A DNA stretch of 64,000 nucleotides, taken from assembly GCF_028368975.1 (NCBI RefSeq), contig NZ_JAQNDM010000002.1:930001-994000 (forward strand). The letters run 5' to 3'. The DNA is from Stigmatella ashevillena (lineage in GTDB: Bacteria > Myxococcota > Myxococcia > Myxococcales > Myxococcaceae). The position numbers and the translations under genes are program-made. Shown here piece by piece: positions 1-64,000 of the stretch; position 1 is the stretch's first letter; each line of letters opens with the position of its first letter. The notes below the pieces were generated by a model that had not been told where the DNA came from, ran no database searches, and worked only from the letters and a program-made list of their open reading frames with translations.

Positions 1-1001
1 CAGCCCAGATCGCTGAAGAGCTTCTCGGGACCGGCCTGGAAATTGGCCTTCACGCGCGGCGCGGCATCCGCGGGCACCACGTCCTCGGCCTTGGGGACCG
101 ACTGCAGGAAGGTGTAGAGCGCCTGCACGTCCACGTCGTCCAGGTTGCGCACCCGGATCATCGGCAGGCGCAGCGGGATGCCTTCCCGGTTGATGCCGTG
201 CTGCAGGGCGCGGGAGAACTCCGGCACGGTGTACTGGGCCAGGCCCGCCTGCCCGAAGGTGATGTTGGTGGAGTAGATGCCGCCCTCGGGCGTGTCCACG
301 AACTTGAAGCCGCCCTTGAACGCGTCCGGCCCCCGGGCCTTCGCGCCGTCCACGCCGGGCGTGTGGCACTCGGCGCACACGTAGACGTCCTGCGCCAGGT
401 AGGCGCCCCACTCCACCGTGGGACCCTTCGGCGGGGCCTGGAGGCCCGAGGCTGGCCAGGTGGGCAGCGGCGCCAACCCCATGCCGAGCGCGAGCTTGCC
501 CACCGGCGAGAGCTGCGGCGGGGTCTGCACCCGCTCATCCGGGGCGAAGAGCTCATCGTTGGTGCGCATGTAGCCGATGACCGCCGCGAGATCCTCATCG
601 GACATGCCGAACAGCGGCATGGTGACCAGGCGGTGCCCATCGCGCCGGACGCCAAAGCGGACCGCGCGGGCCAGGAGCCCATCCGACACGGACTTGATGC
701 CCGCCGTCGGGTGCGAGGTGAGGTTCGCGGTGATGACGGCGCCGAACACCTTGGGCAGGTCCGGCATGACGCCACCCGCCGCGTGGCCGCTGCCATCCTG
801 CACGTGGCAGTCGTAGCAGACGCTCTCGAAGATGTGCTTGCCGCGCGCGATGCTTTGCGCATCCGTGGCCGCGGTAATGGGCGGCAGGGGCGCCTCGACC
901 GTCGCCGAGAGCTTGGAACTGGCCACCAGGAACAGGACGACGACCAACAACACCAGCGCGACCACCAAACCGCCTACCCCGATCAGGATCTTTTTCACCA
1001 T
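1..1001 (-). CDS. Two-heme c-type cytochrome, 3' end outside the window
   Basis: The reading frame opens with ATG at 1001 and runs without a stop to the window edge, so the C-terminus is missing. Residues 1-28 form an uncleaved-looking anchor or signal (two Lys, then about 22 hydrophobic residues). Two CXXCH heme-attachment motifs are visible: CYDCH at residues 62-66 and CAECH at 209-213, each starting a cytochrome c domain. The spacing and sequence resemble the di- or tri-heme cytochrome subunits of periplasmic dehydrogenases, which carry electrons on the outer face of the inner membrane; a third domain could follow beyond the edge. It lies 153 bases downstream of the kinase operon on the same strand, behind a possible terminator, so co-transcription is uncertain. 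A purine-rich AGGGCAGGGG stretch precedes the ATG. The cytochrome assignment is firm; the electron donor is unknown. Confidence 0.85.
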   Translation of the reverse strand, partial: MVKKILIGVGGLVVALVLLVVVLFLVASSKLSATVEAPLPPITAATDAQSIARGKHIFESVCYDCHVQDGSGHAAGGVMPDLPKVFGAVITANLTSHPTAGIKSVSDGLLARAVRFGVRRDGHRLVTMPLFGMSDEDLAAVIGYMRTNDELFAPDERVQTPPQLSPVGKLALGMGLAPLPTWPASGLQAPPKGPTVEWGAYLAQDVYVCAECHTPGVDGAKARGPDAFKGGFKFVDTPEGGIYSTNITFGQAGLAQYTVPEFSRALQHGINREGIPLRLPMIRVRNLDDVDVQALYTFLQSVPKAEDVVPADAAPRVKANFQAGPEKLFSDLG

Positions 1002-1064
1002 TGCCCCTGCCCTAACGAAGATGCGCCAAACCCGGTGAGCCCTGGACGACCACGAGCCCCGAGC

Positions 1065-1083
1065 CTTTCCGTCCATCGGAAAG
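1065..1083 (-). terminator. Candidate hairpin after the kinase gene
   Basis: CTTTCCG and CGGAAAG form a perfect 7-bp inverted repeat with a 5-base loop, about 70 bases after the kinase stop and 60 bases before the cytochrome start. No U-tract follows, so it may be a weak or Rho-assisted terminator or simply a stem in the cytochrome leader. Confidence 0.3.
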
Positions 1084-1154
1084 TCGGGTTCCGGACATTA
1101 ACACAACTTCTCCATCCTGAGGAATTGAGAGCCACACCTGTTGGATAGGGTCCC

Positions 1155-4100
1155 TCATGGCTGGCCTCGCGGCTTCAAGTGGACCTCCTGCCCGGGAACG
1201 GCCATCACCCACTGGGCGAGATCCTCCTTGCCCGGGCAGATCACGAACACCTGGAGCTCCTTGCTCGCCTCGATGGACACCTTGATGGGCGCCTCCGCGG
1301 CCAGCGTCTGATCGCCGACCTTCACCTTGCAGCCCGGAACCGGCTCCGAGAGCAGCGTGCCGGGCGTGTTCCCCGAGATCATCGGCACCTCGGGAATGGA
1401 GTGCACATCCAGGAGGTCCTCGATGGTCATCCGCCCGAAGCGCTGGACCCGGTTGCGGTGGACGGTGGAGACGAGCACCTCTTCGGGATGGGCAAACCGC
1501 AGGTTCCCCTCGACCCGGAGCCCCTCGATGTAAAGGTGCTCGCCCCGCCGCAGGTTGACGATCCGGATGCCTTCCTCGGTGGGGAAGAAGAGCACGGCCG
1601 CCACGCCCACGATGGCCAGCAGCAGCGCCCCCACGCCCAAGCCGATCCACAGGCGAGGAGCGCGCCGGGCAGCGGGGCTGGCGGAGGGAGACACCTGGGC
1701 CAGGGGGGCGGCGGACACAGGCGGCGGGGGCGGCGGCGCGGGCACCGGGGCAGGCGCGACCGCCGGAATGGCCATCCGCGAGGGAGAGTGAACGGGGACC
1801 TGTGACGTGGGACGCGGCGCGCTCGGCTGGACCGAGGGCATCTGCGTGCTGGCCCGGGCCGGCGGCGGCGGCGCCACCGACGGCATGATGGTGGAGGGCC
1901 GAGCCGGGGGCGGCGGCGCGGCCGTGGCGGGCGGCATGGCCCGGATGCCGGAGCGGGTCGAGCTGCTCACCGCGGGATGGGCGCCCGAGGGCGGCGCCGC
2001 CGGGCGCATCGCGACCTGGCTGGGACGGCTCGGGGCCGCCGGCCCTTGCCCCGACGGCCGGGCCTCCGCGCGGGAGGGTCCCGCCATGTTCCCTTCGGCA
2101 GGGGGCGCGGCCTGGGGAGCCGCGGCCGCCGGGATAGACCGGGGTCCACTGCCGCTCGCACTGGGACGGGAGCCCGTCGCCCCGGCCCCGGGCCGCGAGC
2201 CCGTCAGGTTGGCGCGGGAACCGGAGCCCGTGCCCGAGCTCGCGACCGCCCCGGCGAGCCGCGCCGAGGACGCATCCGTCGCACCCGAGGGGATGCGCGG
2301 GTGAGAGCCAGAGCCTGGAGAGGCCACGGCCGGCGCGTACTCCGCCAGCCGGTCTCCCAGCGTGTCCTTGAAGAACTGGGCCACCGCGGCCGGCGAGGAG
2401 TTGAGGCGGTGGTGCGCCATCACCGCTTCGATCTCCTCCCGGAGCGCCGCCGCCGAGGGCGTGCGCCGCGCGGGATCCTTCACCAAGGCGCGCAGGATGA
2501 GGTCCGACACGTCCTGGGGAATGCTCGGCTTGAGCTGGGACGGCACGGGGGCCGGCTCACGCACGACGGCGTTGAGCGAGGCCGCGTCGTGATCCCTGCG
2601 GAACGGCAGCGTGCCGGTGAGCAACTCGAAGAGCACCACGCCCAAGGCGAACACGTCGTTGCGCGCGTCCAGCGGACGGCCCGCGGCGGCTTCCGGGGAG
2701 ATGTAGGAGATCTTCCCCTTGAGAACGCCCGCCTGCGTGTGGTCCTCGCCCTGCACCTTGGCGATGCCGAAGTCGCTCAGCTTGATGGCGCCATCGAGCG
2801 AGATGAGCACGTTGTGGGGGCTGACGTCGCGGTGCACCACCGGGTGCGCGTTGCCCGCGGGGTCCACGTAGCTGTGGGCGTAGTGCAGGCCGGCGGCCGT
2901 CTCGGCGACGATGCGCAGCGCGTGCTCCATGGGCAGGGCCAGCCCCTTGCGGCGCAAGTCGTTCATCAGCCGCTTGAGGTCCGGGCCTCGCACGTACTCC
3001 ATGAGGATGTACGCCACGCCGTCGGTGACGCCCACGTCGAAGGTCTGCACGACGTTGGGGTGCGTGAGCCGCGCGTTCGCCCGGGCCTCGGCGAAGAGCA
3101 TGTCCACGAACTCGGGGTTCTCGGCGAACTGCGCGAGAATCTTCTTCATCACCACGAACTTCTCGAAGCCCTTCACCCCCACCTGCTTGGCGAGGAACAC
3201 CTCCGCCATGCCGCCCTGCCCCAGCCGGCGGATGATCTGCAGCTTGCTGCCGCCGTGGGAGCTGCTGATGTCCGTGTGGTTGCCGCCGCCCGCCTGCTGG
3301 GCCTCGGCGTTGACGGCCCCGAAGAGGAACTGGGTGAGGGCCTTGGCCTCCAGCGCCTCGATGTCCTCCAGGGGGCGGTCCGTCAGCGGAATCCGGGCCA
3401 GGAACTGCGCCAGGTTGGGGATGGAGGCCAGCCGCGAGGCCCCGCCACAAATCACGCAGGGGCGCTCCTGGCCCTCGTTGACGCGCAGCTGCTGGACGAA
3501 GTCCGCGGCGTGGGCGCGCTGGTGGTGCAGCTGGCCGCAGTTCTGACACTCGTACGGCAGCCACAACGAGTGGATGCGCGCCGGCAGCGGCTTGCCGGAC
3601 TTGACCAGCGGCGCCAGCACCGAGGGCGGTACCCGGCAGAGCACCACCTGGGCCCCCTTGGAGGCCGTCTCCAGCACCTGCTCCAGCTTCACCACGCCTT
3701 CCAGCTCCACCTTGGCCACGTGGGAGAAGTCGAACGCGACGCGCCCCTCCAGGCCGGAGGCGAGCCGGCGCACGTTGAGATCGCCCCGGAGGACGCTCGC
3801 CAGCGTGATGTAGGTGATGTCGTCCTGGACCGTCTTCAGGTGCGACGGCAGGTCCAGCGGCTCGGCGGCGGAGGCCAGCCGCAGATAGCGCAGCACCACC
3901 GGATCCACCGTGCCCAGGTGCTGCCTTCGCGCGTAGTCGAAGAACTCGCTGGGAAGATCCGCGAACTCCAGGGGCTGGGTGCACACCGGGCAGGTGTGCT
4001 CGGGGGCGCGGTTCTCGGAGATGAGCTGCGCATCGTCGATCAGGTTGATGGCGCGCAGCCGGTCCTCGCTGCACGTGCGGCACGTGTACGGCGCCAGCAC

Positions 4101-4424
4101 CGACAGGACACGCGAGACGCCGGCGAAGCCCTCCACCATGTTGAGCTGATCCACCACCACCGGCGGGGCGTAGACCACGTACAGGCTGATGGCGCCGTTG
4201 GGCAGCTTGGAGACGAATTCGATCCACTTGCGCACGCCGAACGAGCTGATCCGGTCCACGCACCCGAGATCGACGATGACAATCCCCGTGAGATCCGGGG
4301 TAACGGACGACAGCGGGAACGTCTCGTCGATGACGCCAGACACCCGCACGTGGGAGATGTTCCCCACCCGGGATCGGCTGATGATTGCGTTCGAACCCTG
4401 GTTCTCCACCGTCCCTACCCTCAT
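1155..4424 (-). CDS. STAS/zinc-ribbon/STAS/zinc-ribbon Ser/Thr protein kinase with membrane anchor
   Basis: A 1089-residue protein. Residues about 15-110 and 200-290 each look like a STAS-type fold (alternating strands and helices with an LGCVDRISSFGVRKW-like core in the first). Each is followed by a four-cysteine zinc ribbon: C115/C118/C145/C148 and C293/C296/C323/C326. A complete Hanks-type kinase domain covers about 395-665: P-loop GQGGMAEVF (402-410), Lys in VMKK (427-428), HRDVSPHN (531-538), DFG (551-553). A long Pro/Ser/Ala-rich linker (about 700-920) leads to one membrane segment (about 925-946) and a 140-residue outer domain. The start ATG overlaps the stop of the upstream ATPase gene by 4 bases, which implies translational coupling. 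In partner switching, STAS proteins are Ser-phosphorylated by GHKL kinases and dephosphorylated by SpoIIE-type phosphatases; both partners are in this operon. That this protein is their target is inference. Confidence 0.85.
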   Translation of the reverse strand: MRVGTVENQGSNAIISRSRVGNISHVRVSGVIDETFPLSSVTPDLTGIVIVDLGCVDRISSFGVRKWIEFVSKLPNGAISLYVVYAPPVVVDQLNMVEGFAGVSRVLSVLAPYTCRTCSEDRLRAINLIDDAQLISENRAPEHTCPVCTQPLEFADLPSEFFDYARRQHLGTVDPVVLRYLRLASAAEPLDLPSHLKTVQDDITYITLASVLRGDLNVRRLASGLEGRVAFDFSHVAKVELEGVVKLEQVLETASKGAQVVLCRVPPSVLAPLVKSGKPLPARIHSLWLPYECQNCGQLHHQRAHAADFVQQLRVNEGQERPCVICGGASRLASIPNLAQFLARIPLTDRPLEDIEALEAKALTQFLFGAVNAEAQQAGGGNHTDISSSHGGSKLQIIRRLGQGGMAEVFLAKQVGVKGFEKFVVMKKILAQFAENPEFVDMLFAEARANARLTHPNVVQTFDVGVTDGVAYILMEYVRGPDLKRLMNDLRRKGLALPMEHALRIVAETAAGLHYAHSYVDPAGNAHPVVHRDVSPHNVLISLDGAIKLSDFGIAKVQGEDHTQAGVLKGKISYISPEAAAGRPLDARNDVFALGVVLFELLTGTLPFRRDHDAASLNAVVREPAPVPSQLKPSIPQDVSDLILRALVKDPARRTPSAAALREEIEAVMAHHRLNSSPAAVAQFFKDTLGDRLAEYAPAVASPGSGSHPRIPSGATDASSARLAGAVASSGTGSGSRANLTGSRPGAGATGSRPSASGSGPRSIPAAAAPQAAPPAEGNMAGPSRAEARPSGQGPAAPSRPSQVAMRPAAPPSGAHPAVSSSTRSGIRAMPPATAAPPPPARPSTIMPSVAPPPPARASTQMPSVQPSAPRPTSQVPVHSPSRMAIPAVAPAPVPAPPPPPPVSAAPLAQVSPSASPAARRAPRLWIGLGVGALLLAIVGVAAVLFFPTEEGIRIVNLRRGEHLYIEGLRVEGNLRFAHPEEVLVSTVHRNRVQRFGRMTIEDLLDVHSIPEVPMISGNTPGTLLSEPVPGCKVKVGDQTLAAEAPIKVSIEASKELQVFVICPGKEDLAQWVMAVPGQEVHLKPRGQP

Positions 4425-5281
4425 TCCATGCAGAACAGCAGCGATTTGGGGAGCGCGGCACGGCGGCGCGCCTCACCCAGGTCCACCGCACACAATACCC
4501 GAGACTCCCGCCCCTGGCTTACGTGCACGGCGATGGCATCACTGTGCTCGATCATCCGCCGCAACCCCAGTCCCGCGCCTCCACCCGAGGCATTGACCTG
4601 CACCCGCTTGCCATACGAGGCAAGCGCCTGCACGAAAGGCCGGGGCGTCAGCCGCCCGAACCTGTCCACCGCCTCCAGATAAATGCGGCCACCTTCTACC
4701 GCCAGCGCCAGTTCGCAGGCGTCCTCTGGATCAATCTCCTTCACCTCCGTGCGCCGGTGGGCATATTTCGGCTGCCCCTGCGCGTCCACGGGTGCATCCA
4801 GCATGGCATTGACGGCCAGCTCGTGCAGCACATCCGCTGCCAGGCTGGCGGCGGTCCGGGAACCGCCTGCCTCCACCACCACCATGGAGGCAGCCTCCGC
4901 CGCGTGCTGAACGTCCCTCAGGCGCGTCAGCCGCTGCCGCACCACGGTTCCTTCCGCGGGAACCAGCGAACCGCCTCGCAGCGCCGCGCCCAGCAGGACG
5001 GCCTCCCACTCCGTCAGGCCCCCTTCCGGGCCCCGGGTGGCCAGCAACAACGCCGGGGGCTCCCGCGACAGGAGATCCCCATGGGAGGGGCCCAGCAGGC
5101 CATCGAAGAGGACCAGCCGGCGGGCCTTGCGCGCCGCCTCCGCGCCATCGAGCCCAGACTGCAGGGAGACGCCCCCTCGCGCGAGCGTAGGGGCTACCTG
5201 CTCGAGCACCGTGGGCGCCAGCGAGGGGTCGGCAATCAGCAGGAGCCCGCGAGGGGGCTCCACCTGGATCGAGGCTCTCAA
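4421..5281 (-). CDS. GHKL ATPase, anti-sigma-factor-kinase-like
   Basis: A 286-residue soluble protein. The first 130 residues look like a receiver- or flavodoxin-like alpha/beta region without clear phospho-acceptor motifs. The C-terminal half carries the GHKL ATP-binding signature: N-box HELAVNAM (153-160, with Glu154 and Asn158), a G1-like VDRFG at 205-209, and a glycine-rich GGGAGLGL at 233-240. There is no H-box, so it is not a classic histidine kinase; the layout fits RsbW/SpoIIAB-type Ser kinases or GHKL regulators. It lies 5 bases after the TonB-receptor gene and overlaps the STAS-kinase start by 4 bases (ATGA). The likely role is to bind or phosphorylate the STAS domains of its neighbour. 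That is inferred from the family and the gene order only. Confidence 0.75.
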   Translation of the reverse strand: MRASIQVEPPRGLLLIADPSLAPTVLEQVAPTLARGGVSLQSGLDGAEAARKARRLVLFDGLLGPSHGDLLSREPPALLLATRGPEGGLTEWEAVLLGAALRGGSLVPAEGTVVRQRLTRLRDVQHAAEAASMVVVEAGGSRTAASLAADVLHELAVNAMLDAPVDAQGQPKYAHRRTEVKEIDPEDACELALAVEGGRIYLEAVDRFGRLTPRPFVQALASYGKRVQVNASGGGAGLGLRRMIEHSDAIAVHVSQGRESRVLCAVDLGEARRRAALPKSLLFCME

Positions 5282-5286
5282 GGGAG

Positions 5287-7764
5287 TCAGTAACGGACCT
5301 TGAGCTCGCTGTAGACGCCGCGGGGCGGCGCTGGGAACCCATGGGATTCCTCATACTGGGAATCGAACAGGTTGGTGCCCAGCAGCGACACGGAGATCCC
5401 CTCGTTGATGTTCACGCCCACGCGCGCGCTGGCCGTCACGTAGTCCGGCAGCTTGACGCGGTTGACCTCTCCGGTGGACTCCACCAGGAAGCCCGGATCG
5501 AAGCGCTGCCCCACGTACAGGGCGTACACCTCCGCGAACCCCACCTTGCCGATGTTGGTCCGGGCGCGCGCATAGACGCGGTGGTGCGGCGCGTAGTCGA
5601 GCTGGGAGGACGGCCCATCCCCGTACGGCAGCGACTGCGCGTCCAGGTACTGGTAGGCCACGTCGAACGAGGAGTTGGCGGCGGGCAGCTGCGCGGCCAC
5701 CTCCGCCTCGAAGCCCACCACCTGCGCATCGCCGATGTTCTGGAACTGCGAGGTGGAGCCGAAGACCAGGTTCTGATTGATGAAGTTCTTGGCGCGGTTG
5801 TAGAAGCCCGTGGCCGTCAGGCGCATCCGGCGATCGAAGGCCCAGTAGTCCACCGCCGCCTCGTAGGTGTCCAGCGTCTCGGCGCGCAGGGCCGGGTTGC
5901 CCAGGAGCGTCGCGGCGTACATCTGCTGGTTGATGGCGAGCTCGGCCAGCGTGGGGGCCCGGAAGGCGCGCCCGTAGTTGGTCCGCAGCGTGAGCTCCGG
6001 CAGCGCGTGGAACACGATGCTGGCGCGGGGCGAGAGCTGGTTGGTGCGCTCGGACCAGACCTCCTCGGGGATGAGGTACGAGTCGTACCGGACGCCGGCG
6101 CCCAGCACCAGGCGGCTCATCGGCCGGTACTCCGCGTCCACGAAGCCACCGATGATGGTCTGCGTGGTGTCATCCAGCGTCAGCCCGGACAGGACGTTCT
6201 GGTTGTTGACGAGATCGTCCTTCACGTCGCCACCGAAGGTGACGTTGAGGTTGCCCGCGGTGAGCAGCGCGCGCGCCTCGGCCCCGTACCGGCGGCGCTT
6301 GCCCAGCGCCGGCTCCAGCTTGCCGGTGATCATGTTCATCTGATCCACGACGCGCCGCTTATAGAGCGTGAAGGCCTGGCCGAAGACGCGCAGGTTGTCC
6401 GTCACCTGCGTGTCCACCTGCGCGGCGGCATTCAGGTTCTGCACGTTCTCGGTGTCGCTCGGCGTGTAGTGGCACCGGCCACAGTTGCCCACCGTGGAGA
6501 TCTGCGTGCCGCCGGGGCGGCCGATCTCCGCGTCGGTGAAGTCGGCATCGAGCGCGAACGCGCCCACCTTCACCTTGCCGCTGATCTGGTGCACCTGCGA
6601 GTCCTGGTTGGTGTCCACCAGCCCCGTCTGCGGGTTGTTGAAGAGCTGGGGGCCATCCGAGCCGAAGCCGTAGTAGCTGGCCAGCGCCTCCACCGGTCCA
6701 CCGCGGCCAGCCGCCGTGGCGTTCACGCGGAAGGTGCTGTCCTGGCCTGCCAGCACCCGACCATCGAAGCCGATGTTGTGGCCCTCTTTGATGAGGTCCG
6801 CGGGCTGGCGCTCGATGAGGTTGATGACGCCGCTGAAGGCGTTGGAGCCGTACAGCGAGGAGCCGGGACCGCGGATCACCTCCACCTGCTTGAGGTTGGA
6901 CAGCGGCGTCGTCTCATCCGCGTAGAACTGGCCCGTCCAGGGGTCCGTCAGCGGACGGCCGTCCTTCAGCAGCAGCAGCCGGTTGGACAGGTAGTTGGAG
7001 CCGAGGCCGCGCGCGCTGACCGCCGCCTTGCGCATGGAGCCGCGGCGGCACTCCAGGCCGGGGAAGTACTGGATCGCCTCGCAGAGCGTGAAGGCGCCCG
7101 TGCCCTCCAGCTCCTCGGCGGGGATCCACGCCACCGTCATGGGCACATCCTTGATGCGCTGGCGGCGCTTGGAGGCCGTCGTCACCACCGCCTCGCTCAG
7201 CAGCGCGTTCACCGAGTCCTCGATGGAGGAGCCATCCCCGGCGGGATCCGGCAGGTCCAGGCCCGCAAGGCCCGAGGGCGGCGGCAGCGCCCGCGACGGA
7301 ACGGGGTCCGCGAACGGCGCCGTGGGGGTGACCCGGTCCTGCGCCGGCTTCGTCGCGGTCTGCTTGGGCGCGGGCGTGACCGGCTTGGGCGCAGGCGCCA
7401 CCACCGGGGGCGCCGGGGGCGGCACCGGGGCGGGATCCGCCAGCACGGAATCCGGGATCGGCTCCCGGGTCCGGTATTCGGACGGGGGCGGCACGGTCGC
7501 CGGGGACGCCGGCGTCTCCCTGCCGGTCAGCGGCTCATCCTCCGTCGGGTCCTCCAGGACCGGAGGGGCCACGGGAGGCGGAGGTGGCGCTGGGGTCTTC
7601 TTCGAAGCCCCTGGACGCCGCTTGGTGGGCTTCGCTTTTGTCTGCGCCTCGGCGTTGCCTGCGGCAAGGCCCATGATTACGCATACGCTGAAGACCAGGG
7701 GGAGCTGCAGGAACGCCCGTGCCGCGATGCGTCGCGGCCAGCCCAAAACAGTCGAGTGCATCAT
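5287..7764 (-). CDS. TonB-dependent outer-membrane receptor with Pro-rich N-terminal extension
   Basis: The frame is open from 7881, but residues MMHSTVLGW at 7764 begin a typical signal peptide ending near AEAQ, so I place the start there (825 residues); the codon at 7761 is an alternative. After the signal comes an unusual stretch of about 140 residues rich in Pro, Lys and Ala, then a plug domain (QVEVIRGPGSSLYGSNAFSG is the canonical plug signature), then a beta-barrel ending in an aromatic residue (KVRY), as outer-membrane proteins do. Near residue 428 the barrel region contains CGRCH, a CXXCH heme-attachment motif. TonB receptors import siderophores, heme, cobalamin or glycans, and some transduce signals. 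Its place between a PhnD-type binding protein and a partner-switch ATPase and kinase suggests a sensing role. The ligand cannot be told from the sequence. Confidence 0.88.
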   Translation of the reverse strand: MMHSTVLGWPRRIAARAFLQLPLVFSVCVIMGLAAGNAEAQTKAKPTKRRPGASKKTPAPPPPPVAPPVLEDPTEDEPLTGRETPASPATVPPPSEYRTREPIPDSVLADPAPVPPPAPPVVAPAPKPVTPAPKQTATKPAQDRVTPTAPFADPVPSRALPPPSGLAGLDLPDPAGDGSSIEDSVNALLSEAVVTTASKRRQRIKDVPMTVAWIPAEELEGTGAFTLCEAIQYFPGLECRRGSMRKAAVSARGLGSNYLSNRLLLLKDGRPLTDPWTGQFYADETTPLSNLKQVEVIRGPGSSLYGSNAFSGVINLIERQPADLIKEGHNIGFDGRVLAGQDSTFRVNATAAGRGGPVEALASYYGFGSDGPQLFNNPQTGLVDTNQDSQVHQISGKVKVGAFALDADFTDAEIGRPGGTQISTVGNCGRCHYTPSDTENVQNLNAAAQVDTQVTDNLRVFGQAFTLYKRRVVDQMNMITGKLEPALGKRRRYGAEARALLTAGNLNVTFGGDVKDDLVNNQNVLSGLTLDDTTQTIIGGFVDAEYRPMSRLVLGAGVRYDSYLIPEEVWSERTNQLSPRASIVFHALPELTLRTNYGRAFRAPTLAELAINQQMYAATLLGNPALRAETLDTYEAAVDYWAFDRRMRLTATGFYNRAKNFINQNLVFGSTSQFQNIGDAQVVGFEAEVAAQLPAANSSFDVAYQYLDAQSLPYGDGPSSQLDYAPHHRVYARARTNIGKVGFAEVYALYVGQRFDPGFLVESTGEVNRVKLPDYVTASARVGVNINEGISVSLLGTNLFDSQYEESHGFPAPPRGVYSELKVRY

Positions 7765-7969
7765 TCTCACATCCGCCAGTGGATCAGCCAAAACCGGGTG
7801 AGGCCCGTACGCCAGTCCGCATGAAGAGAAGACCCTGACCCTCAAGGGTCCCCTTCTGAACATCCGGACTGTTGAATTCAAGTTACCCTACTGTCTTCAC
7901 CCACGCCAAGGGATTGCCCGGAACCAATGGATCGTCCCGGGTCCTTGCCTGGGGCCTACCCCCAAGGTC
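7765..7969. other. Intergenic region inside the signalling operon
   Basis: This 205-base gap separates the PhnD-type gene from the TonB-receptor gene. Just after the PhnD stop the minus strand reads CCTTGGGG, a short spacer and CCCCAGG, an imperfect hairpin. A second perfect small hairpin, GACCC-TCAA-GGGTC, lies at 7837-7850. The gap could hold an internal promoter or a partial terminator that adjusts receptor level. I see no convincing -35/-10 pair. Confidence 0.3.
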
Positions 7970-8869
7970 TCAATCATCCGGCTGTTCGGACGAGACGTCC
8001 ATCACGCTGGTGAAGGAGGGCAGCACGGGGTTGAGCTGGCCTGCGCGCACCAGTGCGTCGGTGTCCACTCTGAGTTGGGGCGACTCGACGATCACCGGCT
8101 GGCGCTGCGCGGGCCCCTTCTGGGCAAGCTTGCGGAAGTCCTCGAACTCGCGGCCCTGCACCCGCACGAAGCCGCTGAAGGGCGCCACGGCCTCCAGCTT
8201 CGACAGTTGCGCCTCCAGCGCGTTGTCCCGCAGGTTCACCAGCACCGCCCCGGGCACCTTGGTGCTGCGGAAGAGCACGCGCGCGTCCTTGGGAACATGC
8301 GACAGCGGCACCAGCGCGGCCTCCGCCCCCTTGGCCTCGAGCATCTTCAGCGCCGATTCCACGTTGGGCACCGAGACCACCTTGAAGTGCTTCTGGGCAT
8401 CCAGGTCCCCGCCGAAGACGATGTGGGAGACGAACTTCACGTCCGAGGGGCCCGCACCCTTGGTGAGGGCCAGCCGCTTGCCTTGGAGATCCTTCACGCT
8501 CCCCTTCGCCTGAGAGACGATGGCCCAGCGCTGGGTCGTCTCCCCCGCGAGCGCCGCGAAGGCGACGGGGGTGGCTTTTTCCCCGAGCTGCACCGCCGAC
8601 CAGGCATCCACCACCGCGAAGTCGACGAGCCCATCGGTGACGGCCTTGGCGAAGTCCTCGTAGCGGCCGAAGCTCTTGGCCGCCACGGGCGCCTCGAGCA
8701 CCGTGCCCAACTGCGCCGCCAGGCTCTCGGCGAAGGTGAAGCGCTGCTGGCCATCGGTCAGGGTGGTGGGAAGAAAGACTCCGAGCGTGGCCTTCTTCTC
8801 GGCCCACGCGGCGGGAGTCCAGGCGCTCAACAGCACCAGTCCAAGCAACAGGAAGCGGGAGGTTTTCAT
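7970..8869 (-). CDS. PhnD-type (phosphate/phosphonate-like) periplasmic binding protein
   Basis: A 299-residue protein with a clean signal peptide (residues 1-23, cut after AWA). The body matches the PhnD/phosphonate-binding family layout: LGVFLPTTLTDG at the first strand, then the YEDFAKAVTDGLVDFAVVDAWSA region where these proteins line the ligand cleft, and DLQGKRLALT at the second lobe hinge. No transport ATPase or permease gene is nearby, so it probably acts as a sensor or receptor subunit rather than an importer. Its ATG overlaps the stop of the upstream TPR gene by 4 bases. The next gene encodes a TonB receptor. The family call is good. The ligand is unknown and need not be a phosphorus compound. 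Confidence 0.75.
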   Translation of the reverse strand: MKTSRFLLLGLVLLSAWTPAAWAEKKATLGVFLPTTLTDGQQRFTFAESLAAQLGTVLEAPVAAKSFGRYEDFAKAVTDGLVDFAVVDAWSAVQLGEKATPVAFAALAGETTQRWAIVSQAKGSVKDLQGKRLALTKGAGPSDVKFVSHIVFGGDLDAQKHFKVVSVPNVESALKMLEAKGAEAALVPLSHVPKDARVLFRSTKVPGAVLVNLRDNALEAQLSKLEAVAPFSGFVRVQGREFEDFRKLAQKGPAQRQPVIVESPQLRVDTDALVRAGQLNPVLPSFTSVMDVSSEQPDD

Positions 8870-11379
8870 GGAAGGGTCTCCGTGGCGGTGGCCTCGGTGG
8901 CCTCGGAGGAGGCAGCGCCTCCCAGGCCGTGAAGGGCCATCAGGCGATCACGCCACTCACGGGCCGTCGCCGCGCGAGGGCCGCCTGAGGCCAGGTAGCG
9001 GCGGTAGGACTCCACCGCCTCGGGAATGTCATTGCGGCGCTGGGCTTCGATTCCCAGGTTGAACGAGGCCATGGGCACCGAGGTCTCCAGCTTGTGCCAC
9101 ACGGCCACGGCGTCGGGGAACTTGCGCTTGCCGTAGTTCACGCACGCGAGGTTGTGCTGTAGCGCAGCGTCCTCCTGTGCTCCGGCCAGGGCGGCCTTGA
9201 AGGCCTTCTCGGCCAGCTTGAAGTTCCCCGTGGCATAGGCGCGCTCCCCTTCGAGCCGGTGGAGCGAGTTGGACAGCGAGGCAATCCACTTCGCCTGCCA
9301 GGACGAGGGCTTCTTCGACGCGGCGGCCAGCGCCTTGCGCGCGAAGGGCACCTGGCCCTTGCGGTAGAGGACGTAGGCCTCCGCCAGGAAGCGCGTGTTG
9401 GCATCCGCCCAGGCCGGTGTCGGCGTCAGCGCCCGCTTGAGCAGGGGCGTGGCCTCCGCGAAGCGGCCCTGCTCGGTCTGGACGAGGGCCTTGGTGAGCA
9501 GGGCCAGCTTGGCCAGCTCCGGCTGCTTGGCCAGGTTGAACTTCTCCGTCAGCTCGACGTCCTTGCGCGCGTTCTCCACGTCCGCCGACTCCAGGCGGGT
9601 CAGCGCGCGGCGCAGCAGCATCAGCGGCAGGTTGGCCTCGGCCAGTTGCCGGGCCGCCTTGGAGGGGCCGGGCTCGGAGAGGCGCTCCACGGCGTCGTCC
9701 ACGCGGCCCAGCTCCACCTCCGCGAGCGCCGCGCCCACGGACACATCGGCCAATTCCGACGGCTCCTCGGTGCGCTTCTCGGCCTGAACGAAGGCGCGCA
9801 GCGCGGCCTCGGCGTTCCCCTCGCCCAGGTGGGCGTAGCCCAGCAGCCAGTGCTCGCGCCAGGTGGCGCCCTCCAAGGTCACGCCCTGCTCCAGCACCGG
9901 GCGGGCCTGCGCGAAGGCCCGCTGCTCCAGCAGCGCCGCGCCCAGCCGGCGGGCCATGGCCGCGCTGCGCTCGAGATCATACGCCCGGCGCAGATCCCTC
10001 ACCGCGTCATCCAGCCGGTTGCTGTCCGCGCGGCCACGGGCCCGGTGCGCCAACGACTGGGCCAGCCACTGCTGCGCCCCCGGGTGATTGGGCTCGACCC
10101 GGAGCGCGTTGGAGTAATCCTCGATGGCCTGATCCCACTGGCCGGTGGCGAAGTGGTCCGCCCCCAGCAGCACGTGGCCCAGGGCCTGCTGCGGGGCCAG
10201 CTCCACGAGGCGCCGGTGGACTTCCACCGCGCGCTGGAAGCGTCCCGCGCGGCGGTTGACGGAGCCGAGCGAAGCCCACAGCTCCAGGTTGCCCCCGTCG
10301 GTCTCCAGCGCGGCCTCGAGGTACTTGATGGCCTCCTCGTTGCGGCCCTGCGCCTGGAGCGCCTTGCCCACGGCGATCTGGGCGGCCACCACGCCCGGCG
10401 CCAACTCCAGCACCTTGCGGAACTCGGCCTCGGCCTCCTTCGGCTGCTTCTGCGCGAGCCGCACGTCTCCGAGCAGCAGGTGCGCGGCCGGGGTGCCTTC
10501 CAGCTTCACCAGGGCCAGGGCCTGCTTCTCCGCGCCCGCCACGTTCCCAGAGCGCAGGAACATCCGGCCCAGGCGCTCCTTGGGCTCCTTGGCCTGAGGG
10601 AAGCGGTCCACGAGCCCCTCGACCAGCGTCAGGGCCTCCTCGTCACGGCCTTCCGCCTCCAGCACGGAGGCCAGACCCATCTGCGCGGTCACGGACTCGG
10701 GACGGCCCGCCTGCGCCTGCTGGAAGGCCGCGCGCGCGGCGGCCACGTCCTTGCGCATCAGGTGGCCCTGACCGATGAGCTCGTGAATCTGGAAGTCGTT
10801 GACCGCCAGCTTCGGGGGGCGCTGCGCCAGGTACCGCTGGAACTTGGCGATGGCCACATCCCCGCGCCGGCCATGCAGGTAGTAGGAGCCCAGGTAGTAG
10901 TTGACGATGAGGTGCTCGGGCGCGTTGTTCTCCGACACCTTCTCCAGCAGCGGCACCGCCTCCTGGAAACGGCGCAGCTTGAAGAGCGCCACGCCCAGCG
11001 GGAACGTCAGGGAGACGTCCTCGGGGTGGCTGGCGCTCACCTCGGGGAGCTTCGCGGCCACGCGGGCATAGTCCCCCAGGGCATTGGCCGTGGCACCGAG
11101 GCCCGCGGCCGCCGGCGCCGAGGTGGGATCCAAGGTCAACGCCTGCTCGAAGAGCTGGAGGGCCTTCCGGTTCTTCTCCTCCGCCTCCTTCTTGTTGCCC
11201 GCGGTGACGGCGGCGCTGGCCGACACCTGGGCGGTCTCCGCCTCCTTCACCAGGAGCTGGGACTCGGTGAGGGGGGGCGGACGGTACTGGGCAAAGGCCA
11301 CCGGGCCCGAGAACAGATGGACGAGGGCAAGCGCCGCGGCAAGGCGGCGCGCCGAGGGAGGTCTAGACATGCGGCTCAT
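8866..11379 (-). CDS. Exported TPR-repeat protein
   Basis: An 837-residue protein with an N-terminal signal (residues 1-30, ending AFAQ), then tetratricopeptide repeats over nearly the whole length. Many units show the W-LG-Y-A-P pattern, for example NRKALQLFEQALTLDPTSAPA and AIEDYSNALRVEPNHPGA. Such solenoids act as scaffolds for protein complexes, here on the outer face of the inner membrane or in the periplasm. The start at 11379 is followed by a second Met at codon 4; both keep the signal peptide. It sits 12 bases after the phosphatase gene and overlaps the PhnD-type gene by 4 bases, so these three are clearly one transcription unit. A scaffold between receptor, binding protein and membrane phosphatase is a reasonable inference. 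Confidence 0.85.
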   Translation of the reverse strand: MSRMSRPPSARRLAAALALVHLFSGPVAFAQYRPPPLTESQLLVKEAETAQVSASAAVTAGNKKEAEEKNRKALQLFEQALTLDPTSAPAAAGLGATANALGDYARVAAKLPEVSASHPEDVSLTFPLGVALFKLRRFQEAVPLLEKVSENNAPEHLIVNYYLGSYYLHGRRGDVAIAKFQRYLAQRPPKLAVNDFQIHELIGQGHLMRKDVAAARAAFQQAQAGRPESVTAQMGLASVLEAEGRDEEALTLVEGLVDRFPQAKEPKERLGRMFLRSGNVAGAEKQALALVKLEGTPAAHLLLGDVRLAQKQPKEAEAEFRKVLELAPGVVAAQIAVGKALQAQGRNEEAIKYLEAALETDGGNLELWASLGSVNRRAGRFQRAVEVHRRLVELAPQQALGHVLLGADHFATGQWDQAIEDYSNALRVEPNHPGAQQWLAQSLAHRARGRADSNRLDDAVRDLRRAYDLERSAAMARRLGAALLEQRAFAQARPVLEQGVTLEGATWREHWLLGYAHLGEGNAEAALRAFVQAEKRTEEPSELADVSVGAALAEVELGRVDDAVERLSEPGPSKAARQLAEANLPLMLLRRALTRLESADVENARKDVELTEKFNLAKQPELAKLALLTKALVQTEQGRFAEATPLLKRALTPTPAWADANTRFLAEAYVLYRKGQVPFARKALAAASKKPSSWQAKWIASLSNSLHRLEGERAYATGNFKLAEKAFKAALAGAQEDAALQHNLACVNYGKRKFPDAVAVWHKLETSVPMASFNLGIEAQRRNDIPEAVESYRRYLASGGPRAATAREWRDRLMALHGLGGAASSEATEATATETLP

Positions 11380-11391
11380 TCGGTTTCCAGG

Positions 11392-13194
11392 CTAGGAGGC
11401 AGTGCTGAATTCGGCGACGACGACGGTGATGTCATCGCGCTGGGGTTGACCCGCGCTGAAGGCGCGCACGTCCGCCAGGATGGCGTCGCGCAGGCCTTCG
11501 GCGGTGAGCTGGGCGTTGGTCTGAACGGCGGCACCCAAGCGCTGGGTGCCATACAGCTTGCCGGCCGCATCCCGCGCCTCGGTGAGCCCGTCCGTGTACC
11601 AGACGATGATATCGCCTGGGCGGAGCTGGGCCTGACGCGAGGAGTACTGAGAGGACACGGAGGCGCCCAACAGGGGACCGCGTGCCGGCAACGAGGCGAA
11701 CTGTCCGGACAAGCGGTTGTAGACGCACGCGGCCGGGTGGCCCCCCGCCGCGTAGTCGATGAGGCCCGTCTGCACATCGATGACGGCCAGGGCGCTGGAC
11801 ATCTGGTACTCGCCGCGGCCCAGGTGGGCCAGGGTGATGTTGAGCGCGCTGATGAGCACCTGGGAGTTGAGCTGATCCGGCTCGCGCATCGTCATGGCCG
11901 AGGCGAAACCGCTGGTCGCGCTGGTGGCCACCAACGCCGTGGAGAGCCCGTGGCCGGTGACATCGCCGACGCCAATCACGACGCGCTGCTCATCCAAGGG
12001 GGCGCGGAACCACCAGTCTCCACCGCACGCATCCGCGGTGACGACGAGGCCCGCCATGCGCATGGTGCCCATCTGGAAGGCCTCGCGGCCGGGCAGAAGC
12101 GTCTCCTGAACGGTGCGCGCCAGCGACACCTCGCGCTCCAGCTGCGCCTTGGAGCGAACATCTTCCAGGAGGACCTTGATGCGCTCGGCCATGTGGTTGA
12201 ACACGACGCTCAGGGTGCTCACCTCGCGGCCGGCCCCCGTGGCCTGACCCGCGCGGGCGTTGAGGTCACCGGCGGCCAGCTGCATCACCCGGCGCGTCAA
12301 CACGCCCAGGGGACGGGTGATGCGGCGGCTCTGGATGGCGGCGACCACACTGGCCAGCAGCACGAAGCCCAGGCCCAGAATCAAGGCGTTGCGCACCGTG
12401 GTCCGCAGCGCCTCGTCCTTGTTCTCCTTCAGCACCTGGAGTTGCCGCTGCAACTCATCGAGCGAGTAGCTGATGACGATGAGCCCCTTGCCACTCTGGG
12501 AGCCATAGTCGAGGGGCTCCTGGAACTCGAACACGGGCCGGTTCTTGAACACCGCGCCCTGCACGTTGCGCTCGGGCTTGCGGCCGCCCGAGGCCGTGCC
12601 CAGCTTCGCCTCCGGGTCCGAGTCGGCCACCAGCAGGCTGTCCGCGTCGAACATCTGCACACGGAGGATGTTGCGGTTGTCCGAGATGATGGCGCGCGCC
12701 ACATCGGTGAGGAAGGCGTAGTTGTTGTCGCGCAGGGAGGTGGCGGAGGTGAGCGCCAGGGTGTGGCTCACCGTCTGGCCCAGCTCGCGCGCGTGGCTCT
12801 GGGTCCGCTCCGTGAAGGTGGCGGAGGCCTCCTCGAATTGGGACGTGGTGGACACCGCCGAGAGCGCCGTCAGCAGGCCGACGATGACCAGCACGAGCGC
12901 GCCGGTGGTCAGCAGGAGGATCTGATCCAGCCGCATCCCCCGGATGGAGGCGACATCGGGCAGCTCTCCGGCCTCGAGCGGCGCGACGATGGTGCCGGTC
13001 ATCTCTCCGGCCACCGGCGCAGCCAGGGTGGTGCTGGTGAATTGGGCGTGCTGGTGAGTTCCCGTGCTCTCGTACCGGCCCGTATCTCTCGCAGAGCGGC
13101 CCGGAGAGGGGGTTTCCTCGGGAACAGGGGCAAGGCGTGTGTTCGTCTTCAAGGACCCACCTGGCTGCAGGCCGCGAGAGGGACGCGGACCCAT
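11392..13194 (-). CDS. Membrane sensor with HAMP and SpoIIE/RsbU-type PP2C phosphatase domain
   Basis: A 600-residue protein read from ATG 13194. Residues 1-86 are low-complexity; internal Met codons at 65 and 87 (the latter at 12936, just before the first membrane segment) are possible real starts. Membrane segments lie at about 91-112 and 268-288 with an extracytoplasmic sensor between them, followed by HAMP (about 289-340), a short coil and a PP2C/SpoIIE domain (about 380-600). Metal-binding motifs are visible: DACGGDWW, GDVTGHG and the C-terminal RDDITVVV. Enzymes of this family remove phosphate from Ser on STAS proteins. It is the first gene of the operon that ends with the STAS kinase, so those STAS domains are the obvious candidate substrate. 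Confidence 0.88.
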   Translation of the reverse strand: MGPRPSRGLQPGGSLKTNTRLAPVPEETPSPGRSARDTGRYESTGTHQHAQFTSTTLAAPVAGEMTGTIVAPLEAGELPDVASIRGMRLDQILLLTTGALVLVIVGLLTALSAVSTTSQFEEASATFTERTQSHARELGQTVSHTLALTSATSLRDNNYAFLTDVARAIISDNRNILRVQMFDADSLLVADSDPEAKLGTASGGRKPERNVQGAVFKNRPVFEFQEPLDYGSQSGKGLIVISYSLDELQRQLQVLKENKDEALRTTVRNALILGLGFVLLASVVAAIQSRRITRPLGVLTRRVMQLAAGDLNARAGQATGAGREVSTLSVVFNHMAERIKVLLEDVRSKAQLEREVSLARTVQETLLPGREAFQMGTMRMAGLVVTADACGGDWWFRAPLDEQRVVIGVGDVTGHGLSTALVATSATSGFASAMTMREPDQLNSQVLISALNITLAHLGRGEYQMSSALAVIDVQTGLIDYAAGGHPAACVYNRLSGQFASLPARGPLLGASVSSQYSSRQAQLRPGDIIVWYTDGLTEARDAAGKLYGTQRLGAAVQTNAQLTAEGLRDAILADVRAFSAGQPQRDDITVVVAEFSTAS

Positions 13195-13212
13195 CTGAAG
13201 AAAAGTTTGCGT

Positions 13213-13244
13213 GACTCTAGCGCACTTACGTGCAAGTGCGAGTC
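13213..13244. promoter_or_regulatory. Extended inverted repeat 19 bases upstream of the phosphatase gene
   Basis: CGCACTT (13221-13227) and AAGTGCG (13234-13240) are a perfect inverted repeat around a 6-base centre, and GACTC/GAGTC (13213-13217 and 13240-13244) extend the dyad outward. It may be an operator for the signalling operon, or in RNA a stem just ahead of the phosphatase start codon. Confidence 0.5.
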
Positions 13245-13488
13245 CCCGGGCTTTCCAGGCTCATCGGACTCAGGCAACCCCTCTGGCGCGGGCCTGTTGT
13301 CTCACGGAAACGTCACATATCCCGGGCATGTCTCGCGACACGTGTGATCAGGCCTGCCTGCTTTCCGGGCAAGCACCCGGGACGCGCCAGGGGGGGCTTG
13401 CCAGGGGGGGGTTTGACGGGGATCCGGCCGTTGCCGCAATGCGCCACCGGCCTTCGTCCTTCCAAAAACATCTCCGCGCGCGACGCGC

Positions 13489-13519
13489 TTGAGTGCACGG
13501 GGGCCCTTTGGGGTATAGG
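13489..13519 (+). promoter_or_regulatory. Candidate sigma-70-like promoter for the E1 operon
   Basis: TTGAGT at 13489-13494 and TATAGG at 13514-13519 are separated by 19 bases, somewhat long. Transcription would start near 13526, leaving a short leader with AAGAGG (13537-13542) placed 6 bases before the GTG start. Confidence 0.35.
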
Positions 13520-13548
13520 AACCCTCTCCACCGCACAAGAGGCCGCGC

Positions 13549-14562
13549 GTGTCACGACCCCGCCTGCTCAATCGCGAAGATGCGTCCGCCCCGCTCACGC
13601 TCGATCGAGAGCTACTCGTCCGGATCCACGACCTGATGGTGAAGGCGCGTGTCCTCGAGGAGCGCCTCATCCAGATGTACAAACAGGGCCATGGGTTCTT
13701 CTGGATCGGCGGCCCGGGCGAAGAGGCGTTCAACGTCCCGCTCGGAATGTTGATCAAGAAGGGCCAGGGGCCAGAGTTCGACTACCTGCACGCGCACTAC
13801 CGGCAGTCGGCCACCCTGCTGGCGCTGGGCGAGGAGCCCATTGGGGCCCTGCGGCAGATGAAGAACACCGCCACGGACCCCTACTCGGGCGGGCGCAACT
13901 TCGCAGGCCACTTCTCCAAGAAGGCGTGGAACATCGCCCCGGTCTCCTCCCCCATCGAGGTGCAGTACGCCATCGCCCCGGGGACGGCCATGGCCCAGAA
14001 GCGGCACGGCGGCGATGGCATCACCATCGTCACCGGAGGAGACGCCGGCACGGCCGAGGGCGACTTCGCCTCCTGCCTCATCTGGAGCAGCCGCCCCGCC
14101 AACCCGCTGCCCATCCTCATCATCGTCACCAACAACCACTGGGGCATCTCCACCTCCTCGGAGGGCCAGCACGGCGAGACGCACATCGCCGACCGCGGAC
14201 GGGCCTTCAACATCCGCAGCAAGACCATCAACGGCAATGATCCCGCCGAGTCCTACCGGGAGCTGAAGGAGGCGATGGAGTACGTGCGCAAGGAGCGCAA
14301 GCCCTTCCTCCTGGAGGCCCGGGTGTCGCGCCTGTATGGCCACTCCTCTGCCTCCGGGGCCAACTTCGTGACCAACGAGGTGGACTGCCTCAAGGAGTTC
14401 GAGGCCCGGCTGGAGGGCGAAGGCACCCTCACCCGGCAACAGATGGATGCGCTGCGCCACGGCTACGCCGAGGAGCTCGCCGCCGCGGCGCGCCTGGTCC
14501 GGGACGAGCCCCTGCCCAGCGTCGATACCCTCTGGAACCACGTCTACGCGGAGAAGAAATAA
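13549..14562 (+). CDS. Branched-chain 2-oxoacid (or pyruvate) dehydrogenase E1 alpha subunit
   Basis: A 337-residue protein with a GTG start supported by AAGAGG 6 bases upstream. It has the thiamine-diphosphate motif of 2-oxoacid dehydrogenase E1 alpha: VTGGDAGTAEGDFASC, then about 25 residues to IVTNNHWGIS. The Ser-rich phospho-loop region RLYGHSSASG and the substrate-side HAHYRQSATLL are also typical. With E1 beta it decarboxylates the 2-oxoacid and passes the acyl group to E2 lipoate in the cytoplasm. The beta gene follows after 2 bases; E2 and E3 are not adjacent. Myxobacteria use such an enzyme (the esg locus of Myxococcus xanthus encodes E1 alpha and beta) to make iso-branched fatty acid primers, so a branched-chain substrate is likely but not proven from sequence. 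Confidence 0.88.
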   Translation: MSRPRLLNREDASAPLTLDRELLVRIHDLMVKARVLEERLIQMYKQGHGFFWIGGPGEEAFNVPLGMLIKKGQGPEFDYLHAHYRQSATLLALGEEPIGALRQMKNTATDPYSGGRNFAGHFSKKAWNIAPVSSPIEVQYAIAPGTAMAQKRHGGDGITIVTGGDAGTAEGDFASCLIWSSRPANPLPILIIVTNNHWGISTSSEGQHGETHIADRGRAFNIRSKTINGNDPAESYRELKEAMEYVRKERKPFLLEARVSRLYGHSSASGANFVTNEVDCLKEFEARLEGEGTLTRQQMDALRHGYAEELAAAARLVRDEPLPSVDTLWNHVYAEKK

Positions 14563-14564
14563 CC

Positions 14565-15620
14565 ATGGCCAACATGGCACAGGCCATCCGGATGGCCCTG
14601 CACTACGCCGAGGAGAACCTCGGTGTGATGGACATCTTCGGCGAGGACGTGGGGCCTCCGCTGGGCGGCGTCTTCACGGCCACCCAGGGCCTGAAGAACG
14701 TCTGGAACAGCCCGCTGGACGAGCGCGGCATCATCGGCACCGCCATTGGCCTGGCCATGGCGGGCCAGCGCCCGGTCGCGGAGATCCAGTTCGCCGACTA
14801 CATCTTCAACACCATCGACCTGCTGAAGCTCGCCGGGAACACCTGCTGGGCCAGCAACGGCGACTGGAACCTGCCCATGGTGGTGAAGACGCCCGTGGGC
14901 AGCGGCATCCGGGGCTCCCTCTACCACTCGCACTCGTTCGACGCGACGGCCACCCACATCCCAGGCTGGAAGATCGTCATCCCCTCCAACCCGCTGGATG
15001 CCTACGGGTTGATGATCTCCGCGTGCCAGGAGCTCAACCCCGTCATGTTCCTGGAGCCCAAGGCGCTCTTGCGCGTCAAGGGCGAGGAGCGCATCCCCGG
15101 CGAGCCGGACGATGACCGGCAGCTGTCGAAGATGATCGACGCGCCGCTGGGAGACCGCTCGGCCTGGAAGCCGCAGTGGCCCACGCTGGAGGCCTACGCG
15201 GTGCCCATCGGCCAGGGCAAGGTGGTGCGCGAGGGAGACCAGATGACGGTGGTCAGCTATGGCCGCACCCTGCCCCTGTGCGCGAAGGCCGCCGACACCC
15301 TGCGCGAGGAGGGAATCCGCGCGGAGGTCATCGACCTGCGCTCGCTGTGGCCCTACGACTGGGAGCTCATCCGCCGCTCCATCGAGAAGACGGGGCGCGT
15401 GCTGTTCGTGAACGAGGACACCGAGGTGACGAACTTCGGCGAGCACCTCGTGCGCCGCACCGTGGAGGAGCTGTTCTACAAGCTGCTGGCCCCTCCCCGG
15501 CTGCTGGCCGGCAAGTTCCTGCCCGGCATCGGCCTGGCCGACACGCTGGAGATGGCCTCCGTGCCGCAGCTGCCGGACATCCTCCAAGCCCTCCGAGCGC
15601 TCGCTTCCGAGCAGCCCTGA
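14565..15620 (+). CDS. Branched-chain 2-oxoacid (or pyruvate) dehydrogenase E1 beta subunit
   Basis: A 351-residue protein that starts 2 bases after the alpha-subunit stop. It has the transketolase pyrimidine-binding domain (about 5-190: GEDVGPPLGGVFTATQGL, then DERGIIGTAIGLAMAGQRPVAEIQFADYI, including the catalytic-helper Glu region). The transketolase C-terminal domain follows (about 205-335: MTVVSYGRTLPLC, then EVIDLRSLWPYDWE, a strongly conserved E1 beta motif). The length is slightly above the usual 325-340. It forms the alpha2beta2 E1 heterotetramer with the preceding gene product. A GC-rich hairpin just downstream marks the probable end of the two-gene operon. Confidence 0.9.
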   Translation: MANMAQAIRMALHYAEENLGVMDIFGEDVGPPLGGVFTATQGLKNVWNSPLDERGIIGTAIGLAMAGQRPVAEIQFADYIFNTIDLLKLAGNTCWASNGDWNLPMVVKTPVGSGIRGSLYHSHSFDATATHIPGWKIVIPSNPLDAYGLMISACQELNPVMFLEPKALLRVKGEERIPGEPDDDRQLSKMIDAPLGDRSAWKPQWPTLEAYAVPIGQGKVVREGDQMTVVSYGRTLPLCAKAADTLREEGIRAEVIDLRSLWPYDWELIRRSIEKTGRVLFVNEDTEVTNFGEHLVRRTVEELFYKLLAPPRLLAGKFLPGIGLADTLEMASVPQLPDILQALRALASEQP

Positions 15621-15646
15621 GCCTCCCAACCCCCCGTTTCCCATGA

Positions 15647-15678
15647 GGCCGCCGCTCCTGTTTGGAGGAGGGGCGGCC
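15647..15678 (+). terminator. Rho-independent-like terminator after the E1 operon
   Basis: GGCCGCC (15647-15653) pairs with GGCGGCC (15672-15678), and inside it CTCCT (15655-15659) pairs with AGGAG (15666-15670) around a 6-base loop. A short CTTTC tail follows. It lies 26 bases after the E1 beta stop and before the acetyltransferase start. Confidence 0.6.
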
Positions 15679-15701
15679 CTTTCGCTACACTCCGGGGCGA
15701 C

Positions 15702-16208
15702 ATGCCGCCGTCCACCGCCACCAGCCCGAGTTCGTCGCCCTCCCCCGCGACCGTTCCAGGATTCCGCATCCGCCGCGCTCGCCGGGGCGATGCCGAAGCC
15801 CTCGCCTCGCTCCTGCGCGAGCTGGGCTTCCCGGATGGTTCGGACACCCAGACGGTCCACTGGGTCACCAGCCACCCGGAGATTGAAATCTTCGTGGCGT
15901 GCGATGCCCAGGATCGCCCGGTGGGGATGATCAGCCTGTCCCACCGGCCGCAGCTGCGCCTCAAGGGGCGCATCGCCACGGTGGACGAGCTGGTGGTGAC
16001 CGAAGCGTGGCGCCGGCGCGGCGTCGGCCGGGCGCTGTTGCTGCACGCCATCGAGCGCACCCGCGTGCTGAGCGTGAAGCGCCTGGAGCTCGCGGCGCGC
16101 TGCGCCCAAGCCCAGGGCGATGGCTTGGCGCGCTTCTACCAAGCATGCGGCTTCGTCGAGGACTGCGTGGTGTTCCACCACGGGGGCCTGGAAGGCCAGC
16201 GCCCCTAG
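15702..16208 (+). CDS. GNAT-family N-acetyltransferase
   Basis: A 168-residue protein. After a 20-residue Ser/Thr/Pro lead, a GNAT domain starts at FRIRRARRGDAEALASLLRELGF. The acetyl-CoA binding motif A is VDELVVTEAWRRRGVGRALL (Arg/Gln-x-x-Gly-x-Gly/Ala type), followed by the RFYQACGF motif B that closes the cofactor site. These enzymes move acetyl from acetyl-CoA to an amine; the substrate cannot be told here. The Ser/Pro-rich lead may not be translated, and an internal start is possible. The last 4 bases overlap the tail of the oppositely oriented PilZ gene. Confidence 0.85.
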   Translation: MPPSTATSPSSSPSPATVPGFRIRRARRGDAEALASLLRELGFPDGSDTQTVHWVTSHPEIEIFVACDAQDRPVGMISLSHRPQLRLKGRIATVDELVVTEAWRRRGVGRALLLHAIERTRVLSVKRLELAARCAQAQGDGLARFYQACGFVEDCVVFHHGGLEGQRP

Positions 16209-16567
16209 CGCTTGATGTTCTGCACGACGCGTTGGAGCCGGAGGCGATCGCCTTCGCTCACGTCCGTGAAGCGCACACCGATGGCCTCTTCCTCGTCGCG
16301 CACCCAGGCGACGACGCCCTGAAGCTGGAAGGCCTCCCCATCAATGAGCATCTCCACGCTGACCGGCGAGCCCACGTCGTAGGCCTTCTGCGTGCGCAGG
16401 CACAGCCCCCCCGCCGAGATGTTCAGGGAGTAGGCCCGCAGGGCCTTGGCCGCGTCCTTCGTCTGAGCGAACCGGACCTCGAACCGCGCGGGGATCCGCT
16501 CCTCGGCCCGACGGTTCCGAAAATCGTCATCGTCCAAGTCGGGGGCATCAACGAGATCGGTGTTCAT
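16205..16567 (-). CDS. PilZ-domain protein
   Basis: The frame is open from 16633, but ATG 16567 (MNTDLVDAPDLDDDD) begins a better product of 120 residues with GGGAG upstream. It is a single PilZ domain: RRAEERIPARFEVRF supplies the Arg-rich RxxxR element, and LNISAGGLCLRT the D/N-x-S-x-x-G element, the two motifs that bind cyclic di-GMP in this family. The residue before the S-x-x-G is Asn rather than Asp. Myxobacteria encode many stand-alone PilZ proteins of this size, some of which do not bind the nucleotide. It is transcribed alone and meets the acetyltransferase gene tail to tail. Confidence 0.85.
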   Translation of the reverse strand: MNTDLVDAPDLDDDDFRNRRAEERIPARFEVRFAQTKDAAKALRAYSLNISAGGLCLRTQKAYDVGSPVSVEMLIDGEAFQLQGVVAWVRDEEEAIGVRFTDVSEGDRLRLQRVVQNIKR

Positions 16568-16757
16568 ACGGGCCGGACACTCCCAGGCAAAAGCGCTTCG
16601 AATCAAACAGCCCGCGCGGCGACTGTGCTGCACCGGGCCTCTTCTCGCCTCATGGACGAGCGCAAGTGTCGGCTGTCTTCCAGCCCGGGTTCAAGAGCCC
16701 CCTGACAAGAGCCGCATCGTGTAAGCCCGCCGGGTTCTTTTTTGGGAGGCAGCTTCG

Positions 16758-17624
16758 ATGCGCGCGCACCCGATTTTGCTGTGGAGCGCCCTCGTCGTGG
16801 GGGTGGTGGGGGGGAGCTTGAGCTGTGACGGAGATTCCGGACCGGGCAGCCCGGACGCAGGCCCCGATGGCGGAACCGGAGATGCCGGGGACGCGGGGCC
16901 AGACGGGGGCGACCCCTCGCACTTCACCTGTGATGTACCTCGACAACTTGGATGTAATCCGAACGAAGGGTGTTTCTTCTACCGGCTGGAGGAAGGCCCG
17001 GGCAGCCAGTGCCTTGCGGGGGCGTGTGATCCGGTGCTCCAGAACTGTCCCGCCGGACAGCGCTGCACCTACCTGCGCACGGCCGGTCAGACCGAGCGGG
17101 CCTGCGTGGAGGAAGGCACCGCGGACGAGGGAAATCCCTGCCAGCTGAGTGGTCCGTCCGAGGGCCTGGGAACCGACAACTGCAAGAAGGGCCTGTTCTG
17201 CACGGACACCTCCCGTGAGGACGGGGGCACCTCCTTCCAGTGCGTGCGGTTCTGCCACGACGCGGCCCAGTGTGGCGCCTCGCGCCAGTGCAACGAGGTG
17301 CTCTGGCTCAATGGAACGGTGGAGCTGCCGCTGGTCTGCGGCAGCGAGGCCAAGGAGTGCGATCTGCTCGCCCAGAACTGTGAAAGCCCCCTGGGCTGCT
17401 ACCCCACCACGGGCAAGCCTCTGTGCACGAGCCAGGGAGGACGGGGCGAGGGCGCCCGTTGCGAATTCTCCAACCAGTGCGCATCTGGCAGTGCCTGTGT
17501 CCGCACCGGCGAAGGGCTGACGTGCCGCCCGCTCTGCCGGCTGCCCAACGGCCAGCCATCGTGTGCCCAGGGGAGCTGCCAGCCCCTCCAAGGGCATCCG
17601 GACGTAGGTGCCTGCGTTCCCTAG
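16758..17624 (+). CDS. Cysteine-rich exported protein, probable lipoprotein
   Basis: A 288-residue protein. The N-terminus is a signal peptide (MRAHPILLWSALVVGVVGG) followed by SLSC, which could be a lipidation Cys although -3 is Ser rather than Leu. A Gly/Asp/Pro low-complexity linker (about 25-52) is followed by roughly 24 cysteines in a repeated CxxxxxCxxG pattern, a disulfide-rich outer-surface type common in myxobacteria. I do not recognise a specific family or function. It is monocistronic, and the next gene starts 86 bases downstream. Confidence 0.7.
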   Translation: MRAHPILLWSALVVGVVGGSLSCDGDSGPGSPDAGPDGGTGDAGDAGPDGGDPSHFTCDVPRQLGCNPNEGCFFYRLEEGPGSQCLAGACDPVLQNCPAGQRCTYLRTAGQTERACVEEGTADEGNPCQLSGPSEGLGTDNCKKGLFCTDTSREDGGTSFQCVRFCHDAAQCGASRQCNEVLWLNGTVELPLVCGSEAKECDLLAQNCESPLGCYPTTGKPLCTSQGGRGEGARCEFSNQCASGSACVRTGEGLTCRPLCRLPNGQPSCAQGSCQPLQGHPDVGACVP

Positions 17625-17709
17625 AACGCGGTAGCTCGTTCTTGAGGAGCGCTCGCCGAACGGGGTCAGGATGTCTAGGTTGCCGCCAAGGTGGAAGGGG
17701 AGGGGTAGG

Positions 17710-18981
17710 ATGGGCGAACGATCGCTGCTCGGGCGTTGGGTCCGCACATGGAGTCTCCTGAGCTGGGGGGCCTTCGTGGGATGCGGAGGTGGGGCGGAGC
17801 TGCCTCCACCAGCCGCCGACCTCCCGCCCTACCAGGGGCAGGATGTGGGCGAGTCCGCGCTTCCTCCAGAAGCCTTGGAGGTGGCCCCTGCCCTCGTGCT
17901 GCATGGAGCGGACGCGGTGCGGCCCCTGCCGCCTCTGGCCCCCGCGGTCTCCTTCCAACCCGCCTTCTACCAAGCGCTGCGCTGGTCCTACAGCGTCAGC
18001 ACCGTGACGACCTTCCGGATGCGGCTCCCCGTGGACCGGGCCGGCAAACGGCTGCGAATCACCTTCCGCGCCGGCGACGGGTCCTTGACGCTCCAGAAGG
18101 TCACCGTGGCGCGCGCGGGTTCGAACGGGGCCCTGGCTTCCGCCCCCGTGGCCCTCACCTTCTCGGGCCAACCGGGCTTCGCCGTGGGAGCCAGAACCCA
18201 TGCCGTATCGGATCCCGTGCAGTTCCCGGTGAACCTGCAGGACGAGCTGGCCGTGTCCTTCGAGGTCAAGGGAGCGCTCTCCGTCTCCGCCATTGACGCC
18301 TTCCCCGGAAGCTTCATGCGGCAGGGAAGCTATGCGGAGACCGTCGGCGCCATCGGAGGCTCCTCGTGGCAGCGCGCCATCGGCGTCACCGCGGTCCACG
18401 TGGAGGCCGAGACCGCACGGGTCTTCGTGGCGCTCGGGGACAGCATCACCGAAGGCTATATCGACACATATAATGATACGCGCAATGCCTGGCCGTCGCT
18501 CGCTGGGACTTCGCTGGGCGTGCCCATCGTCAACGCCGGCGTGTCGGGCCAGGGCTTCTACGATGCGCTGCAATACCTGGATCGAGAGGTGCTCTCGCTT
18601 CCGGGCGTCACCGACTGCGTCATCCTCCTGGGAACCAACGATCTGGGGGCGGTGTCGGACGCGGAGTTGCAAGCGCGGATGACCCGGATGTTCGACCGGC
18701 TCAAGCCCCACTGCAAGCTCTGGGTCAGCACCCTGCTGCCCAAGGAGAAGAGCAACTACGGTAGCTACGAAGCGGTGAAGGCCAGCCGACTCGTGTTCAA
18801 CGGCTGGCTCCGCCAGCAGACCCAGGCCGAGCTCGTCGATCTGGAGGCCGTGACACGCTCCTCCTCGAACGTGCACCTGTTTATCGACGGGCTCGATGTG
18901 GACGGCATCCACCCCAGCAAGCAAGGCCATCAGGTGATGGCCGCCGAGGTGGTCCGCGCGCTGCGCTCGAAGGGGCTGTGA
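17710..18981 (+). CDS. SGNH/GDSL-family hydrolase, probable lipoprotein
   Basis: The frame opens at 17671, but ATG 17710 has a strong GGGGAGGGGTAGG just upstream and gives a signal peptide ending in FVGC, a near-lipobox (423 residues). An N-terminal beta-rich domain (about 60-230) precedes the hydrolase domain. Block I is VALGDSITEG (catalytic Ser), block II is the Gly of NAGVSGQG, block III is GTNDLG (oxyanion Asn) and block V is DGIHPSKQGH with the catalytic Asp and His. The likely reaction is ester hydrolysis on a carbohydrate or lipid outside the cell. It has the layout of the two-domain carbohydrate esterases, but the substrate is not clear. Confidence 0.85.
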   Translation: MGERSLLGRWVRTWSLLSWGAFVGCGGGAELPPPAADLPPYQGQDVGESALPPEALEVAPALVLHGADAVRPLPPLAPAVSFQPAFYQALRWSYSVSTVTTFRMRLPVDRAGKRLRITFRAGDGSLTLQKVTVARAGSNGALASAPVALTFSGQPGFAVGARTHAVSDPVQFPVNLQDELAVSFEVKGALSVSAIDAFPGSFMRQGSYAETVGAIGGSSWQRAIGVTAVHVEAETARVFVALGDSITEGYIDTYNDTRNAWPSLAGTSLGVPIVNAGVSGQGFYDALQYLDREVLSLPGVTDCVILLGTNDLGAVSDAELQARMTRMFDRLKPHCKLWVSTLLPKEKSNYGSYEAVKASRLVFNGWLRQQTQAELVDLEAVTRSSSNVHLFIDGLDVDGIHPSKQGHQVMAAEVVRALRSKGL

Positions 18982-19003
18982 CGGCACGGACAGCGGCGTT
19001 GTC

Positions 19004-21685
19004 TCACCCCGTGTTGCGCAACCCGGCGGCGATGCCGTTGAGCGTGAGCAGCAGGGGCCGATCGCAGTCGGGATCTCCCGCGCGCTTGCGCCGCAGCAGC
19101 TCCACCTGGAGGAAGGACATGGGGTCCACGTAGGGGTTGCGCAGGGCGATGGAGCGCTGGAGCCGCGGGTTGTGATCCAACAGCCGCTCCTCGCCGGTGA
19201 GGCGCTTCACCTGACGGCGTGTCCTCGCATGCTCAGCCCGGATGAGCCGCCACAGCGGCCGGGTGGAGGCCGGTGCCAGCGTCGCGTAACGCGAGGCAAT
19301 GGCGATGTCGCTCTTGGCCAGCACCATCGTCACGTTGTCGATGACGGTCCGGAAGAACGGCCACTCCCGGTACATCCGCTTCAGCAGCGCCAGCCCCTCG
19401 GGCTTGGACGCGTACTCCTCCAGCGCCGAGCCCACCCCATACCAGCCCGGCAAGATGGCCCGGTTCTGCGTCCACGCGAACACCCAGGGAATGGCGCGCA
19501 GCGACTCGAGCCCCCCTGCCTTGCGCTTGCTCGGGCGAGAACCGATGGGCAACGCGGAGATCTCCTCCACGGGCGTGGCCGCCGTGAAGAAATCGATGAA
19601 GCGGGGATCCTCCCAGACCAGCGCGCGGTACTCACGCCGCCCCTTGTCCGCCAGCGCATCGAACACCTGGCGGAAGGCCGCTTCGTCCTCCTCCGTGGGC
19701 CGGGGCTGGGCATCCATCGTGTGCAGCAGCACCCCGGCCAGCACCAGCTCCAGCGAGCGCCGGGCCAGCTCTGGCCGCGCGTACTTGTGATCCAGGGCCT
19801 CGCCCTGCTCTGTCGCCTTGTAACCCCCGGCGAGGCTCCCCGCAGGCAGGGAGAGAATGGCCTGCTGCGCGGGCCCACCGCCGCGAGCCACCGACTCGCC
19901 GCGTCCATGAAAGAGGCGCAGCGGAACCCCCGCCTCCTTCGCCACCCGGGCCAGTGAGACTTGCGCCCGCTGGAGGGCGGCGGAGGCTGCCAGCAACCCC
20001 ACCTCCTTGCCCGAGTCGCTGTAGCCCACCATCACCTCCTGCACGCCTCGCGCATCCAGGTGGCGCCGGTAGGCAGGCTCCGCGAAGAGGGTCTTGAGCA
20101 CCTCGGGCCCTCCATCCAGCGCGCCGAGCTGCTCGAACAGGGGGACGATGTCCACGGTGGCACAGCCCCGCGCCTCATCCCAGAGCCCAGCGTGCTTGGC
20201 ACACTCGAAGGCCGCCAGCACGTCCTCGGCGGTGCTGGCCATGGACATGATGAAGGTCCGGCAGCACTCCTCGCCAGACTCGCTCTGGGCCTCCCGGACC
20301 CGGTCCAGGATCGCGAGCAGCCGCGCCCCACCCTCCGTCGGCGCGGGGCCGCCCTTGAGCGAGGCCCGAGCGCTGAGCACATCCTCCGCGGGCACGCGGA
20401 ACTCCAGCTCCGCCAGGTGGAAGCCCAGCGAGCGCACCCGCTCCATCACCCGCCGCACCTGCCGCACGCCGGCGCGGGAGGCTTTCACCTCCAGGAGGGT
20501 CCGCTCGATGAGCTCCAGATCCTCCAGGAAGGCGGACGGGGAGCGGTAGGCCTGGGCGGCCATCGGCTCCGTGTGGCCCACGCGCCTTCCCTCCACATGG
20601 TGGAGCGCGAGCTGGAGCCGGGCCTCCATGAAGCGCAGCTTGCGCCGCCACGGCTCGCCGGCGGTGCGAGGCCCCTGCCGCTCGGCCACCTCGGGCAACA
20701 GCGCCCCATCCTTCTCCAGCGAGAGCCGCAGCGCCTCGGGAAGGGGCGCGCGCCGGTCCGACTGGGACAGCGCGGCGCCCAGCGCCTCCACGTCGCGCAG
20801 CAACATCCGCAGGCCGCGGGCCCGGTGGGCGCGCAGGGTGTCCGCCAGCACCTCGGGCGTCACCAGCGGGTTGCCATCCATGTCACCGCCCACCCAGGAG
20901 TGCACGCGCACGGGCGAGGCAATGTGCCCCAGCGGCTCTCCATAGGCGCGATCGAACGCCCAGGCGAAGAGCTCCGGAAGCCGGGCGAGCTGGTCGGCCA
21001 GCACCTCCTCCACGTACCAGAGCGCGTTCTTCACCTCGTCGCCCACGGTGGGGCGCATGCGCCGCAGCTCATCCGATTGCCAGAGCGCGGTGAGCTCCTC
21101 TCGGACGGACTCCAGGTTGTCGGCTGTCTCCTGGGGCGTGAGCTGGCAGCGATCCCGCTCTTCCATCAACCGCTCGATGCGGTAGAGCTTCTCCAGCAAG
21201 GTGCGCCGCGCCGCCTGAGTGGGGTGCGCGGTGAGCGTCAGCGTCACGTCCATGCCCTTCAGGGCCTCGCGGACCTTCGCGGCGGGGACACCGGCGTCCT
21301 TGAGCGTCCGGAAGGCGGCCTCCAGCGAGCCGCGCTGGGCCGTGACTTCCGTGGCCGTCGCATGGCCCCGGGTCCGGCGGATGCGGTGGTGCTGCTCGGC
21401 GAGGTTGGCGAGTTGGAAGTAGACGGAGAAGGCGCGCAGCACCAACTCCGCCTGATCGAGCGGAAGCTTTTCCAGGAGCGCGGCCAGCTCCGCCGCCGCG
21501 GCCCGGCGGCCGGGTTTGGGACCCCGGCGGCGTTGGATGGCCAAGTGACGGACCTGCTCCTCCAGTTCGAAGAGCGGCTGCCCGTGCTGCTCGATGAGGA
21601 CTTCACCCAACAGCCGCCCCAGGAGCCGGACATCCCGGCGAAGGGGTTGATCGACAGGACGAATGCGCGCCATAGCGGATCGCAC
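19004..21685 (-). CDS. ppc: Phosphoenolpyruvate carboxylase
   Basis: An 893-residue protein, normal length for the enzyme that adds bicarbonate to PEP to make oxaloacetate and refill the TCA cycle. Conserved signatures: LTAHPTQAARRTLLEKL (catalytic His, Gln form as in plant enzymes), VGGDMDGNPLVTPEV, VMVGYSDSGKEVG (second catalytic region with Lys) and the C-terminal RNTG. The glycine loop that normally reads FHGRGG-S/T-x-GRGG is FHGRGESVARGGG here, with Glu and Ala replacing two Gly. The start is GTG at 21685 or ATG at 21673; AAGAAG precedes the GTG. It follows the galactose-oxidase-like gene by 24 bases on the same strand and meets the SGNH gene tail to tail. Confidence 0.95.
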   Translation of the reverse strand: MRSAMARIRPVDQPLRRDVRLLGRLLGEVLIEQHGQPLFELEEQVRHLAIQRRRGPKPGRRAAAAELAALLEKLPLDQAELVLRAFSVYFQLANLAEQHHRIRRTRGHATATEVTAQRGSLEAAFRTLKDAGVPAAKVREALKGMDVTLTLTAHPTQAARRTLLEKLYRIERLMEERDRCQLTPQETADNLESVREELTALWQSDELRRMRPTVGDEVKNALWYVEEVLADQLARLPELFAWAFDRAYGEPLGHIASPVRVHSWVGGDMDGNPLVTPEVLADTLRAHRARGLRMLLRDVEALGAALSQSDRRAPLPEALRLSLEKDGALLPEVAERQGPRTAGEPWRRKLRFMEARLQLALHHVEGRRVGHTEPMAAQAYRSPSAFLEDLELIERTLLEVKASRAGVRQVRRVMERVRSLGFHLAELEFRVPAEDVLSARASLKGGPAPTEGGARLLAILDRVREAQSESGEECCRTFIMSMASTAEDVLAAFECAKHAGLWDEARGCATVDIVPLFEQLGALDGGPEVLKTLFAEPAYRRHLDARGVQEVMVGYSDSGKEVGLLAASAALQRAQVSLARVAKEAGVPLRLFHGRGESVARGGGPAQQAILSLPAGSLAGGYKATEQGEALDHKYARPELARRSLELVLAGVLLHTMDAQPRPTEEDEAAFRQVFDALADKGRREYRALVWEDPRFIDFFTAATPVEEISALPIGSRPSKRKAGGLESLRAIPWVFAWTQNRAILPGWYGVGSALEEYASKPEGLALLKRMYREWPFFRTVIDNVTMVLAKSDIAIASRYATLAPASTRPLWRLIRAEHARTRRQVKRLTGEERLLDHNPRLQRSIALRNPYVDPMSFLQVELLRRKRAGDPDCDRPLLLTLNGIAAGLRNTG

Positions 21686-21709
21686 CGTAGATCTTCTTGA
21701 AGTCGGGGG

Positions 21710-24142
21710 CTAGGGCGCGCGGACCTGAACGCCGACATCCAGCGCGAGATCAAAGGAGAGGTCCGGAGAGGTGGCCCCCACCTGCTTCACCACCACCGCG
21801 AGGGTGTTCTCCCCTTGCACGAAGGGATTGGGCTCGAGCACCAGCTCCACTGTCTCCCGCGCATTCTCCAGCGAGCCAGTGGCGTACTTCGTGTGCGCCA
21901 TGCGTCCCACATTGCGCGTGAACACCTGGGTGCCGTTCACGAAAACGGCCACACCGTCCTCGAAGAGGAGCTCCAGGGAGGCAGAGGTGACAGGCCCCGA
22001 GAGGTGGATCTTCTTGCGGAAGTAGGTGGACGGCCGGGCGGGCCGGGTGGAGGCGAGCACGGTGGCCTCGTCCCCATCGCCGTAGCCGAACTGGCCCACC
22101 CCCACCTTCCAGGAGGCGCTGTCGAACGTTGGGGCCATCCAGGACGGACCCGGATCCAAGCCGCTGTCGTCGTACTCCCAGCTCTCCCCGAAGGAGATGG
22201 CCCGCTGGTGTTCCTCCTGGAAGTTCTCGAACTGCACCTGCAAGCCCAGGGCAAAGGAGAGATCCGCCGAGCGGGGCCCCACCTGCTTCACCAGCGCCGT
22301 GACGATGTTCTCCCCGACGACAAAGGGGACATTGAGGGGAACATCGTTCAGCGAGAGGCTCTCGCGGCGGTACTCGTTGCTCGTGGAGCCCGAGGCGTAT
22401 TTTCCAAAGTCGAGCCCGTGGCCAACGTTCTTGGAATAGACGGGCACCCCGTTGACCCACACCTGCAAACCGTCATCGAAGAGCGCCTCGAGCCGGGCGG
22501 CGAGAACAGGCTTGTCCAGGGTGATCTTCTTGCGGAAGTAGACCGTGGGCTGGGTGGGCGTGGAGGCAGTCAGCACCGTGGCCTCATCCCCATCGCCATA
22601 GCCGAACTGGCCCGGGCCCGACTTCCACGCCGAGTCATCGTAGTCGCTGGCAAGCCAGGCCGTGCCCCGATCCACGTTGCCATCGTCGTACTTCCACACA
22701 TCGCTGAAGGCGATGACGCTCGAGAACCGGGAAGCCACCTTGCCGATCTGCACCCTCTTGGCCACCGAGGGCACACCCGCCTCGTTCACCAGGAAGAGCA
22801 GGTATGGCCCGGGAGGAGCCACAACGTTGCTCTCGGGGGCGCTCACGAGCAGCCCGTCACCCGTCACGGAGTGAGGCAACGTGAGGAACCGCTGGTTCTG
22901 ATCGAAGGCGTGCGTGGAGGACCCCAGGGCCAGCAAGGTCACCTTCTTGATCTGAGCCGCTTCCGGGGTGCGCACGGGAAAGGCCGTGCCCGGCAGGAGC
23001 TGGTCCGGGGCCTCCTGGAGGGTGGGACGAGGCCCTTGGAAGAGATAGGGCGGCTCGAAGAGTTCCGCGGAGGACTCACTTCCTCCCGCGCTCAGGACGC
23101 GCCCATCGGGCAGCAGGACGGCGGTGGAGTGGTAACCGCGATAGACGCTCCCGCTGGCCAGCGAATGCCACGTGTGGGTCTCGGGATTCCAGAGCTCGGC
23201 ATGGAGGACGGCCCCCTGGCGGTCATCGAATCCACCGGCGCGGGTGCCTCCCGTCACGAGCACCGAGCCATCGGGCAACAGCGTCGTGTTGTGGTGACGC
23301 CGGGCGACGCTCAGGGGGCTCTGACTCGTCCACGTGGGCGAGGGCTGATTCAGATCGATGAGCTCCACGGTGTCCGTGGGGGGATCTCCGCCGCCCACGA
23401 GGAGGACCTTTCCATCGAGGTAGACGGCCCCCCCGTAGGCCCTGCCACCGAAGAGGCTGCGCGTGGCGCCGAACCAAGTCCCCGTGCCCTCGGGATCAAG
23501 CCACAGGTTGGAGCGCCACGCACCGGCGAAGAAGAGCTTGCCGTTGGGCGCCAGGAACATGCGGGGCGAGTGCGGCAGCTTGCGCTCGGCGGTGGACAGG
23601 TTCCACCACGACTGGGTGTCGTTGACCCACCGCTGAGGCAACGCATTGGTCCCCCCCGAACCCACCGTCTCCCCGGAGAGCACCAGGACATCCCCGTTCG
23701 GCAGCGTGGTGTTGGTGGGGTACCGGCGCTTGTCGTTCATCTCCGGCGCGGGCTCCCAACTCCCCGTCGACGGGTTGAAGAGAACCGCGCGGTTCTCTCC
23801 TACGCGCGGCTCCGCATGCCCGCCCGTGAGCAGCAGGCGGCCATCGGGAAGGTACGAGTGGCCGGCCCCAAAGACGTTGAAGGGCGGAAGGGGAAGCGCC
23901 GTGAACGTGTCCGCGGAGGGATCCCAGACGTACGGCGCCTGCCCGCTCCCGGCCAAGTCTCCGAAGAACATCACCTGGCCATCCGGCAGCAGGTGAACGT
24001 GCTGGGCGGACAGTGGCCACGACAACGGCGGTGACCACCGCCCCTCCACCTCTGGAAGCTGCGCCGCCGCAGGTCCTCCCAACAGCCCGACGCACACCCC
24101 CCACACTGCCCTCCACGCAACCCTGGATTGCCTTCGCACCAT
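21710..24142 (-). CDS. Secreted galactose-oxidase-fold (kelch/DUF1929) protein with two C-terminal sandwich repeats
   Basis: An 810-residue protein with a signal peptide (residues 1-27) and a strong AGGGAGGA ribosome site. Residues about 30-370 are kelch-like propeller blades (repeated LPDGRVL-x-x-GG), followed by a galactose-oxidase C-terminal domain (about 375-468). By eye, the copper ligands Tyr495/His496 and His581 of fungal galactose oxidase match Tyr337-His338 and His411. The Cys and Tyr that form the thioether radical cofactor do not align: Tyr236 sits where Cys228 should be, and no Tyr follows GGGDPP. Two tandem repeats of about 165 residues (about 475-640 and 640-805) share WKYDD/WEYDD and GQFGYGDGDEATVL, and look like carbohydrate-binding beta-sandwiches. 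It may bind or modify extracellular polysaccharide; loss of radical chemistry is possible. Confidence 0.8.
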   Translation of the reverse strand: MVRRQSRVAWRAVWGVCVGLLGGPAAAQLPEVEGRWSPPLSWPLSAQHVHLLPDGQVMFFGDLAGSGQAPYVWDPSADTFTALPLPPFNVFGAGHSYLPDGRLLLTGGHAEPRVGENRAVLFNPSTGSWEPAPEMNDKRRYPTNTTLPNGDVLVLSGETVGSGGTNALPQRWVNDTQSWWNLSTAERKLPHSPRMFLAPNGKLFFAGAWRSNLWLDPEGTGTWFGATRSLFGGRAYGGAVYLDGKVLLVGGGDPPTDTVELIDLNQPSPTWTSQSPLSVARRHHNTTLLPDGSVLVTGGTRAGGFDDRQGAVLHAELWNPETHTWHSLASGSVYRGYHSTAVLLPDGRVLSAGGSESSAELFEPPYLFQGPRPTLQEAPDQLLPGTAFPVRTPEAAQIKKVTLLALGSSTHAFDQNQRFLTLPHSVTGDGLLVSAPESNVVAPPGPYLLFLVNEAGVPSVAKRVQIGKVASRFSSVIAFSDVWKYDDGNVDRGTAWLASDYDDSAWKSGPGQFGYGDGDEATVLTASTPTQPTVYFRKKITLDKPVLAARLEALFDDGLQVWVNGVPVYSKNVGHGLDFGKYASGSTSNEYRRESLSLNDVPLNVPFVVGENIVTALVKQVGPRSADLSFALGLQVQFENFQEEHQRAISFGESWEYDDSGLDPGPSWMAPTFDSASWKVGVGQFGYGDGDEATVLASTRPARPSTYFRKKIHLSGPVTSASLELLFEDGVAVFVNGTQVFTRNVGRMAHTKYATGSLENARETVELVLEPNPFVQGENTLAVVVKQVGATSPDLSFDLALDVGVQVRAP

Positions 24143-24260
24143 GGAATTCCTCCCTACTCAGCAAGCAGAGAGAAACTAATGACCCTGGACTTCCCGCCCA
24201 TTCGCCCTGGCACGCATGGCATCTACCCACTGCCGGACGCGTCCCCTCCTTCCAAGGTCG

Positions 24261-24274
24261 CTCCCGTTCGGGAG
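24261..24274 (-). terminator. Hairpin after the phosphoesterase gene
   Basis: CTCCCG and CGGGAG form a perfect inverted repeat around two bases, 5 bases after the phosphoesterase stop in the minus direction. No U-tract follows, so termination is only possible. Confidence 0.35.
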
Positions 24275-24279
24275 GCGCC

Positions 24280-25104
24280 TCAGACGGGGGGGCCGGGCAG
24301 GATCTCCCGGAGCAATCGCGAGATGTCTCCGCGCCACGTCCACTGCTTGGGGTAGCCCAGGGAGACTTCCTCGAAGCGGACCCCATCCCGCCAGAGCGTC
24401 GCGGGCATGTGGAGGTGCCCAGAAACCACGACTTCGGCCCGGAAGCGCCGGTGCCAGTCCTCCGTCTTCTTCGTGCCGCACCAGATGGAGAAGCGCGGGA
24501 TGCGCGGCAGGCGGACGTGCTCGTAGCGCAGCGGAAAATGATTGATGAGGAGCGTGGAGCAATCGGCCGGCAGCGCCTCCAGCCGGGCAAGCGTCTGCTC
24601 CACGCGGGCCGCGCACCAGGCGGCGCGGGAGGGGTACGGATCCGGATGGAGGAGGGCCTCGTCGGTGCAGAGCACATCGGAGTCCATCGCCCACTGAATG
24701 GCATCCTTCTCGGCGACGTAGGTCGGCCGGAACGAGTAGTCGTAGAGCAGGAAGAGCGGCACCAGGACGCGGTGGGGCCCCGCTCCCGGCCAACGCGGAT
24801 AGGGATCCTCCGGGGTCAGCACCCCGAACGAGCGGCAGTCCTCCACCTGCTGCCGATAGAGGGCGTCTCCGCGAAGCGCGCCGGGCTCCCGTGACACCGT
24901 CCACAACTCATGGTTGCCCGGGACCCAGATCACCTGGCGGAAGCGCGCGGTCAGGGTCCGCCAGGCGAAGTGGAGGTGCTCCCGCGTCTCTCCCACGTCC
25001 CCAGCGACGATGAGCCAATCGTCCGGATGAGGGGCGAGGGACTGAAGCGCCTGCTGGTTGTGCTCGTAGCGCAGGTGGAGATCGCTGAGGGCGTAGAGTT
25101 TCAT
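24280..25104 (-). CDS. Calcineurin-like metallophosphoesterase
   Basis: A 274-residue cytoplasmic protein with the dimetal phosphoesterase motifs in order: DLH in MKLYALSDLHLRYEHN, GDVGE, GNHE in VWVPGNHELW, then two later His motifs, INHFPLRYEH and VSGHLHMPA (GHxH). These enzymes use two metal ions to hydrolyse phosphate esters; substrates range from nucleotides to proteins and cannot be told here. It shares a 117-base divergent promoter region with the lipoprotein gene at 25222. The galactose-oxidase-like gene follows 137 bases downstream, behind a hairpin. Confidence 0.88.
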   Translation of the reverse strand: MKLYALSDLHLRYEHNQQALQSLAPHPDDWLIVAGDVGETREHLHFAWRTLTARFRQVIWVPGNHELWTVSREPGALRGDALYRQQVEDCRSFGVLTPEDPYPRWPGAGPHRVLVPLFLLYDYSFRPTYVAEKDAIQWAMDSDVLCTDEALLHPDPYPSRAAWCAARVEQTLARLEALPADCSTLLINHFPLRYEHVRLPRIPRFSIWCGTKKTEDWHRRFRAEVVVSGHLHMPATLWRDGVRFEEVSLGYPKQWTWRGDISRLLREILPGPPV

Positions 25105-25221
25105 GGTGGAGGGCCGCAGCCCCCTACCCTACACCCTTCGGCCACCGGGCAGCAGGCGCAAGCCCCCCGAACTCGGACGGCCGGTGAATACCCAGGGAGG
25201 AGCCTCGTCATAAGGAGTGCC

Positions 25222-25824
25222 ATGACTTCCATCAAGCCCCTCTGGATCACGCGCCTCCTGACCCTGACCACCCTCGCGGCCCTTCCCGGCTGCATCATCG
25301 AAACGGACTCTCCGAACAGCCCCCCGGTGTACAGCGGGTGCCCGTCCCTGGAAGGCTCCTTCATCGACGGGAGCGTCTCGCTCCACAACGAGGCGGGCGG
25401 CTTCTTCTCCCTGGAGTCGTATACCTACGAGGGTTACTACGTCCGTCACGCGGACGGTCAGGGGATGATTTCGCTCATCGAGACCGGCTTGGACATGGAC
25501 GACGCCACGTTCCGCGTCGTCCCAGGTCTGGCGGATGACCGCTGTGTCTCCTTCGAGTCCTGGAACTACCCGGGCTCCTACCTGAGACAGGACCACGGCG
25601 AAGTCTGGCTGGATGACGGGCGCGCCGGTGGGCTCTTCCAGGAAGACGCCACCTTCTGCCCCCGGCTGGGCCTGGCGGACTCGCACGCGCTCAGCTTCGA
25701 GAGCTGCAACGCCCCAGGCATGTACCTCCACCACACCGATGACATCCTGTACGTCGGCGACGGGAGCGGGTGGGCCTTCGAGGAGGACGCCACCTTCCTC
25801 CTGACGGATCCCTGGTCGCCCTGA
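25222..25824 (+). CDS. Lipoprotein with AbfB-type sugar-binding repeats
   Basis: A 200-residue protein. ATG 25222 follows AAGGAG by 4 bases; upstream in-frame codons belong to no likely gene. The signal peptide ends in LPGC, a good lipobox. Residues about 50-195 contain repeats of the pattern SLESYTYEGYYVRH / SFESWNYPGSYLRQ / SFESCNAPGMYLHH, each followed by a DATF motif. This is the beta-trefoil AbfB pattern (arabinofuranosidase carbohydrate-binding domain). No catalytic domain is attached, so it probably binds arabinose-containing or other glycans at the cell surface. Confidence 0.75.
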   Translation: MTSIKPLWITRLLTLTTLAALPGCIIETDSPNSPPVYSGCPSLEGSFIDGSVSLHNEAGGFFSLESYTYEGYYVRHADGQGMISLIETGLDMDDATFRVVPGLADDRCVSFESWNYPGSYLRQDHGEVWLDDGRAGGLFQEDATFCPRLGLADSHALSFESCNAPGMYLHHTDDILYVGDGSGWAFEEDATFLLTDPWSP

Positions 25825-25897
25825 CCGGCCGGGCTCGACACATTTCGTCATCGAAGAGACATCTTCGCGGCATCCGGCCGGGCCAATCTCTCCCATC

Positions 25898-26422
25898 ATG
25901 AAACGTCACTTCCTGGCCGTCTGCCTGATGTTGCCTGTCACTCTCCTCGCCCAAACACCGGACTTCACCGGCGAACCCCCTCCCCCTCCCCCGTTTCACC
26001 ACCCCTTCGCCCGGAAGAGCTGGGTGGAGCTGCTGCTCGAACACACCCAGGACCTGGGCCTCACGGACGCCCAGTCCAACAGCTTGGAATCCATCCACCA
26101 AGCCCTGCTCCAGAAGAATGCCCCGTTAAAAAAGACCCTGGAGCAATTGCGACCCCCTCCTCCCATGGATGGAAATCAAACCAGACAGGGCCCCCCAGAC
26201 GAGGCGATGCGTGCCCGCTTCGAGCAGGCGCATGACACGCTGCAACAGATGAAAGACAACAATGACGCGGCGTACTCCGAGGCTGAAAGCCTGTTGAGTG
26301 ATGAGCAAAAACAAAAGGCGCGCGCGCTCATCTCTCAAGAAATCGAACTGCGGGAAAAACACAGAGAGTCCATGCAGCAAAGACGGCGTGAGCGAATGGG
26401 CCCCAGCGGCGGCTCGCTTTGA
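25898..26422 (+). CDS. Spy/CpxP-like periplasmic protein
   Basis: A 174-residue protein with a signal peptide (residues 1-18, ending LLAQ). A Pro-rich stretch precedes a helical region with LTDAQ, the LTxxQ motif of the Spy/CpxP family, at about residue 54, followed by a second helix-rich part ending in many charged residues (LREKHRESMQQRRRERM). Members act as ATP-independent periplasmic chaperones or as inhibitors of sensor kinases. There is no obvious ribosome-binding site. It lies alone between the AbfB lipoprotein and a hairpin, and no cpx-type kinase is adjacent. Confidence 0.65.
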   Translation: MKRHFLAVCLMLPVTLLAQTPDFTGEPPPPPPFHHPFARKSWVELLLEHTQDLGLTDAQSNSLESIHQALLQKNAPLKKTLEQLRPPPPMDGNQTRQGPPDEAMRARFEQAHDTLQQMKDNNDAAYSEAESLLSDEQKQKARALISQEIELREKHRESMQQRRRERMGPSGGSL

Positions 26423-26442
26423 TTGACCACGCAAAGCAGTGA

Positions 26443-26476
26443 AAACAGAAATCACTTTAAAATGTGATTTCTGTTT
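26443..26476. terminator. Long perfect hairpin after the Spy-like gene
   Basis: A 13-bp perfect inverted repeat (AAACAGAAATCAC with GTGATTTCTGTTT) encloses an 8-base loop, 21 bases after the stop. The stem is AT-rich, out of step with its surroundings, and ends in TTT on both strands, so it could act in either direction or be a protein site ahead of the protease gene. Confidence 0.5.
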
Positions 26477-26583
26477 CATTGTTGTTCAAAGTGAATTAAA
26501 CTACTTTGCCGCAAGCTGAGTTGATACTCGCGCGCCGAATGTGTCACAAATCAATGCGCTGAATCCCCCAAGGAGGTCGTGCG

Positions 26584-28821
26584 TTGCGAAACAAAATCCT
26601 GAGAAGTTTCTGTGCAGCATGGTTGGGCTTGACCTACGCCGCTTGTGGCACCGCTGAGCAGATGGAAGGCGATGTCACCGCCTCCACAGCGAAGGACACG
26701 GGCGAGGACATCCAGGCCGCGCTGAGCGCGCTGACCAACGTGACCGTGCTCGCCTCCCACGACGACAGCACGCCTGCCTTCATCCAGGGCCGCTTCGGTC
26801 AGGCCTCGCGCTCCCTCTCGGGGCTCCGGTCCCAGGATGCCCACGAGAGCGTCCTGGAGGTGCTGCGCAACGTCGCCCCCGTGTTCCGCCTGAGCCCTGA
26901 GGAGCTCTACCTCAAGCGCGTCTCCACGGATGATCGGGGCCACCAGTTCCTGCGCTATGGCCAGACCCTGAATGGCCGCGAAGTGCTGGGCGCCGAGCTC
27001 ATCCTCTTCCTGGACCGTGACGGCAGCGCATATGCCGTCAACAGCTCGGCGCGCGGAGGCCAGCGGACGCTGCTGGCCACCCAGCCGGGCATCGCCCCCG
27101 AGGCCGCGGCGGTCTCCGCGGCGGCTGCGACGGACGCCTTGCGCAAGGAGGCTCGCAGCACCGGGCGCACCGTCTATGTGCGCGGCGAGGACGGAAACCT
27201 CGTGCTGGCCCATGAAATCCAGGTCACGGGTGTTCGGGCCGACGGCCTGCCCGTGGACGACCGGCTCTACGTGAACGCCCAGAATAGGCAGATCGCCCTG
27301 CGCGATTCGCGCATCCACACCGCGCTCAACCGCGCCGTGTACAGCGCCAACAACGGCTCCAGTCTGCCGGGCACGCTCAAGCGCCAGGAAGGCGGCGCGG
27401 CCACCAACGATGCCCACGTGGACCTCAACTACGAGCAGCTGGGAAAAACCTACGACTGCTATAAGACGAACTTCAACCGCGACTCGTACAACGGCGCGGG
27501 CGCGCAGCTGAAGAGCACCGTTCACTACTCAAGCGGCTACGTCAACGCGTACTGGGACGGCACCCAGATGGTGTACGGCGACGGCGACGGCACCACGTCC
27601 ATCGAGCTGGGCAAGGACCTGGACGTCACCGTGCACGAGCTCACCCACGCAGTGACCGAGAACGAGTCGGACCTCGTCTACTCCAATGAGTCGGGCGCGC
27701 TGAACGAGGGCATGAGCGACATCTTCGCGGCCTACTGCGAGAGCTGGACGACCAACTGGGCCACTGGCACGGACGTGTGGCTGATCGGCGAGGACATCTG
27801 GACGCCGGGCACCGCGAACGACGCGCTGCGGTACATGAACAACCCGACGAAGGACGGCTCCTCGCGGGACTACTACCCCGAGCGCTACACGGGCTCGTCG
27901 GACAACGGCGGGGTGCACTGGAACTCGGGTATCGCCAACCTGGCGTTCTACCTGCTGTCCGTTGGCGGAAACCACCCGCGCGCCAAGACGACCGTCACCG
28001 TGACGGGCATCGGCGTGCAGAAGGCCGGAAAGATCTTCTACGAGGCCAATGCCAACTGCATGACCTCCTCGTCCAACTTCGCCGCGGCCAAGACCTGCAC
28101 CGAGCAGAAGGCCGATGCGTTCTACCCCGCTGACAAGGCGTCGGTGACGGCGGCCTGGACGGCCGTCGGTGTGGGCGTCACGGTGGCCCCGGGCACGCTC
28201 ACCAACGGAACCCCCGTCACGGGTCTCTCCGACGCGACGAACGGGGTCAAGACCTACAAGCTGACGGTGCCCGCGGGGCAGACGAGCCTGAAGTTCGTGA
28301 CCACCGGCGGCTCGGGCGACCTGGATCTGTACGTGAAGCTCGGCTCGGCGGGCGATGCCTCCAGCAACAACTGCAAGTCGGAGGGAACCTCCTCCGCGGA
28401 GACGTGCACCATCACCAACCCGGCGGCGGGCGATTGGTACGTGACGCTGCTGGCCTACGCCTCCTACTCGGGGGTGACGCTGACGGGCACCTACAGCGGG
28501 AGCACCGGCGGCGGCAACGTGCTCACCAACGGGGCGGCTTCGACCGCCTTCAGTGGGGCCAAGTCCTCCTGGACCTGCTGGACGCTCGCCGTGCCGTCCG
28601 GCAAGACCACTGTGACCTTCAACCAGGCGGGTGGCACGGGTGATGCGGATCTGTTCGTTCAGGTGGGCGCGCAGCCGACGAGCAGCAGCTACAAGTGCAA
28701 GTCGGCGGCCACCAACAACACCGAAACATGCTCCGTCACCAACCCAGCGGCAGGCACCTATTATGTCTGCTCGTATGGCTACGCCGCCTACACCAACACC
28801 ACGCTGAAGGGCACCTACTAG
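26584..28821 (+). CDS. Secreted M4 (thermolysin-family) metalloprotease with two PPC domains
   Basis: A 745-residue preproprotein. The start is TTG 26584, chosen because AGGAGG at 26571-26576 sits 7 bases upstream and the signal peptide begins there (ending in AAC, possibly lipidated before processing). The FTP/PepSY propeptide covers about 55-255. The peptidase M4 domain has the zinc motif HELTH (His351, Glu352, His355) and the third ligand Glu375 in NEGMSD, with the catalytic His side at DNGGVHWNSGI. Two pre-peptidase C-terminal (PPC) beta-sandwich domains follow, at about 545-635 and 655-745, with the repeated TGGSGDLDLYV / AGGTGDADLFV motif. It would digest proteins outside the cell, fitting a predatory or scavenging lifestyle. 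It is monocistronic, with a strong terminator behind. Confidence 0.95.
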   Translation: MRNKILRSFCAAWLGLTYAACGTAEQMEGDVTASTAKDTGEDIQAALSALTNVTVLASHDDSTPAFIQGRFGQASRSLSGLRSQDAHESVLEVLRNVAPVFRLSPEELYLKRVSTDDRGHQFLRYGQTLNGREVLGAELILFLDRDGSAYAVNSSARGGQRTLLATQPGIAPEAAAVSAAAATDALRKEARSTGRTVYVRGEDGNLVLAHEIQVTGVRADGLPVDDRLYVNAQNRQIALRDSRIHTALNRAVYSANNGSSLPGTLKRQEGGAATNDAHVDLNYEQLGKTYDCYKTNFNRDSYNGAGAQLKSTVHYSSGYVNAYWDGTQMVYGDGDGTTSIELGKDLDVTVHELTHAVTENESDLVYSNESGALNEGMSDIFAAYCESWTTNWATGTDVWLIGEDIWTPGTANDALRYMNNPTKDGSSRDYYPERYTGSSDNGGVHWNSGIANLAFYLLSVGGNHPRAKTTVTVTGIGVQKAGKIFYEANANCMTSSSNFAAAKTCTEQKADAFYPADKASVTAAWTAVGVGVTVAPGTLTNGTPVTGLSDATNGVKTYKLTVPAGQTSLKFVTTGGSGDLDLYVKLGSAGDASSNNCKSEGTSSAETCTITNPAAGDWYVTLLAYASYSGVTLTGTYSGSTGGGNVLTNGAASTAFSGAKSSWTCWTLAVPSGKTTVTFNQAGGTGDADLFVQVGAQPTSSSYKCKSAATNNTETCSVTNPAAGTYYVCSYGYAAYTNTTLKGTY

Positions 28822-28851
28822 CCTCTCCCTTCAACTCCAGACGGATGTCCG

Positions 28852-28882
28852 GACGCCCGGGAGCTTCACGCTCCTGGGCGTC
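28852..28882 (+). terminator. Strong terminator hairpin shared by converging genes
   Basis: GACGCCCGGGAGC (28852-28864) and GCTCCTGGGCGTC (28870-28882) pair over 13 positions (one G-T) around a 5-base loop, followed by TGTGTTT. It ends the protease transcript and overlaps the last codons of the oppositely oriented SDR gene. Confidence 0.75.
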
Positions 28883-29822
28883 TGTGTTTGGAGCTCGGAT
28901 TCGGGGGGAAGTAAACAGAGCGCAGATACGCCTCAAGCCGCACAGGCTTTCGCCCCAGGACGTGCTCCAGTGTGTCATCCGGCTGGTTGAACTCCCCCCT
29001 CTGGATGGCATCGAGCCAGTCCGCCATGAACTCCGCAACTGGAACCGGCTTGCCGCCCTTCGTTTGCCGCTCGACGTAGGCTTCACGCGTCACCTTCGTG
29101 AGCGCTACCGGCTTTCCAGCAAGTTCCGAGAGCGCGTCCGCGATGTCCTGAAACGAAGAGGGATGACCTGCGTTGAGGGTGTAATCCCGATTCTCATGTC
29201 CTGTCTGCGTGAGAATGTTCGCGGAGGCTTCCGCCAAATCCGTGCGAGAGGCGAACGCGGCCTTTCCCTCGCCCTCGGTGGCGAGAATCCCCACCTCGAG
29301 AACCGTGTTGCCCAAATAGAGCGGCAGCGCCTCCAGATAGAGTGGGTTTCTCAAGATCGTGTACGTCAACCCGGACTCTTGGAGAGACCGCTCCGTCTCC
29401 AGATCGCTCTGGGTCACCCAGGGAATCGGTTGGGACGAATCCCCTTTGCGTTGAATGCTCGTATAGAGAACATGGCGGACCCCCGCTTCTTGGGCAGCCT
29501 TGATGACTTGAAGGTGTTGAGCCGTCCGATCGGTGAACGCCACCGTCGATACCAAGAACACCTTGTCGATTCCCTCAAAGCTCGAGACGAGCGAGCGAAA
29601 GTCGAAGTAGTCCGCCTTCCGCACTTCGATGCCCTGTTGCGTCAACGCCTCCGCCCGGCGTGGCTCCCTGGCCGAGGCGAAGATCCTGTGCTTTGGCATC
29701 TTCTCCAGGAGGAACTGAACGATCTCCTGGCCCAGATGTCCTGTCGAACCCGTCACCAGCACGTTGTCTTGGCTCACGTTCCCTCTTCCGGTGTTTGTCA
29801 TTCTCAGCCAGTCCACCGTCAC
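28866..29822 (-). CDS. NmrA/SDR-family NAD(P)-binding oxidoreductase
   Basis: A 318-residue protein. GTG at 29822 overlaps the stop of the TetR gene (GTGA), which supports that start; ATG 29801 is an alternative closer to the fold. The Rossmann motif TGSTGHLG lies near residues 24-31. The later sequence (GIEVRKADYFD, VLYTSIQRKGD, ILRNPLYLEALP) follows the NmrA-like atypical SDR/quinone oxidoreductase (QOR2 or azoreductase-like) pattern, without the Tyr-x-x-x-Lys of classical SDRs. These proteins bind NAD(P)H and reduce quinones or act as redox sensors. It forms a two-gene unit with the TetR repressor, which very probably controls it. Confidence 0.85.
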   Translation of the reverse strand: MTVDWLRMTNTGRGNVSQDNVLVTGSTGHLGQEIVQFLLEKMPKHRIFASAREPRRAEALTQQGIEVRKADYFDFRSLVSSFEGIDKVFLVSTVAFTDRTAQHLQVIKAAQEAGVRHVLYTSIQRKGDSSQPIPWVTQSDLETERSLQESGLTYTILRNPLYLEALPLYLGNTVLEVGILATEGEGKAAFASRTDLAEASANILTQTGHENRDYTLNAGHPSSFQDIADALSELAGKPVALTKVTREAYVERQTKGGKPVPVAEFMADWLDAIQRGEFNQPDDTLEHVLGRKPVRLEAYLRSVYFPPNPSSKHRRPGA

Positions 29823-30433
29823 GGTGCGTTGTTGCGAACGAGCCGGCTGCGCCCCGTTGCCAGGATCTCCTCCGACAAGCCGGGGGCAACGCGCGCGACA
29901 GCTCGGGAGAGGACAAGCGCGCCCATCATCCCGCTCAGCATCTCGATCGCCCGGGCCCTGGGACGGGCGCCGTCCTGCTTGGACGAGGCCCCCTTCTTCG
30001 CCCCCATCTGGGTCTCGAAGAGGCTCAGGTAGCGCTCGATCCCCGCGGCATAAGCACGCTGGACTTCCTCCCCCTGGCGCGCCGCATCGATGACGAACGC
30101 GGCCGTTGGGCAGCCGCCATCCGCCGCATCCCGGTGAGGGGCTGAGAGATAACCGGTCAAGGCGGCAAGAAACGCCTCGCCCTCCCCTGGCGGAGCCGCA
30201 CTCAGGGTCTGGGCGAGGGTGCGAAGCGCCTCGTCGAATGACAGGGCGAACGCCTCGCCCACCAGTGCCTCCTTGGACTCGAAATGATTGTAGAAGCCGC
30301 CGCGCGTGAAGCCGGCGTTCTTCATCAGATCGTTGAGCCCAACGCCGTCGACGCCCCGCTTCCGGAACATCTGCGCCGCCGCCTCGACGATCGCCTTCCG
30401 GTTCGAGGCCGCCTGCTTCTTCGTCAGCTTCAT
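29819..30433 (-). CDS. TetR-family transcriptional repressor
   Basis: A 204-residue protein. The N-terminal helix-turn-helix (residues 8-55) reads IVEAAAQMFRKRGVDGVGLNDLMKNAGFTRGGFYNHFESKEALVGEAF, a textbook TetR pattern. The C-terminal ligand domain resembles the group that senses small electrophiles or quinones. It is the first gene of an operon with the NmrA-like oxidoreductase. A perfect 20-base palindrome lies 42 bases upstream, in the spacer of a good promoter, so the protein probably represses its own operon and is released by a substrate of the oxidoreductase. Confidence 0.92.
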   Translation of the reverse strand: MKLTKKQAASNRKAIVEAAAQMFRKRGVDGVGLNDLMKNAGFTRGGFYNHFESKEALVGEAFALSFDEALRTLAQTLSAAPPGEGEAFLAALTGYLSAPHRDAADGGCPTAAFVIDAARQGEEVQRAYAAGIERYLSLFETQMGAKKGASSKQDGARPRARAIEMLSGMMGALVLSRAVARVAPGLSEEILATGRSRLVRNNAP

Positions 30434-30467
30434 CCCTTCACCCCGCTGGCCCTCACTGCTAACGATG

Positions 30468-30497
30468 ATGATCTACATCATAGCACTATGATGTCAA
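30468..30497 (-). promoter_or_regulatory. TetR-operon promoter with embedded operator
   Basis: On the minus strand a perfect -35 box, TTGACA (30497-30492), is followed after 18 bases by GATCAT (30473-30468). The 9-bp inverted repeat ACATCATAG-CA-CTATGATGT at 30475-30494 fills the spacer. A repressor bound there would exclude RNA polymerase, the classic TetR arrangement. Confidence 0.65.
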
Positions 30498-30579
30498 CTG
30501 ACCGCGTTATGTGCAGCCCCTCGCCAGGCGGATGGCTTGAACGCAAGGGGCCCTGGCAAGGCCACCGGACAGGGAGGCC

Positions 30580-30929
30580 CTAGAAACGGGACTCGATGCT
30601 CACGGACGGGGTCGGCTCCCCGGCGACGGTGTCGATGAAGGGCGCGATCACCAGTTCGTGCGCGACCCCCTGGAGCACCGGAGAGCCATTGAAGATGAAC
30701 ACGCTCCCCCTCGCCCCCGTAGCCGCGGAAGGTGTAGGGCGAATCCTCGCGGGTCGCCTGCGGGTGCTTCTGGATTTGCGCTCCCTTCGATCGTGGGATC
30801 CAGGATCTCGAGCGTCTGGGCGGTCCGCGGTGCTTCCGTCTCAACACGGGGTGGTGGGACCGCCTCACCGCTACAACCTGCCGCGACAGAGGCCACTCCC
30901 AGACACGCCAGCATGCGAACGTTCTTCAT
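30580..30929 (-). pseudogene. Frameshifted small lipoprotein gene
   Basis: ATG 30929 starts a good lipoprotein signal (MKNVRMLACLGVASVAAGC) and reads well to about DPTIEGS. From there the sensible reading moves to the next frame (IQKHPQATREDSPYTFRGYGGEGER) and then to the third (VFIFNGSPVLQGVAHELVIAPFIDTV and on to SIESRF, stop at 30580). Both shifts go the same way; the second lies in a G-run (GGGGGCGAGGGGGAG) where indels and sequencing errors are common. Joined, the product would be about 115 residues of unknown function. It is either a recent pseudogene or two sequence errors. It diverges from nth. Confidence 0.55.
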
Positions 30930-30982
30930 GAGCTTCAGGTGCTCCCCCCCTTTTCAGGCACTTTCACGCTGGTTGCTGATAC

Positions 30983-31636
30983 GTGCCAAGTGCCATGGTT
31001 CCCGCCCAACCCATTCCCTCCCTTCTCCAGCAGCTCCGACAGGCTCATCCCGATGCCCGCTATGAGCTGAACTGGACGACCCCTTTCGAATTGCTCGTGG
31101 CCACCCTCCTGGCCGCGCAGTGCACGGATGAGCGCGTCAACCGGGTGACCGCCACGCTCTTCCAGAAGTACCGGGGGCCGCAGGACTTCGCCCAGGCAGA
31201 CACCGGGGCACTCGAGGAGGACCTCCGGCCCACGGGCTTCTACAAACAGAAGGCGAAGGCCGTGCAGACCATGAGCCGGGAGCTGCTGGAGCGGTTTGGT
31301 GGCGAGGTGCCCCAGACCCTCGAGCAGCTCGTGACGCTGCCCGGCGTGGCCCGCAAGACGGCGAACGTCGTCCTCAACACCGCCTTCCAGCTGCCCTCGG
31401 GCGTTATCGTCGACACCCACGTGGTCCGGGTCAGTCAGCGGATGGGACTCACGAAGAAGAAGAAGCCCGAGGACATCGAGCAGGAGCTGATGCGCTTGGT
31501 ACCCCAGGACCAGTGGACCTTCTTCGGCCCCGCCATGGTGCTCCATGGCCGGTATACCTGCATGGCCCGCAAGCCCCAGTGCGGCGCCTGCCCCATGGCG
31601 GCCTTCTGCCCGAAGATCGGGGTGGAGGAGGGGTGA
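30983..31636 (+). CDS. nth: Endonuclease III
   Basis: A 217-residue DNA glycosylase/AP lyase of base-excision repair that removes oxidised pyrimidines. The helix-hairpin-helix LPGVARKTANVVL carries the catalytic Lys125, and VDTHV the Asp144. The 4Fe-4S cluster ligands are Cys193, Cys200, Cys203 and Cys209 (C-x6-C-x2-C-x5-C), as in Escherichia coli Nth. The start is GTG 30983 or ATG 30995; neither has a strong ribosome site. It stands alone and meets the sugar-transporter operon tail to tail 18 bases downstream, with no hairpin between. Confidence 0.95.
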   Translation: MPSAMVPAQPIPSLLQQLRQAHPDARYELNWTTPFELLVATLLAAQCTDERVNRVTATLFQKYRGPQDFAQADTGALEEDLRPTGFYKQKAKAVQTMSRELLERFGGEVPQTLEQLVTLPGVARKTANVVLNTAFQLPSGVIVDTHVVRVSQRMGLTKKKKPEDIEQELMRLVPQDQWTFFGPAMVLHGRYTCMARKPQCGACPMAAFCPKIGVEEG

Positions 31637-31654
31637 GGGCCCCGCGGCCTTCGG

Positions 31655-32479
31655 TCAGGCCACCCGGGGACCGTTCTCTCGCGTGAACTCGCCCAGCTCG
31701 TGCGTGAGCTCCTCCAGCTCACGCCCACCCGCCATCCGCTGGATCAGCTCCTCCCGGGTGATCTGTTCCTTGGAGAAGGTGCCCTGGCTCCTGCCCCGGT
31801 TGAGGATCGTGAAGCGGTCTCCGATGAGCCACGCATGGTGCGGGTTGTGCGTGACCAGGATGACGCCACAGCCGCGCGCACGCGCCTGGGCGACGTAGCG
31901 CAGCACGATGCCCGCCTGCTTCACGCCCAGCGCCGACGTGGGCTCATCGAGGATGAGCACCCGGGCGCCAAAGTAGACCGCCCGGGCGATGGCGATGGAC
32001 TGCCGCTCCCCTCCCGACAACGTCCCCACCGCCTCCGAGCTGTCCCGGACGCGGATCCCCATCTTGTCGAGCTCCGCGCGGACGACTGCGTCCGCAGCCC
32101 CTAGGTCGAACCACCGGAAGGGCCACACGCCCTTCATGGGCTCGGCCCCCAGGAAGAAGTTCCGCACGATGGAGAGCATCGGGACCATGGCGAGATCCTG
32201 GTACACGGTCGCGATGCCCCGCTCCCGCGCCTCGCGGGGAGACTTCAGCCGGACCTCCTCTCCTGAGAGGAGCATCCGCCCCCGGTCGGGCAGGTGCACC
32301 CCGGAGAGGGTCTTGATGAGCGTCGACTTGCCGGCGCCGTTGTCCCCGAGCACGCACATGACTTCGCCCGCGTGCACGCTCATCGAGACGTCCTCCAGGG
32401 CAGACACCTTGCCGAAGGACCGGGCCAGCCCCTCCACCTCGAGCAGGGGCGGACTGCGTCCCACCTCCGGGCCACTCAT
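31655..32479 (-). CDS. Sugar ABC transporter ATP-binding protein (single ATPase domain)
   Basis: A 274-residue ATPase. ATG 32479 overlaps the permease stop by 4 bases; the longer upstream frame is only antisense-like read-through of the permease. Walker A is GDNGAGKST, the Q-loop is in [10 protein letters not shown], the ABC signature is LSGGE and Walker B is VLILDEP with a His switch in VTHNPHHA. It matches the CUT2 group, but with one ATPase domain instead of the two fused ones of RbsA, as in inositol or fructose (FrcA-type) systems. It is the last gene of the SBP-permease-ATPase operon. Confidence 0.9.
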
Positions 32480-33459
32480 CGCCGCGCCTCCACCATCCAG
32501 CCCCGGACATAGGTGTTGACGAGCACGGCGCCGATCAACATCGCCCCGAGGAAGACCTTGTACCAATCGGAGTCGACCCCCGCGAACACGATGCCCTGCT
32601 GGACCATGCCGAAGATGAGCGCCCCCAGCGCGGCGCCGAGCACGGAGCCATGGCCGCCCGTCAGCAACGTGCCCCCGAGCACCGCCGCGAGGATCGCCTC
32701 CAGCTCCTTGCCCGTCCCACGCAGCACATCCGAGCCGGTGAACTTGACGGCCTGGAACGTGGCGATGAGGCACGCGCAAAGAGACGTCGTCATGAACATC
32801 GCGATCTTCACCCGGGCCACCGGGACGCCGAGGTTGCGCGCGGCGTCCGGCGCGCCCCCTGCCCCGAAGATCCAGTTGCCGAAGCGCGTGCGCAAGAGCA
32901 CCCAGCTCGCCAGCACCGTGATGCCGATCCACCAGAGAATGGACACGGAGAAGACGCCGATCCGGCTGGCGAACAGCGCCTCGGCCGAGCCGTAGTGGAG
33001 CGCCTGGCGCAGCCCGCCCACTTGCGTGCGGCCTGTCACCAGGCGGGTGACGCCGATGGTGCTCCCGCTGAGGATGAACAACGTGCCCAGGGTGACGATG
33101 AACGAGGGCAGCTTCGTGCGCGTCACCACCAGCCCGTTGGCCAGGCCCACGCACAGCGAGAGCACGGCCGCCACCGCGATGGCCGCCCAGATCGACCAGC
33201 CCAGCCGGTCGCACAGCAACGAGATGGTCATGCCGCAGGCGGCGATCGTCGAGCCCACCGACAGATCGAACTCGCCGGCGATCATCAACATCGAGACGGC
33301 GACGGCCAGCAGGCCCAGCTCGGAGGCAATCTCCAGGTAGGTCGCGGCCCCGGCCGGGGAAAGAAAACCCGAGCCCCCCGCATAACTGGCGAAGAACAAC
33401 CAGACCGCCACCACACCGAAGGCGGCCCCCAGCTCTGGGCGATTCAGGATTCTGCGCAT
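32476..33459 (-). CDS. Sugar ABC transporter permease (RbsC/CUT2 type)
   Basis: A 327-residue integral membrane protein with about 8-10 hydrophobic segments. The CUT2 signatures are clear: [17 protein letters not shown] near the N-terminus, [13 protein letters not shown] in the middle, and [26 protein letters not shown] towards the end, the cytoplasmic coupling region. It starts 7 bases after the binding-protein stop and overlaps the ATPase gene by 4 bases. With the ATPase and the lipoprotein binding protein it imports a monosaccharide or polyol. Confidence 0.92.
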
Positions 33460-33466
33460 GTACTCC

Positions 33467-34468
33467 CTACCGGATGCCTTGCTTGCTGAGTTCGATGACC
33501 CGCGCTGCTGTCTCCCGAGTCACGAACCCTGGACCGGTCGGGAGGACACCGCCCGCCGGCAACACGCCAAATTGCTTGTACTGCGTCAGGAGCACAATCG
33601 GCAGGTACCCCTGAAGGTACTGCTGTTGGTCGATGGCGAACTCCAGCTCACCGCCCTGGATGCCGGAAAGCACGTCCGGGGTCAAATCGAAGGTGCCCAG
33701 CTTCACCTTGCCCAGGCTGCCGCCCTGCTTCAGCGCGGCCAGCGCCGCGTTCGAGCTCAAGGGACCGAGCGTCAGGATGCCGTCCACCCCACCGCTCAGC
33801 GCGGCGGAGACCTTCTGCTGTGAGTCCGTCGGATCGGCCGCGTTCACGGAGAGCACCCGGCCGGTGCCTCCCGCTTTGGCGACCGCGTCCAGGAAGCCCT
33901 TGCAGCGCAGGTCCAGCGAGGCATTGCCCACCTCGTGGTTCACGCAGAGCACGTTCTTGACGCCCGTGGCGGCCATCTTCTCGCCGCCGCCCGCGCCGGC
34001 CTCATACTCGGTCTGCCCCACGTGGAGCAGCACGCCCAACTGCTTGTAGACGTCACTGCCCGAGTTGATGGAAATCACGGGAATGCCCGCGTCCACGGCG
34101 GCCTTGATGGACCGGGAGAGGGCCTCGGGATCCGGAATGGAGACCACGAGCCCGTCGGGCTTCTTGGCCACCTCCGCGTCGATGAGACGGCTCATCGCCA
34201 CCATGTCGAACGTCTGGGGCGCGTTGTAGGTGACCGTCACCCCGAGATCCTGGGCGGCGTTGTTCACCCCATTCTTCACGACGCTCCAGAAGGTGTCGGA
34301 GGCCTGGCCATGGGTGACGACGGCGAGGGTGATGTTCTTACGGGGCGCGCTGGGCGCCTGGGGCGCCGGTGCCTGCTGCGCCGGTGCGGAGGGCTCGCTC
34401 TTGGTACACGCCGTGGCCAGCACGACGGCCAGACAAGCCATGACTGCCCGGAACCTTTGGGAACGCAT
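33467..34468 (-). CDS. Sugar-binding lipoprotein of the ABC transporter
   Basis: A 333-residue protein. ATG 34468 is preceded by AAGGA at 6 bases and starts a signal peptide ending in LATAC, a plausible lipobox; the longer frame upstream is not supported. An Ala/Pro linker leads to a periplasmic-binding-protein type I fold: [34 protein letters not shown], then the hinge [34 protein letters not shown]. The residues resemble ribose, allose and inositol binders. It is the first gene of the transporter operon and is divergent from a PfkB-type sugar kinase, which may phosphorylate the imported sugar. The substrate is not certain. Confidence 0.9.
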
Positions 34469-34649
34469 GTCGTTTCCTTGCTTTGGTAGCCAGGTCTCCC
34501 CCCCTAGCTGCTCGCCCAGCCTACATGGTGGTTTAACGGGCCGGCAATCTAGGTGGGCACGCCCCATTTCGAGAACCTCGTTTTTCTCCCGCCCCCCACG
34601 GGCACGCTGCCGCTCGACGTCCACGGCGGATTCGCGTAGCTAGGGGGAG

Positions 34650-35498
34650 ATGACTTCCCTCCCCGAGTTGCTCGTTGTCGGACATGTCACCCGGGATCTC
34701 TTCCCTGGAGAGAACCGCCTCGGCGGGGCCGCCTCGTTCTCCACGCGCGCCGCGGCCATGCTCGGCATCCAGACCGCGCTCGTCACTGCGGCGCCCCCGG
34801 ACTTTTCGCTGCTCGCGCCCCTGAAGGGGCTCTCGAACGTGGCGCTCCACATCGTCCCCAGCCAGACGGTCACCACCTTTGAGGTGGACTACAGCGGCCC
34901 CCGCCGCCGGCTCTACCTGCGCGAGGTGGCCCGCCCCATCCGCATCGAGGACATTCCCGTGGCCTGGCGCGGCATTCCCGTCGCCTATGTCGCCCCCGTG
35001 GCGGGCGAGTGCGACCGTGCCCTCGTGGATGGGCTGGGCGCGAAGCTCATCTGCGCGGGCTTCCAAGGGTGGCTGCGGCGCTCGGGCGCCGACCAGCGCG
35101 TGGAGCCCGCCATCACCCCCGAGGCGCTCGAGCCACCGCGAGGGCTCAACGCGATCGTCTTCTCCGAGGAAGACCATCCCGAGGGGGAGTTCATGTCCGA
35201 GCAGCTCGCCCAGAAGGGGCTCGTCGTGGCCCTCACCCGGGGGCGAAAAGGCTCTACTCTCCGCAAAGGCAGCCAGCGGTGGGACATCTCCGCGGCCCCC
35301 GCCCATGAGGTGGACCCCACCGGCGCGGGCGATGTGTTCGGCATCGCCCTCACCCTGGCGCTGGCGCGGGGGGCCTCGCCCCAGGAAGCCGCCCGGGTGG
35401 CCTCCGAGATCGCCGCGCGCGTCGTGGAGGGGCCCGAGCTGGGCAAGCTCACGGAGGCGGATGCTTCGCACCTGCCCCCCCGAGGCCGGACTTCCTGA
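34650..35498 (+). CDS. PfkB-family carbohydrate kinase
   Basis: A 282-residue kinase. The C-terminal PfkB signature DPTGAGDVFGIALTLAL holds the catalytic Asp in GAGD, and the N-terminal sugar-binding Gly pair is in GENRLGGAASFSTRAAAMLG. It is short for the family, with a reduced lid region. ATG 34650 has TAGGGGGAG directly before it. It diverges from the sugar ABC transporter across a 181-base spacer, so it probably phosphorylates the sugar or polyol that the transporter brings in. Its 3' end lies 3 bases from the end of the opposing dehydrogenase gene. Confidence 0.88.
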   Translation: MTSLPELLVVGHVTRDLFPGENRLGGAASFSTRAAAMLGIQTALVTAAPPDFSLLAPLKGLSNVALHIVPSQTVTTFEVDYSGPRRRLYLREVARPIRIEDIPVAWRGIPVAYVAPVAGECDRALVDGLGAKLICAGFQGWLRRSGADQRVEPAITPEALEPPRGLNAIVFSEEDHPEGEFMSEQLAQKGLVVALTRGRKGSTLRKGSQRWDISAAPAHEVDPTGAGDVFGIALTLALARGASPQEAARVASEIAARVVEGPELGKLTEADASHLPPRGRTS

Positions 35499-35501
35499 GC
35501 C

Positions 35502-36389
35502 TCAGAGCTTTTCCAGCCCCGCCCGCTCCGCCGCCAGCGCGCCCAGCGCGGACCAGTCCAGCTCCCCATGGCCTCGGGCCACCCCGCTCAGCAGGTGGTC
35601 CTTGACCAGGCTGGCCAGCGGCATGGGCACCTGGGCATCCCCGGCCGCCTCCAGCACCAGCCCGACGTCCTTGAGCCCCAGCCGAAGGGCGAACCCCCCC
35701 GGCTGGAACTGCCTGTCCGCGATCAAGCTCGCGTAGCGCTCGAAGACGGGAGACTTCGAGAAGACCGACTGGAAGACCTCCAGGAACGTCTTCGCCTCGA
35801 CGCCGGACTTGCGCGCCAGCGCGAAGGCCTCCCCCAGCGCTTCGACCATGGAGGCGATGAGGAAGTTGCCGGACAGCTTCACCACGTTCGCCGAGGAGGC
35901 CTTCTCCCCGAGCACGGTGAGGCCCCGGCCCATGGCCTCCAGCACGGGCCGAATCCGCTCCACATCGGCCTTGACCCCTGCGGCGATCACCCAGAGCTGC
36001 TTGGCCTCCGCCGCCTCCGGCCGACCGAAGACGGGGGCGGACACATAGCCCTGGCCCGCCCGGGCATGCTCCGCGGTGAGACGCTCCGAGAGCGCCACCG
36101 AGATGGTGCTGGAGGAGATGTGAATCGCGCCCCGCTCCAGCCCTGACAGCAAGCCCTCGCGGCCCAGGACGGCCTCCTCCACCGCCGGATCGTCCGCGAG
36201 GAGGGAGAGGACCGCCTCGGCCCCCCGGGCCGCCTCCTGGGGAGTCCCCGCAATCCGCGCCCCCTTGGCCTGGAACGGCTCGGCCTTCGCGCGCGTGCGG
36301 TTGTAGACCACCAGCTCGTGCCCCGCGTTCAACAGGTTCTGGGCCACGCCGCGGCCCATGTTCCCCAGTCCAATCAGTCCAACCTTCAT
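35502..36389 (-). CDS. 3-hydroxyisobutyrate-dehydrogenase-family NAD(P) oxidoreductase
   Basis: A 295-residue beta-hydroxyacid dehydrogenase. The Rossmann motif GLIGLGNMGRGVAQNLL opens the protein, with VVYNRTRAKAEPF after it; Arg in NRT favours NADP. The catalytic Lys region is VKLSGNFLIASMVEALGEAFAL (K-x-x-x-N), and the substrate motif near residue 120 reads YVSAPVFGRPEAAE. The family includes 3-hydroxyisobutyrate, tartronate semialdehyde and glyoxylate/succinic semialdehyde reductases; the substrate here is not settled. Its ATG overlaps the tyrA stop by 4 bases, so it is the third gene of the U32-tyrA operon. Confidence 0.9.
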   Translation of the reverse strand: MKVGLIGLGNMGRGVAQNLLNAGHELVVYNRTRAKAEPFQAKGARIAGTPQEAARGAEAVLSLLADDPAVEEAVLGREGLLSGLERGAIHISSSTISVALSERLTAEHARAGQGYVSAPVFGRPEAAEAKQLWVIAAGVKADVERIRPVLEAMGRGLTVLGEKASSANVVKLSGNFLIASMVEALGEAFALARKSGVEAKTFLEVFQSVFSKSPVFERYASLIADRQFQPGGFALRLGLKDVGLVLEAAGDAQVPMPLASLVKDHLLSGVARGHGELDWSALGALAAERAGLEKL

Positions 36390-37231
36390 GAGGGCTCCCC
36401 TTTCGATGGAATGCGAAGGCGCTCGATTTCCTCGGCGCTGCCATCCGCGGGCAAGGCCTCCAGCGCGCGGTGGATCTGCCCCAAAGCTTCGAGCAGCTGC
36501 GCCCGGGCCTCGGTCGCGAAGGGGTTCTCCCGCTGGATGGCGGCGAAGAGGTGGCCCGCGTCCGAGCGGACCACTTCGATGGTGCGCGCCAGGGCCTTGA
36601 AGCTCGCCGGCGCAAAAGGCACGTCGAGTCCCGTGCCCGCGTCGATCATCCCCTTGGCCACGAAGAACGTGAGCGCGTGCGTGTGCGCCATCACCCGGTC
36701 ATGGTTCTCGGCCGTCTGCTCGACGATCTCACACCCCAACCGCTCGTAGAACCGGCGCGCACGCTCCGTGGCTCCCGGGTGGAGGGAGTTCGGACAGAGC
36801 ACCACGCGCAACGGGCGCTCGGCCATGGCCAGGCTCAAGGGGCCAAACAACGGGTGGGTCCCCACCCAAGGCACCGCGGTGCCCAGCACCGAGGCCAGGG
36901 CCTCCACGGGCTTCACCTTGACGCTGCCCACGTCCAGGACGAGCTGGGAAGGCAGGAGGTGGGGCCGCAGCGCTTCGAGGACCGGACGAATGCCGGGCAC
37001 GGGAACAGCCACCACCACCACGTCCGCGCCCTGCACCAACTCCGGCAGGCTCCCGGCCTGGTGGCGCTCGGGAATGTCGGCGGAGGGATCCACGGCCCGG
37101 TAGTCCAGGCCAGACTCGACCAGCAACGCGCCGAGCGCCCGGCCAAACCGGCCATACCCCACCAGGGCCACACGCTTCGGAAAGTCCCCTGCTCCAGGCG
37201 GCGCGGTGGGGGATACAGAGGACACGGTCAC
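36386..37231 (-). CDS. tyrA: Prephenate dehydrogenase
   Basis: A 281-residue protein with a GTG start 1 base after the U32 peptidase stop. The NAD-binding motif is VALVGYGRFGRALG. The TyrA signature LDVGSVKVKPVEAL and GTHPLFGP follows, with the catalytic His in THPLFGP and a helical dimer domain containing NHDRVMAHTHALTFF. It converts prephenate to 4-hydroxyphenylpyruvate for tyrosine synthesis. No ACT or chorismate-mutase domain is attached, so feedback control by tyrosine through an ACT domain is absent. Arogenate could also be a substrate. Confidence 0.88.
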   Translation of the reverse strand: MTVSSVSPTAPPGAGDFPKRVALVGYGRFGRALGALLVESGLDYRAVDPSADIPERHQAGSLPELVQGADVVVVAVPVPGIRPVLEALRPHLLPSQLVLDVGSVKVKPVEALASVLGTAVPWVGTHPLFGPLSLAMAERPLRVVLCPNSLHPGATERARRFYERLGCEIVEQTAENHDRVMAHTHALTFFVAKGMIDAGTGLDVPFAPASFKALARTIEVVRSDAGHLFAAIQRENPFATEARAQLLEALGQIHRALEALPADGSAEEIERLRIPSKGEPS

Positions 37232-37232
37232 C

Positions 37233-39842
37233 TCAACGGGGCAGTGGAGCGGGAGGGTTGAGAACCTTCATGGTGCCGCGCGTGACGCCAAACTGCTCGT
37301 GCACGGCCGCGCGCCGGATGGCCTCGGCGGGAGCCAGCCGACCCGCGAGCAGCTCCTGATACGCGGCCAGCACGCGCGCCGCCTCCTCCCGGGACTCCCG
37401 GACGAACTCCACCCGGAAACGGCGCACGCCCCGCTCCAGCAAGCGCGGCACCAGCGAGGCAGCGCTCTGGGCCTGGGCATTGAACACCGTGTTGCGGCAC
37501 CCCACGTCGACGATGACGGGATGGTCCAGCCCCAGCCGGTCCCTCAAGGAGAGCTGGTGCTTCTCACACGGACGGCCACAGGTCCGGAAGTCACGGCCGT
37601 GCGAGAGCGTGTGCGAGTACACGCAGTGCTCGGTGTGGAAGGTGGCGATGTGGTGGTGCAGGGCGACCGTGAAGCGGTGGGCGGGCGCATGCTCCAGGAG
37701 CGCGCCCAACTGTGCCGCATCGAGATCATGGGAGAACGTGAGCGTGTCCAGCCCCAACCCCAGCAGGTACGCGGCCGACAGGGAGTTGGTGACGTTGAGC
37801 GAGAAGTCCCCATGCAGCACGGGGCGAGGCTGGCCCTCGGGACGCTCCAGGAAGTGCATCATCGCGCCCCAGTGGCGCACCAGCACCGCATCCGGGCGCA
37901 GCCGGCCGATGCGCTGGTCATAGCCCTCCTCGCCCGGCTTCTGGACCCGCACCGTGGCGATCGTCACCCGCAGGCCCGCCGCCCGGGCCTGCTCGACGGC
38001 GCGCTGCAGGCCCACCATCTCCATCCAGTCCAGCTCCACCTCGGGCAGCCCCGCGGCGATGACGGCCTCGAGCTGCGCCTCCTCCCGGCACAGGGGAATC
38101 AGCAGCGCCGCTTCCTCGCGGGGGAGCTCGGACACGCTCCCGGCCAGCGAGGCGTGCACCGTCTCCAGCACCGGCGTCTCCACCACCGTCCGGCGAGGGC
38201 CCCGCTCCACCGCGGCCGTCAGCTCCGTCACGAGCTGGCGGCGAATCGCCTTGAGCTCGGAGACGGGCAGGTGCAATCCCCCCCCCAGCCCCGAGACATC
38301 CAGGAGCGACAGCCGGAAGGGGGTTCCTCCAAATGAGCCCAGCTTGTCCCGCAGCAACCCCTCGTCCAGCCCTCCCCCTCGCGACAGGGCGAGCGGCACC
38401 TGGCTGAGGGCCGACGCGTCATGCCCCCAGGCCCGGGCCCGCACCTGGAGCGGCGCGCCCTCCACGCCCGAGACGGTCAGCTCCAACGCAATCCGGCCCT
38501 CGGGCTCACCTGCGGCGAGCAGCCCCTCGACCCGGCGGTTCAGCGCGGGATCGCTGTTGAGCCACACCCGTTGCCCAGGCGCCACCCTCCCCAGATCCGG
38601 ACCGGGCTGGCCAAAGCCCAGCACCCAACTGTCCCCGCGCCGCTCCACCCGGAAGATGGGGCCTCCGGGCTCGTGTTTGTCCTCGGGCGCTCCCGCGTCG
38701 AACACGACGCCCATGCCCGGGCGCGGCTCCGCTTCTTCCGGCGCGGGCTCTCCCTTCAAGGGAGAGGACACCTGGCCCAGGGGCACCTCGGGGCGGTCCG
38801 TCTCCAGTCCCAGGCCGCCCGTCCAGGGGCGCTCGTCCAGCGAAACCCGCACCTCCTTGCCGGAAACGGACTGGACCCGGCCCAGGTACAGCCCCCGGTG
38901 CTTCGGAAAGCGGCCCTCCACCAGGGTCTGATGGTCCGAGCCAGCGAGGAAGCCGTGGGAGAAGCCGCGACTGTACGCCAGGGACATGCTGGACAAATCC
39001 TTGGCGAGCTGGGCCTCGTCGGGCGAGCCCGCCAAGATGCTCTCCACCCAGCGCCGGTACCCCTGGACCGTGGAGGTGACGTACGCGGGGCCCTTCAGGC
39101 GGCCTTCGATCTTCAGGCTGTGGACGCCGATCTCCATCAGCTCCGGCACGGCGCGCACCCCTGCGAGATCCTTGGGGCTGAGCAGGTACTTCACCTCGCC
39201 GAGATCCCTCGGCTGCCCGTCGACGACCAGGTCATACGGCAGCCGGCAGGACTGAGCGCACTGCCCCCGGTTCGCCGAGCGGCCTCCCCACGCCTCGCTG
39301 GTCAGACACTGGCCGCTCCAGGACATGCAGAGCGCGCCGTGGATGAAGACCTCCAGTTCAATCTGCGTCTGCCCGGCCAACCGGCGGATCTCCGCCGTGG
39401 ACAGCTCGCGGGGGACGACGGCGCGGCTGAACCCCAGCCGCTGGGCAAACCGCACCCCTTCGGCGCTGGAGAGCGTCATCTGCGTGGAGGCATGCAGCTC
39501 GAGCTGGGGGCAGATGGCCCGGGCCAGCAGGGCCACCGCGGGGTCCTGGACGATGAGCGCGTCCACCCCGGCTGCGGCGGCCCCCCGGATCAGGTGCTCG
39601 ACGAGGGGCAGCTCGGGCTCGAACACCAGGGTATTCAGGGTAAGATAGGCCCGGGCACCCGCTCGATGAATGAGGGGGAGCGTCTCCGGGAGGCGGGCCA
39701 AGGAGAAATTATCGGCGCGAGCACGTGCATTGAATCCTTCGTCGAGCCCGAAGTAGATGGCATCCGCGCCACTGGCGAGGGCGGCCCGGAGGGACTCGAG
39801 ATCCCCCGCGGGAGCGAGGATTTCAGGACGTCGCAAAGGCAT
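37233..39842 (-). CDS. U32-family peptidase-like protein (RlhA-related)
   Basis: An 869-residue protein starting MPLRRPEILAPAGDLESLRAAL, the standard U32 opening. The conserved region EVFIHGALCMSWSGQC, followed by SANRGQCAQSCRLPY, supplies four cysteines that in this family ligate an iron-sulfur cluster, followed by YLLSPKDL and IGVHSLKIEGR. The C-terminal half (about 390-869) is a DUF3656-like region plus an extra domain with further Cys and His (HTEHCVYSHTLSHGRDFRTCGRPC). Escherichia coli RlhA, which hydroxylates 23S rRNA C2501, shares the U32-DUF3656 layout but is about 200 residues shorter. An RNA-hydroxylating role is therefore plausible, not shown. It is the first gene of an operon with tyrA. 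Confidence 0.85.
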   Translation of the reverse strand: MPLRRPEILAPAGDLESLRAALASGADAIYFGLDEGFNARARADNFSLARLPETLPLIHRAGARAYLTLNTLVFEPELPLVEHLIRGAAAAGVDALIVQDPAVALLARAICPQLELHASTQMTLSSAEGVRFAQRLGFSRAVVPRELSTAEIRRLAGQTQIELEVFIHGALCMSWSGQCLTSEAWGGRSANRGQCAQSCRLPYDLVVDGQPRDLGEVKYLLSPKDLAGVRAVPELMEIGVHSLKIEGRLKGPAYVTSTVQGYRRWVESILAGSPDEAQLAKDLSSMSLAYSRGFSHGFLAGSDHQTLVEGRFPKHRGLYLGRVQSVSGKEVRVSLDERPWTGGLGLETDRPEVPLGQVSSPLKGEPAPEEAEPRPGMGVVFDAGAPEDKHEPGGPIFRVERRGDSWVLGFGQPGPDLGRVAPGQRVWLNSDPALNRRVEGLLAAGEPEGRIALELTVSGVEGAPLQVRARAWGHDASALSQVPLALSRGGGLDEGLLRDKLGSFGGTPFRLSLLDVSGLGGGLHLPVSELKAIRRQLVTELTAAVERGPRRTVVETPVLETVHASLAGSVSELPREEAALLIPLCREEAQLEAVIAAGLPEVELDWMEMVGLQRAVEQARAAGLRVTIATVRVQKPGEEGYDQRIGRLRPDAVLVRHWGAMMHFLERPEGQPRPVLHGDFSLNVTNSLSAAYLLGLGLDTLTFSHDLDAAQLGALLEHAPAHRFTVALHHHIATFHTEHCVYSHTLSHGRDFRTCGRPCEKHQLSLRDRLGLDHPVIVDVGCRNTVFNAQAQSAASLVPRLLERGVRRFRVEFVRESREEAARVLAAYQELLAGRLAPAEAIRRAAVHEQFGVTRGTMKVLNPPAPLPR

Positions 39843-39994
39843 GGCTCCCTCCTTAACATGCCACCCCAGGCCCCGCGGCAGGGCCTCTGCCCGTGTCCCC
39901 GCCCTGCATCCAGGTTGTTTATGCTTCCCCCGGGACCGGAATGCCCCACTATTCCATTATGACCTGAGATTCGGTAGTCATCGAGAAGCCCCAC

Positions 39995-42169
39995 TTGCGC
40001 GATAAGAACGTGTCGAGCCCGCCCATCCGTTTCCTCATCTATCCTGCGCAGGGAGAGGTCAGGGAGCACGTCAGGGCCGAGTTTTTTGGCCGGGCGCTTT
40101 CCCAGCGGGTGGGCCGTCCCATCGTCGTGGAGATGGCCCGCACCTATGAGGCCATCGAGCAGGAGCTGGCCGCGGACCGGGTGGACATCGTCTGGGCCAC
40201 CGCCGAGCAGTGCAACGCGTTCGAGTCCAAGGCCCGCGCCATCCTGCGCGCGGTGCGCGCCGGGCGCTACCACTACCACGCGGCCCTCATCTGCCGCGCC
40301 CAGGAGCCCCTCACCCTCAAGCAGCTCCAGGGCACCCGCGCCGCCTGGGTCGCCCCCATGTCCACGGGAGGCCACCTGCTGGCCATCCGCCATTTGGAGG
40401 CCCAGGGGCTGATCCCCGCGGAGGTGTTCGCCGAGCAGCGCTTCGTCGGCAGCTACCGCAACGCCCTGCTCGCGGTGGCCGAGGGCACGTCGGACATGGC
40501 GTCGCTCTTCACGACCCACCCGGACGAGTACACGGTCCGAGCCCGCCTCGCCGAGCGTGTAGGGGTAGCCGCGCGCCAGCTGACCGCCTTTGCCTTCACC
40601 GAGCCCACCCTCGCCGACGGGCTCATCCTCACCTCGCGCCTGTCAGAGGAGGACTGTGCCGCGATCGTGTCGGCCCTCACCACGATGACGCAGGATGGGA
40701 GCGGCCTGGATCCGCTGCTCGGCTCCTTCAACATCGAGGGCTTTGCCCTCGCTACCTCCTCCCGGAGCCCGGCCCAGCCCTTCTCTCCGATCCAACGCAC
40801 GGAGTTCCTCGCGGCGGAGGTGGACGCAGAAGAGCGGTGCAGCAAGCTCTGGTCCTTCACCGGCCTGGCCTTCGGACAGGAGGTGAGCGGCCGGGAAGGG
40901 CTCTCGCTGGAAGAGGCCCTGCCCCCGGAGGCGAGCGCGCTCCTGGGGGCGCTCGTGCGGGCCACGCGCCACAGCGGTGTGGGGGGCCGGGTGGAGTACC
41001 GCCTGGAGTCTGGTGGAGAGAGCCGCCTGTACGCCGCCGAGGCCGCCCCTCGGGGGGCTCGCTCGGGGGGGACCTCCCCGCGCACCACGCTGCTGGTCCG
41101 GGACATCACCGAGCAACAGGCCCTGGAGGTGGACCTGTACCGCCTGGCGTCGTTCCCCCTGCTCCACCCTGAGCCCATGATGGAGCTGAGCCTGAACGGC
41201 GCCCTGCACTACGCCAATCCGGCCGCCAGCCATGCCTTCCCGGACCTCCAGGCACTCGGGGCGAGCCATCCGCTGGTGGAGACCACGCTCGAGTGGGTCC
41301 GGCGTGGAAAGCCCGGCGAGAGCCCGCCCCTGGTGCACCTGGCGGGCCGGTACTGGGAGCTGATGGTCTCCGTGCTCCAGGAGACCGGCACCCTGCGGCT
41401 CTTCGTGAAGGATGTGACGTCGCGCAAGCAGATCGAAGCGCGCCTGCTCCACGCCGACCGCATGGCCGCGCTGGGCTCGCTGGCGTCCCGGGTGGGCCAT
41501 GAGATGAACAACCCGTTGGCCTTCCTGATGGCCAACCTCTCCTTCGCCCGGGAGGAAATCAGCCGGCTGCGCGAGTCGCTGCGCTCGGACCCGGTCCCCA
41601 CCCGCCTGGAGGATCTCAACGAGGTGATGGATGCGCTGGGGGAGTCCCTGGACGGCGCGGAGCGGCTGAAGACGATCATCCAGGATCTGCGCACCCTGGC
41701 GCGCGAGCCCCCCACCCACCGGGCCCGGGTCGACCTGCACCCGGTGCTGGAAGATGCGCTGAAGCTGGTGCGCAACGAGCTGCGCCACCGGGGCCGCCTG
41801 GAGAAGGACTTCCAGCCCGTGCCCACGGTGGAGGCGGACGAGGCGCGGCTCGGCCAGGTCTTCCTCAACCTGATGATCAACGCGGTGCAGGCCATGTCCG
41901 AGCAGGACGCACAGCGCAACGTGCTGCGGGTGAGCACGCGCACCGGACCTGCCGGGGAGGCCATCGTCGAGGTGCAGGACACCGGGGCGGGGATGACGCC
42001 CGAGGTGCTCTCGCGCCTGTTCGAGCCGTTCTTCACCACGCGCTCCAACAGCGCGGGCATGGGCTTGTCGGTGAGCCACGCCATCGTGACGAGCCTGGGA
42101 GGAACCCTCCGGGCCGAGAGCGAGCTGGGCACGGGCACCCTCTTCACCGTCACCCTTCCGGCCACGTGA
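39995..42169 (+). CDS. Cytosolic sensor histidine kinase with N-terminal PhnD-type binding domain
   Basis: A 724-residue protein without signal peptide or membrane segment. Residues about 10-255 form a complete PhnD-type ligand-binding domain (RFLIYPAQGEVREHVRAEFF, then the DRVDIVWATAEQCNAFE cleft and the KQLQGTRAAWVAPMSTGG hinge). Two PAS-like regions follow (about 270-380 and 385-480). The kinase core has the H-box VGHEMNNPLAF with His502 and an ATPase domain (N-box NLMINAVQAM, G1 DTGAGM, GMGLSVSHAIV). PhnD domains are normally periplasmic, so this one must read an internal ligand. The start is TTG 39995 (AGAAG upstream) or GTG 40010. It is followed after 7 bases by a second kinase and then a response regulator. 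Confidence 0.85.
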   Translation: MRDKNVSSPPIRFLIYPAQGEVREHVRAEFFGRALSQRVGRPIVVEMARTYEAIEQELAADRVDIVWATAEQCNAFESKARAILRAVRAGRYHYHAALICRAQEPLTLKQLQGTRAAWVAPMSTGGHLLAIRHLEAQGLIPAEVFAEQRFVGSYRNALLAVAEGTSDMASLFTTHPDEYTVRARLAERVGVAARQLTAFAFTEPTLADGLILTSRLSEEDCAAIVSALTTMTQDGSGLDPLLGSFNIEGFALATSSRSPAQPFSPIQRTEFLAAEVDAEERCSKLWSFTGLAFGQEVSGREGLSLEEALPPEASALLGALVRATRHSGVGGRVEYRLESGGESRLYAAEAAPRGARSGGTSPRTTLLVRDITEQQALEVDLYRLASFPLLHPEPMMELSLNGALHYANPAASHAFPDLQALGASHPLVETTLEWVRRGKPGESPPLVHLAGRYWELMVSVLQETGTLRLFVKDVTSRKQIEARLLHADRMAALGSLASRVGHEMNNPLAFLMANLSFAREEISRLRESLRSDPVPTRLEDLNEVMDALGESLDGAERLKTIIQDLRTLAREPPTHRARVDLHPVLEDALKLVRNELRHRGRLEKDFQPVPTVEADEARLGQVFLNLMINAVQAMSEQDAQRNVLRVSTRTGPAGEAIVEVQDTGAGMTPEVLSRLFEPFFTTRSNSAGMGLSVSHAIVTSLGGTLRAESELGTGTLFTVTLPAT

Positions 42170-42176
42170 GCCCCAG

Positions 42177-44006
42177 ATGGTGCGACGGCTCCTGCCCACG
42201 CTCATCGCCCTTGGCTTCGGCCTGCTGGCCCTCGGGTGGGGGCTGGTCAGCCTCCAAATCATCTTCACCCAGGAGCGGGAGGATGCCTACACCCAGCTTC
42301 GCTCCCGCCGCGACACCCTGGAGCAGTACGCCACGGAGACGCTCCGGCAAGCCCTGAGTCGGAGGCTCGACGAGAACATCCCCGCGCTCTACCGGGCCAT
42401 GGAGGATCCGCTCGCCCCGGCGGATGGGCTGTACCTGCTGTTCCGCTCGTACCAGTTTCTTCCCCGCCTGCCCCGGCCCCCACCCGGCCCCCAGACGCCC
42501 GCCCGGGGTTTCTACGAGGACTTCCGCCAGCGCCTGGAGTCCCCCGGGCGCCCCGGCCCCGCGCAAGAGCGGTTGGAGATGCTCCGTGCGATCGAAGCCG
42601 CGCTCGCCAGGGGCGAGGAAGCCCACGCCGAGCAGTTCCTGGAGGCCCTGCTGCGCCACCGCGCCGAGCATCCGCTGCCGCCTCACCAAGAGCTTCCCTT
42701 CACCCTGCTGCTGGCCGAGCGGCTCCAGCGGGGAAGGGCCACGCCGTCCCTGGTGCGGGGACTCGTGCGGGGCGGGCTCGCGGACGACTTTGGAGGGATT
42801 GCCCGGGGCGCGGGGCTCCAGCGGGATCTGCTGCGCGAATGCCAGCGCTTCACCCAGGCGGACTTCGACTTCCTCCGCGAGCGCATCCTCCAGTTGAGCG
42901 CGGGGATGGGCGAGCCCGCCAAAGCCTTCCGGGCACGCATCCAGGAACTGGGGACGGGGGCCTTGGTCCTCCCCAATGGCCTCGAGGAGCCCACCCTCAT
43001 CGGCGAGCGCTGGTACGTCCACCCCAACGGAGAGGCCGTCCGGGGCATCGCCGTCTCGCTGGAGGAGGAGTTGAAGGCCATCGCCCAGGACATGCGCTCC
43101 CGGGAGTTGTTCGGCGCGGAGGATGGACTGCGGCTGGGGAAGACGGACGCGGTGCAGCCGCTCTCCACGCTCCGGGTGGAGGCCGTGATGCCCCGGTGGC
43201 TCTCCGCGGAGGCGGACATTGCCCGGCGCTACGGGCTCAAGACGATGCTGGTGGCCAGTTGTGGCGCGCTGGCGGTGGCCATCGGGGTCATCGCCGTCCT
43301 GGCCCAGCGCCGCAAGTACCGCTTCCTGGAACTCCAGAGCGACTTCGTGGCCACCGTCTCCCACGAGCTGCGCACCCCCCTGGCGTCGATCCGGCTGCTG
43401 GCCGAAACGCTGGAGCGCCGCGTGGGCGGCACCTCCGAGGGAAAGGACTACCCTGCCCGCATCATCCAGACGACGGACACGCTGCACTTCCTCGTCGAGA
43501 ACATCCTGTCGTTCAACCGGATCGACAAGGGCCGCTGGGCCCCGAGGTTCTCCACGGTGCGGCTGGAGGAGCTTGCCGGGACGCTCCGAACGGACCTCCT
43601 GGACGCCTCCCAGGTGCCGGTGAACTTCACCTCGGACGTGGCGGAGCTGGAGCTCGTGGCGGACCCCGCGCTCCTGCGCCTGCTCCTGTCCAACCTGGGC
43701 CGCAACGCCTGTGCCTACAACCGCCGGAACCCCGTGGACATCACCCTGCGGGCCCACCACTCCCCCACCTACGGGCACACCCTGCTCTTCAGTGACAATG
43801 GCATCGGCATTCCCGAGAGCGAGTGGGAGAATGTGTTTCACGATTTCTACCGGCTGAAGTCTCCCGGACCGGAGGTCCACGGCAGCGGGCTGGGGCTTGC
43901 GCTGTGCCGCCGCATCATGCGGCTCCACGGGGGCCGCATCCACGTGGCCACCTCCGGCCCCGAGGGAACCACCTTCGCTTTGACTTTTCCCGAGCCGCGC
44001 CGATGA
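42177..44006 (+). CDS. Membrane sensor histidine kinase
   Basis: A 609-residue kinase. A first membrane segment (about 6-27) and a second (about 353-373) enclose a large, Arg/Pro-rich extracytoplasmic domain of about 325 residues that I do not recognise. The H-box SDFVATVSHELRTPL has His396; the ATPase domain shows N-box NLGRNACAYN, G1 DNGIGIP, F-box FHDFYR and G2 GSGLGLALCRRI. This is the HPK1a class that pairs with OmpR-type regulators. It lies in one operon between the cytosolic PhnD-domain kinase and the regulator, whose ATG overlaps its stop (ATGA). It is the natural partner of that regulator. Confidence 0.92.
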   Translation: MVRRLLPTLIALGFGLLALGWGLVSLQIIFTQEREDAYTQLRSRRDTLEQYATETLRQALSRRLDENIPALYRAMEDPLAPADGLYLLFRSYQFLPRLPRPPPGPQTPARGFYEDFRQRLESPGRPGPAQERLEMLRAIEAALARGEEAHAEQFLEALLRHRAEHPLPPHQELPFTLLLAERLQRGRATPSLVRGLVRGGLADDFGGIARGAGLQRDLLRECQRFTQADFDFLRERILQLSAGMGEPAKAFRARIQELGTGALVLPNGLEEPTLIGERWYVHPNGEAVRGIAVSLEEELKAIAQDMRSRELFGAEDGLRLGKTDAVQPLSTLRVEAVMPRWLSAEADIARRYGLKTMLVASCGALAVAIGVIAVLAQRRKYRFLELQSDFVATVSHELRTPLASIRLLAETLERRVGGTSEGKDYPARIIQTTDTLHFLVENILSFNRIDKGRWAPRFSTVRLEELAGTLRTDLLDASQVPVNFTSDVAELELVADPALLRLLLSNLGRNACAYNRRNPVDITLRAHHSPTYGHTLLFSDNGIGIPESEWENVFHDFYRLKSPGPEVHGSGLGLALCRRIMRLHGGRIHVATSGPEGTTFALTFPEPRR

Positions 44007-44728
44007 CCCTCCCTCCCCCCACCCCTGGCCCGCGCCCCTCCATCCTTATCGTCGAGGACGACGCGAACCTGCGGCTCGGCCTCCAGGACAACCTCCAGGA
44101 CGAGGGGTACGAGGTCGCCACGGCGGCCAGCACCCCCGAGGCGGACGCCCTGCTGCGCGAGCGTGAGTTCGAGCTGCTCATCCTCGACGTCATGCTGCCC
44201 GGCGAGGATGGCTATTCCTTTTGCCGACGGCTGCGCGCCGCGGGCCTGCGAAGCATGGTGTTGATGCTCACCGCCCGCACCCTGGAAGAGGACATCCTCC
44301 GAGGCTTCGAGGCGGGGGCCCAGGACTACCTCACCAAGCCCTACCGGCTCCGGGAGCTGCTGGCGCGGGTGCGGGCACTCGTGCGGCGGGTGGGCACCCC
44401 ACCCTCCCAGCTCATGGGCTTCGCGGGCTTTTCAGTGGATCTCGGCCGGCGCCAGCTCTCCCGCGCCGGAGGGGCGCTCATCGAGCTGACCCGCACGGAG
44501 TTCGACCTGCTGGTCTTCCTGCTGCGCCACCAGGACCGCGCCCTTCCCCGGCAGGAGATCCTCGACGCGGTCTGGGGCCAGGACGTGGTGGTGGACCCCC
44601 GGACGGTCGACAACTTCGTCTCCAACCTCAAGAAGAAGCTCGGCTGGACGAGCACCTCCGGGTTCACCATCCACACCATTCGCGGGGTGGGCTACCGGAT
44701 GGAGATGGAGCCCATGACAAAACCATGA
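44003..44728 (+). CDS. OmpR/PhoB-family response regulator
   Basis: A 241-residue protein; ATG 44003 overlaps the kinase stop by 4 bases, so the longer upstream frame is not used. The receiver domain has acidic residues Glu18/Asp19/Asp20, phospho-acceptor Asp62 in LDVMLPGEDGYSF, Thr in MLTART and Lys in YLTKPYRLREL. The winged-helix DNA-binding domain covers about 145-236 and ends with the characteristic VDNFVSNLKKKLG and IHTIRGVGYRME. It probably takes phosphate from the membrane kinase, and perhaps from the cytosolic kinase too, and controls transcription; targets are unknown, though the adjacent tonB-like gene is a candidate. Confidence 0.95.
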   Translation: MTLPPPTPGPRPSILIVEDDANLRLGLQDNLQDEGYEVATAASTPEADALLREREFELLILDVMLPGEDGYSFCRRLRAAGLRSMVLMLTARTLEEDILRGFEAGAQDYLTKPYRLRELLARVRALVRRVGTPPSQLMGFAGFSVDLGRRQLSRAGGALIELTRTEFDLLVFLLRHQDRALPRQEILDAVWGQDVVVDPRTVDNFVSNLKKKLGWTSTSGFTIHTIRGVGYRMEMEPMTKP

Positions 44729-44854
44729 CGGAACAATGGCCCCCCCACGGCCATCGCCGGGCGCCTTTTCCCTACCTTGAACCGTGCCGCCAGTGAGGGG
44801 CCGCGAGGCGCGGCTCCCACCGGCGGGAACACCCGTTCGTGGGAGGCGCACCCA

Positions 44855-45598
44855 ATGTTCCAGTCAGTCGTCGAGCACAGAGGCATGTGGACAGGCCGTT
44901 TCAGCGCGGGCGCGGCGGTGTCCGTGCTGCTGCACGTGGGGGTTCTCGCCGCCACCGTGTTCATCACGGCCCGGGAGCACTCCCAGGCGCCCTCCAAAGA
45001 GCCCGTCCTCGAATTCGTGCGGCACGTGCCTCCCCAGCCCCCCCGGGGCAACCCCACGCCGCCCACGCCCTCCCAGGCGACCCCCCGCCCCAAGCCCAAG
45101 CCCAAGCGGAACGTGCTGGTGCAGCCTTCCACCATCCCCCCCACCCCGCCGGAAAACACCGCGGCGGAGCCCCCCACCGAGGCGCCTCCCGCGAACGACC
45201 TGCCCTATGTGGAGGGCAGCGACCCCGAGGGCGTGGACCAGGGAGGCGTCGCTGGCGCGCTGCCCCTGCCCTTCATGGGCAACGGCTCCTCGCAGGGCTC
45301 GGGGGAGGATGTTCTGCCCTTTGGCACCGGCATGACGCCGCCCCAACTCCTGTCAGGCGACCCTCTGGACTACACGCGCGAGGCCCGCGAAGCCCGGGTC
45401 CGGGGCCTGCTCATCGCCCGGTGCACCATCACCCGGGAAGGCGCCGTCACCGGCTGCCGCGTCATCAAAGGCTTGCCTTTCATGGATGACGCGGTGGTCA
45501 CCGCGCTGACGTCCCGGCGCTACCGCCCCGTCCACTACCAAGGCCGTCCTGTTAGCGTGGCTTACACTTTCCACGTCAAGCTGGACCTGCCTCACTAA
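44855..45598 (+). CDS. TonB-family energy transducer
   Basis: A 247-residue protein. ATG 44855 follows GGGAGG by 8 bases. One N-terminal membrane helix (about 16-37, SAGAAVSVLLHVGVLAATVF, with the conserved Ser/His face of TonB) is followed by a Pro/Lys-rich periplasmic spacer (about 45-120, PRPKPKPKR) and a TonB C-terminal domain (about 165-245: ARVRGLLIARCTITREGAVTGCRVIKGLPFMDDAVVTAL, then YRPVHYQGRPVSVAYTF). It passes energy from an ExbB/ExbD motor to outer-membrane receptors. No exbBD genes are adjacent. It follows the two-component operon by 126 bases and may serve the receptor at 5287-7764 or another one. Confidence 0.9.
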   Translation: MFQSVVEHRGMWTGRFSAGAAVSVLLHVGVLAATVFITAREHSQAPSKEPVLEFVRHVPPQPPRGNPTPPTPSQATPRPKPKPKRNVLVQPSTIPPTPPENTAAEPPTEAPPANDLPYVEGSDPEGVDQGGVAGALPLPFMGNGSSQGSGEDVLPFGTGMTPPQLLSGDPLDYTREAREARVRGLLIARCTITREGAVTGCRVIKGLPFMDDAVVTALTSRRYRPVHYQGRPVSVAYTFHVKLDLPH

Positions 45599-45635
45599 CG
45601 TCCGCCGGAACACTGCTTGCCTCTGTAAAATGGAT

Positions 45636-45686
45636 ATGCCAGACAGAACTAGAAGGTTTTTCTAGAACAAACTGTTTTTCTGGCAT
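45636..45686. repeat. Nested AT-rich palindrome
   Basis: ATGCCAGA (45636-45643) and TCTGGCAT (45679-45686) form a perfect 8-bp outer dyad, CAG/CTG (45644-45646, 45672-45674) adds to it, and CTAGAA/TTCTAG (45649-45654, 45660-45665) makes a 6-bp inner hairpin. The region has T-runs and is far AT-richer than its surroundings. It fills most of the gap between the tonB-like gene and the next gene. Confidence 0.6.
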
Positions 45687-45718
45687 TGACGCTCCACTTT
45701 CGAGGCACGCACCAGAAC

Positions 45719-46681
45719 ATGAGTCGGTCGGCCATCCAGCAATGGGCGGAGTCCTTCAGCGAGGCATTGGTCAGCCGGGCCACCCTGCTGGGCGCCGCGC
45801 AGGGGAGCGGTCCGGACGCTCGCTCGGGGCAGATCCTCTTCCAGGTGCAGAGCGCCGTTCTGCGCTACGAATCCATGGTCTTCGGAGGCCCGGACCTGAG
45901 CTGGGGACGGGCCCGGGACGAGGATGTGGCCGCCCTGCCCCGCCCGCCGGTCTCCTCGGGCAGGCTGGTCTGCGTCGCCTCCTGCCACAACACCCACCCC
46001 GACCTACCGGACGCCTGGGACTACGGCGCGGGCGTGGCCCTCATCCATGACGAGGACTCGGCGGCGGCGATCAGCTTTGGCCGTGCACGCCGGACCTTGT
46101 CTGTCTCCAGCACCGAGGGGCAGGCCCGCATCGGCTTCGGCGGGGACATGCCCTTGCTGCGGGATGTGCCCGAGCTGGATTCCCTGGCACCTCCGGCCCA
46201 GCGCGCCTCCCACCCTTTCTGGGCCCTGGCGCGGGGACTGCTCAGCACGGAGGGCGTGGGCACCTGCTTCCTGGAAGGGCACCGGGTGTCCGCCGGCAGC
46301 ATGAGCCCCGAGTCCAACATCATCTCGGTGTTCCGCGGCGCGCTCGGGCTGTACATCGAGAATGAGTTTGGAGAGTCGTCCTGGCATGACCACTCCTATT
46401 GCGCGATCGCCCGCCACCCGGAGGCCCTGGGGCGCTGGAGGCGGGTCCGGGAACCCGCGGTGCGCGCCACGGTGGGAGATGCCTGCCCGCGGTGCCAGGG
46501 CAAGCTGGAGGACGCGGACCTGCCCAACCTGCCCGCCATCGCCCAGCGAAAGAACTCGGCCACGCTGGGAGGCTTCCTGCGCCTGAGGTGCACGCTCTGC
46601 ACCACGCTCTTCCGCACCTCGGGGCGGCGCTTCGTGGACATGGGCTCCGGGCAAGTGTCCTACTCAGACCGGATGTCCTGA
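45719..46681 (+). CDS. Unknown protein with C-terminal zinc ribbon
   Basis: I do not recognise this 320-residue protein. ATG 45719 gives MSRSAIQQWAESFSEALVSRAT; a TTG 11 codons earlier is less likely. The middle contains SCHNTHPDLPDAWDYGAGVALIHDEDSAAAISFGRARR and FLEGHRVSAGSMSPESNIISVFRGALGLYIENEFGESSWHDHSYCAIARHP. The C-terminus has two pairs of cysteines, CPRC and CTLC, about 40 residues apart, a likely zinc ribbon. There is no signal peptide and no membrane helix. It is preceded by the nested palindrome and followed by the carboxypeptidase gene 45 bases on. Confidence 0.6.
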   Translation: MSRSAIQQWAESFSEALVSRATLLGAAQGSGPDARSGQILFQVQSAVLRYESMVFGGPDLSWGRARDEDVAALPRPPVSSGRLVCVASCHNTHPDLPDAWDYGAGVALIHDEDSAAAISFGRARRTLSVSSTEGQARIGFGGDMPLLRDVPELDSLAPPAQRASHPFWALARGLLSTEGVGTCFLEGHRVSAGSMSPESNIISVFRGALGLYIENEFGESSWHDHSYCAIARHPEALGRWRRVREPAVRATVGDACPRCQGKLEDADLPNLPAIAQRKNSATLGGFLRLRCTLCTTLFRTSGRRFVDMGSGQVSYSDRMS

Positions 46682-46726
46682 GCGGCTACCGTTCCGCCCA
46701 CGCATCGCCTAGTGTGCCCGGCCGAC

Positions 46727-48208
46727 ATGCGCCGTGCTCCGCTCGCCACGCTCCTGCTCGCGGTCCTCGCGCTCCCGGCGTGCGTCCGCTCCAGCCGTCC
46801 GGCGCGGCCCAGCCTGCCGACCGTCACCCGGGAACTCCTGGCCGCCCTCGAAGAAGAGGGCGCGCTGACGGGAGCCCTCGTCGTGGACGCCCAGACAGGC
46901 CTGCCGCTCTTCTCGCACCGCGAGCACGTCCGCCTGCTCCCGGCCTCCACGATGAAGCTGGTCTCCACCTCCTCGGCCCTTGCCACGCTGGGGCCAGACT
47001 TCCGGTTCGTCACCCCGGTGCTGCTGGAGGGCACCCACCAGGGTCCCCTCTTCGAGGGCGACGTGGTGGTGGAGTCCTCGGGAGACCCCTCGCTGGGCTC
47101 GTGGCGCTTTCCCGAGACCGTTCCTGTCTGTGAACAGATCTCCGAGGCGCTCTGGGGACGGGGCATCCGGCAGTGGCGAGGGGCCCTGCGAATCCAGGCT
47201 CCCGACACGGACCTCGAGGGGCCCCTGGGGCCCGGCTGGGCGTGGGACGACGCCGCCTATGCCATGAGCGCGCCCCCGACCCCCTTCGTCTTCCGGGAGA
47301 ACGTAGTCGATCTGGCCCTGGCGCGCCCCGAGGGGGCCTCCTGCGCCGAGCCGCCCACCGTTCAGCTCTCCCCTCCCTTCGCCACCTTCCCCACCACCCT
47401 CCAACTCGACACGAGTGCCCCGAAACCAGGCCTCTCCTGCGTCCGCGCCCGGGGCGCCCCGGGGGTCCGGTGTGTGTGGCGCTCGGCCGCGGACCAGTGT
47501 CCCCGGACGGCCTCCCTGCGCCTGTCCATCGATGATCCGCAGGCGCTCTTCACGGCCTGCGTGGAAGACGCGCTCTTGCGCAAAGGCCTCACCCGCCTTC
47601 CCGCCCGGGTCCCCTCCCCCAACCCACCCGTGCCGACGCGCCAGAGCCTGCTCGAGCTCATCAGCCCCCCGCTCAGCGAACTGGTGAAGGCGACGAACAA
47701 GGAATCCCTCAACCTCTACGCGGACCGGCTGGGCTTGCGCTTCGCCCGCGAGCGCACCGGCCACGAGGGCTTCTCGGCCCTGCGCACGGCGCTGACCGAG
47801 GAACTGGCGCGCCGGGGCATCTCTCCCCGGGAGATGCGGCCCGTGGATGGCAGCGGCCTGTCGCGCTACAACCTCGCCACCCCCCGAGGGCTCGTGCAGG
47901 TGCTCTTCACGAGCCTCCAGGAGCCCTACGGCGCCGCCCTCTCGGACAGCCTGCCCATTGCCGGGGTGGACGGGACGCTGGCCAACCGCCGCCTCTCCGC
48001 GCAGACGCTGGGCCGCATCCGGGCCAAGACGGGCACGCTCTCCAGCCAGAAGGCCTTCGCCGGCATCGCCGAGCGCCCTGGAGACCCCGAGCACCCCCGG
48101 GTGGTCTTCGCCCTGATGCTGGGCAACATGGACGAGCAGCCCGCCCTGTCGGCCAACGACGTGTTCGACCGCTTCGCGGAGGCGCTGGTCAACCTCCCGC
48201 TTCAGTAG
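46727..48208 (+). CDS. dacB: D-alanyl-D-alanine carboxypeptidase/endopeptidase (PBP4 family), lipoprotein
   Basis: A 493-residue class C penicillin-binding protein. ATG 46727 starts a signal ending in the lipobox LPAC; the GTG five codons upstream would only lengthen it. Active-site motifs: SxxK in PASTMKL (Ser74, Lys77), the SxN-type element in VDGSGLSRYN, and KTG in AKTGTLSSQKAFAG. A long insert between the first two motifs is typical of PBP4. It trims or cuts cross-links in peptidoglycan in the periplasm. A lipid anchor is less usual for this enzyme. It is followed after 32 bases by a prolyl oligopeptidase gene. Confidence 0.92.
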   Translation: MRRAPLATLLLAVLALPACVRSSRPARPSLPTVTRELLAALEEEGALTGALVVDAQTGLPLFSHREHVRLLPASTMKLVSTSSALATLGPDFRFVTPVLLEGTHQGPLFEGDVVVESSGDPSLGSWRFPETVPVCEQISEALWGRGIRQWRGALRIQAPDTDLEGPLGPGWAWDDAAYAMSAPPTPFVFRENVVDLALARPEGASCAEPPTVQLSPPFATFPTTLQLDTSAPKPGLSCVRARGAPGVRCVWRSAADQCPRTASLRLSIDDPQALFTACVEDALLRKGLTRLPARVPSPNPPVPTRQSLLELISPPLSELVKATNKESLNLYADRLGLRFARERTGHEGFSALRTALTEELARRGISPREMRPVDGSGLSRYNLATPRGLVQVLFTSLQEPYGAALSDSLPIAGVDGTLANRRLSAQTLGRIRAKTGTLSSQKAFAGIAERPGDPEHPRVVFALMLGNMDEQPALSANDVFDRFAEALVNLPLQ

Positions 48209-48240
48209 CCCTCACCCGCCACTTCCGCCTGGAGTCTGGC

Positions 48241-50415
48241 TTGCCCTCCAAGATCGCCCTTGCCTCACTCGCACTGCTCCTGCCGCTCACCGCCCTCGCG
48301 GCCAAGGCCGACACCGCGCCCAAGCCTCCCGTCGCGGAGAAGAAGCCCGTGGTGGACACCTACCACGGCACCGAGGTGGAGGACCCTTACCAGTGGCTCG
48401 AGTCCACCGACGAGCCGAAGGTGCAGGAGTGGACGCAGGGGCAGAACGCATACACCCGCGCGGTGCTGGACAAGCTGCCCGGGCGCGAAGCCATCCGCCA
48501 GCGCCTTGGCGAGCTGTTCACCTGGCAGTCTCCCGCCTATTTCGCGTTGATGAAGGCGGGAGACACCCTGTTCGCCCTGAAGAGCCAACCCCCCCGGCAA
48601 CAGCCGCTGCTGGTGGTGCTCGGCAACGTGGAGGACGTGGCCAGCGAGCGCGTCCTGCTGGATCCGATGGAGGTGGACCCCTCCGGCAAGACGTCCATCG
48701 ACTTCTATGAGCCCTCGCTCGATGGCCAGAAGGTGGCCATCTCGTTGTCGAAGAACGGAACGGAGAGCGGCGATGTGTCCGTCTACGACGTGGCCACGGG
48801 CAAGCCACTTCCCGGCGAGGTGGTACCGCGGGTGAACGGCGGCACGGCGGGCGGCAGCCTCGCGTGGAGCGCGGATGGCAAGGGCTACTTCTACACGCGC
48901 TATCCCCGGGGCACGGAGCGCTCCGGCGAAGACATGAACTTCTTCCAGCAGGTGTACTTCCACCGGCTCGGAACGCCTTCCGAGAAGGACACCTATGCGC
49001 TGGGCAAGGACTTCCCCCGCATCGCCATGACCCAGTTGGAGACCTCGCGGGATGGCCAGTTCACCCTGGCCCTGGTGGCCAACGGCGATGGAGGTGAGTT
49101 CGCGCTCTACCTCTTCGGAGCCTCGGGCCAATGGGCGCAAGTCTCACGCTTCGAGGACAAGGTGGTGAGGGCGCGCTTTGGCAAGGACGGAGCGCTGTAC
49201 CTGCTGTCGCTCCAGAATGCCCCCCGGGGAAAGGTGCTGCGGCTGCCACTGGCCACGCCGTCGCTGGACAAGGCCACGGTGCTCGTCCCCGAAGGCCCGG
49301 CGACCCTCCAGGACTTCCTGCCCACGCCGGGAAGTCTCTACATCGTCGAGCAGCTTGGGGGCCCCTCTCAGCTGCGCCGGGTGGACCTGAAGGGACAGAC
49401 GCTGGGCCTGGTCCCCACGCTGCCGGTGTCCTCCGTGGGAGGCATGGTCCTCCAAGACGGAGACGACATCCTCTTCGCCAACGCCAGCAACGTGAAGCCC
49501 TTGGCCTGGTACCGCTACGCCGCCCAGGAGGGCAAGGTGCTGAAGACGGCGCTCGTGCAGACCTCGCCCAAGGACATCAGCAGCACGGAGGTCATCCGGG
49601 ACGAGGCCGTCTCCAAGGATGGCACACGGATTCCGCTCACCATCCTCAAGCCCCAGGGGGTGAAGCTCACGGGCAACAACCCCACGCTGCTGACCGGCTA
49701 CGGCGGCTTCAACGCCTCCACCACGCCGGGCTTCAGCAAGGCGGGCATCGCGTGGCTGGAGCAAGGGGGCATCATCGCCATCGCCAACCTGCGCGGGGGC
49801 TCGGAGTTTGGCGAGGAGTGGCACGCCAACGGCTCGCTCACGAAGAAGCAGAACGTCTTCGACGACTTCTACGCCTGCGCGAAACTCTTGGTGGAGAAGA
49901 AATACACCCAGCCGAAGAAGCTGGGCATCCAGGGTGGCAGCAACGGGGGCCTGCTGATGGGCGCAGAGCTGATCCAGCACCCGGAGATGTTTGGCGCCGT
50001 CGTGGCCCTCGTGGGCATCTACGACATGCTGCGCTCGGAGCGGACGCCCAATGGGCAATTCAACACCACCGAGTTCGGCTCGGTGAAGGACCCCGAGCAA
50101 TTCAAGGCGCTCTATGCCTACTCGCCCTATCACCATGTCGAGGAGGGAAAGAAATACCCACCGACGCTCTTCACCGCGGGCGCCAATGATCCCCGCGTGG
50201 ACCCCTTCCACTCCCGGAAGATGGTGGCCCGCCTGCAAGCCGCCACGGACAACAAGAGCCGGATTCTCCTGAGGACGGCGAGCGGCGGCCACGGCGGGGG
50301 GACACCTCTGTCCGAGAGGATCGAGGAAATGACAGACGTCTATGCCTTCCTCTTCAACGAGCTGGGCGTGAAGTACCGCCCCGTGAAGCCCGTGGCGGCT
50401 CCCAAGGCAAAATGA
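48241..50415 (+). CDS. Prolyl oligopeptidase family serine peptidase, exported
   Basis: A 724-residue S9A peptidase with TTG start (GGAG 7 bases upstream) and a signal peptide ending in ALA. The N-terminal lead VDTYHGTEVEDPYQWLE is typical of prolyl oligopeptidase. A seven-blade propeller (about 85-440) gates the active site, and the alpha/beta-hydrolase domain carries the catalytic Ser567 in GGSNGG, Asp in NDPRVD and His in GGHGGG. It cuts short peptides after proline, here probably in the periplasm or outside. Its length matches the family. A hairpin follows the stop. Confidence 0.93.
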   Translation: MPSKIALASLALLLPLTALAAKADTAPKPPVAEKKPVVDTYHGTEVEDPYQWLESTDEPKVQEWTQGQNAYTRAVLDKLPGREAIRQRLGELFTWQSPAYFALMKAGDTLFALKSQPPRQQPLLVVLGNVEDVASERVLLDPMEVDPSGKTSIDFYEPSLDGQKVAISLSKNGTESGDVSVYDVATGKPLPGEVVPRVNGGTAGGSLAWSADGKGYFYTRYPRGTERSGEDMNFFQQVYFHRLGTPSEKDTYALGKDFPRIAMTQLETSRDGQFTLALVANGDGGEFALYLFGASGQWAQVSRFEDKVVRARFGKDGALYLLSLQNAPRGKVLRLPLATPSLDKATVLVPEGPATLQDFLPTPGSLYIVEQLGGPSQLRRVDLKGQTLGLVPTLPVSSVGGMVLQDGDDILFANASNVKPLAWYRYAAQEGKVLKTALVQTSPKDISSTEVIRDEAVSKDGTRIPLTILKPQGVKLTGNNPTLLTGYGGFNASTTPGFSKAGIAWLEQGGIIAIANLRGGSEFGEEWHANGSLTKKQNVFDDFYACAKLLVEKKYTQPKKLGIQGGSNGGLLMGAELIQHPEMFGAVVALVGIYDMLRSERTPNGQFNTTEFGSVKDPEQFKALYAYSPYHHVEEGKKYPPTLFTAGANDPRVDPFHSRKMVARLQAATDNKSRILLRTASGGHGGGTPLSERIEEMTDVYAFLFNELGVKYRPVKPVAAPKAK

Positions 50416-50419
50416 TGAA

Positions 50420-50455
50420 ACCTCAAGGGGTGCTGCGCGGCACAACCCCTGAGGT
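50420..50455 (+). terminator. Hairpin after the oligopeptidase gene
   Basis: ACCTCAAGGGGT (50420-50431) pairs with ACCCCTGAGGT (50445-50455) with one bulged A and a GC-rich loop. It starts 5 bases after the stop codon and 30 bases before the kinase start. No U-tract follows, so it could be a terminator or a stem ahead of the kinase gene. Confidence 0.45.
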
Positions 50456-50484
50456 ATGATGGCGCCTCCCACGTGAGGCGCCCC

Positions 50485-51927
50485 ATGCAGACCCGCCGCC
50501 CCCCTGAGTTGAACCCCGCGCTCCTTCCCCCTGGCACCGCCGTGGGCTCTTGGCGGGTGGTGGCCTGGGCGGGAGGCGGTGTCCATGGCGCCGTCTATCA
50601 GGCGGTGCCCCTGGATGATGAGCGGGCCAGCCCCATGGCCCTCAAGCTGGCGCTGCTCCCCAGAGATGCCCGTTTCGCACGCGAGGTGGAATTGCTCTCC
50701 CGCGTGCGGCACCCTCACATCCCCCGCCTGAGAGACTCTGGCACCTGGCAGCACCCGCGCGGCACGCTCCACCCCTATCTCGTCATAGACTGGGTGGACG
50801 GAGCGCCGCTGTATGACTGGGCGCAGCAGCTCCGCCCCTCCTCCCAGCAGGTGCTCCGGCTGTTGGCCCAACTGGCACGCGCCCTCCAAGCCTTGCATGC
50901 CCAAGGCTGCCTCCACCGCGACGTCAAGGGAGGCAACGTGCTGGTGCACCACTCTGGCAACCAAGCCCTGCTCACCGACTTCGGCTCGAGCCGTTATCCG
51001 GACGCAGCCACCCTCACTCCCAGCACCTTGCCGCCAGGCACCCCGGCCTACCGCTCGCCAGAAGCGTGCCTGTTCGAGCTCCAGTTCTTCCGGGATCCCC
51101 AAGCCCGTTACGCCGCTCAGCCGACGGATGATCTCTACGCATTGGGAGTCACCGCCTACCGGCTCGTCACCGGCGAGTACCCCGAGTTTGCAGAACCCAC
51201 CAAGAATGCGGCGGGCATCTGGCACCTGGAGGGGATTGCCTCACCCGCTCCACGGGCCCTGAACCCTCGCGTGGCGCCACAACTCAATGCCTTGATCCTT
51301 CGCATGCTGTCGGTACAGCCCCAAGAGCGAGGCACCGCAGAAGAACTGGCTGTGGCGATGGAGCAGGCAGCGAAACATTCCCATCCAGAGCTCACCCAGT
51401 CTCTCTTCCCCCAGGAGGAGCCAGTTGCCCAGGCACCGCCTCTCACACCAGACGCCACTGAACCCATCAAATACCCAGCGCACCGATGGACCTGGCTGCC
51501 TCGGATCGCAACGGCAGCAGTGCTCCTGGCGCTGGGCGCATGGACAGGCTGGATTGCTCGAGGAACATCCCCAGCGCCCACTGCCGTCATCGGCCAGAAG
51601 GCGGGCGTTGCCCAGGGGAAGGACGGCGTTGCATCTGGAGTAGGAGATGCTGCGGCGACCGCCTCCTCGGCAGCCTCTCCCAACTCCGCCACCCCCGGAG
51701 TACTGGCAGAAGACACGCCACCAACCCCTGTTCCGGGGCAAATGCGGCCCGATGCGAAGGGGCGCTGCCCTCACAAGCAACAGATTGCTCTCAACGGAAA
51801 TTGTTGGGTGGAATTGGAGCGCGAGAAGTGCGAGGCGCTCGATCTCCCAACGTACAAGGGCATGTGTTACATGCCGGTATTCTCACCCAAACGCCCACCC
51901 ACATCCACTCCCGCGACTCAACCTTGA
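50485..51927 (+). CDS. Membrane-anchored Ser/Thr protein kinase with Cys-containing outer domain
   Basis: A 480-residue kinase; ATG 50485 is preferred over the GTG four codons upstream. The kinase domain covers about 20-295: glycine loop AGGGVHGAVYQ, Lys54 in ALKLAL, HRDVKGGN (144-151) and DFG (165-167), so it looks active. A membrane segment lies at about 328-350. The outer part has an Ala/Ser/Pro linker and a compact end with four Cys (GRCPHK, GNCWVE, EKCEAL, GMCYMP), a pattern seen at the end of several myxobacterial kinases and probably disulfide-bonded. Its last 10 bases overlap the tail of the opposing cupin-like gene. Confidence 0.88.
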   Translation: MQTRRPPELNPALLPPGTAVGSWRVVAWAGGGVHGAVYQAVPLDDERASPMALKLALLPRDARFAREVELLSRVRHPHIPRLRDSGTWQHPRGTLHPYLVIDWVDGAPLYDWAQQLRPSSQQVLRLLAQLARALQALHAQGCLHRDVKGGNVLVHHSGNQALLTDFGSSRYPDAATLTPSTLPPGTPAYRSPEACLFELQFFRDPQARYAAQPTDDLYALGVTAYRLVTGEYPEFAEPTKNAAGIWHLEGIASPAPRALNPRVAPQLNALILRMLSVQPQERGTAEELAVAMEQAAKHSHPELTQSLFPQEEPVAQAPPLTPDATEPIKYPAHRWTWLPRIATAAVLLALGAWTGWIARGTSPAPTAVIGQKAGVAQGKDGVASGVGDAAATASSAASPNSATPGVLAEDTPPTPVPGQMRPDAKGRCPHKQQIALNGNCWVELEREKCEALDLPTYKGMCYMPVFSPKRPPTSTPATQP

Positions 51928-53201
51928 TGTCGTTTAGACGTATCGGAGGGGGGCCAGGAGGAAAACAAGGGGCGAAACACCGGAGAGGTGCGCAGCGCGG
52001 ACATGAGTTCCATGAGGTGGGGGACCTCGCGCTCCTCGTCTTCGATTTCGAAGGTTTCCTTCAACCGTTCGATGATCTGCGGAGGAGGGCAGCCCAGGAG
52101 CATCTGCCGGAATACAACGAGCATGGGCTCATCCAAGGGGATGCCGAGCGTGTCTCCGGCCTGAGCGGCGTCCGCGGGCCCGCACAGCGTCGTCACCCAC
52201 TTCATGATCAGCTCGACGGGCTCCTCGCCGGGATAGCGCTGCCGTACCATGCGCAGGATGCCCTCCACGTCGTCGACGTTGAGCAGCAGTGCTAGGAAAT
52301 AGCGATGCTCGGGCTCCTTCACCAGCTCCCGCTTCCCAAACAAGGCCGACTGCCGCACTGTCTCCTTGAATACGGGAATGAGCCTCTCGGCCAGCGCACC
52401 GTGGGTGCGAATGGCCACGTCCCAGAACTCATCCAGCACCTCCAGCCGCCGGGTGAGCTTCACCAGCCGCAGGAACACGACGTAGGTGGTGTACAAGTCA
52501 TTGTTGGAGATAAGCTCCGAGATCAGCTGCGAGCGCATCGGGTGTGACAGCTCGACGAGCAACGACAGGGATTGCTCCACCTTGGCGAGGTGAACGTTTT
52601 CGTAGAGCGCGTCCACCGCGAGGCCAGGCTTGCGATAGGCGTATTGGGGTCCTGCCTCAGGATCATTGAGGGTTCGAACCACACATGTCACGGATGGGCG
52701 GTCCAGGTGGAAGAGCGAATGGATATACGACCGTCCTGAAGGGATGCGCTGGATATCCCCCACGCGCAGCTCGTTGATGGAATGCAGTGCCAGTTCCCCA
52801 AAGGCCATCCGGCTGTTGATGCGCCGCTCCTCCGTCCACCGGTAGTGCCCATGGATGCTACCGCCATGGAGGACCTGGAACGCACCGGAGAACCCGTGCT
52901 GGTGGATGTCCGTTGTACCGTCGATCCAGTAATAGAGGTCGATGACAAACCGGTGGTCCGAGAAAACGGTCAGGGGCGGTTGCCCGAAGCCTGGATGGAT
53001 CGTCAGCTGGCGCGGCAGGAGCCGGGCCTTGTAGAGCCATGAGAGGGGCTCCATCGGCTCGAAATTCTGGTAGGGAGCCAGCGTCTCCAGCACGCCCGCC
53101 GCGATATCGGGGAAGGCCTGCTCATCATGGTGGGCTCTGCGCCACTGCTCCTGGAGCAATCGCCCCATTTCTTCGAAGACTTTCAACGAAGCCTCGCCCA
53201 A
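51918..53201 (-). CDS. Cupin-like protein of unknown function
   Basis: A 427-residue soluble protein. The central part (about 80-190) looks like a cupin barrel: the metal-binding stretch DIHQHGFSGAFQVLHGGSIHGHYRW has His-x-His and a later Glu/His region, with RVGDIQRIPSGRSYIHSLFHLD as the second cupin motif. The N- and C-terminal thirds are helical and not recognised. The start is unsure: TTG 53201 lacks a ribosome site, and ATG 53168 (MGRLLQEQWRR) is a fair alternative. It lies between a kinase gene (10-base tail overlap) and the divergent lanthipeptide operon. It might be a tailoring dioxygenase for the peptide, but nothing in the sequence proves a link. Confidence 0.55.
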   Translation of the reverse strand: MGEASLKVFEEMGRLLQEQWRRAHHDEQAFPDIAAGVLETLAPYQNFEPMEPLSWLYKARLLPRQLTIHPGFGQPPLTVFSDHRFVIDLYYWIDGTTDIHQHGFSGAFQVLHGGSIHGHYRWTEERRINSRMAFGELALHSINELRVGDIQRIPSGRSYIHSLFHLDRPSVTCVVRTLNDPEAGPQYAYRKPGLAVDALYENVHLAKVEQSLSLLVELSHPMRSQLISELISNNDLYTTYVVFLRLVKLTRRLEVLDEFWDVAIRTHGALAERLIPVFKETVRQSALFGKRELVKEPEHRYFLALLLNVDDVEGILRMVRQRYPGEEPVELIMKWVTTLCGPADAAQAGDTLGIPLDEPMLVVFRQMLLGCPPPQIIERLKETFEIEDEEREVPHLMELMSALRTSPVFRPLFSSWPPSDTSKRHQG

Positions 53202-53308
53202 GAACTCGCAGGGCGGAATCGTCTACTGATCGGCATACAGTCTGTCAAGAGAAGATGCTCCGCTTGGGGCGGGAGTGCGCAAGACTGCGGGGCCGCGAAC
53301 ATCGCTGC

Positions 53309-53337
53309 TTGGCAGTTCAGTTCATTTGCGCTAAAAG
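53309..53337 (+). promoter_or_regulatory. Candidate sigma-70-like promoter for lanA
   Basis: TTGGCA (53309-53314, five of six consensus bases) and TAAAAG (53332-53337, four of six) are exactly 17 bases apart. Transcription would begin at about 53343-53345. Confidence 0.45.
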
Positions 53338-53340
53338 TTC

Positions 53341-53353
53341 CTGACTAAGTCAG
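53341..53353. promoter_or_regulatory. Palindrome at the predicted lanA start site
   Basis: CTGACT-A-AGTCAG is a perfect 6-bp inverted repeat around one base, overlapping the predicted transcription start. Its place suits a repressor operator; no regulator gene is adjacent. Confidence 0.35.
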
Positions 53354-53397
53354 TTTTGAAGCCTTCTTAAGAGTGTCAGGCAGGCGCCCAAACGAGG

Positions 53398-53438
53398 AAG
53401 CCGTTGGAGAAGCGCTCGTTGCGCAGGTAACGGCTTTT
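53398..53438 (+). terminator. Terminator-like hairpin in the lanA leader
   Basis: AAGCCGTT (53398-53405) and AACGGCTT (53429-53436) form an 8-bp stem that runs into a T-run (53435-53438). An inner GCGC/GCGC stem (53412-53415, 53421-53424) stabilises it. Since nothing upstream is transcribed in this direction, it is likely a leader attenuator or a block to stray transcription. Confidence 0.45.
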
Positions 53439-53475
53439 CACGTCAGCAGCGCCGCAAGCGTAAACAGCACAAGCG

Positions 53476-53503
53476 TGAGCCCTCCCTCGGGAGCGGTGGC
53501 TCA
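53476..53503 (+). other. Second nested hairpin in the lanA leader
   Basis: TGAGCC (53476-53481) pairs with GGCTCA (53498-53503), and inside it CTCCC pairs with GGGAG around two bases. There is no T-run. It may work together with the preceding hairpin. Confidence 0.35.
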
Positions 53504-53591
53504 ACACAGCCCTGGACACTCTGGGGCACTCACCCAGTTCACTTGCGGCTTTGGCTGGCTGCAAGTGTTTAACCAAGGAGCAGCCACGAAC

Positions 53592-53759
53592 ATGAACGAG
53601 AAGCAAGAGAAGCAGGTTGTCGAGGCGAAGAAGCTGAAGCTGAAGATTGACCCGAAGTCCTTCCGCTTCCTGACCAACGTGGAGGCCTCTAAGATCAGCG
53701 GCGGCCTGCCGACGACCACGGATGGCACCAGCGGTCAGTGCAACGGCAGCACCTGCTGA
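53592..53759 (+). CDS. lanA: Class I lanthipeptide precursor peptide
   Basis: A 55-residue peptide. ATG 53592 has AAGGAG 11 bases upstream; the longer in-frame ORF from 53373 reads through hairpins and is not coding-like. The leader (1-38) is rich in Lys and Glu and contains LKIDPKSFRFLTNVEASKISGG. The LKLKIDP segment is the likely LanB docking strand, and Gly37-Gly38 is the cut site expected for the C39 peptidase of the transporter downstream. The core is LPTTTDGTSGQCNGSTC (39-55): seven dehydratable residues (Thr41, 42, 43, 46, Ser47, Ser53, Thr54) and two Cys (50, 55), so at most two lanthionine rings. It has no positive charge and one Asp, unlike membrane-targeting lantibiotics. Two LanB genes and a LanC gene follow in the same direction. 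Confidence 0.88.
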   Translation: MNEKQEKQVVEAKKLKLKIDPKSFRFLTNVEASKISGGLPTTTDGTSGQCNGSTC

Positions 53760-53775
53760 TTCTGACATCACCCAG

Positions 53776-53843
53776 GACAGGTTCGTGCCCCGAGCCTGTC
53801 TGCCGTTGCACCGGCAACCGGGGTTAGGGGCAGTTTACTGCCC
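53776..53843 (+). promoter_or_regulatory. Three consecutive hairpins between lanA and lanB
   Basis: GACAGG/CCTGTC (53776-53781, 53795-53800), GTTGC/GCAAC (53805-53809, 53814-53818) and GGGCAGT/ACTGCCC (53828-53834, 53837-53843) follow each other just after the lanA stop. In many lanthipeptide operons a stem here lowers read-through, so that more precursor than enzyme is made, and this cluster of stems fits that role. Confidence 0.55.
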
Positions 53844-53960
53844 GTCCGGCATGCTTCGCTGTCTGTGTGCGGTTCCGGTCTGGCTCCCACTTCACCGTGC
53901 GGAGTCGGACTGGATGGTCTTGAGGCCGCCCCTGCTTCTTTGCCCGCCCAGCGCAGGAAT

Positions 53961-56260
53961 CACGTCGTGTCCACCCAAGCCTCGTATCGCTCCCGCTTCT
54001 TCGTCCTGCGCACTCCACTGCTGGCCTTCGATGAGCTGCTCGCCTGGAATGAAGGGCTATCGGCCTCTCAAGCAGAGTCTGGCTCGGACGCCGTGCTGCA
54101 GGAGGCGATGGCCTCTGACGTGCGGCTGCTGCGCGGCCGACTGCGCGGTTGGCTGCTGCGCCCCGAAGTCCGCGAGGCCCTTTTCGTCGCCGCCCCTTCC
54201 CTCCTGCCGGGCATTGAGGCGTGGCTGGAGGACCCGGACAGTCCCCATGGCCACAAAGTCGAGCGCCCTCTGGTGCGCTACTTGTCGCGCATGACGTCAC
54301 GCGCCACGCCTTTCGGCATTTTCTCCGGCATCTCCGTGGGTACCGTGGGAACGCGAACCCGCCTGCGCATGGCGCCACGAGAAGAGGCCCGCCGTCATGT
54401 GCGGCTGGATGCCGACTACCTCCAGAAGCTATCTGATGCCCTCTCGGAGCGGCTGGGCCTGCATGAGACGGCCCTCTTCCGGCCCAACTCCAGCCTCTAC
54501 ACCTGCGCCGGCATGGTGCGCTACGCCTTGGGGCGTCGGCACTCGGACACCGGTCTGCGCACCTTTGAGTTGATGGGCCTGCCCTCCAGCGAGTACCTGC
54601 AGGCGGTGCTCCACAGGGCCGCTCAGGGCCAGGGCGCCACTCTGGCCCTGTTGGCCTCATGCTTGCGCCAAGCCGCTCCCGAAGTAACGGACGAAGAGTC
54701 CCTACAGTTCGTCACCTCCTTGGTGAGCCACCAGTTGCTGGTGTCCGACGTGGAGCCGCCGCACACAGGCCTCGATGGTTTGGACGCCCTCCTTGAGCGC
54801 CTCGCACGCGAGCCGACGCCGGCTGAGCCGGTGCGGGCACGGCTGCGGCAGGTACGCGAACTCCAGCACGAGGTCTCCCAATCGCCTCTGGGAGCAGCCC
54901 GCTATGAGAAGCTCATCGGTGCTCTGGAGCAACTGCTTCCCAAGAGCCGAGACCTGGCCAGCTACTGCTTCCAGGTGGACTTGAGCAAGCCGCTTCGCGA
55001 GTCCACCCTTTCTCAGCAAGTCTGTGACGACGTCCTTCAGGGCGTGCACATCCTCCAGTCGCTCTCCTGGGCCGAGGCGGACCGGCGCGACGAGTTCCGC
55101 CGCCGCTTCGTGGAGCGTTACCAGGATCGAGAGGTGCCCCTCGTCGAGGCACTCGATGAGGAGAGTGGCCTCGGGTTCTCCCGGCTGTCGGAGACATCCG
55201 CCGAGGCACTTCCGGTGCTACAAGGAATCTTTCACGAGCAGGCGAGCTCCGGCGACTCCAACTCCTTCGGCCCTGTGGAGCGGTGGTTGCTACGCAGGCT
55301 CGCCCGAGCCCTGGCAGAGAGAACGCGGGAGATCTCTATCGACCCGGCCGAGGTGGAGCAGATCCACCAGCAACTCAAGGGCAAACAGCACCCCCTACCG
55401 GACTCGCTCTCCTCCTTCGTCATGGTGGCGGCGGCCTCGCCCCAGGCCCTTGAGGAAGGGCGTTACCGTGTCCACCTGACGGGTGTGTCAGGGCCACCCG
55501 GAATGAGGCTCCTGGGGCGCTTCTGCTACATGGACGAGAAGCTCCAGCAACTGGTGGACGAGGATGTGAGGGCCGAGGAGGCACTGCGTCCGGAGGCAGT
55601 GTTCGCGGAAGTTGTCCACGTGCCTGGCACTCACGATGGCAACTTCTCCCACCGGCCCGTGTTGCGCGACTACGAGATTCCCTATGTGGGGCGCTCCGGC
55701 GCTCCCCCCGAGCAGCAGCTTCCCATCACGGACCTACGCCTCTCGGTGGTGGGCGGTCGGCTCGTGCTGCGCTCGGAGCGGCTGGGCCGCGAGGTGGTGC
55801 CGCGCGTCACCACCGCGCAGAACTTCGCCCACATGCAAGGCCCGGCACGCTTCCTCTTCGCGCTGCAAGGCATTGGGCAGGCGGAGCGGCTTGAATGGCG
55901 GTGGGGGGCGCTGGAGGCAGCCCCCTTTCTGCCGCGCGTCGTCTGTGGGCGTATCGTCCTATCGTTGGCGCGCTGGAGGCTCGAGCCGCAGGTGCAACGG
56001 GCGCTCATGGCCGCGCATGGCCCGGAGCGCTTCCGCGCCGTCCAGCGGCTGCGCCGCGAGCTGGACCTGCCGCGACACGTGGTGCTGACGGGCTTGGTGG
56101 TGGATCTCGACAACGTGCTCTCCGTGGGCAGCTTCGTGGGGCTGCTCAAGGGGGAGCAGCCCGTGTCACTGCTGGAGCTCTTTCCCGCGCCAGAGGAGAT
56201 GGCCGTGCAGGGGCCGGAGGGCTGTTACGCGCACGAGTTCGTCATTCCGTTCGTGCGCGA
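53961..56260 (+). repeat. Tandem duplication, copy 1 (LanB glutamylation region)
   Basis: This 2.3-kb segment, from 6 bases before the GTG start of the first LanB to just before its elimination domain, is repeated at 57183-59485. Identity is patchy. Blocks such as 54982-55064 and 55088-55150 match the second copy base for base, while the middle (about 55170-55600) is much more diverged. Confidence 0.85.
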
Positions 56261-57179
56261 ACCTGCGCTCGAGGAGAGGCCCGCTCTGCCACCGGCGCGG
56301 CGGGTGGCACCGACGGGGGTCCGCTCCTTCGCGCCGGGCTCCGAGTGGCTCTATGCCAAGTTGTACATGGGCACGGTGATGTCGGACCATGCACTGGCAG
56401 CGCTGGAGCCTCTCATCTCCGAGGCGCTCGGCACGGGGATGGCCAACCTGTGGTTCTTCATCCGCTACCAGGATCCAGAGGCGCATCTGCGCGTGCGCTT
56501 CCATGGCCCGCCAGCACGCCTCTGGGGTGAGTTGCTCCCACGGCTGGAGCAGGCCACGTCGGGGCTTCGCGGGAAAGGTGCCCTGTGGCGCATGCAACTG
56601 GACACCTACGAGCGCGAAGTGGAGCGCTATGGGGGGGACGAGGGCATCGTGCTGTCCGAAGCGCTCTTCGATGCCGACAGCCAAGCGGCGCTCGGCATGC
56701 TGGCGGTGCTGCGCGACGAGGGCCTGGAGGATCAGCGCTGGCGCGCGGCCATCTGGGGCATGGATGCTCTGCTGAACGATCTGGGGCTGGAGTTGGAGCA
56801 CAAGCGGCGGCTGCTGACGCAGCAGCGCGACGCGTTCGCCCGAGAGCACGCCGTGGAGGCGGACATGCGCCACCGCATCGGGCAGAAGTACCGCGCTGAG
56901 CGCTTGGTTCTGCTGGAGACCCCAGCCGCACAGGGGTGGCCTGAGCGCATCAGCCAGGTGCTGCGCCAGCGCTCCGAACGTCTACGCCCGCTGGGGGAGC
57001 GGTTGCGCGCGCTGGAAGCCCAGGGTCGGCTGACCATTCCTGTGCAGCGGTTGGCCGCCAGCTATCTGCACATGCACGCCAACCGGGTGCTTCACTCCAC
57101 ACACCGGGCTCAGGAGACAGTCCTCTACGATTTCATGGTGCGTCTGTATTCCTCGCAGTTGGCGCGCGGCGGAAGATAG
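53967..57179 (+). CDS. lanB: Full-length class I lanthipeptide dehydratase LanB
   Basis: A 1070-residue protein starting at GTG 53967. This start matches the paralogue's (V/M-STQA-S/T-YRSRFFVLRTPLLAFDELL) and has AGGA 8 bases upstream; the ATG 34 codons earlier is not used. The lantibiotic dehydratase N-terminal domain (about 10-760) transfers glutamate from glutamyl-tRNA to Ser/Thr and contains the leader-binding RRE. The SpaB-type C-terminal domain (about 790-1065) removes glutamate to leave Dha/Dhb and ends with the conserved SYLHMHANRVLH, whose His is needed for elimination in NisB. All parts of a working enzyme are present. It lies 207 bases after the precursor gene and 9 bases before the second LanB. 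Confidence 0.93.
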   Translation: MSTQASYRSRFFVLRTPLLAFDELLAWNEGLSASQAESGSDAVLQEAMASDVRLLRGRLRGWLLRPEVREALFVAAPSLLPGIEAWLEDPDSPHGHKVERPLVRYLSRMTSRATPFGIFSGISVGTVGTRTRLRMAPREEARRHVRLDADYLQKLSDALSERLGLHETALFRPNSSLYTCAGMVRYALGRRHSDTGLRTFELMGLPSSEYLQAVLHRAAQGQGATLALLASCLRQAAPEVTDEESLQFVTSLVSHQLLVSDVEPPHTGLDGLDALLERLAREPTPAEPVRARLRQVRELQHEVSQSPLGAARYEKLIGALEQLLPKSRDLASYCFQVDLSKPLRESTLSQQVCDDVLQGVHILQSLSWAEADRRDEFRRRFVERYQDREVPLVEALDEESGLGFSRLSETSAEALPVLQGIFHEQASSGDSNSFGPVERWLLRRLARALAERTREISIDPAEVEQIHQQLKGKQHPLPDSLSSFVMVAAASPQALEEGRYRVHLTGVSGPPGMRLLGRFCYMDEKLQQLVDEDVRAEEALRPEAVFAEVVHVPGTHDGNFSHRPVLRDYEIPYVGRSGAPPEQQLPITDLRLSVVGGRLVLRSERLGREVVPRVTTAQNFAHMQGPARFLFALQGIGQAERLEWRWGALEAAPFLPRVVCGRIVLSLARWRLEPQVQRALMAAHGPERFRAVQRLRRELDLPRHVVLTGLVVDLDNVLSVGSFVGLLKGEQPVSLLELFPAPEEMAVQGPEGCYAHEFVIPFVREPALEERPALPPARRVAPTGVRSFAPGSEWLYAKLYMGTVMSDHALAALEPLISEALGTGMANLWFFIRYQDPEAHLRVRFHGPPARLWGELLPRLEQATSGLRGKGALWRMQLDTYEREVERYGGDEGIVLSEALFDADSQAALGMLAVLRDEGLEDQRWRAAIWGMDALLNDLGLELEHKRRLLTQQRDAFAREHAVEADMRHRIGQKYRAERLVLLETPAAQGWPERISQVLRQRSERLRPLGERLRALEAQGRLTIPVQRLAASYLHMHANRVLHSTHRAQETVLYDFMVRLYSSQLARGGR

Positions 57180-57182
57180 GGG

Positions 57183-59485
57183 CACGTCGTGTCCACCCAA
57201 GCCACGTATCGCTCCCGCTTCTTCGTCCTGCGCACGCCGCTGCTGGCCTTCGATGAGCTGCTCGCCTGGAGCGAAGGGCTGTCGGCCGCTCGGGCGGTGT
57301 CTGGCACGGACGCCGTGCTGCAAGAGGCGATGGCCGCGGACGTGCGGCTGCTGCACGGACGGCTGCGCAGTTGGCTGCTGCGCCCCGAGGTCCAGGAGGC
57401 CCTTTTCGTCGCCGCCCCTTCCCTCTTGCCGAGCATTGAGGCCTGGCTGGAGGCGCCAGACAGCCCGCATGGCCACAAAGTCGAGCGCCCCCTGGTGCGC
57501 TACCTGTCGCGGATGACCTCGCGCGCCATGCCCTTCGGCATCTTCTCCGGCATCTCCGTGGGCACGGTGGGCGCCGGGACGCGCCTGCGCATGGCGCCAC
57601 GGGAAGAGGCCCGCCGTCATGTGCGGCTGGATGCCGACTACCTCCAGAAGTTGTCCGATACCCTCTCTCAGCGACTGGGGCTGCATGAGACGGCCCTCTT
57701 CCGGCCCAACTCCAGCCTCTACACCTGCGCCGACATGGTCCGCTACGCCTTGGGACGTCGTCACTCGGACACCGGTCTGCGCACCTTTGAGATGATGGGC
57801 CTGCCCTCCAGCGAGTACCTGCAGGTGGTGCTCCTCAGGGCCTCCCAGGGCCTGGGCGCCACCCTGGCTCAGTTGGCCTCCGCCTTGCGCCTGGCCTCCC
57901 CCGAGGTGACGGACGAGGAGGCCCTGCAGTTCGTCACCTCCTTGGTGAGCCACCAGTTGCTGGTGTCCGACGTGGAGCCGCCTCACACAGGCCTCGATGG
58001 TTTGGACTCGCTCCTCGCGCGGCTCGCTCGGGAGTCGGCATCCGCCGAGCCGGTGCGGGCTCGGCTGCGCCGGGTACGCGAGCTGAAGCACGAAGTGGCG
58101 CACGCTCCTCTGGGAGCCGCGCCCTACGAGAAGCTCATCGGTGCTCTGGAGGAACTGCTTCCCGAGAGCCGAGACCTGTCCAGCTACTGCTTCCAGGTGG
58201 ACATGAGCAAGCCGCTTCGCGAGTCCACCCTTTCTCAGCAAGTCTGTGACGACGTCCTTCAGGGCGTGCACATCCTCCAGTCGCTCCGGATGACAGGGGC
58301 TGATGCGCTCGACGAGTTCCGCCGCCGCTTCGTGGAGCGTTACCAGGATCGAGAGGTGCCCCTCGTCGAGGCGCTCGATGAGGAAGGTGGTCTCGACATC
58401 GAACGGCTACCGATGGCCACCGATGCGTTTCCGCTGGTATGGGGCGCAGCCAGCGCGCCGCCCATCGCCTCCGTATCTCCCACCGGTGGGCCCGTGGAGC
58501 GGTGGCTCTCGGACAAGCTCACCCGCGCCCTGGCGCAAAGGGCTCGGGAACTCTCCATCGACCCGGCTGAGGTAGCGCAACTCCACCATCAGCTCGAAGG
58601 CTCGTCGCGCCCTCTACCAGATGGATTCGCCGCCGTGGCTGTCCTGGCGGCCGTCTCGCCCCAAGCGGTCGAGGATGAACGCTACCGCGTCTATCTGTCG
58701 AACGCGGGGGGCCCCTCGGGGGTGGAGTTGCTGGGACGCTTCGGCCCTCTGGACGAGCACCTGCTTCGAATGGGCAAGGAACACCTGCGGGCCGAAGAGG
58801 CATTGCGCCCGGAGGTCGTGTTCGCCGAGGTCGTCTACGCACCTGCCACACGCGACAGTCGATTCGTCCATCGGCCTATGCTGCGCGACTACGAGATTCC
58901 CTACGTGGGATGCTCCGGCGCCCCCCCCGAGCAGCAGCTTCCCATCACGGACCTGTGCCTCTCGGTGGTAAGCCAGCGGCTCGTCCTTCGCTCGGAGCGG
59001 CTAGACCGCGAGGTGGTACCTCGCTTCACCACGGTGCAGGAATCCCGATGGCTGAATGGCATGGCGCGCTTCCTCCTTGCGCTCCAAGTGCAGGGGGTAG
59101 CACATCGGCTTGTCTGGAACTGGGGGGCGCTGGAGGCAGCCCCCTTCCTGCCCCGCGTCGTCTGTGGGCGAGTGGTCCTATCTCTGGAGCGCTGGAGGAT
59201 CGAGCCGCAAGTGCAACGGGCGCTCATGGCCGTGCATGGCTCGGAGCGATTCCGCGCCGCCCAACGTTTGCGCCACGAACTGGGCCTGCCGCGATACGTG
59301 GCGCAGCCCTTAGGCGGGCTGGTGGTGGACCTCGACAACGTGCTCTCCGTGGACAGCTACGTGGGGCTGCTCAAGGGGGAGCAGCCGGTGTTCCTGATGG
59401 AACTCTTTCCAGCGCCGGAGGAGATGGCCGTGCAGGCGTTGGAGGGGCGTTACGCGCACGAGTTCGTCATCCCATTCCTGCGCGA
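57183..59485 (+). repeat. Tandem duplication, copy 2 (LanB glutamylation region)
   Basis: Second copy of the 53961-56260 segment, including the CACGTC just before the GTG start. Blocks 58204-58286 and 58310-58372 are identical to 54982-55064 and 55088-55150. Similarity stops after HEFVIPF, where the first copy enters its elimination domain and this one ends. Confidence 0.85.
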
Positions 59486-59516
59486 CTCGGAGACGGCTTC
59501 TCATGACTCGCGTTGA
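57189..59516 (+). CDS. lanB: Truncated second LanB: glutamylation domain only
   Basis: A 775-residue paralogue of the preceding LanB, GTG start with AGGGG 6 bases upstream. It is collinear with residues 1 to about 765 of the first copy, including the N-terminal Arg-rich RSRFFVLR, the RRE-like region and the late GEQPVFLMELFPAPEEMAVQ motif. It then ends in SETASHDSR and has no SpaB-type elimination domain. The reading frame is intact, and its end overlaps the lanC start by 14 bases, so it looks maintained rather than decayed. Split dehydratases exist (thiopeptides, and to my knowledge the pinensin cluster), but there the eliminating half is a separate gene. Here the eliminating half is fused in the other copy. 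It may glutamylate other residues, work as a heterodimer, or only bind the leader. Confidence 0.9.
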   Translation: MSTQATYRSRFFVLRTPLLAFDELLAWSEGLSAARAVSGTDAVLQEAMAADVRLLHGRLRSWLLRPEVQEALFVAAPSLLPSIEAWLEAPDSPHGHKVERPLVRYLSRMTSRAMPFGIFSGISVGTVGAGTRLRMAPREEARRHVRLDADYLQKLSDTLSQRLGLHETALFRPNSSLYTCADMVRYALGRRHSDTGLRTFEMMGLPSSEYLQVVLLRASQGLGATLAQLASALRLASPEVTDEEALQFVTSLVSHQLLVSDVEPPHTGLDGLDSLLARLARESASAEPVRARLRRVRELKHEVAHAPLGAAPYEKLIGALEELLPESRDLSSYCFQVDMSKPLRESTLSQQVCDDVLQGVHILQSLRMTGADALDEFRRRFVERYQDREVPLVEALDEEGGLDIERLPMATDAFPLVWGAASAPPIASVSPTGGPVERWLSDKLTRALAQRARELSIDPAEVAQLHHQLEGSSRPLPDGFAAVAVLAAVSPQAVEDERYRVYLSNAGGPSGVELLGRFGPLDEHLLRMGKEHLRAEEALRPEVVFAEVVYAPATRDSRFVHRPMLRDYEIPYVGCSGAPPEQQLPITDLCLSVVSQRLVLRSERLDREVVPRFTTVQESRWLNGMARFLLALQVQGVAHRLVWNWGALEAAPFLPRVVCGRVVLSLERWRIEPQVQRALMAVHGSERFRAAQRLRHELGLPRYVAQPLGGLVVDLDNVLSVDSYVGLLKGEQPVFLMELFPAPEEMAVQALEGRYAHEFVIPFLRDSETASHDSR

Positions 59517-60816
59517 CAAGGACCCAAGGGCGTGGAGGCCCGTGCTGGATGGGGCGCTGGCGGAGCAGGCGCGTGAGTCATTGGAGGCGCTGAGCCGGGA
59601 ACTGCCACCCGCAGTGGCTTCGCACCGCGATCCGTTCCTCGCCGACGGACTTGCGGGCGTAGCGCTGTTCTTCGCCTACTTGTCACACGTCTGGCCTCGT
59701 GCGGAGTACTGGGAGCTGGCGCAGTCCCTCACCGAGCGGTCGGTGGAGTTGCTGCAGGAGATGGAACTCACCCCGTCGCTCTTCGGCGGCTTCTCGGGGG
59801 TAGTCTGGACGGTGGAGCACCTGGGCTCGCGCGCCATTGCCTCGCTGGAGGACGATCTGGCCGCTCTCGATGGCATGGTGGAGGATTGGTTGGCCTCTGC
59901 CGTGCTGCCGGTGAACTACGATCTGTCCCGGGGGCTCATCGGCATGGGCGTTCATGCACTGGAGCGGCTTCCCCGCCCGGCGGCCCAAGCCACCATCGAG
60001 CGCGTCGTGCATGCGCTGGGGCGCATGGCGCGCCAGACGGAAAGGGGGGTCTACTGGTTCAGCGAGCGCCACCTGTCGCGTGAGGTGCGTTTCCCGCGAG
60101 GGCACACCAACCTGGGAGTGGCGCACGGAGTGCCGGGGCTCATCGCGTTCCTGGCGGGGGCGGTCTCCGCGGGAATCGCACGGGTGCAGGCCGAGGCACT
60201 GCTGCGCGGGGCGGTGGCATGGCTCCTGGCGCAGCGCAACCCGGAGAACGGCCGGTTCCCGGCCTTCATCGATGCCGAGGGCGAGCCTTGCTTCACCCCT
60301 GCCTCCTGGTGGTGCTACGGCCCTCCCGGCATCGCGAGCGCCCTGCTACTGGCGGCGGAGGTGCTCGGCGAAGAGGGGTGGAGGCGGGAGTCGTGCGCCA
60401 TCGCGCTCAAGACGGTGGAGGACCCCATCCGGCCTCCCACCCTCCCCTTGGGACTCTGTCACGGCACGGCGGGGCTTGCCCTCATCTACCAGCGCTTCTT
60501 CCAGGCGACGGGGGACTCAGCCTTCCGCGATGCCGCTTGCGGCTGCTTCGCCCGGACACTCGCGCAGCGCCAGCCGACGGCTGGGATCAGCGGGTACCGT
60601 GTCTGGAACAACGAGCCCGGAGTGGAGCCACACTGGTACAATGCCCCCGGCTGGTTGGAGGGGGCCGCGGGCATCGGCCTGGCGCTGCTGTCGGGCCTCT
60701 CTTCCATCGAGCCGGCCTGGGACAGGCTGCTTCTCCTGTCGTTGAGGCGCGACGTGTCCCGCCCGTGGGGCGGCGTACTGGAAGCCTCCCCCGGGCAGCC
60801 CGGTGCTCACCCTTGA
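59503..60816 (+). CDS. lanC: Lanthipeptide cyclase LanC
   Basis: A 437-residue member of the LanC family. The zinc ligands are visible: Cys271 in WCYGPPG, and Cys319-His320 in LCHGTAG. The likely acid/base His208 is in GVAHGVPG, and the repeated GxxG segments of the alpha/alpha toroid are at FGGFSG, RGLIGMG and LEGAAGIG. It adds the Cys thiols to dehydrated residues to close the lanthionine rings. Its ATG lies inside the last codons of the truncated LanB gene (14-base overlap), so the two are translated together. Its stop overlaps the tail of the antisense MBL-fold gene by 10 bases, leaving no room for a terminator. Confidence 0.95.
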   Translation: MTRVDKDPRAWRPVLDGALAEQARESLEALSRELPPAVASHRDPFLADGLAGVALFFAYLSHVWPRAEYWELAQSLTERSVELLQEMELTPSLFGGFSGVVWTVEHLGSRAIASLEDDLAALDGMVEDWLASAVLPVNYDLSRGLIGMGVHALERLPRPAAQATIERVVHALGRMARQTERGVYWFSERHLSREVRFPRGHTNLGVAHGVPGLIAFLAGAVSAGIARVQAEALLRGAVAWLLAQRNPENGRFPAFIDAEGEPCFTPASWWCYGPPGIASALLLAAEVLGEEGWRRESCAIALKTVEDPIRPPTLPLGLCHGTAGLALIYQRFFQATGDSAFRDAACGCFARTLAQRQPTAGISGYRVWNNEPGVEPHWYNAPGWLEGAAGIGLALLSGLSSIEPAWDRLLLLSLRRDVSRPWGGVLEASPGQPGAHP

Positions 60817-62282
60817 TAGGGCTGAACCGAGGCCGCGCCGCGCGTGAGGCGCAGCAAGTCCCCGCAGTTCCAGTCCAGCGCGAGGGTGGGGCAACCCCGC
60901 TCCCGGAGAGCGCTTCGCACGCGCCCGACGAGCTCGGCCTCCGACGGCTCACTCAGACCCCAGCCCACGTCGGATATCCGCTTGCCAAACCCCGCGAAGC
61001 CATGGGCGTAGGGGAGGAAGTATCGGGCGGAGGCTGCTTCACACACGGCAGCCACTCCCTCCGGCCCCGCGGTGATGCTCGGCAACCGCCCCTCCTGGTG
61101 CTGCGCGTACAACTCCTGGAGCCGACTGAACGGCAGGGACGCGAAGTACATGATGAGCCCCCCAAAAAAGGGGGAATCGAACTCGCGCAGGCAGGAAACA
61201 ACAGCGTCCACCGGCCCGCGTCGGCGCACCGACTCCCGGAGGACGTCAACCATGCTCCCAGCCGGATCCATCCCGCTGTCAGCGAGCACCACGAGGGAAA
61301 AATTGGGGGCATCCAGACGGTAGCAGTTGCCCCAATTGCGTAGCGAAGGCTCCAGGCCGGGCTTATTCCGGGTGGGCTGCTCGCCATAGAAGGGCAACAC
61401 CTCGATGTCGATATCCCCCACTCGCAGGGTGCTGTCCCAGGCGGGAGCCTCGAACGCCTGCCCCACCAGTGCGAGCTCGTGTGCGAAGACGTTGGTGGTC
61501 AGCAGGCTCCTCCGGGGTACGTGGGGCACCAGGACCTTGACCTCGGGGCTCGCCGCGTGCATCAACACGGACGGCAAGTGCCAGTGGTCGCCGTGGCCAT
61601 GAGTGATGGCGAGGGCATCCGGTGTGTCCGCAGGACTGGGCACCGGAAGACTCAGCAGGCTGGGCATGCTCGCGTGGGATGACAGCGGATCCACCAGGAC
61701 ACTCGTGGTGCCCGAGCGCACCACCAGGCTCGCGTGAGCCCGCCGGTAGATGCCTGGCTCGCGGGAGAGTGGCGGGGACACATCCTCCAGTTGCCCCTCG
61801 GGCACCAGCACCTCGCGCAACAATTCTTCGCCGAGGTGGCCGTGCTCCTCCAGGAACGCGGACCGCTCGCGTGAGCCAAACCCCTGCCGTAGCAGCGCCG
61901 CCGCGGCCAATACATCCTCCTCTTCCAGGGGGATGGTGACACCGAACGCGAGCTGCTCCGGCGCCTCGGGGTGTGCCCGGAAGAACACCAGCTCCCACGG
62001 CCCAGTGTCAGGGTAGAGCACGGCCTCGCTGAAGACCTGACCACCGCGAGCAATGGCCTCGGGGGAGACCCACTCGGCGTTCAGATGGGAGTCTTTGATG
62101 AACGATTCGAGGATGCGTTGGCACTTCACCGGTTCGAACCGCGCGGTGACCCATTGATGGAGGAGCGCACCATAGGGGATTCGGGGACGAAGGGGCTCGA
62201 AGAGGATGTTCAGGTCGCGGCGAAAGAGCATGGCGAGACAGGGGCGCATCTGATACCAGATTCCGGCAGTAACCGTGAGCAT
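60807..62282 (-). CDS. Metallo-beta-lactamase-fold protein with extra N-terminal domain
   Basis: A 491-residue protein on the opposite strand inside the lanthipeptide cluster. The first about 170 residues (RRDLNILFEPLRPRIPYG onward) are an alpha-helical region I do not recognise. The rest is an MBL fold: HASLVVRSGTTSVLVDPL as the first strand pair, THGHGDHWH (His228, His230, Asp232, His233) as the metal motif, LADSGMDP as the bridging Asp, and PYAHG late. The UlaG-like Trp after the motif and the lack of a glyoxalase pattern point to a hydrolase of unknown substrate. Starts at codons 12 and 18 (62249, 62231) are possible; with ATG 62282 only 17 bases separate it from the transporter. It may tailor, activate or inactivate the peptide, or confer immunity; none of these is shown. 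Confidence 0.8.
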   Translation of the reverse strand: MLTVTAGIWYQMRPCLAMLFRRDLNILFEPLRPRIPYGALLHQWVTARFEPVKCQRILESFIKDSHLNAEWVSPEAIARGGQVFSEAVLYPDTGPWELVFFRAHPEAPEQLAFGVTIPLEEEDVLAAAALLRQGFGSRERSAFLEEHGHLGEELLREVLVPEGQLEDVSPPLSREPGIYRRAHASLVVRSGTTSVLVDPLSSHASMPSLLSLPVPSPADTPDALAITHGHGDHWHLPSVLMHAASPEVKVLVPHVPRRSLLTTNVFAHELALVGQAFEAPAWDSTLRVGDIDIEVLPFYGEQPTRNKPGLEPSLRNWGNCYRLDAPNFSLVVLADSGMDPAGSMVDVLRESVRRRGPVDAVVSCLREFDSPFFGGLIMYFASLPFSRLQELYAQHQEGRLPSITAGPEGVAAVCEAASARYFLPYAHGFAGFGKRISDVGWGLSEPSEAELVGRVRSALRERGCPTLALDWNCGDLLRLTRGAASVQPYQG

Positions 62283-62299
62283 TCCCCGCGCCGAGCCTC

Positions 62300-64000
62300 A
62301 TGTCAGAGCCGTCCCTTCCCGCTCGTTTGCTGCGCTGGCTGGCCGCGCAGCCCTGGCCCCGTCTACTCCCGCAGCGCAAGCGCATCCCCTTCATCCCCCA
62401 GTTGACGGCCACGGAGTGCAGCGCAGCCTGTCTCGCCATGGTGCTTGGCTACCACGGCCGGGCCGTGCGGTTGGAGGAGGTGCGGCGCGTTTTTTCGCCG
62501 TCCCGTGATGGGGCCACCGCACTGGCCATCATCGAGGCGGCCCAGACGTTCGGTCTGCACGCCCAGGCGGCTCGGCTGGAACTGGAGGCGCTGGAGTACT
62601 TGGAGCCGGGAACCATCCTTCATTGGGAGTTCCGGCATTACGTCGTTCTCCAGCGCGTGCGCCGCACGGCGGTGGATATCATCGACCCCTCCGTCGGGCG
62701 ACGGCGCATTCCCATGGCCAGCTTTGGCCGCTCCTTCACCGGAGTGGCGGTGCTGTTCGAACCAACGGATGACTTCGTCCCCACCCCAAGGCAGCGCCCG
62801 TGGGACGTACGGGAAGTACTGAGGCTGCTGCCGCGCGGACTGATGGCGCGGCTGGTAGCCCTGTCCTTGCTGGTGCAGTTGTTACCACTGGGAATCCCTC
62901 TCATTTCCCGCGCCATCATCGATCGCGTCGCGCCTTCCGGGGACACCCGGCTGCTGCTCGCGCTGAGCGCCTCCGGTGGGGTGCTGGTGCTCTTCCAGTT
63001 CCTTTCCGCACTGGTGCGTGGCCACCTCCTGGCGCGCCTGCGCAACGAGTTCGATGGGTTGCTGACCCGGAAGCTGTTCTCCCACTTGCTGGAGTTGCCC
63101 TATGGCTTCATCCAGCGCTGCTTCACGGGGGACCTGCTCTCGCGACTGACGGGCAACGCCTCGCTGCGGGAGATGCTCGCCACGGGAGTGCTCTCCAGCA
63201 TGCTGGACGGGGCGTTCGTCACGGCATCCCTGGTGGTACTGCTGGCCGTGAGTCCGTCGCTCGGAGCCCTCGTGTTGTGTCTGGGGGGACTACAGGGTGC
63301 CGTGTTGGCCCTGGTCCTGCGCAGGCAGAACGAGCTGGCCATGCAAAACCTGGAAGTGGAGGCGCGCGCGCAGGGTGTCCAGTTCGAGATGCTCAATGGC
63401 CTGGAGACGCTCAAAGCCATGGGCGCCGAGGCAGGCGCTCTGGGCCGCTGGGCACACTTCTACGTGGATGCGCTCAACGTGTCGCTCGAGCGAGGGCGGT
63501 TGTCAGCGCTCACCGAGTCCGTCATGAGCGTGCTGCGGGTGGGCTCGCCCGCCGTCCTCCTCCTCTTCGGCGCCTCGCAGGTGATGGCCGGACGGCTGTC
63601 CCTGGGAGACATGGTCGCCCTCAACACGCTCGGCATGGGTTTCCTCACCCCACTGTCCAGTTTGGTTTCCACGGGCATGCGGTTGCCCCTCTTGGGCAGC
63701 TATTTGGCACGCATGCAGGACCTCCTGGGCACCCGCCCGGAGCAGAGCGGAGGCACAGCCAAGCCAGCACCGAGGCTGACGGGCGCCATCACCCTGGAGC
63801 GGGTGTCTTTCCGGTACTGGGAGGGCGCGCCCTGGGTGCTCGACGGGGTCTCCGTGGAGATCCGGCCCGGACAGATGGTGGCCCTGGTGGGGCGCTCCGG
63901 CGCAGGTAAGTCCACCCTCGCCGACTTGCTGATGGGGCTGTATCCCCCCACCTCGGGGTGTATCCGCTACGACAGCATGAACCTGAGCGAGCTCGAACTG
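62300..64000 (+). CDS. lanT: C39-peptidase ABC transporter, 3' end outside the window
   Basis: The first 567 residues of a peptidase-containing ABC transporter; the frame is open to the window edge. ATG 62300 is the first start after an in-frame stop at 62276 and lacks a clear ribosome site. The C39 peptidase domain (about 28-150) has PQLTATECSAACLAMVLGYHG with catalytic Cys40, then His113 in FRHYVVL and Asp129 in IIDPSVG. A transmembrane domain follows (about 170-450), then the nucleotide-binding domain with Walker A GRSGAGKST near residue 531; the signature and Walker B lie beyond the edge. It would cut the precursor after Gly38 and export the core. C39 transporters are standard for class II lanthipeptides; here one serves LanB/LanC enzymes, as in some other Gram-negative clusters. 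Confidence 0.92.
   Translation, partial: MSEPSLPARLLRWLAAQPWPRLLPQRKRIPFIPQLTATECSAACLAMVLGYHGRAVRLEEVRRVFSPSRDGATALAIIEAAQTFGLHAQAARLELEALEYLEPGTILHWEFRHYVVLQRVRRTAVDIIDPSVGRRRIPMASFGRSFTGVAVLFEPTDDFVPTPRQRPWDVREVLRLLPRGLMARLVALSLLVQLLPLGIPLISRAIIDRVAPSGDTRLLLALSASGGVLVLFQFLSALVRGHLLARLRNEFDGLLTRKLFSHLLELPYGFIQRCFTGDLLSRLTGNASLREMLATGVLSSMLDGAFVTASLVVLLAVSPSLGALVLCLGGLQGAVLALVLRRQNELAMQNLEVEARAQGVQFEMLNGLETLKAMGAEAGALGRWAHFYVDALNVSLERGRLSALTESVMSVLRVGSPAVLLLFGASQVMAGRLSLGDMVALNTLGMGFLTPLSSLVSTGMRLPLLGSYLARMQDLLGTRPEQSGGTAKPAPRLTGAITLERVSFRYWEGAPWVLDGVSVEIRPGQMVALVGRSGAGKSTLADLLMGLYPPTSGCIRYDSMNLSELEL

What the first reader, a model, noticed from the sequence alone, without database searches (positions are those of the whole stretch)
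1155..13194. Six-gene operon joining an outer-membrane receptor to a complete partner-switch set
In order of transcription: SpoIIE-type membrane phosphatase, exported TPR scaffold, PhnD-type binding protein, TonB receptor, GHKL ATPase, STAS-containing kinase. Three junctions overlap by 4 bases or lie within 12 bases. Known partner switches end in a sigma factor or a cyclase; here the STAS module is fused to a Ser/Thr kinase, and inputs from the outer membrane and periplasm are encoded alongside.
Basis: partly seen in the sequence, partly recalled or inferred. Interest (0 to 1): 0.75.

Follow-up and report, generated by a model that had tools for sequence, protein, structure and literature searches.

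The report
Envelope-linked partner switch on a kinase
In predatory soil bacteria a block of six neighbouring genes joins an outer-membrane receptor, two exported proteins and a complete phosphatase-kinase-STAS switch to a membrane-anchored protein kinase, which suggests a route for carrying an outside signal into the cell that has not been tested.

Summary
The six genes are there, in the stated order, on the minus strand (13194 to 1155); four of five junctions are tight. All six occur in that order in 17 of 21 named Myxococcaceae loci; the other four are cut by locus ends. In 96 family genomes PhnD and phosphatase orthologues are found together (61) or not at all (35). The partner-switch reading holds at sequence and fold level: phosphatase aspartates intact, GHKL protein modelled like SpoIIAB/RsbW (Z 12.4), acceptor Ser61 invariant in the first STAS domain. 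The second STAS domain has lost that serine. New here: each STAS carries a four-Cys module, and such STAS-Zn domains also occur as free proteins near GHKL genes. One genome of another family has all six families in another order, with a free STAS-Zn protein and no kinase fusion; a second has five plus an apparent TPR fragment. Against strict unity: three genomes keep, of four proteins counted, only the kinase; one splits the set; orphan kinases keep Ser61. Ligand, signal flow and kinase targets are unknown; nothing was tested biochemically. STAS-kinase fusions were noted in Sorangium in 2010. Verdict: a new variant of the partner switch.

The parts
11392..13194 (-). SpoIIE/PPM-type phosphatase, 600 aa: two predicted membrane segments (92-110, 269-287), a part between them taken as periplasmic, HAMP 289-339, PPM 401-596
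   Evidence: CGGDWW (390), GDVTGHG (410), TDGLTE (534), RDDITV (586); aspartates 393, 411, 535, 587, 588 invariant in 10 of 10
8866..11379 (-). TPR protein, 837 aa, signal peptide-like N-terminus
7970..8869 (-). PhnD/Phosphonate-bd binding protein, 299 aa, signal peptide-like start; no transporter gene among the six
   Evidence: overlaps the TPR gene by 4 bp
5287..7881 (-). TonB-dependent receptor; start more likely at 7761 (conserved MHST); Pro-rich stretch before the plug
4421..5281 (-). GHKL kinase of SpoIIAB/RsbW type, 286 aa: N-terminal half that may be a degenerate receiver, Bergerat domain about 110-270
   Evidence: (E154, N158, D206, G209 and GGGAGLG 233-239 invariant in 19 of 19)
1155..4424 (-). 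STAS-Zn / STAS-Zn / Ser-Thr kinase / membrane segment / C-terminal part, 1089 aa
3963..4388 (-). First STAS with four-Cys module (residues 13-154): Ser61 in RISSFG; Cys115, 118, 145, 148
4242..4244 (-). Codon of Ser61, the residue aligned with the SpoIIAA/RsbV phospho-serine (that position is recalled)
3435..3839 (-). Second STAS with four-Cys module (residues 196-330): the serine position is Leu here; Cys293, 296, 323, 326
2442..3239 (-). Protein kinase domain (residues 396-661); K427, E446, HRD 531-533 and DFG 551-553 invariant in 14 of 14
1584..1640 (-). Single predicted membrane segment of the kinase protein (929-947), with about 140 residues after it

Best explanation
A trans-envelope partner switch that gates a Ser/Thr kinase. 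SHOWN by sequence or predicted fold: (1) the phosphatase has two predicted membrane segments, HAMP and an intact PPM centre; (2) the GHKL protein has a SpoIIAB/RsbW-type Bergerat domain with intact ATP-site motifs; (3) the kinase protein carries a STAS domain with the phospho-acceptor serine, a second STAS domain without it, a four-Cys module after each, an apparently active kinase domain and a membrane anchor; (4) the genes are mostly inherited together, with a receptor, a PhnD-type protein and a TPR protein. INFERRED: a ligand taken up or bound by the TonB receptor reaches the periplasm; PhnD, with the TPR protein, reports it to the periplasmic part of the phosphatase; the phosphatase removes phosphate from Ser61; unphosphorylated STAS1 binds the GHKL protein, which otherwise phosphorylates Ser61 with ATP; binding or release of the GHKL protein changes the activity of the linked kinase domain, which then phosphorylates unknown proteins. 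STAS2 is a fixed, non-phosphorylatable docking or dimerising module. Whether binding switches the kinase on or off is not known.
For: Synteny: 17 of 21 named loci with all six in order, 4 cut by ends. Shared inheritance: PhnD and phosphatase orthologues both in 61 and neither in 35 of 96 family genomes; GHKL differs from PhnD only in G067 (its GHKL hit is weaker than the cut-off) and G102. G113 and G129 lack all four proteins counted, and other genes stand near their E1 gene. Fold: the twelve best rows for the GHKL model are from entries on SpoIIAB, UsfX-RsfB, RsbV/RsbW, SiaB-SiaC, LvrC, a sigF/anti-sigma complex and Rv1364c, Z 12.4 to 9.3, then a drop to 6.3. Ser position: Ser in 45 of 46 first or only STAS-Zn domains against 1 of 23 second ones. 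Re-assortment: L083 (G016, family f17) carries TPR-PhnD-GHKL-STAS-Zn-PP2C-TonB with a free STAS-Zn protein; L102 (G015, same family, other genus) carries the last five in the same order, with a frame at the contig edge whose end resembles the L083 TPR protein by eye. The L083 phosphatase aligns with the window's family over 474 columns at 30% identity, upstream part included. 13 of 19 GHKL domains outside the standard operon lie within 3 kb of a STAS-Zn domain, two of them in the same frame (counting L067 once; 11 of 17 without L083 and L102, which other queries found). No Sigma70_r2 match within 300 kb of the operon among 40 found.
Against: Nothing biochemical was tested. G091-G093 keep, of the four proteins counted, only the kinase, and nothing else of the set lies in the 19-kb stretches around it; four genomes of genus g3 carry a second kinase copy with no partner in the 19.5-20 kb taken. 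All seven keep Ser61, so loss of the GHKL neighbour did not release it. G102 has GHKL and kinase but no close PhnD or phosphatase orthologue; a more distant PP2C frame lies about 1.2 kb upstream. G108 has phosphatase-GHKL-kinase in one place and TPR-PhnD in another. The STAS model is weak (pLDDT 67); its first Foldseek row is unrelated and the STAS rows reach only E about 0.01. Pfam gives the GHKL protein nothing. PhnD and TonB of L083 share only 22 and 24% identity with the window's, in large families. Genome counts are not independent samples, and only the best 8-13 candidates per genome were scored.
Confidence: 0.55

Rival explanations
1. A partner switch whose main output is the GHKL protein: it holds an unlinked target (a sigma factor or other regulator) and the STAS-Zn domain of the kinase protein is the antagonist that pulls it away. 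The kinase domain is a second, parallel output or only a membrane anchor.
For: This is how SpoIIAB and RsbW work (recalled). STAS-Zn proteins exist free of any kinase near GHKL genes, and in L083 the whole set runs without the fusion. 40 sigma-factor matches exist elsewhere in the genome.
Against: Kinase residues are invariant in 14 of 14 aligned proteins, and the kinase persists alone in three genomes. No sigma gene nearby.
Confidence: 0.25
2. The TonB receptor, PhnD and TPR genes are an uptake or envelope system regulated by, or only co-transcribed with, the switch; they are cargo or targets and give no input.
For: PhnD-TonB is the one loose junction, 88 or 208 bp in the window and 68 to 181 bp in the nine relatives measured (starts chosen by my heuristic). 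TPR-PhnD sits apart from the trio in G108. PhnD relatives are mostly solute-binding proteins (recalled; one search gives the family).
Against: No permease or ATPase gene among the six. The same families come together again in another order in family f17. A PhnD-type domain is joined to a histidine kinase elsewhere in this window.
Confidence: 0.25
3. The phosphatase acts directly on targets or activation-loop sites of the linked Ser/Thr kinase (an ordinary kinase-phosphatase pair), and the STAS/GHKL part is a minor module.
For: Both have predicted membrane segments and share one operon; the kinase survives without the rest in G091-G093.
Against: The SpoIIE type, the invariant STAS serine and the adjacent SpoIIAB-like kinase are the marks of a partner switch.
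Confidence: 0.1

Closest known systems
RsbU-RsbW-RsbV / SpoIIE-SpoIIAB-SpoIIAA partner switches
   Same: PPM phosphatase, Bergerat kinase and STAS with acceptor serine encoded together (operon layout of the known ones recalled); GHKL fold match
   Different: STAS is fused to a Ser/Thr kinase and to four-Cys modules; no sigma gene nearby; envelope genes in the operon
SiaA-SiaB-SiaC-SiaD of Pseudomonas
   Same: Membrane HAMP phosphatase (NCBIfam SiaA model 67 bits, far below its cut-off of 700); the SiaB-SiaC entry among the fold matches
   Different: Output there is a diguanylate cyclase (recalled); here a kinase
LvrC of Leptospira
   Same: Two-part protein whose SpoIIAB-like Bergerat domain is matched by the model, Z 9.8
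   Different: LvrC has a canonical receiver fed by a histidine kinase (PMC13269768, passages); here no histidine kinase among the six and the N-terminal half is not shown to be a receiver
STAS-kinase fusions of Sorangium cellulosum
   Same: STAS joined to eukaryote-like kinases, noted in PMC2887360 (section 7)
   Different: The parts of that paper that I read describe no receptor, PhnD or TPR linkage and no zinc modules
FecA-FecR-FecI and other TonB-receptor signalling
   Same: Outer-membrane receptor gene beside a signalling set
   Different: Recalled: ends in an ECF sigma factor through FecR. The receptor here has a Pro-rich stretch before the plug, and Pfam finds only plug and barrel models in it

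Membership tests
Partner-switching system | SpoIIE/PPM phosphatase with intact metal-site aspartates | tested here: met
   (which aspartates count is recalled)
Partner-switching system | SpoIIAB/RsbW-type serine kinase (Bergerat fold, N, G1 and G2 boxes) | tested here: met
   G1 is DxFG instead of the usual DxGxG (usual form recalled)
Partner-switching system | STAS domain with acceptor Ser/Thr at the start of a helix | tested here: met
   First STAS only; predicted helix 61-71 follows strand 47-59 (low confidence). The second STAS lacks it
Partner-switching system | Phosphorylation-dependent exchange of partners | not testable with these tools
   needs biochemistry
Sigma-factor-controlling partner switch | Sigma factor encoded with the set | tested here: not met
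   of 40 Sigma70_r2 matches none lies within 300 kb; an unlinked sigma target is not excluded
SiaA (NCBIfam NF038263) | Score over the curated cut-off of 700 bits | tested here: not met
   67 bits
Phosphonate ABC uptake system | Permease and ATPase genes with PhnD | tested here: not met
   no such gene among the six
BstB sterol-binding protein (NCBIfam NF045601) | Score over the curated cut-off of 350 bits | tested here: not met
   23.8 bits; the profile of ten PhnD proteins does find MCA1014 (7t1m) at 7.7e-6
Receiver-GHKL protein of LvrC type | Receiver domain with acceptor aspartate | tested here: inconclusive
   D60 is invariant, but the rows span mainly 110-270, and the LvrC rows have TM 0.31

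The most novel reading that the evidence does not exclude
An outer-membrane-to-cytoplasm signalling route that uses neither an ECF sigma factor nor a two-component system: a TonB receptor, a periplasmic binding protein and a TPR protein set the phosphorylation of a STAS-zinc switch domain, which in one lineage is a free protein and in Myxococcaceae is fused to, and directly gates, a membrane-anchored Ser/Thr kinase.
Probability: 0.35. Interest if true: 0.8.

Novelty: new variant of a known kind. Interest (0 to 1): 0.6.

Why it matters
Myxobacteria have very many eukaryote-like kinases (96 counted for M. xanthus in PMC2887360, passages), and the inputs of most are, as far as I recall, unknown. 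If this reading holds, it gives one of them a defined switch and a defined envelope input, in a block whose phosphatase and PhnD occur together in 61 of 96 family genomes. PMC2887360 reports one SpoIIE-like phosphatase in M. xanthus, mxan4562 with a HAMP domain, so this may be that species' only SpoIIE-type switch; the window's own genome has three SpoIIE matches over the cut-off, this one far the strongest (138 bits against 29.9 and 24.8). The STAS-Zn family described here offers a handle for finding other such switches.

Tried and rejected
A downstream seventh gene: a c-type cytochrome (3-1076, minus) follows the kinase in the window, but none of 14 relatives with the kinase end shows a CxxCH protein among the next three frames, and tblastn of the whole protein hit only the window's own stretch; not part of the unit.

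Loss of Ser61 in kinases without a GHKL neighbour, as a test of the switch: not seen; all seven orphan kinases of L071-L077 keep it. Other GHKL proteins may act in trans, so this decides little, but it gives no support.

Sterol ligand through a BstB-like PhnD: too weak; BstC has a TPR-like part (PMC10942540, passages), which is only a lead.

Literature: ten paper searches (some asked side questions about LvrC and BstB) listed no paper that describes this operon as a system. I opened passages or a section of six papers. The library holds open-licence PMC papers only.

TonB-receptor orthologues were not counted genome-wide: the search failed twice. TPR orthologues were not counted either. Two weak GHKL places (G012:C261, G102:C37) and a fragment in G120 were not fetched.
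Full report
WHAT IS THERE. Six ORFs run on the minus strand from 13194 to 1155. In order of transcription: a 600-aa SpoIIE-type phosphatase (SpoIIE 135 bits, HAMP 36 bits), an exported TPR protein, a PhnD-type binding protein (Phosphonate-bd 43 bits), a TonB-dependent receptor, a 286-aa protein with no Pfam match up to E 1 and no NCBIfam match up to 0.01, and a 1089-aa protein with STAS and Pkinase matches. Junctions are 12, -4, 88, 5 and -4 bp. The TonB start in the ORF list is probably too early: relatives begin at, or share, the MHST methionine, which puts the start at 7761 and the gap at 208 bp.

CONSERVATION. A scan of species genomes with the kinase protein gave 21 named loci. All six genes are present in order in 17; L001, L005, L006 and L012 are cut by their ends and show every gene up to the cut. 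The start sites are my own heuristic. In the window and in G093 the locus lies beside divergent genes that I take for pyruvate dehydrogenase E1 subunits (name recalled).

SHARED INHERITANCE. I searched the 195 Myxococcota genomes held with profiles of the GHKL protein (74 with a match at 0.001), the STAS-Zn N-terminus (74) and PhnD (81), and 96 genomes of the family with the phosphatase (61 at 1e-80). Only the best 8-13 candidates per genome were scored. Counting strong orthologues in the 96 family genomes (tables copied by hand into; cut-offs 1e-60, and 1e-80 for the phosphatase), each of the four proteins is in 61. PhnD and phosphatase agree in all 96. GHKL agrees with them but for G067 and G102. 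The kinase differs from PhnD in eight: G080, G083, G115 and G133 lack it, and their GHKL hits stop at positions 213 to 229 of 283, in assemblies of 800 or more contigs, so a broken assembly may explain them; G091, G092 and G093 have, of the four, the kinase alone; G102 has kinase and GHKL only. 56 genomes have all four, 31 none, 9 some. The Fisher p-values ignore shared ancestry and should not be read as probabilities. In G093 the lone kinase sits beside the E1 genes, as the operon does in the window, and no other member of the set is in the 19-kb stretch, so five genes were probably lost there. In G113 and G129, probably close relatives of each other, none of the four was found; near their E1-beta gene stands instead a protein of about 1925 aa (in G113 with kinase, AAA, GAF and histidine-kinase domains). 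TonB and TPR were not counted genome-wide (searches failed).

THE SWITCH PARTS. Phosphatase: aspartates 393, 411, 535, 587, 588 invariant in 10 of 10. GHKL: E154, N158, D206, G209 and GGGAGLG invariant in 19 of 19. An AlphaFold model from the 19 sequences has pLDDT 84. Foldseek ranks a SpoIIAB chain first (E 3.6e-6). VIA-align gives SpoIIAB Z 12.4 (129 residues, 2.3 A); the twelve best rows are all from entries on partner-switch kinases or LvrC, down to 9.3, then there is a drop to 6.3 for histidine kinases. The N-terminal half may be a degenerate receiver; that is not shown. STAS: Ser61 in RISSFG is invariant in 14 of 14. The model of the N-terminus is poor (pLDDT 67); its first Foldseek row is an unrelated hydratase, and rows at E about 0.01 to 0.02 include STAS antagonists, SpoIIAA-SpoIIAB entries and RsbS. 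Kinase: K427, E446, HRD and DFG invariant in 14 of 14. Each STAS is followed by a C-x2-C...C-x2-C module, all eight cysteines invariant in 16 of 16. Zinc binding is inferred from the pattern.

A WIDER STAS-ZN FAMILY. Around selected hits I took 38 stretches and six more (one a repeat). In 69 STAS-Zn domains from the 38 stretches and the window, the acceptor column is Ser in 45 of 46 first or only domains and in 1 of 23 second ones; all four cysteines are present in 45 of 46 and 21 of 23. The one exception among the first is separated by a single in-frame stop from another STAS piece. Nine free STAS-Zn frames that I chose and the window's first domain share Ser, Gly, Arg, Trp and all four cysteines as invariant columns. 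A profile of these ten finds zinc fingers first among solved structures, and the STAS antagonists TM1442 (0.0077) and RsbV (0.027) further down. Of 19 GHKL domains outside the standard operon, 13 lie within 3 kb of a STAS-Zn domain and 6 within 3 kb of a phosphatase domain; two of the 19 were found through other queries.

THE SET RE-ASSORTED. L083 (genome G016, family f17) reads TPR - PhnD - GHKL - STAS-Zn - phosphatase - TonB, with 4-bp overlaps TPR-PhnD and PhnD-GHKL. L102 (G015, another genus of f17) reads PhnD - GHKL - STAS-Zn - phosphatase - TonB; a frame at the contig edge ends like the L083 TPR protein, judged by eye and not hit by my TPR profile. The L083 phosphatase has sCache, HAMP and SpoIIE and aligns with the window's family over 474 columns. 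The TPR proteins align at E 1e-12, which repeats alone could give. PhnD and TonB are only 22 and 24% identical to the window's. So the association recurs in a different order and without the kinase fusion, which is the strongest evidence that the six families work together. G067 shows TonB followed by a GHKL frame with a weak STAS match (17 bits) cut by the contig end. G108 shows phosphatase - GHKL - kinase in one place and TPR - PhnD in another, which weakens the case for a strict unit.

OUTPUT. None of 40 Sigma70_r2 matches lies within 300 kb, so an operon-encoded sigma target of that family is excluded; an unlinked one is not. The kinase protein has one strongly predicted membrane segment and a C-terminal part beyond it.

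WHAT IS IN PRINT. PMC2887360 (section 7 and passages): M. xanthus has a single SpoIIE-like phosphatase, mxan4562, with HAMP; STAS domains fused to kinases occur in S. cellulosum; co-organisation of kinase and phosphatase genes is called extremely low. MXAN_4559 is a TonB-dependent receptor predicted as a barrel (PMC3222651, passages) and found in outer membrane vesicle fractions (PMC4158809, passages). That MXAN_4562 to MXAN_4557 are this operon is my inference from the spacing of 4562 and 4559. PMC4902038 (one passage) lists MXAN_4545-4561 as a lantipeptide cluster, which fits the lantibiotic dehydratase-like gene found after the kinase in relatives. LvrC: PMC13269768, passages. No paper on the operon as a system was listed in the searches.

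VERDICT. Receptor input and gating of the kinase are plausible and untested. It is a new variant of a known kind.

Noticed in passing
window 6469-6483 (minus), residues 467-471 of the TonB receptor: A CxxCH motif (CGRCH), the usual haem c attachment form (recalled), lies in the barrel region and is present in all 8 Myxococcaceae receptors aligned, not in L083. Meaning unknown.
   Followed up: partly
window 3-1076 (minus); L115: A cytochrome c gene with a membrane-anchor-like start and three CxxCH motifs begins about 80 to 150 bp after the kinase stop, by start chosen; not found at that place in 14 relatives.
   Followed up: yes
L002:13320-15650 and similar places after the kinase: In 10 of 14 loci with the kinase end the next frame opens -19 to 74 bp from the kinase stop and, by eye, belongs to one family; the L002 member matches PF04738 (lantibiotic dehydratase).
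   Followed up: partly
window 39995-42169 (plus): A 724-aa protein joins a PhnD-type domain to a histidine kinase: PhnD as a likely sensor in the same window.
   Followed up: partly
G000:C2:8171588-8173215: A second small partner-switch-like set elsewhere in the genome: two STAS matches and a SpoIIE match side by side.
   Followed up: no
L074-L077 (G062, G065, G066, G063): A second copy of the STAS-Zn kinase without any partner gene in the stretch; Ser61 kept.
   Followed up: partly
L010 (BNCN01000007.1): A record titled Comamonas sp. KCTC 72670 carries a typical Myxococcus-like locus; probably mislabelled.
   Followed up: no
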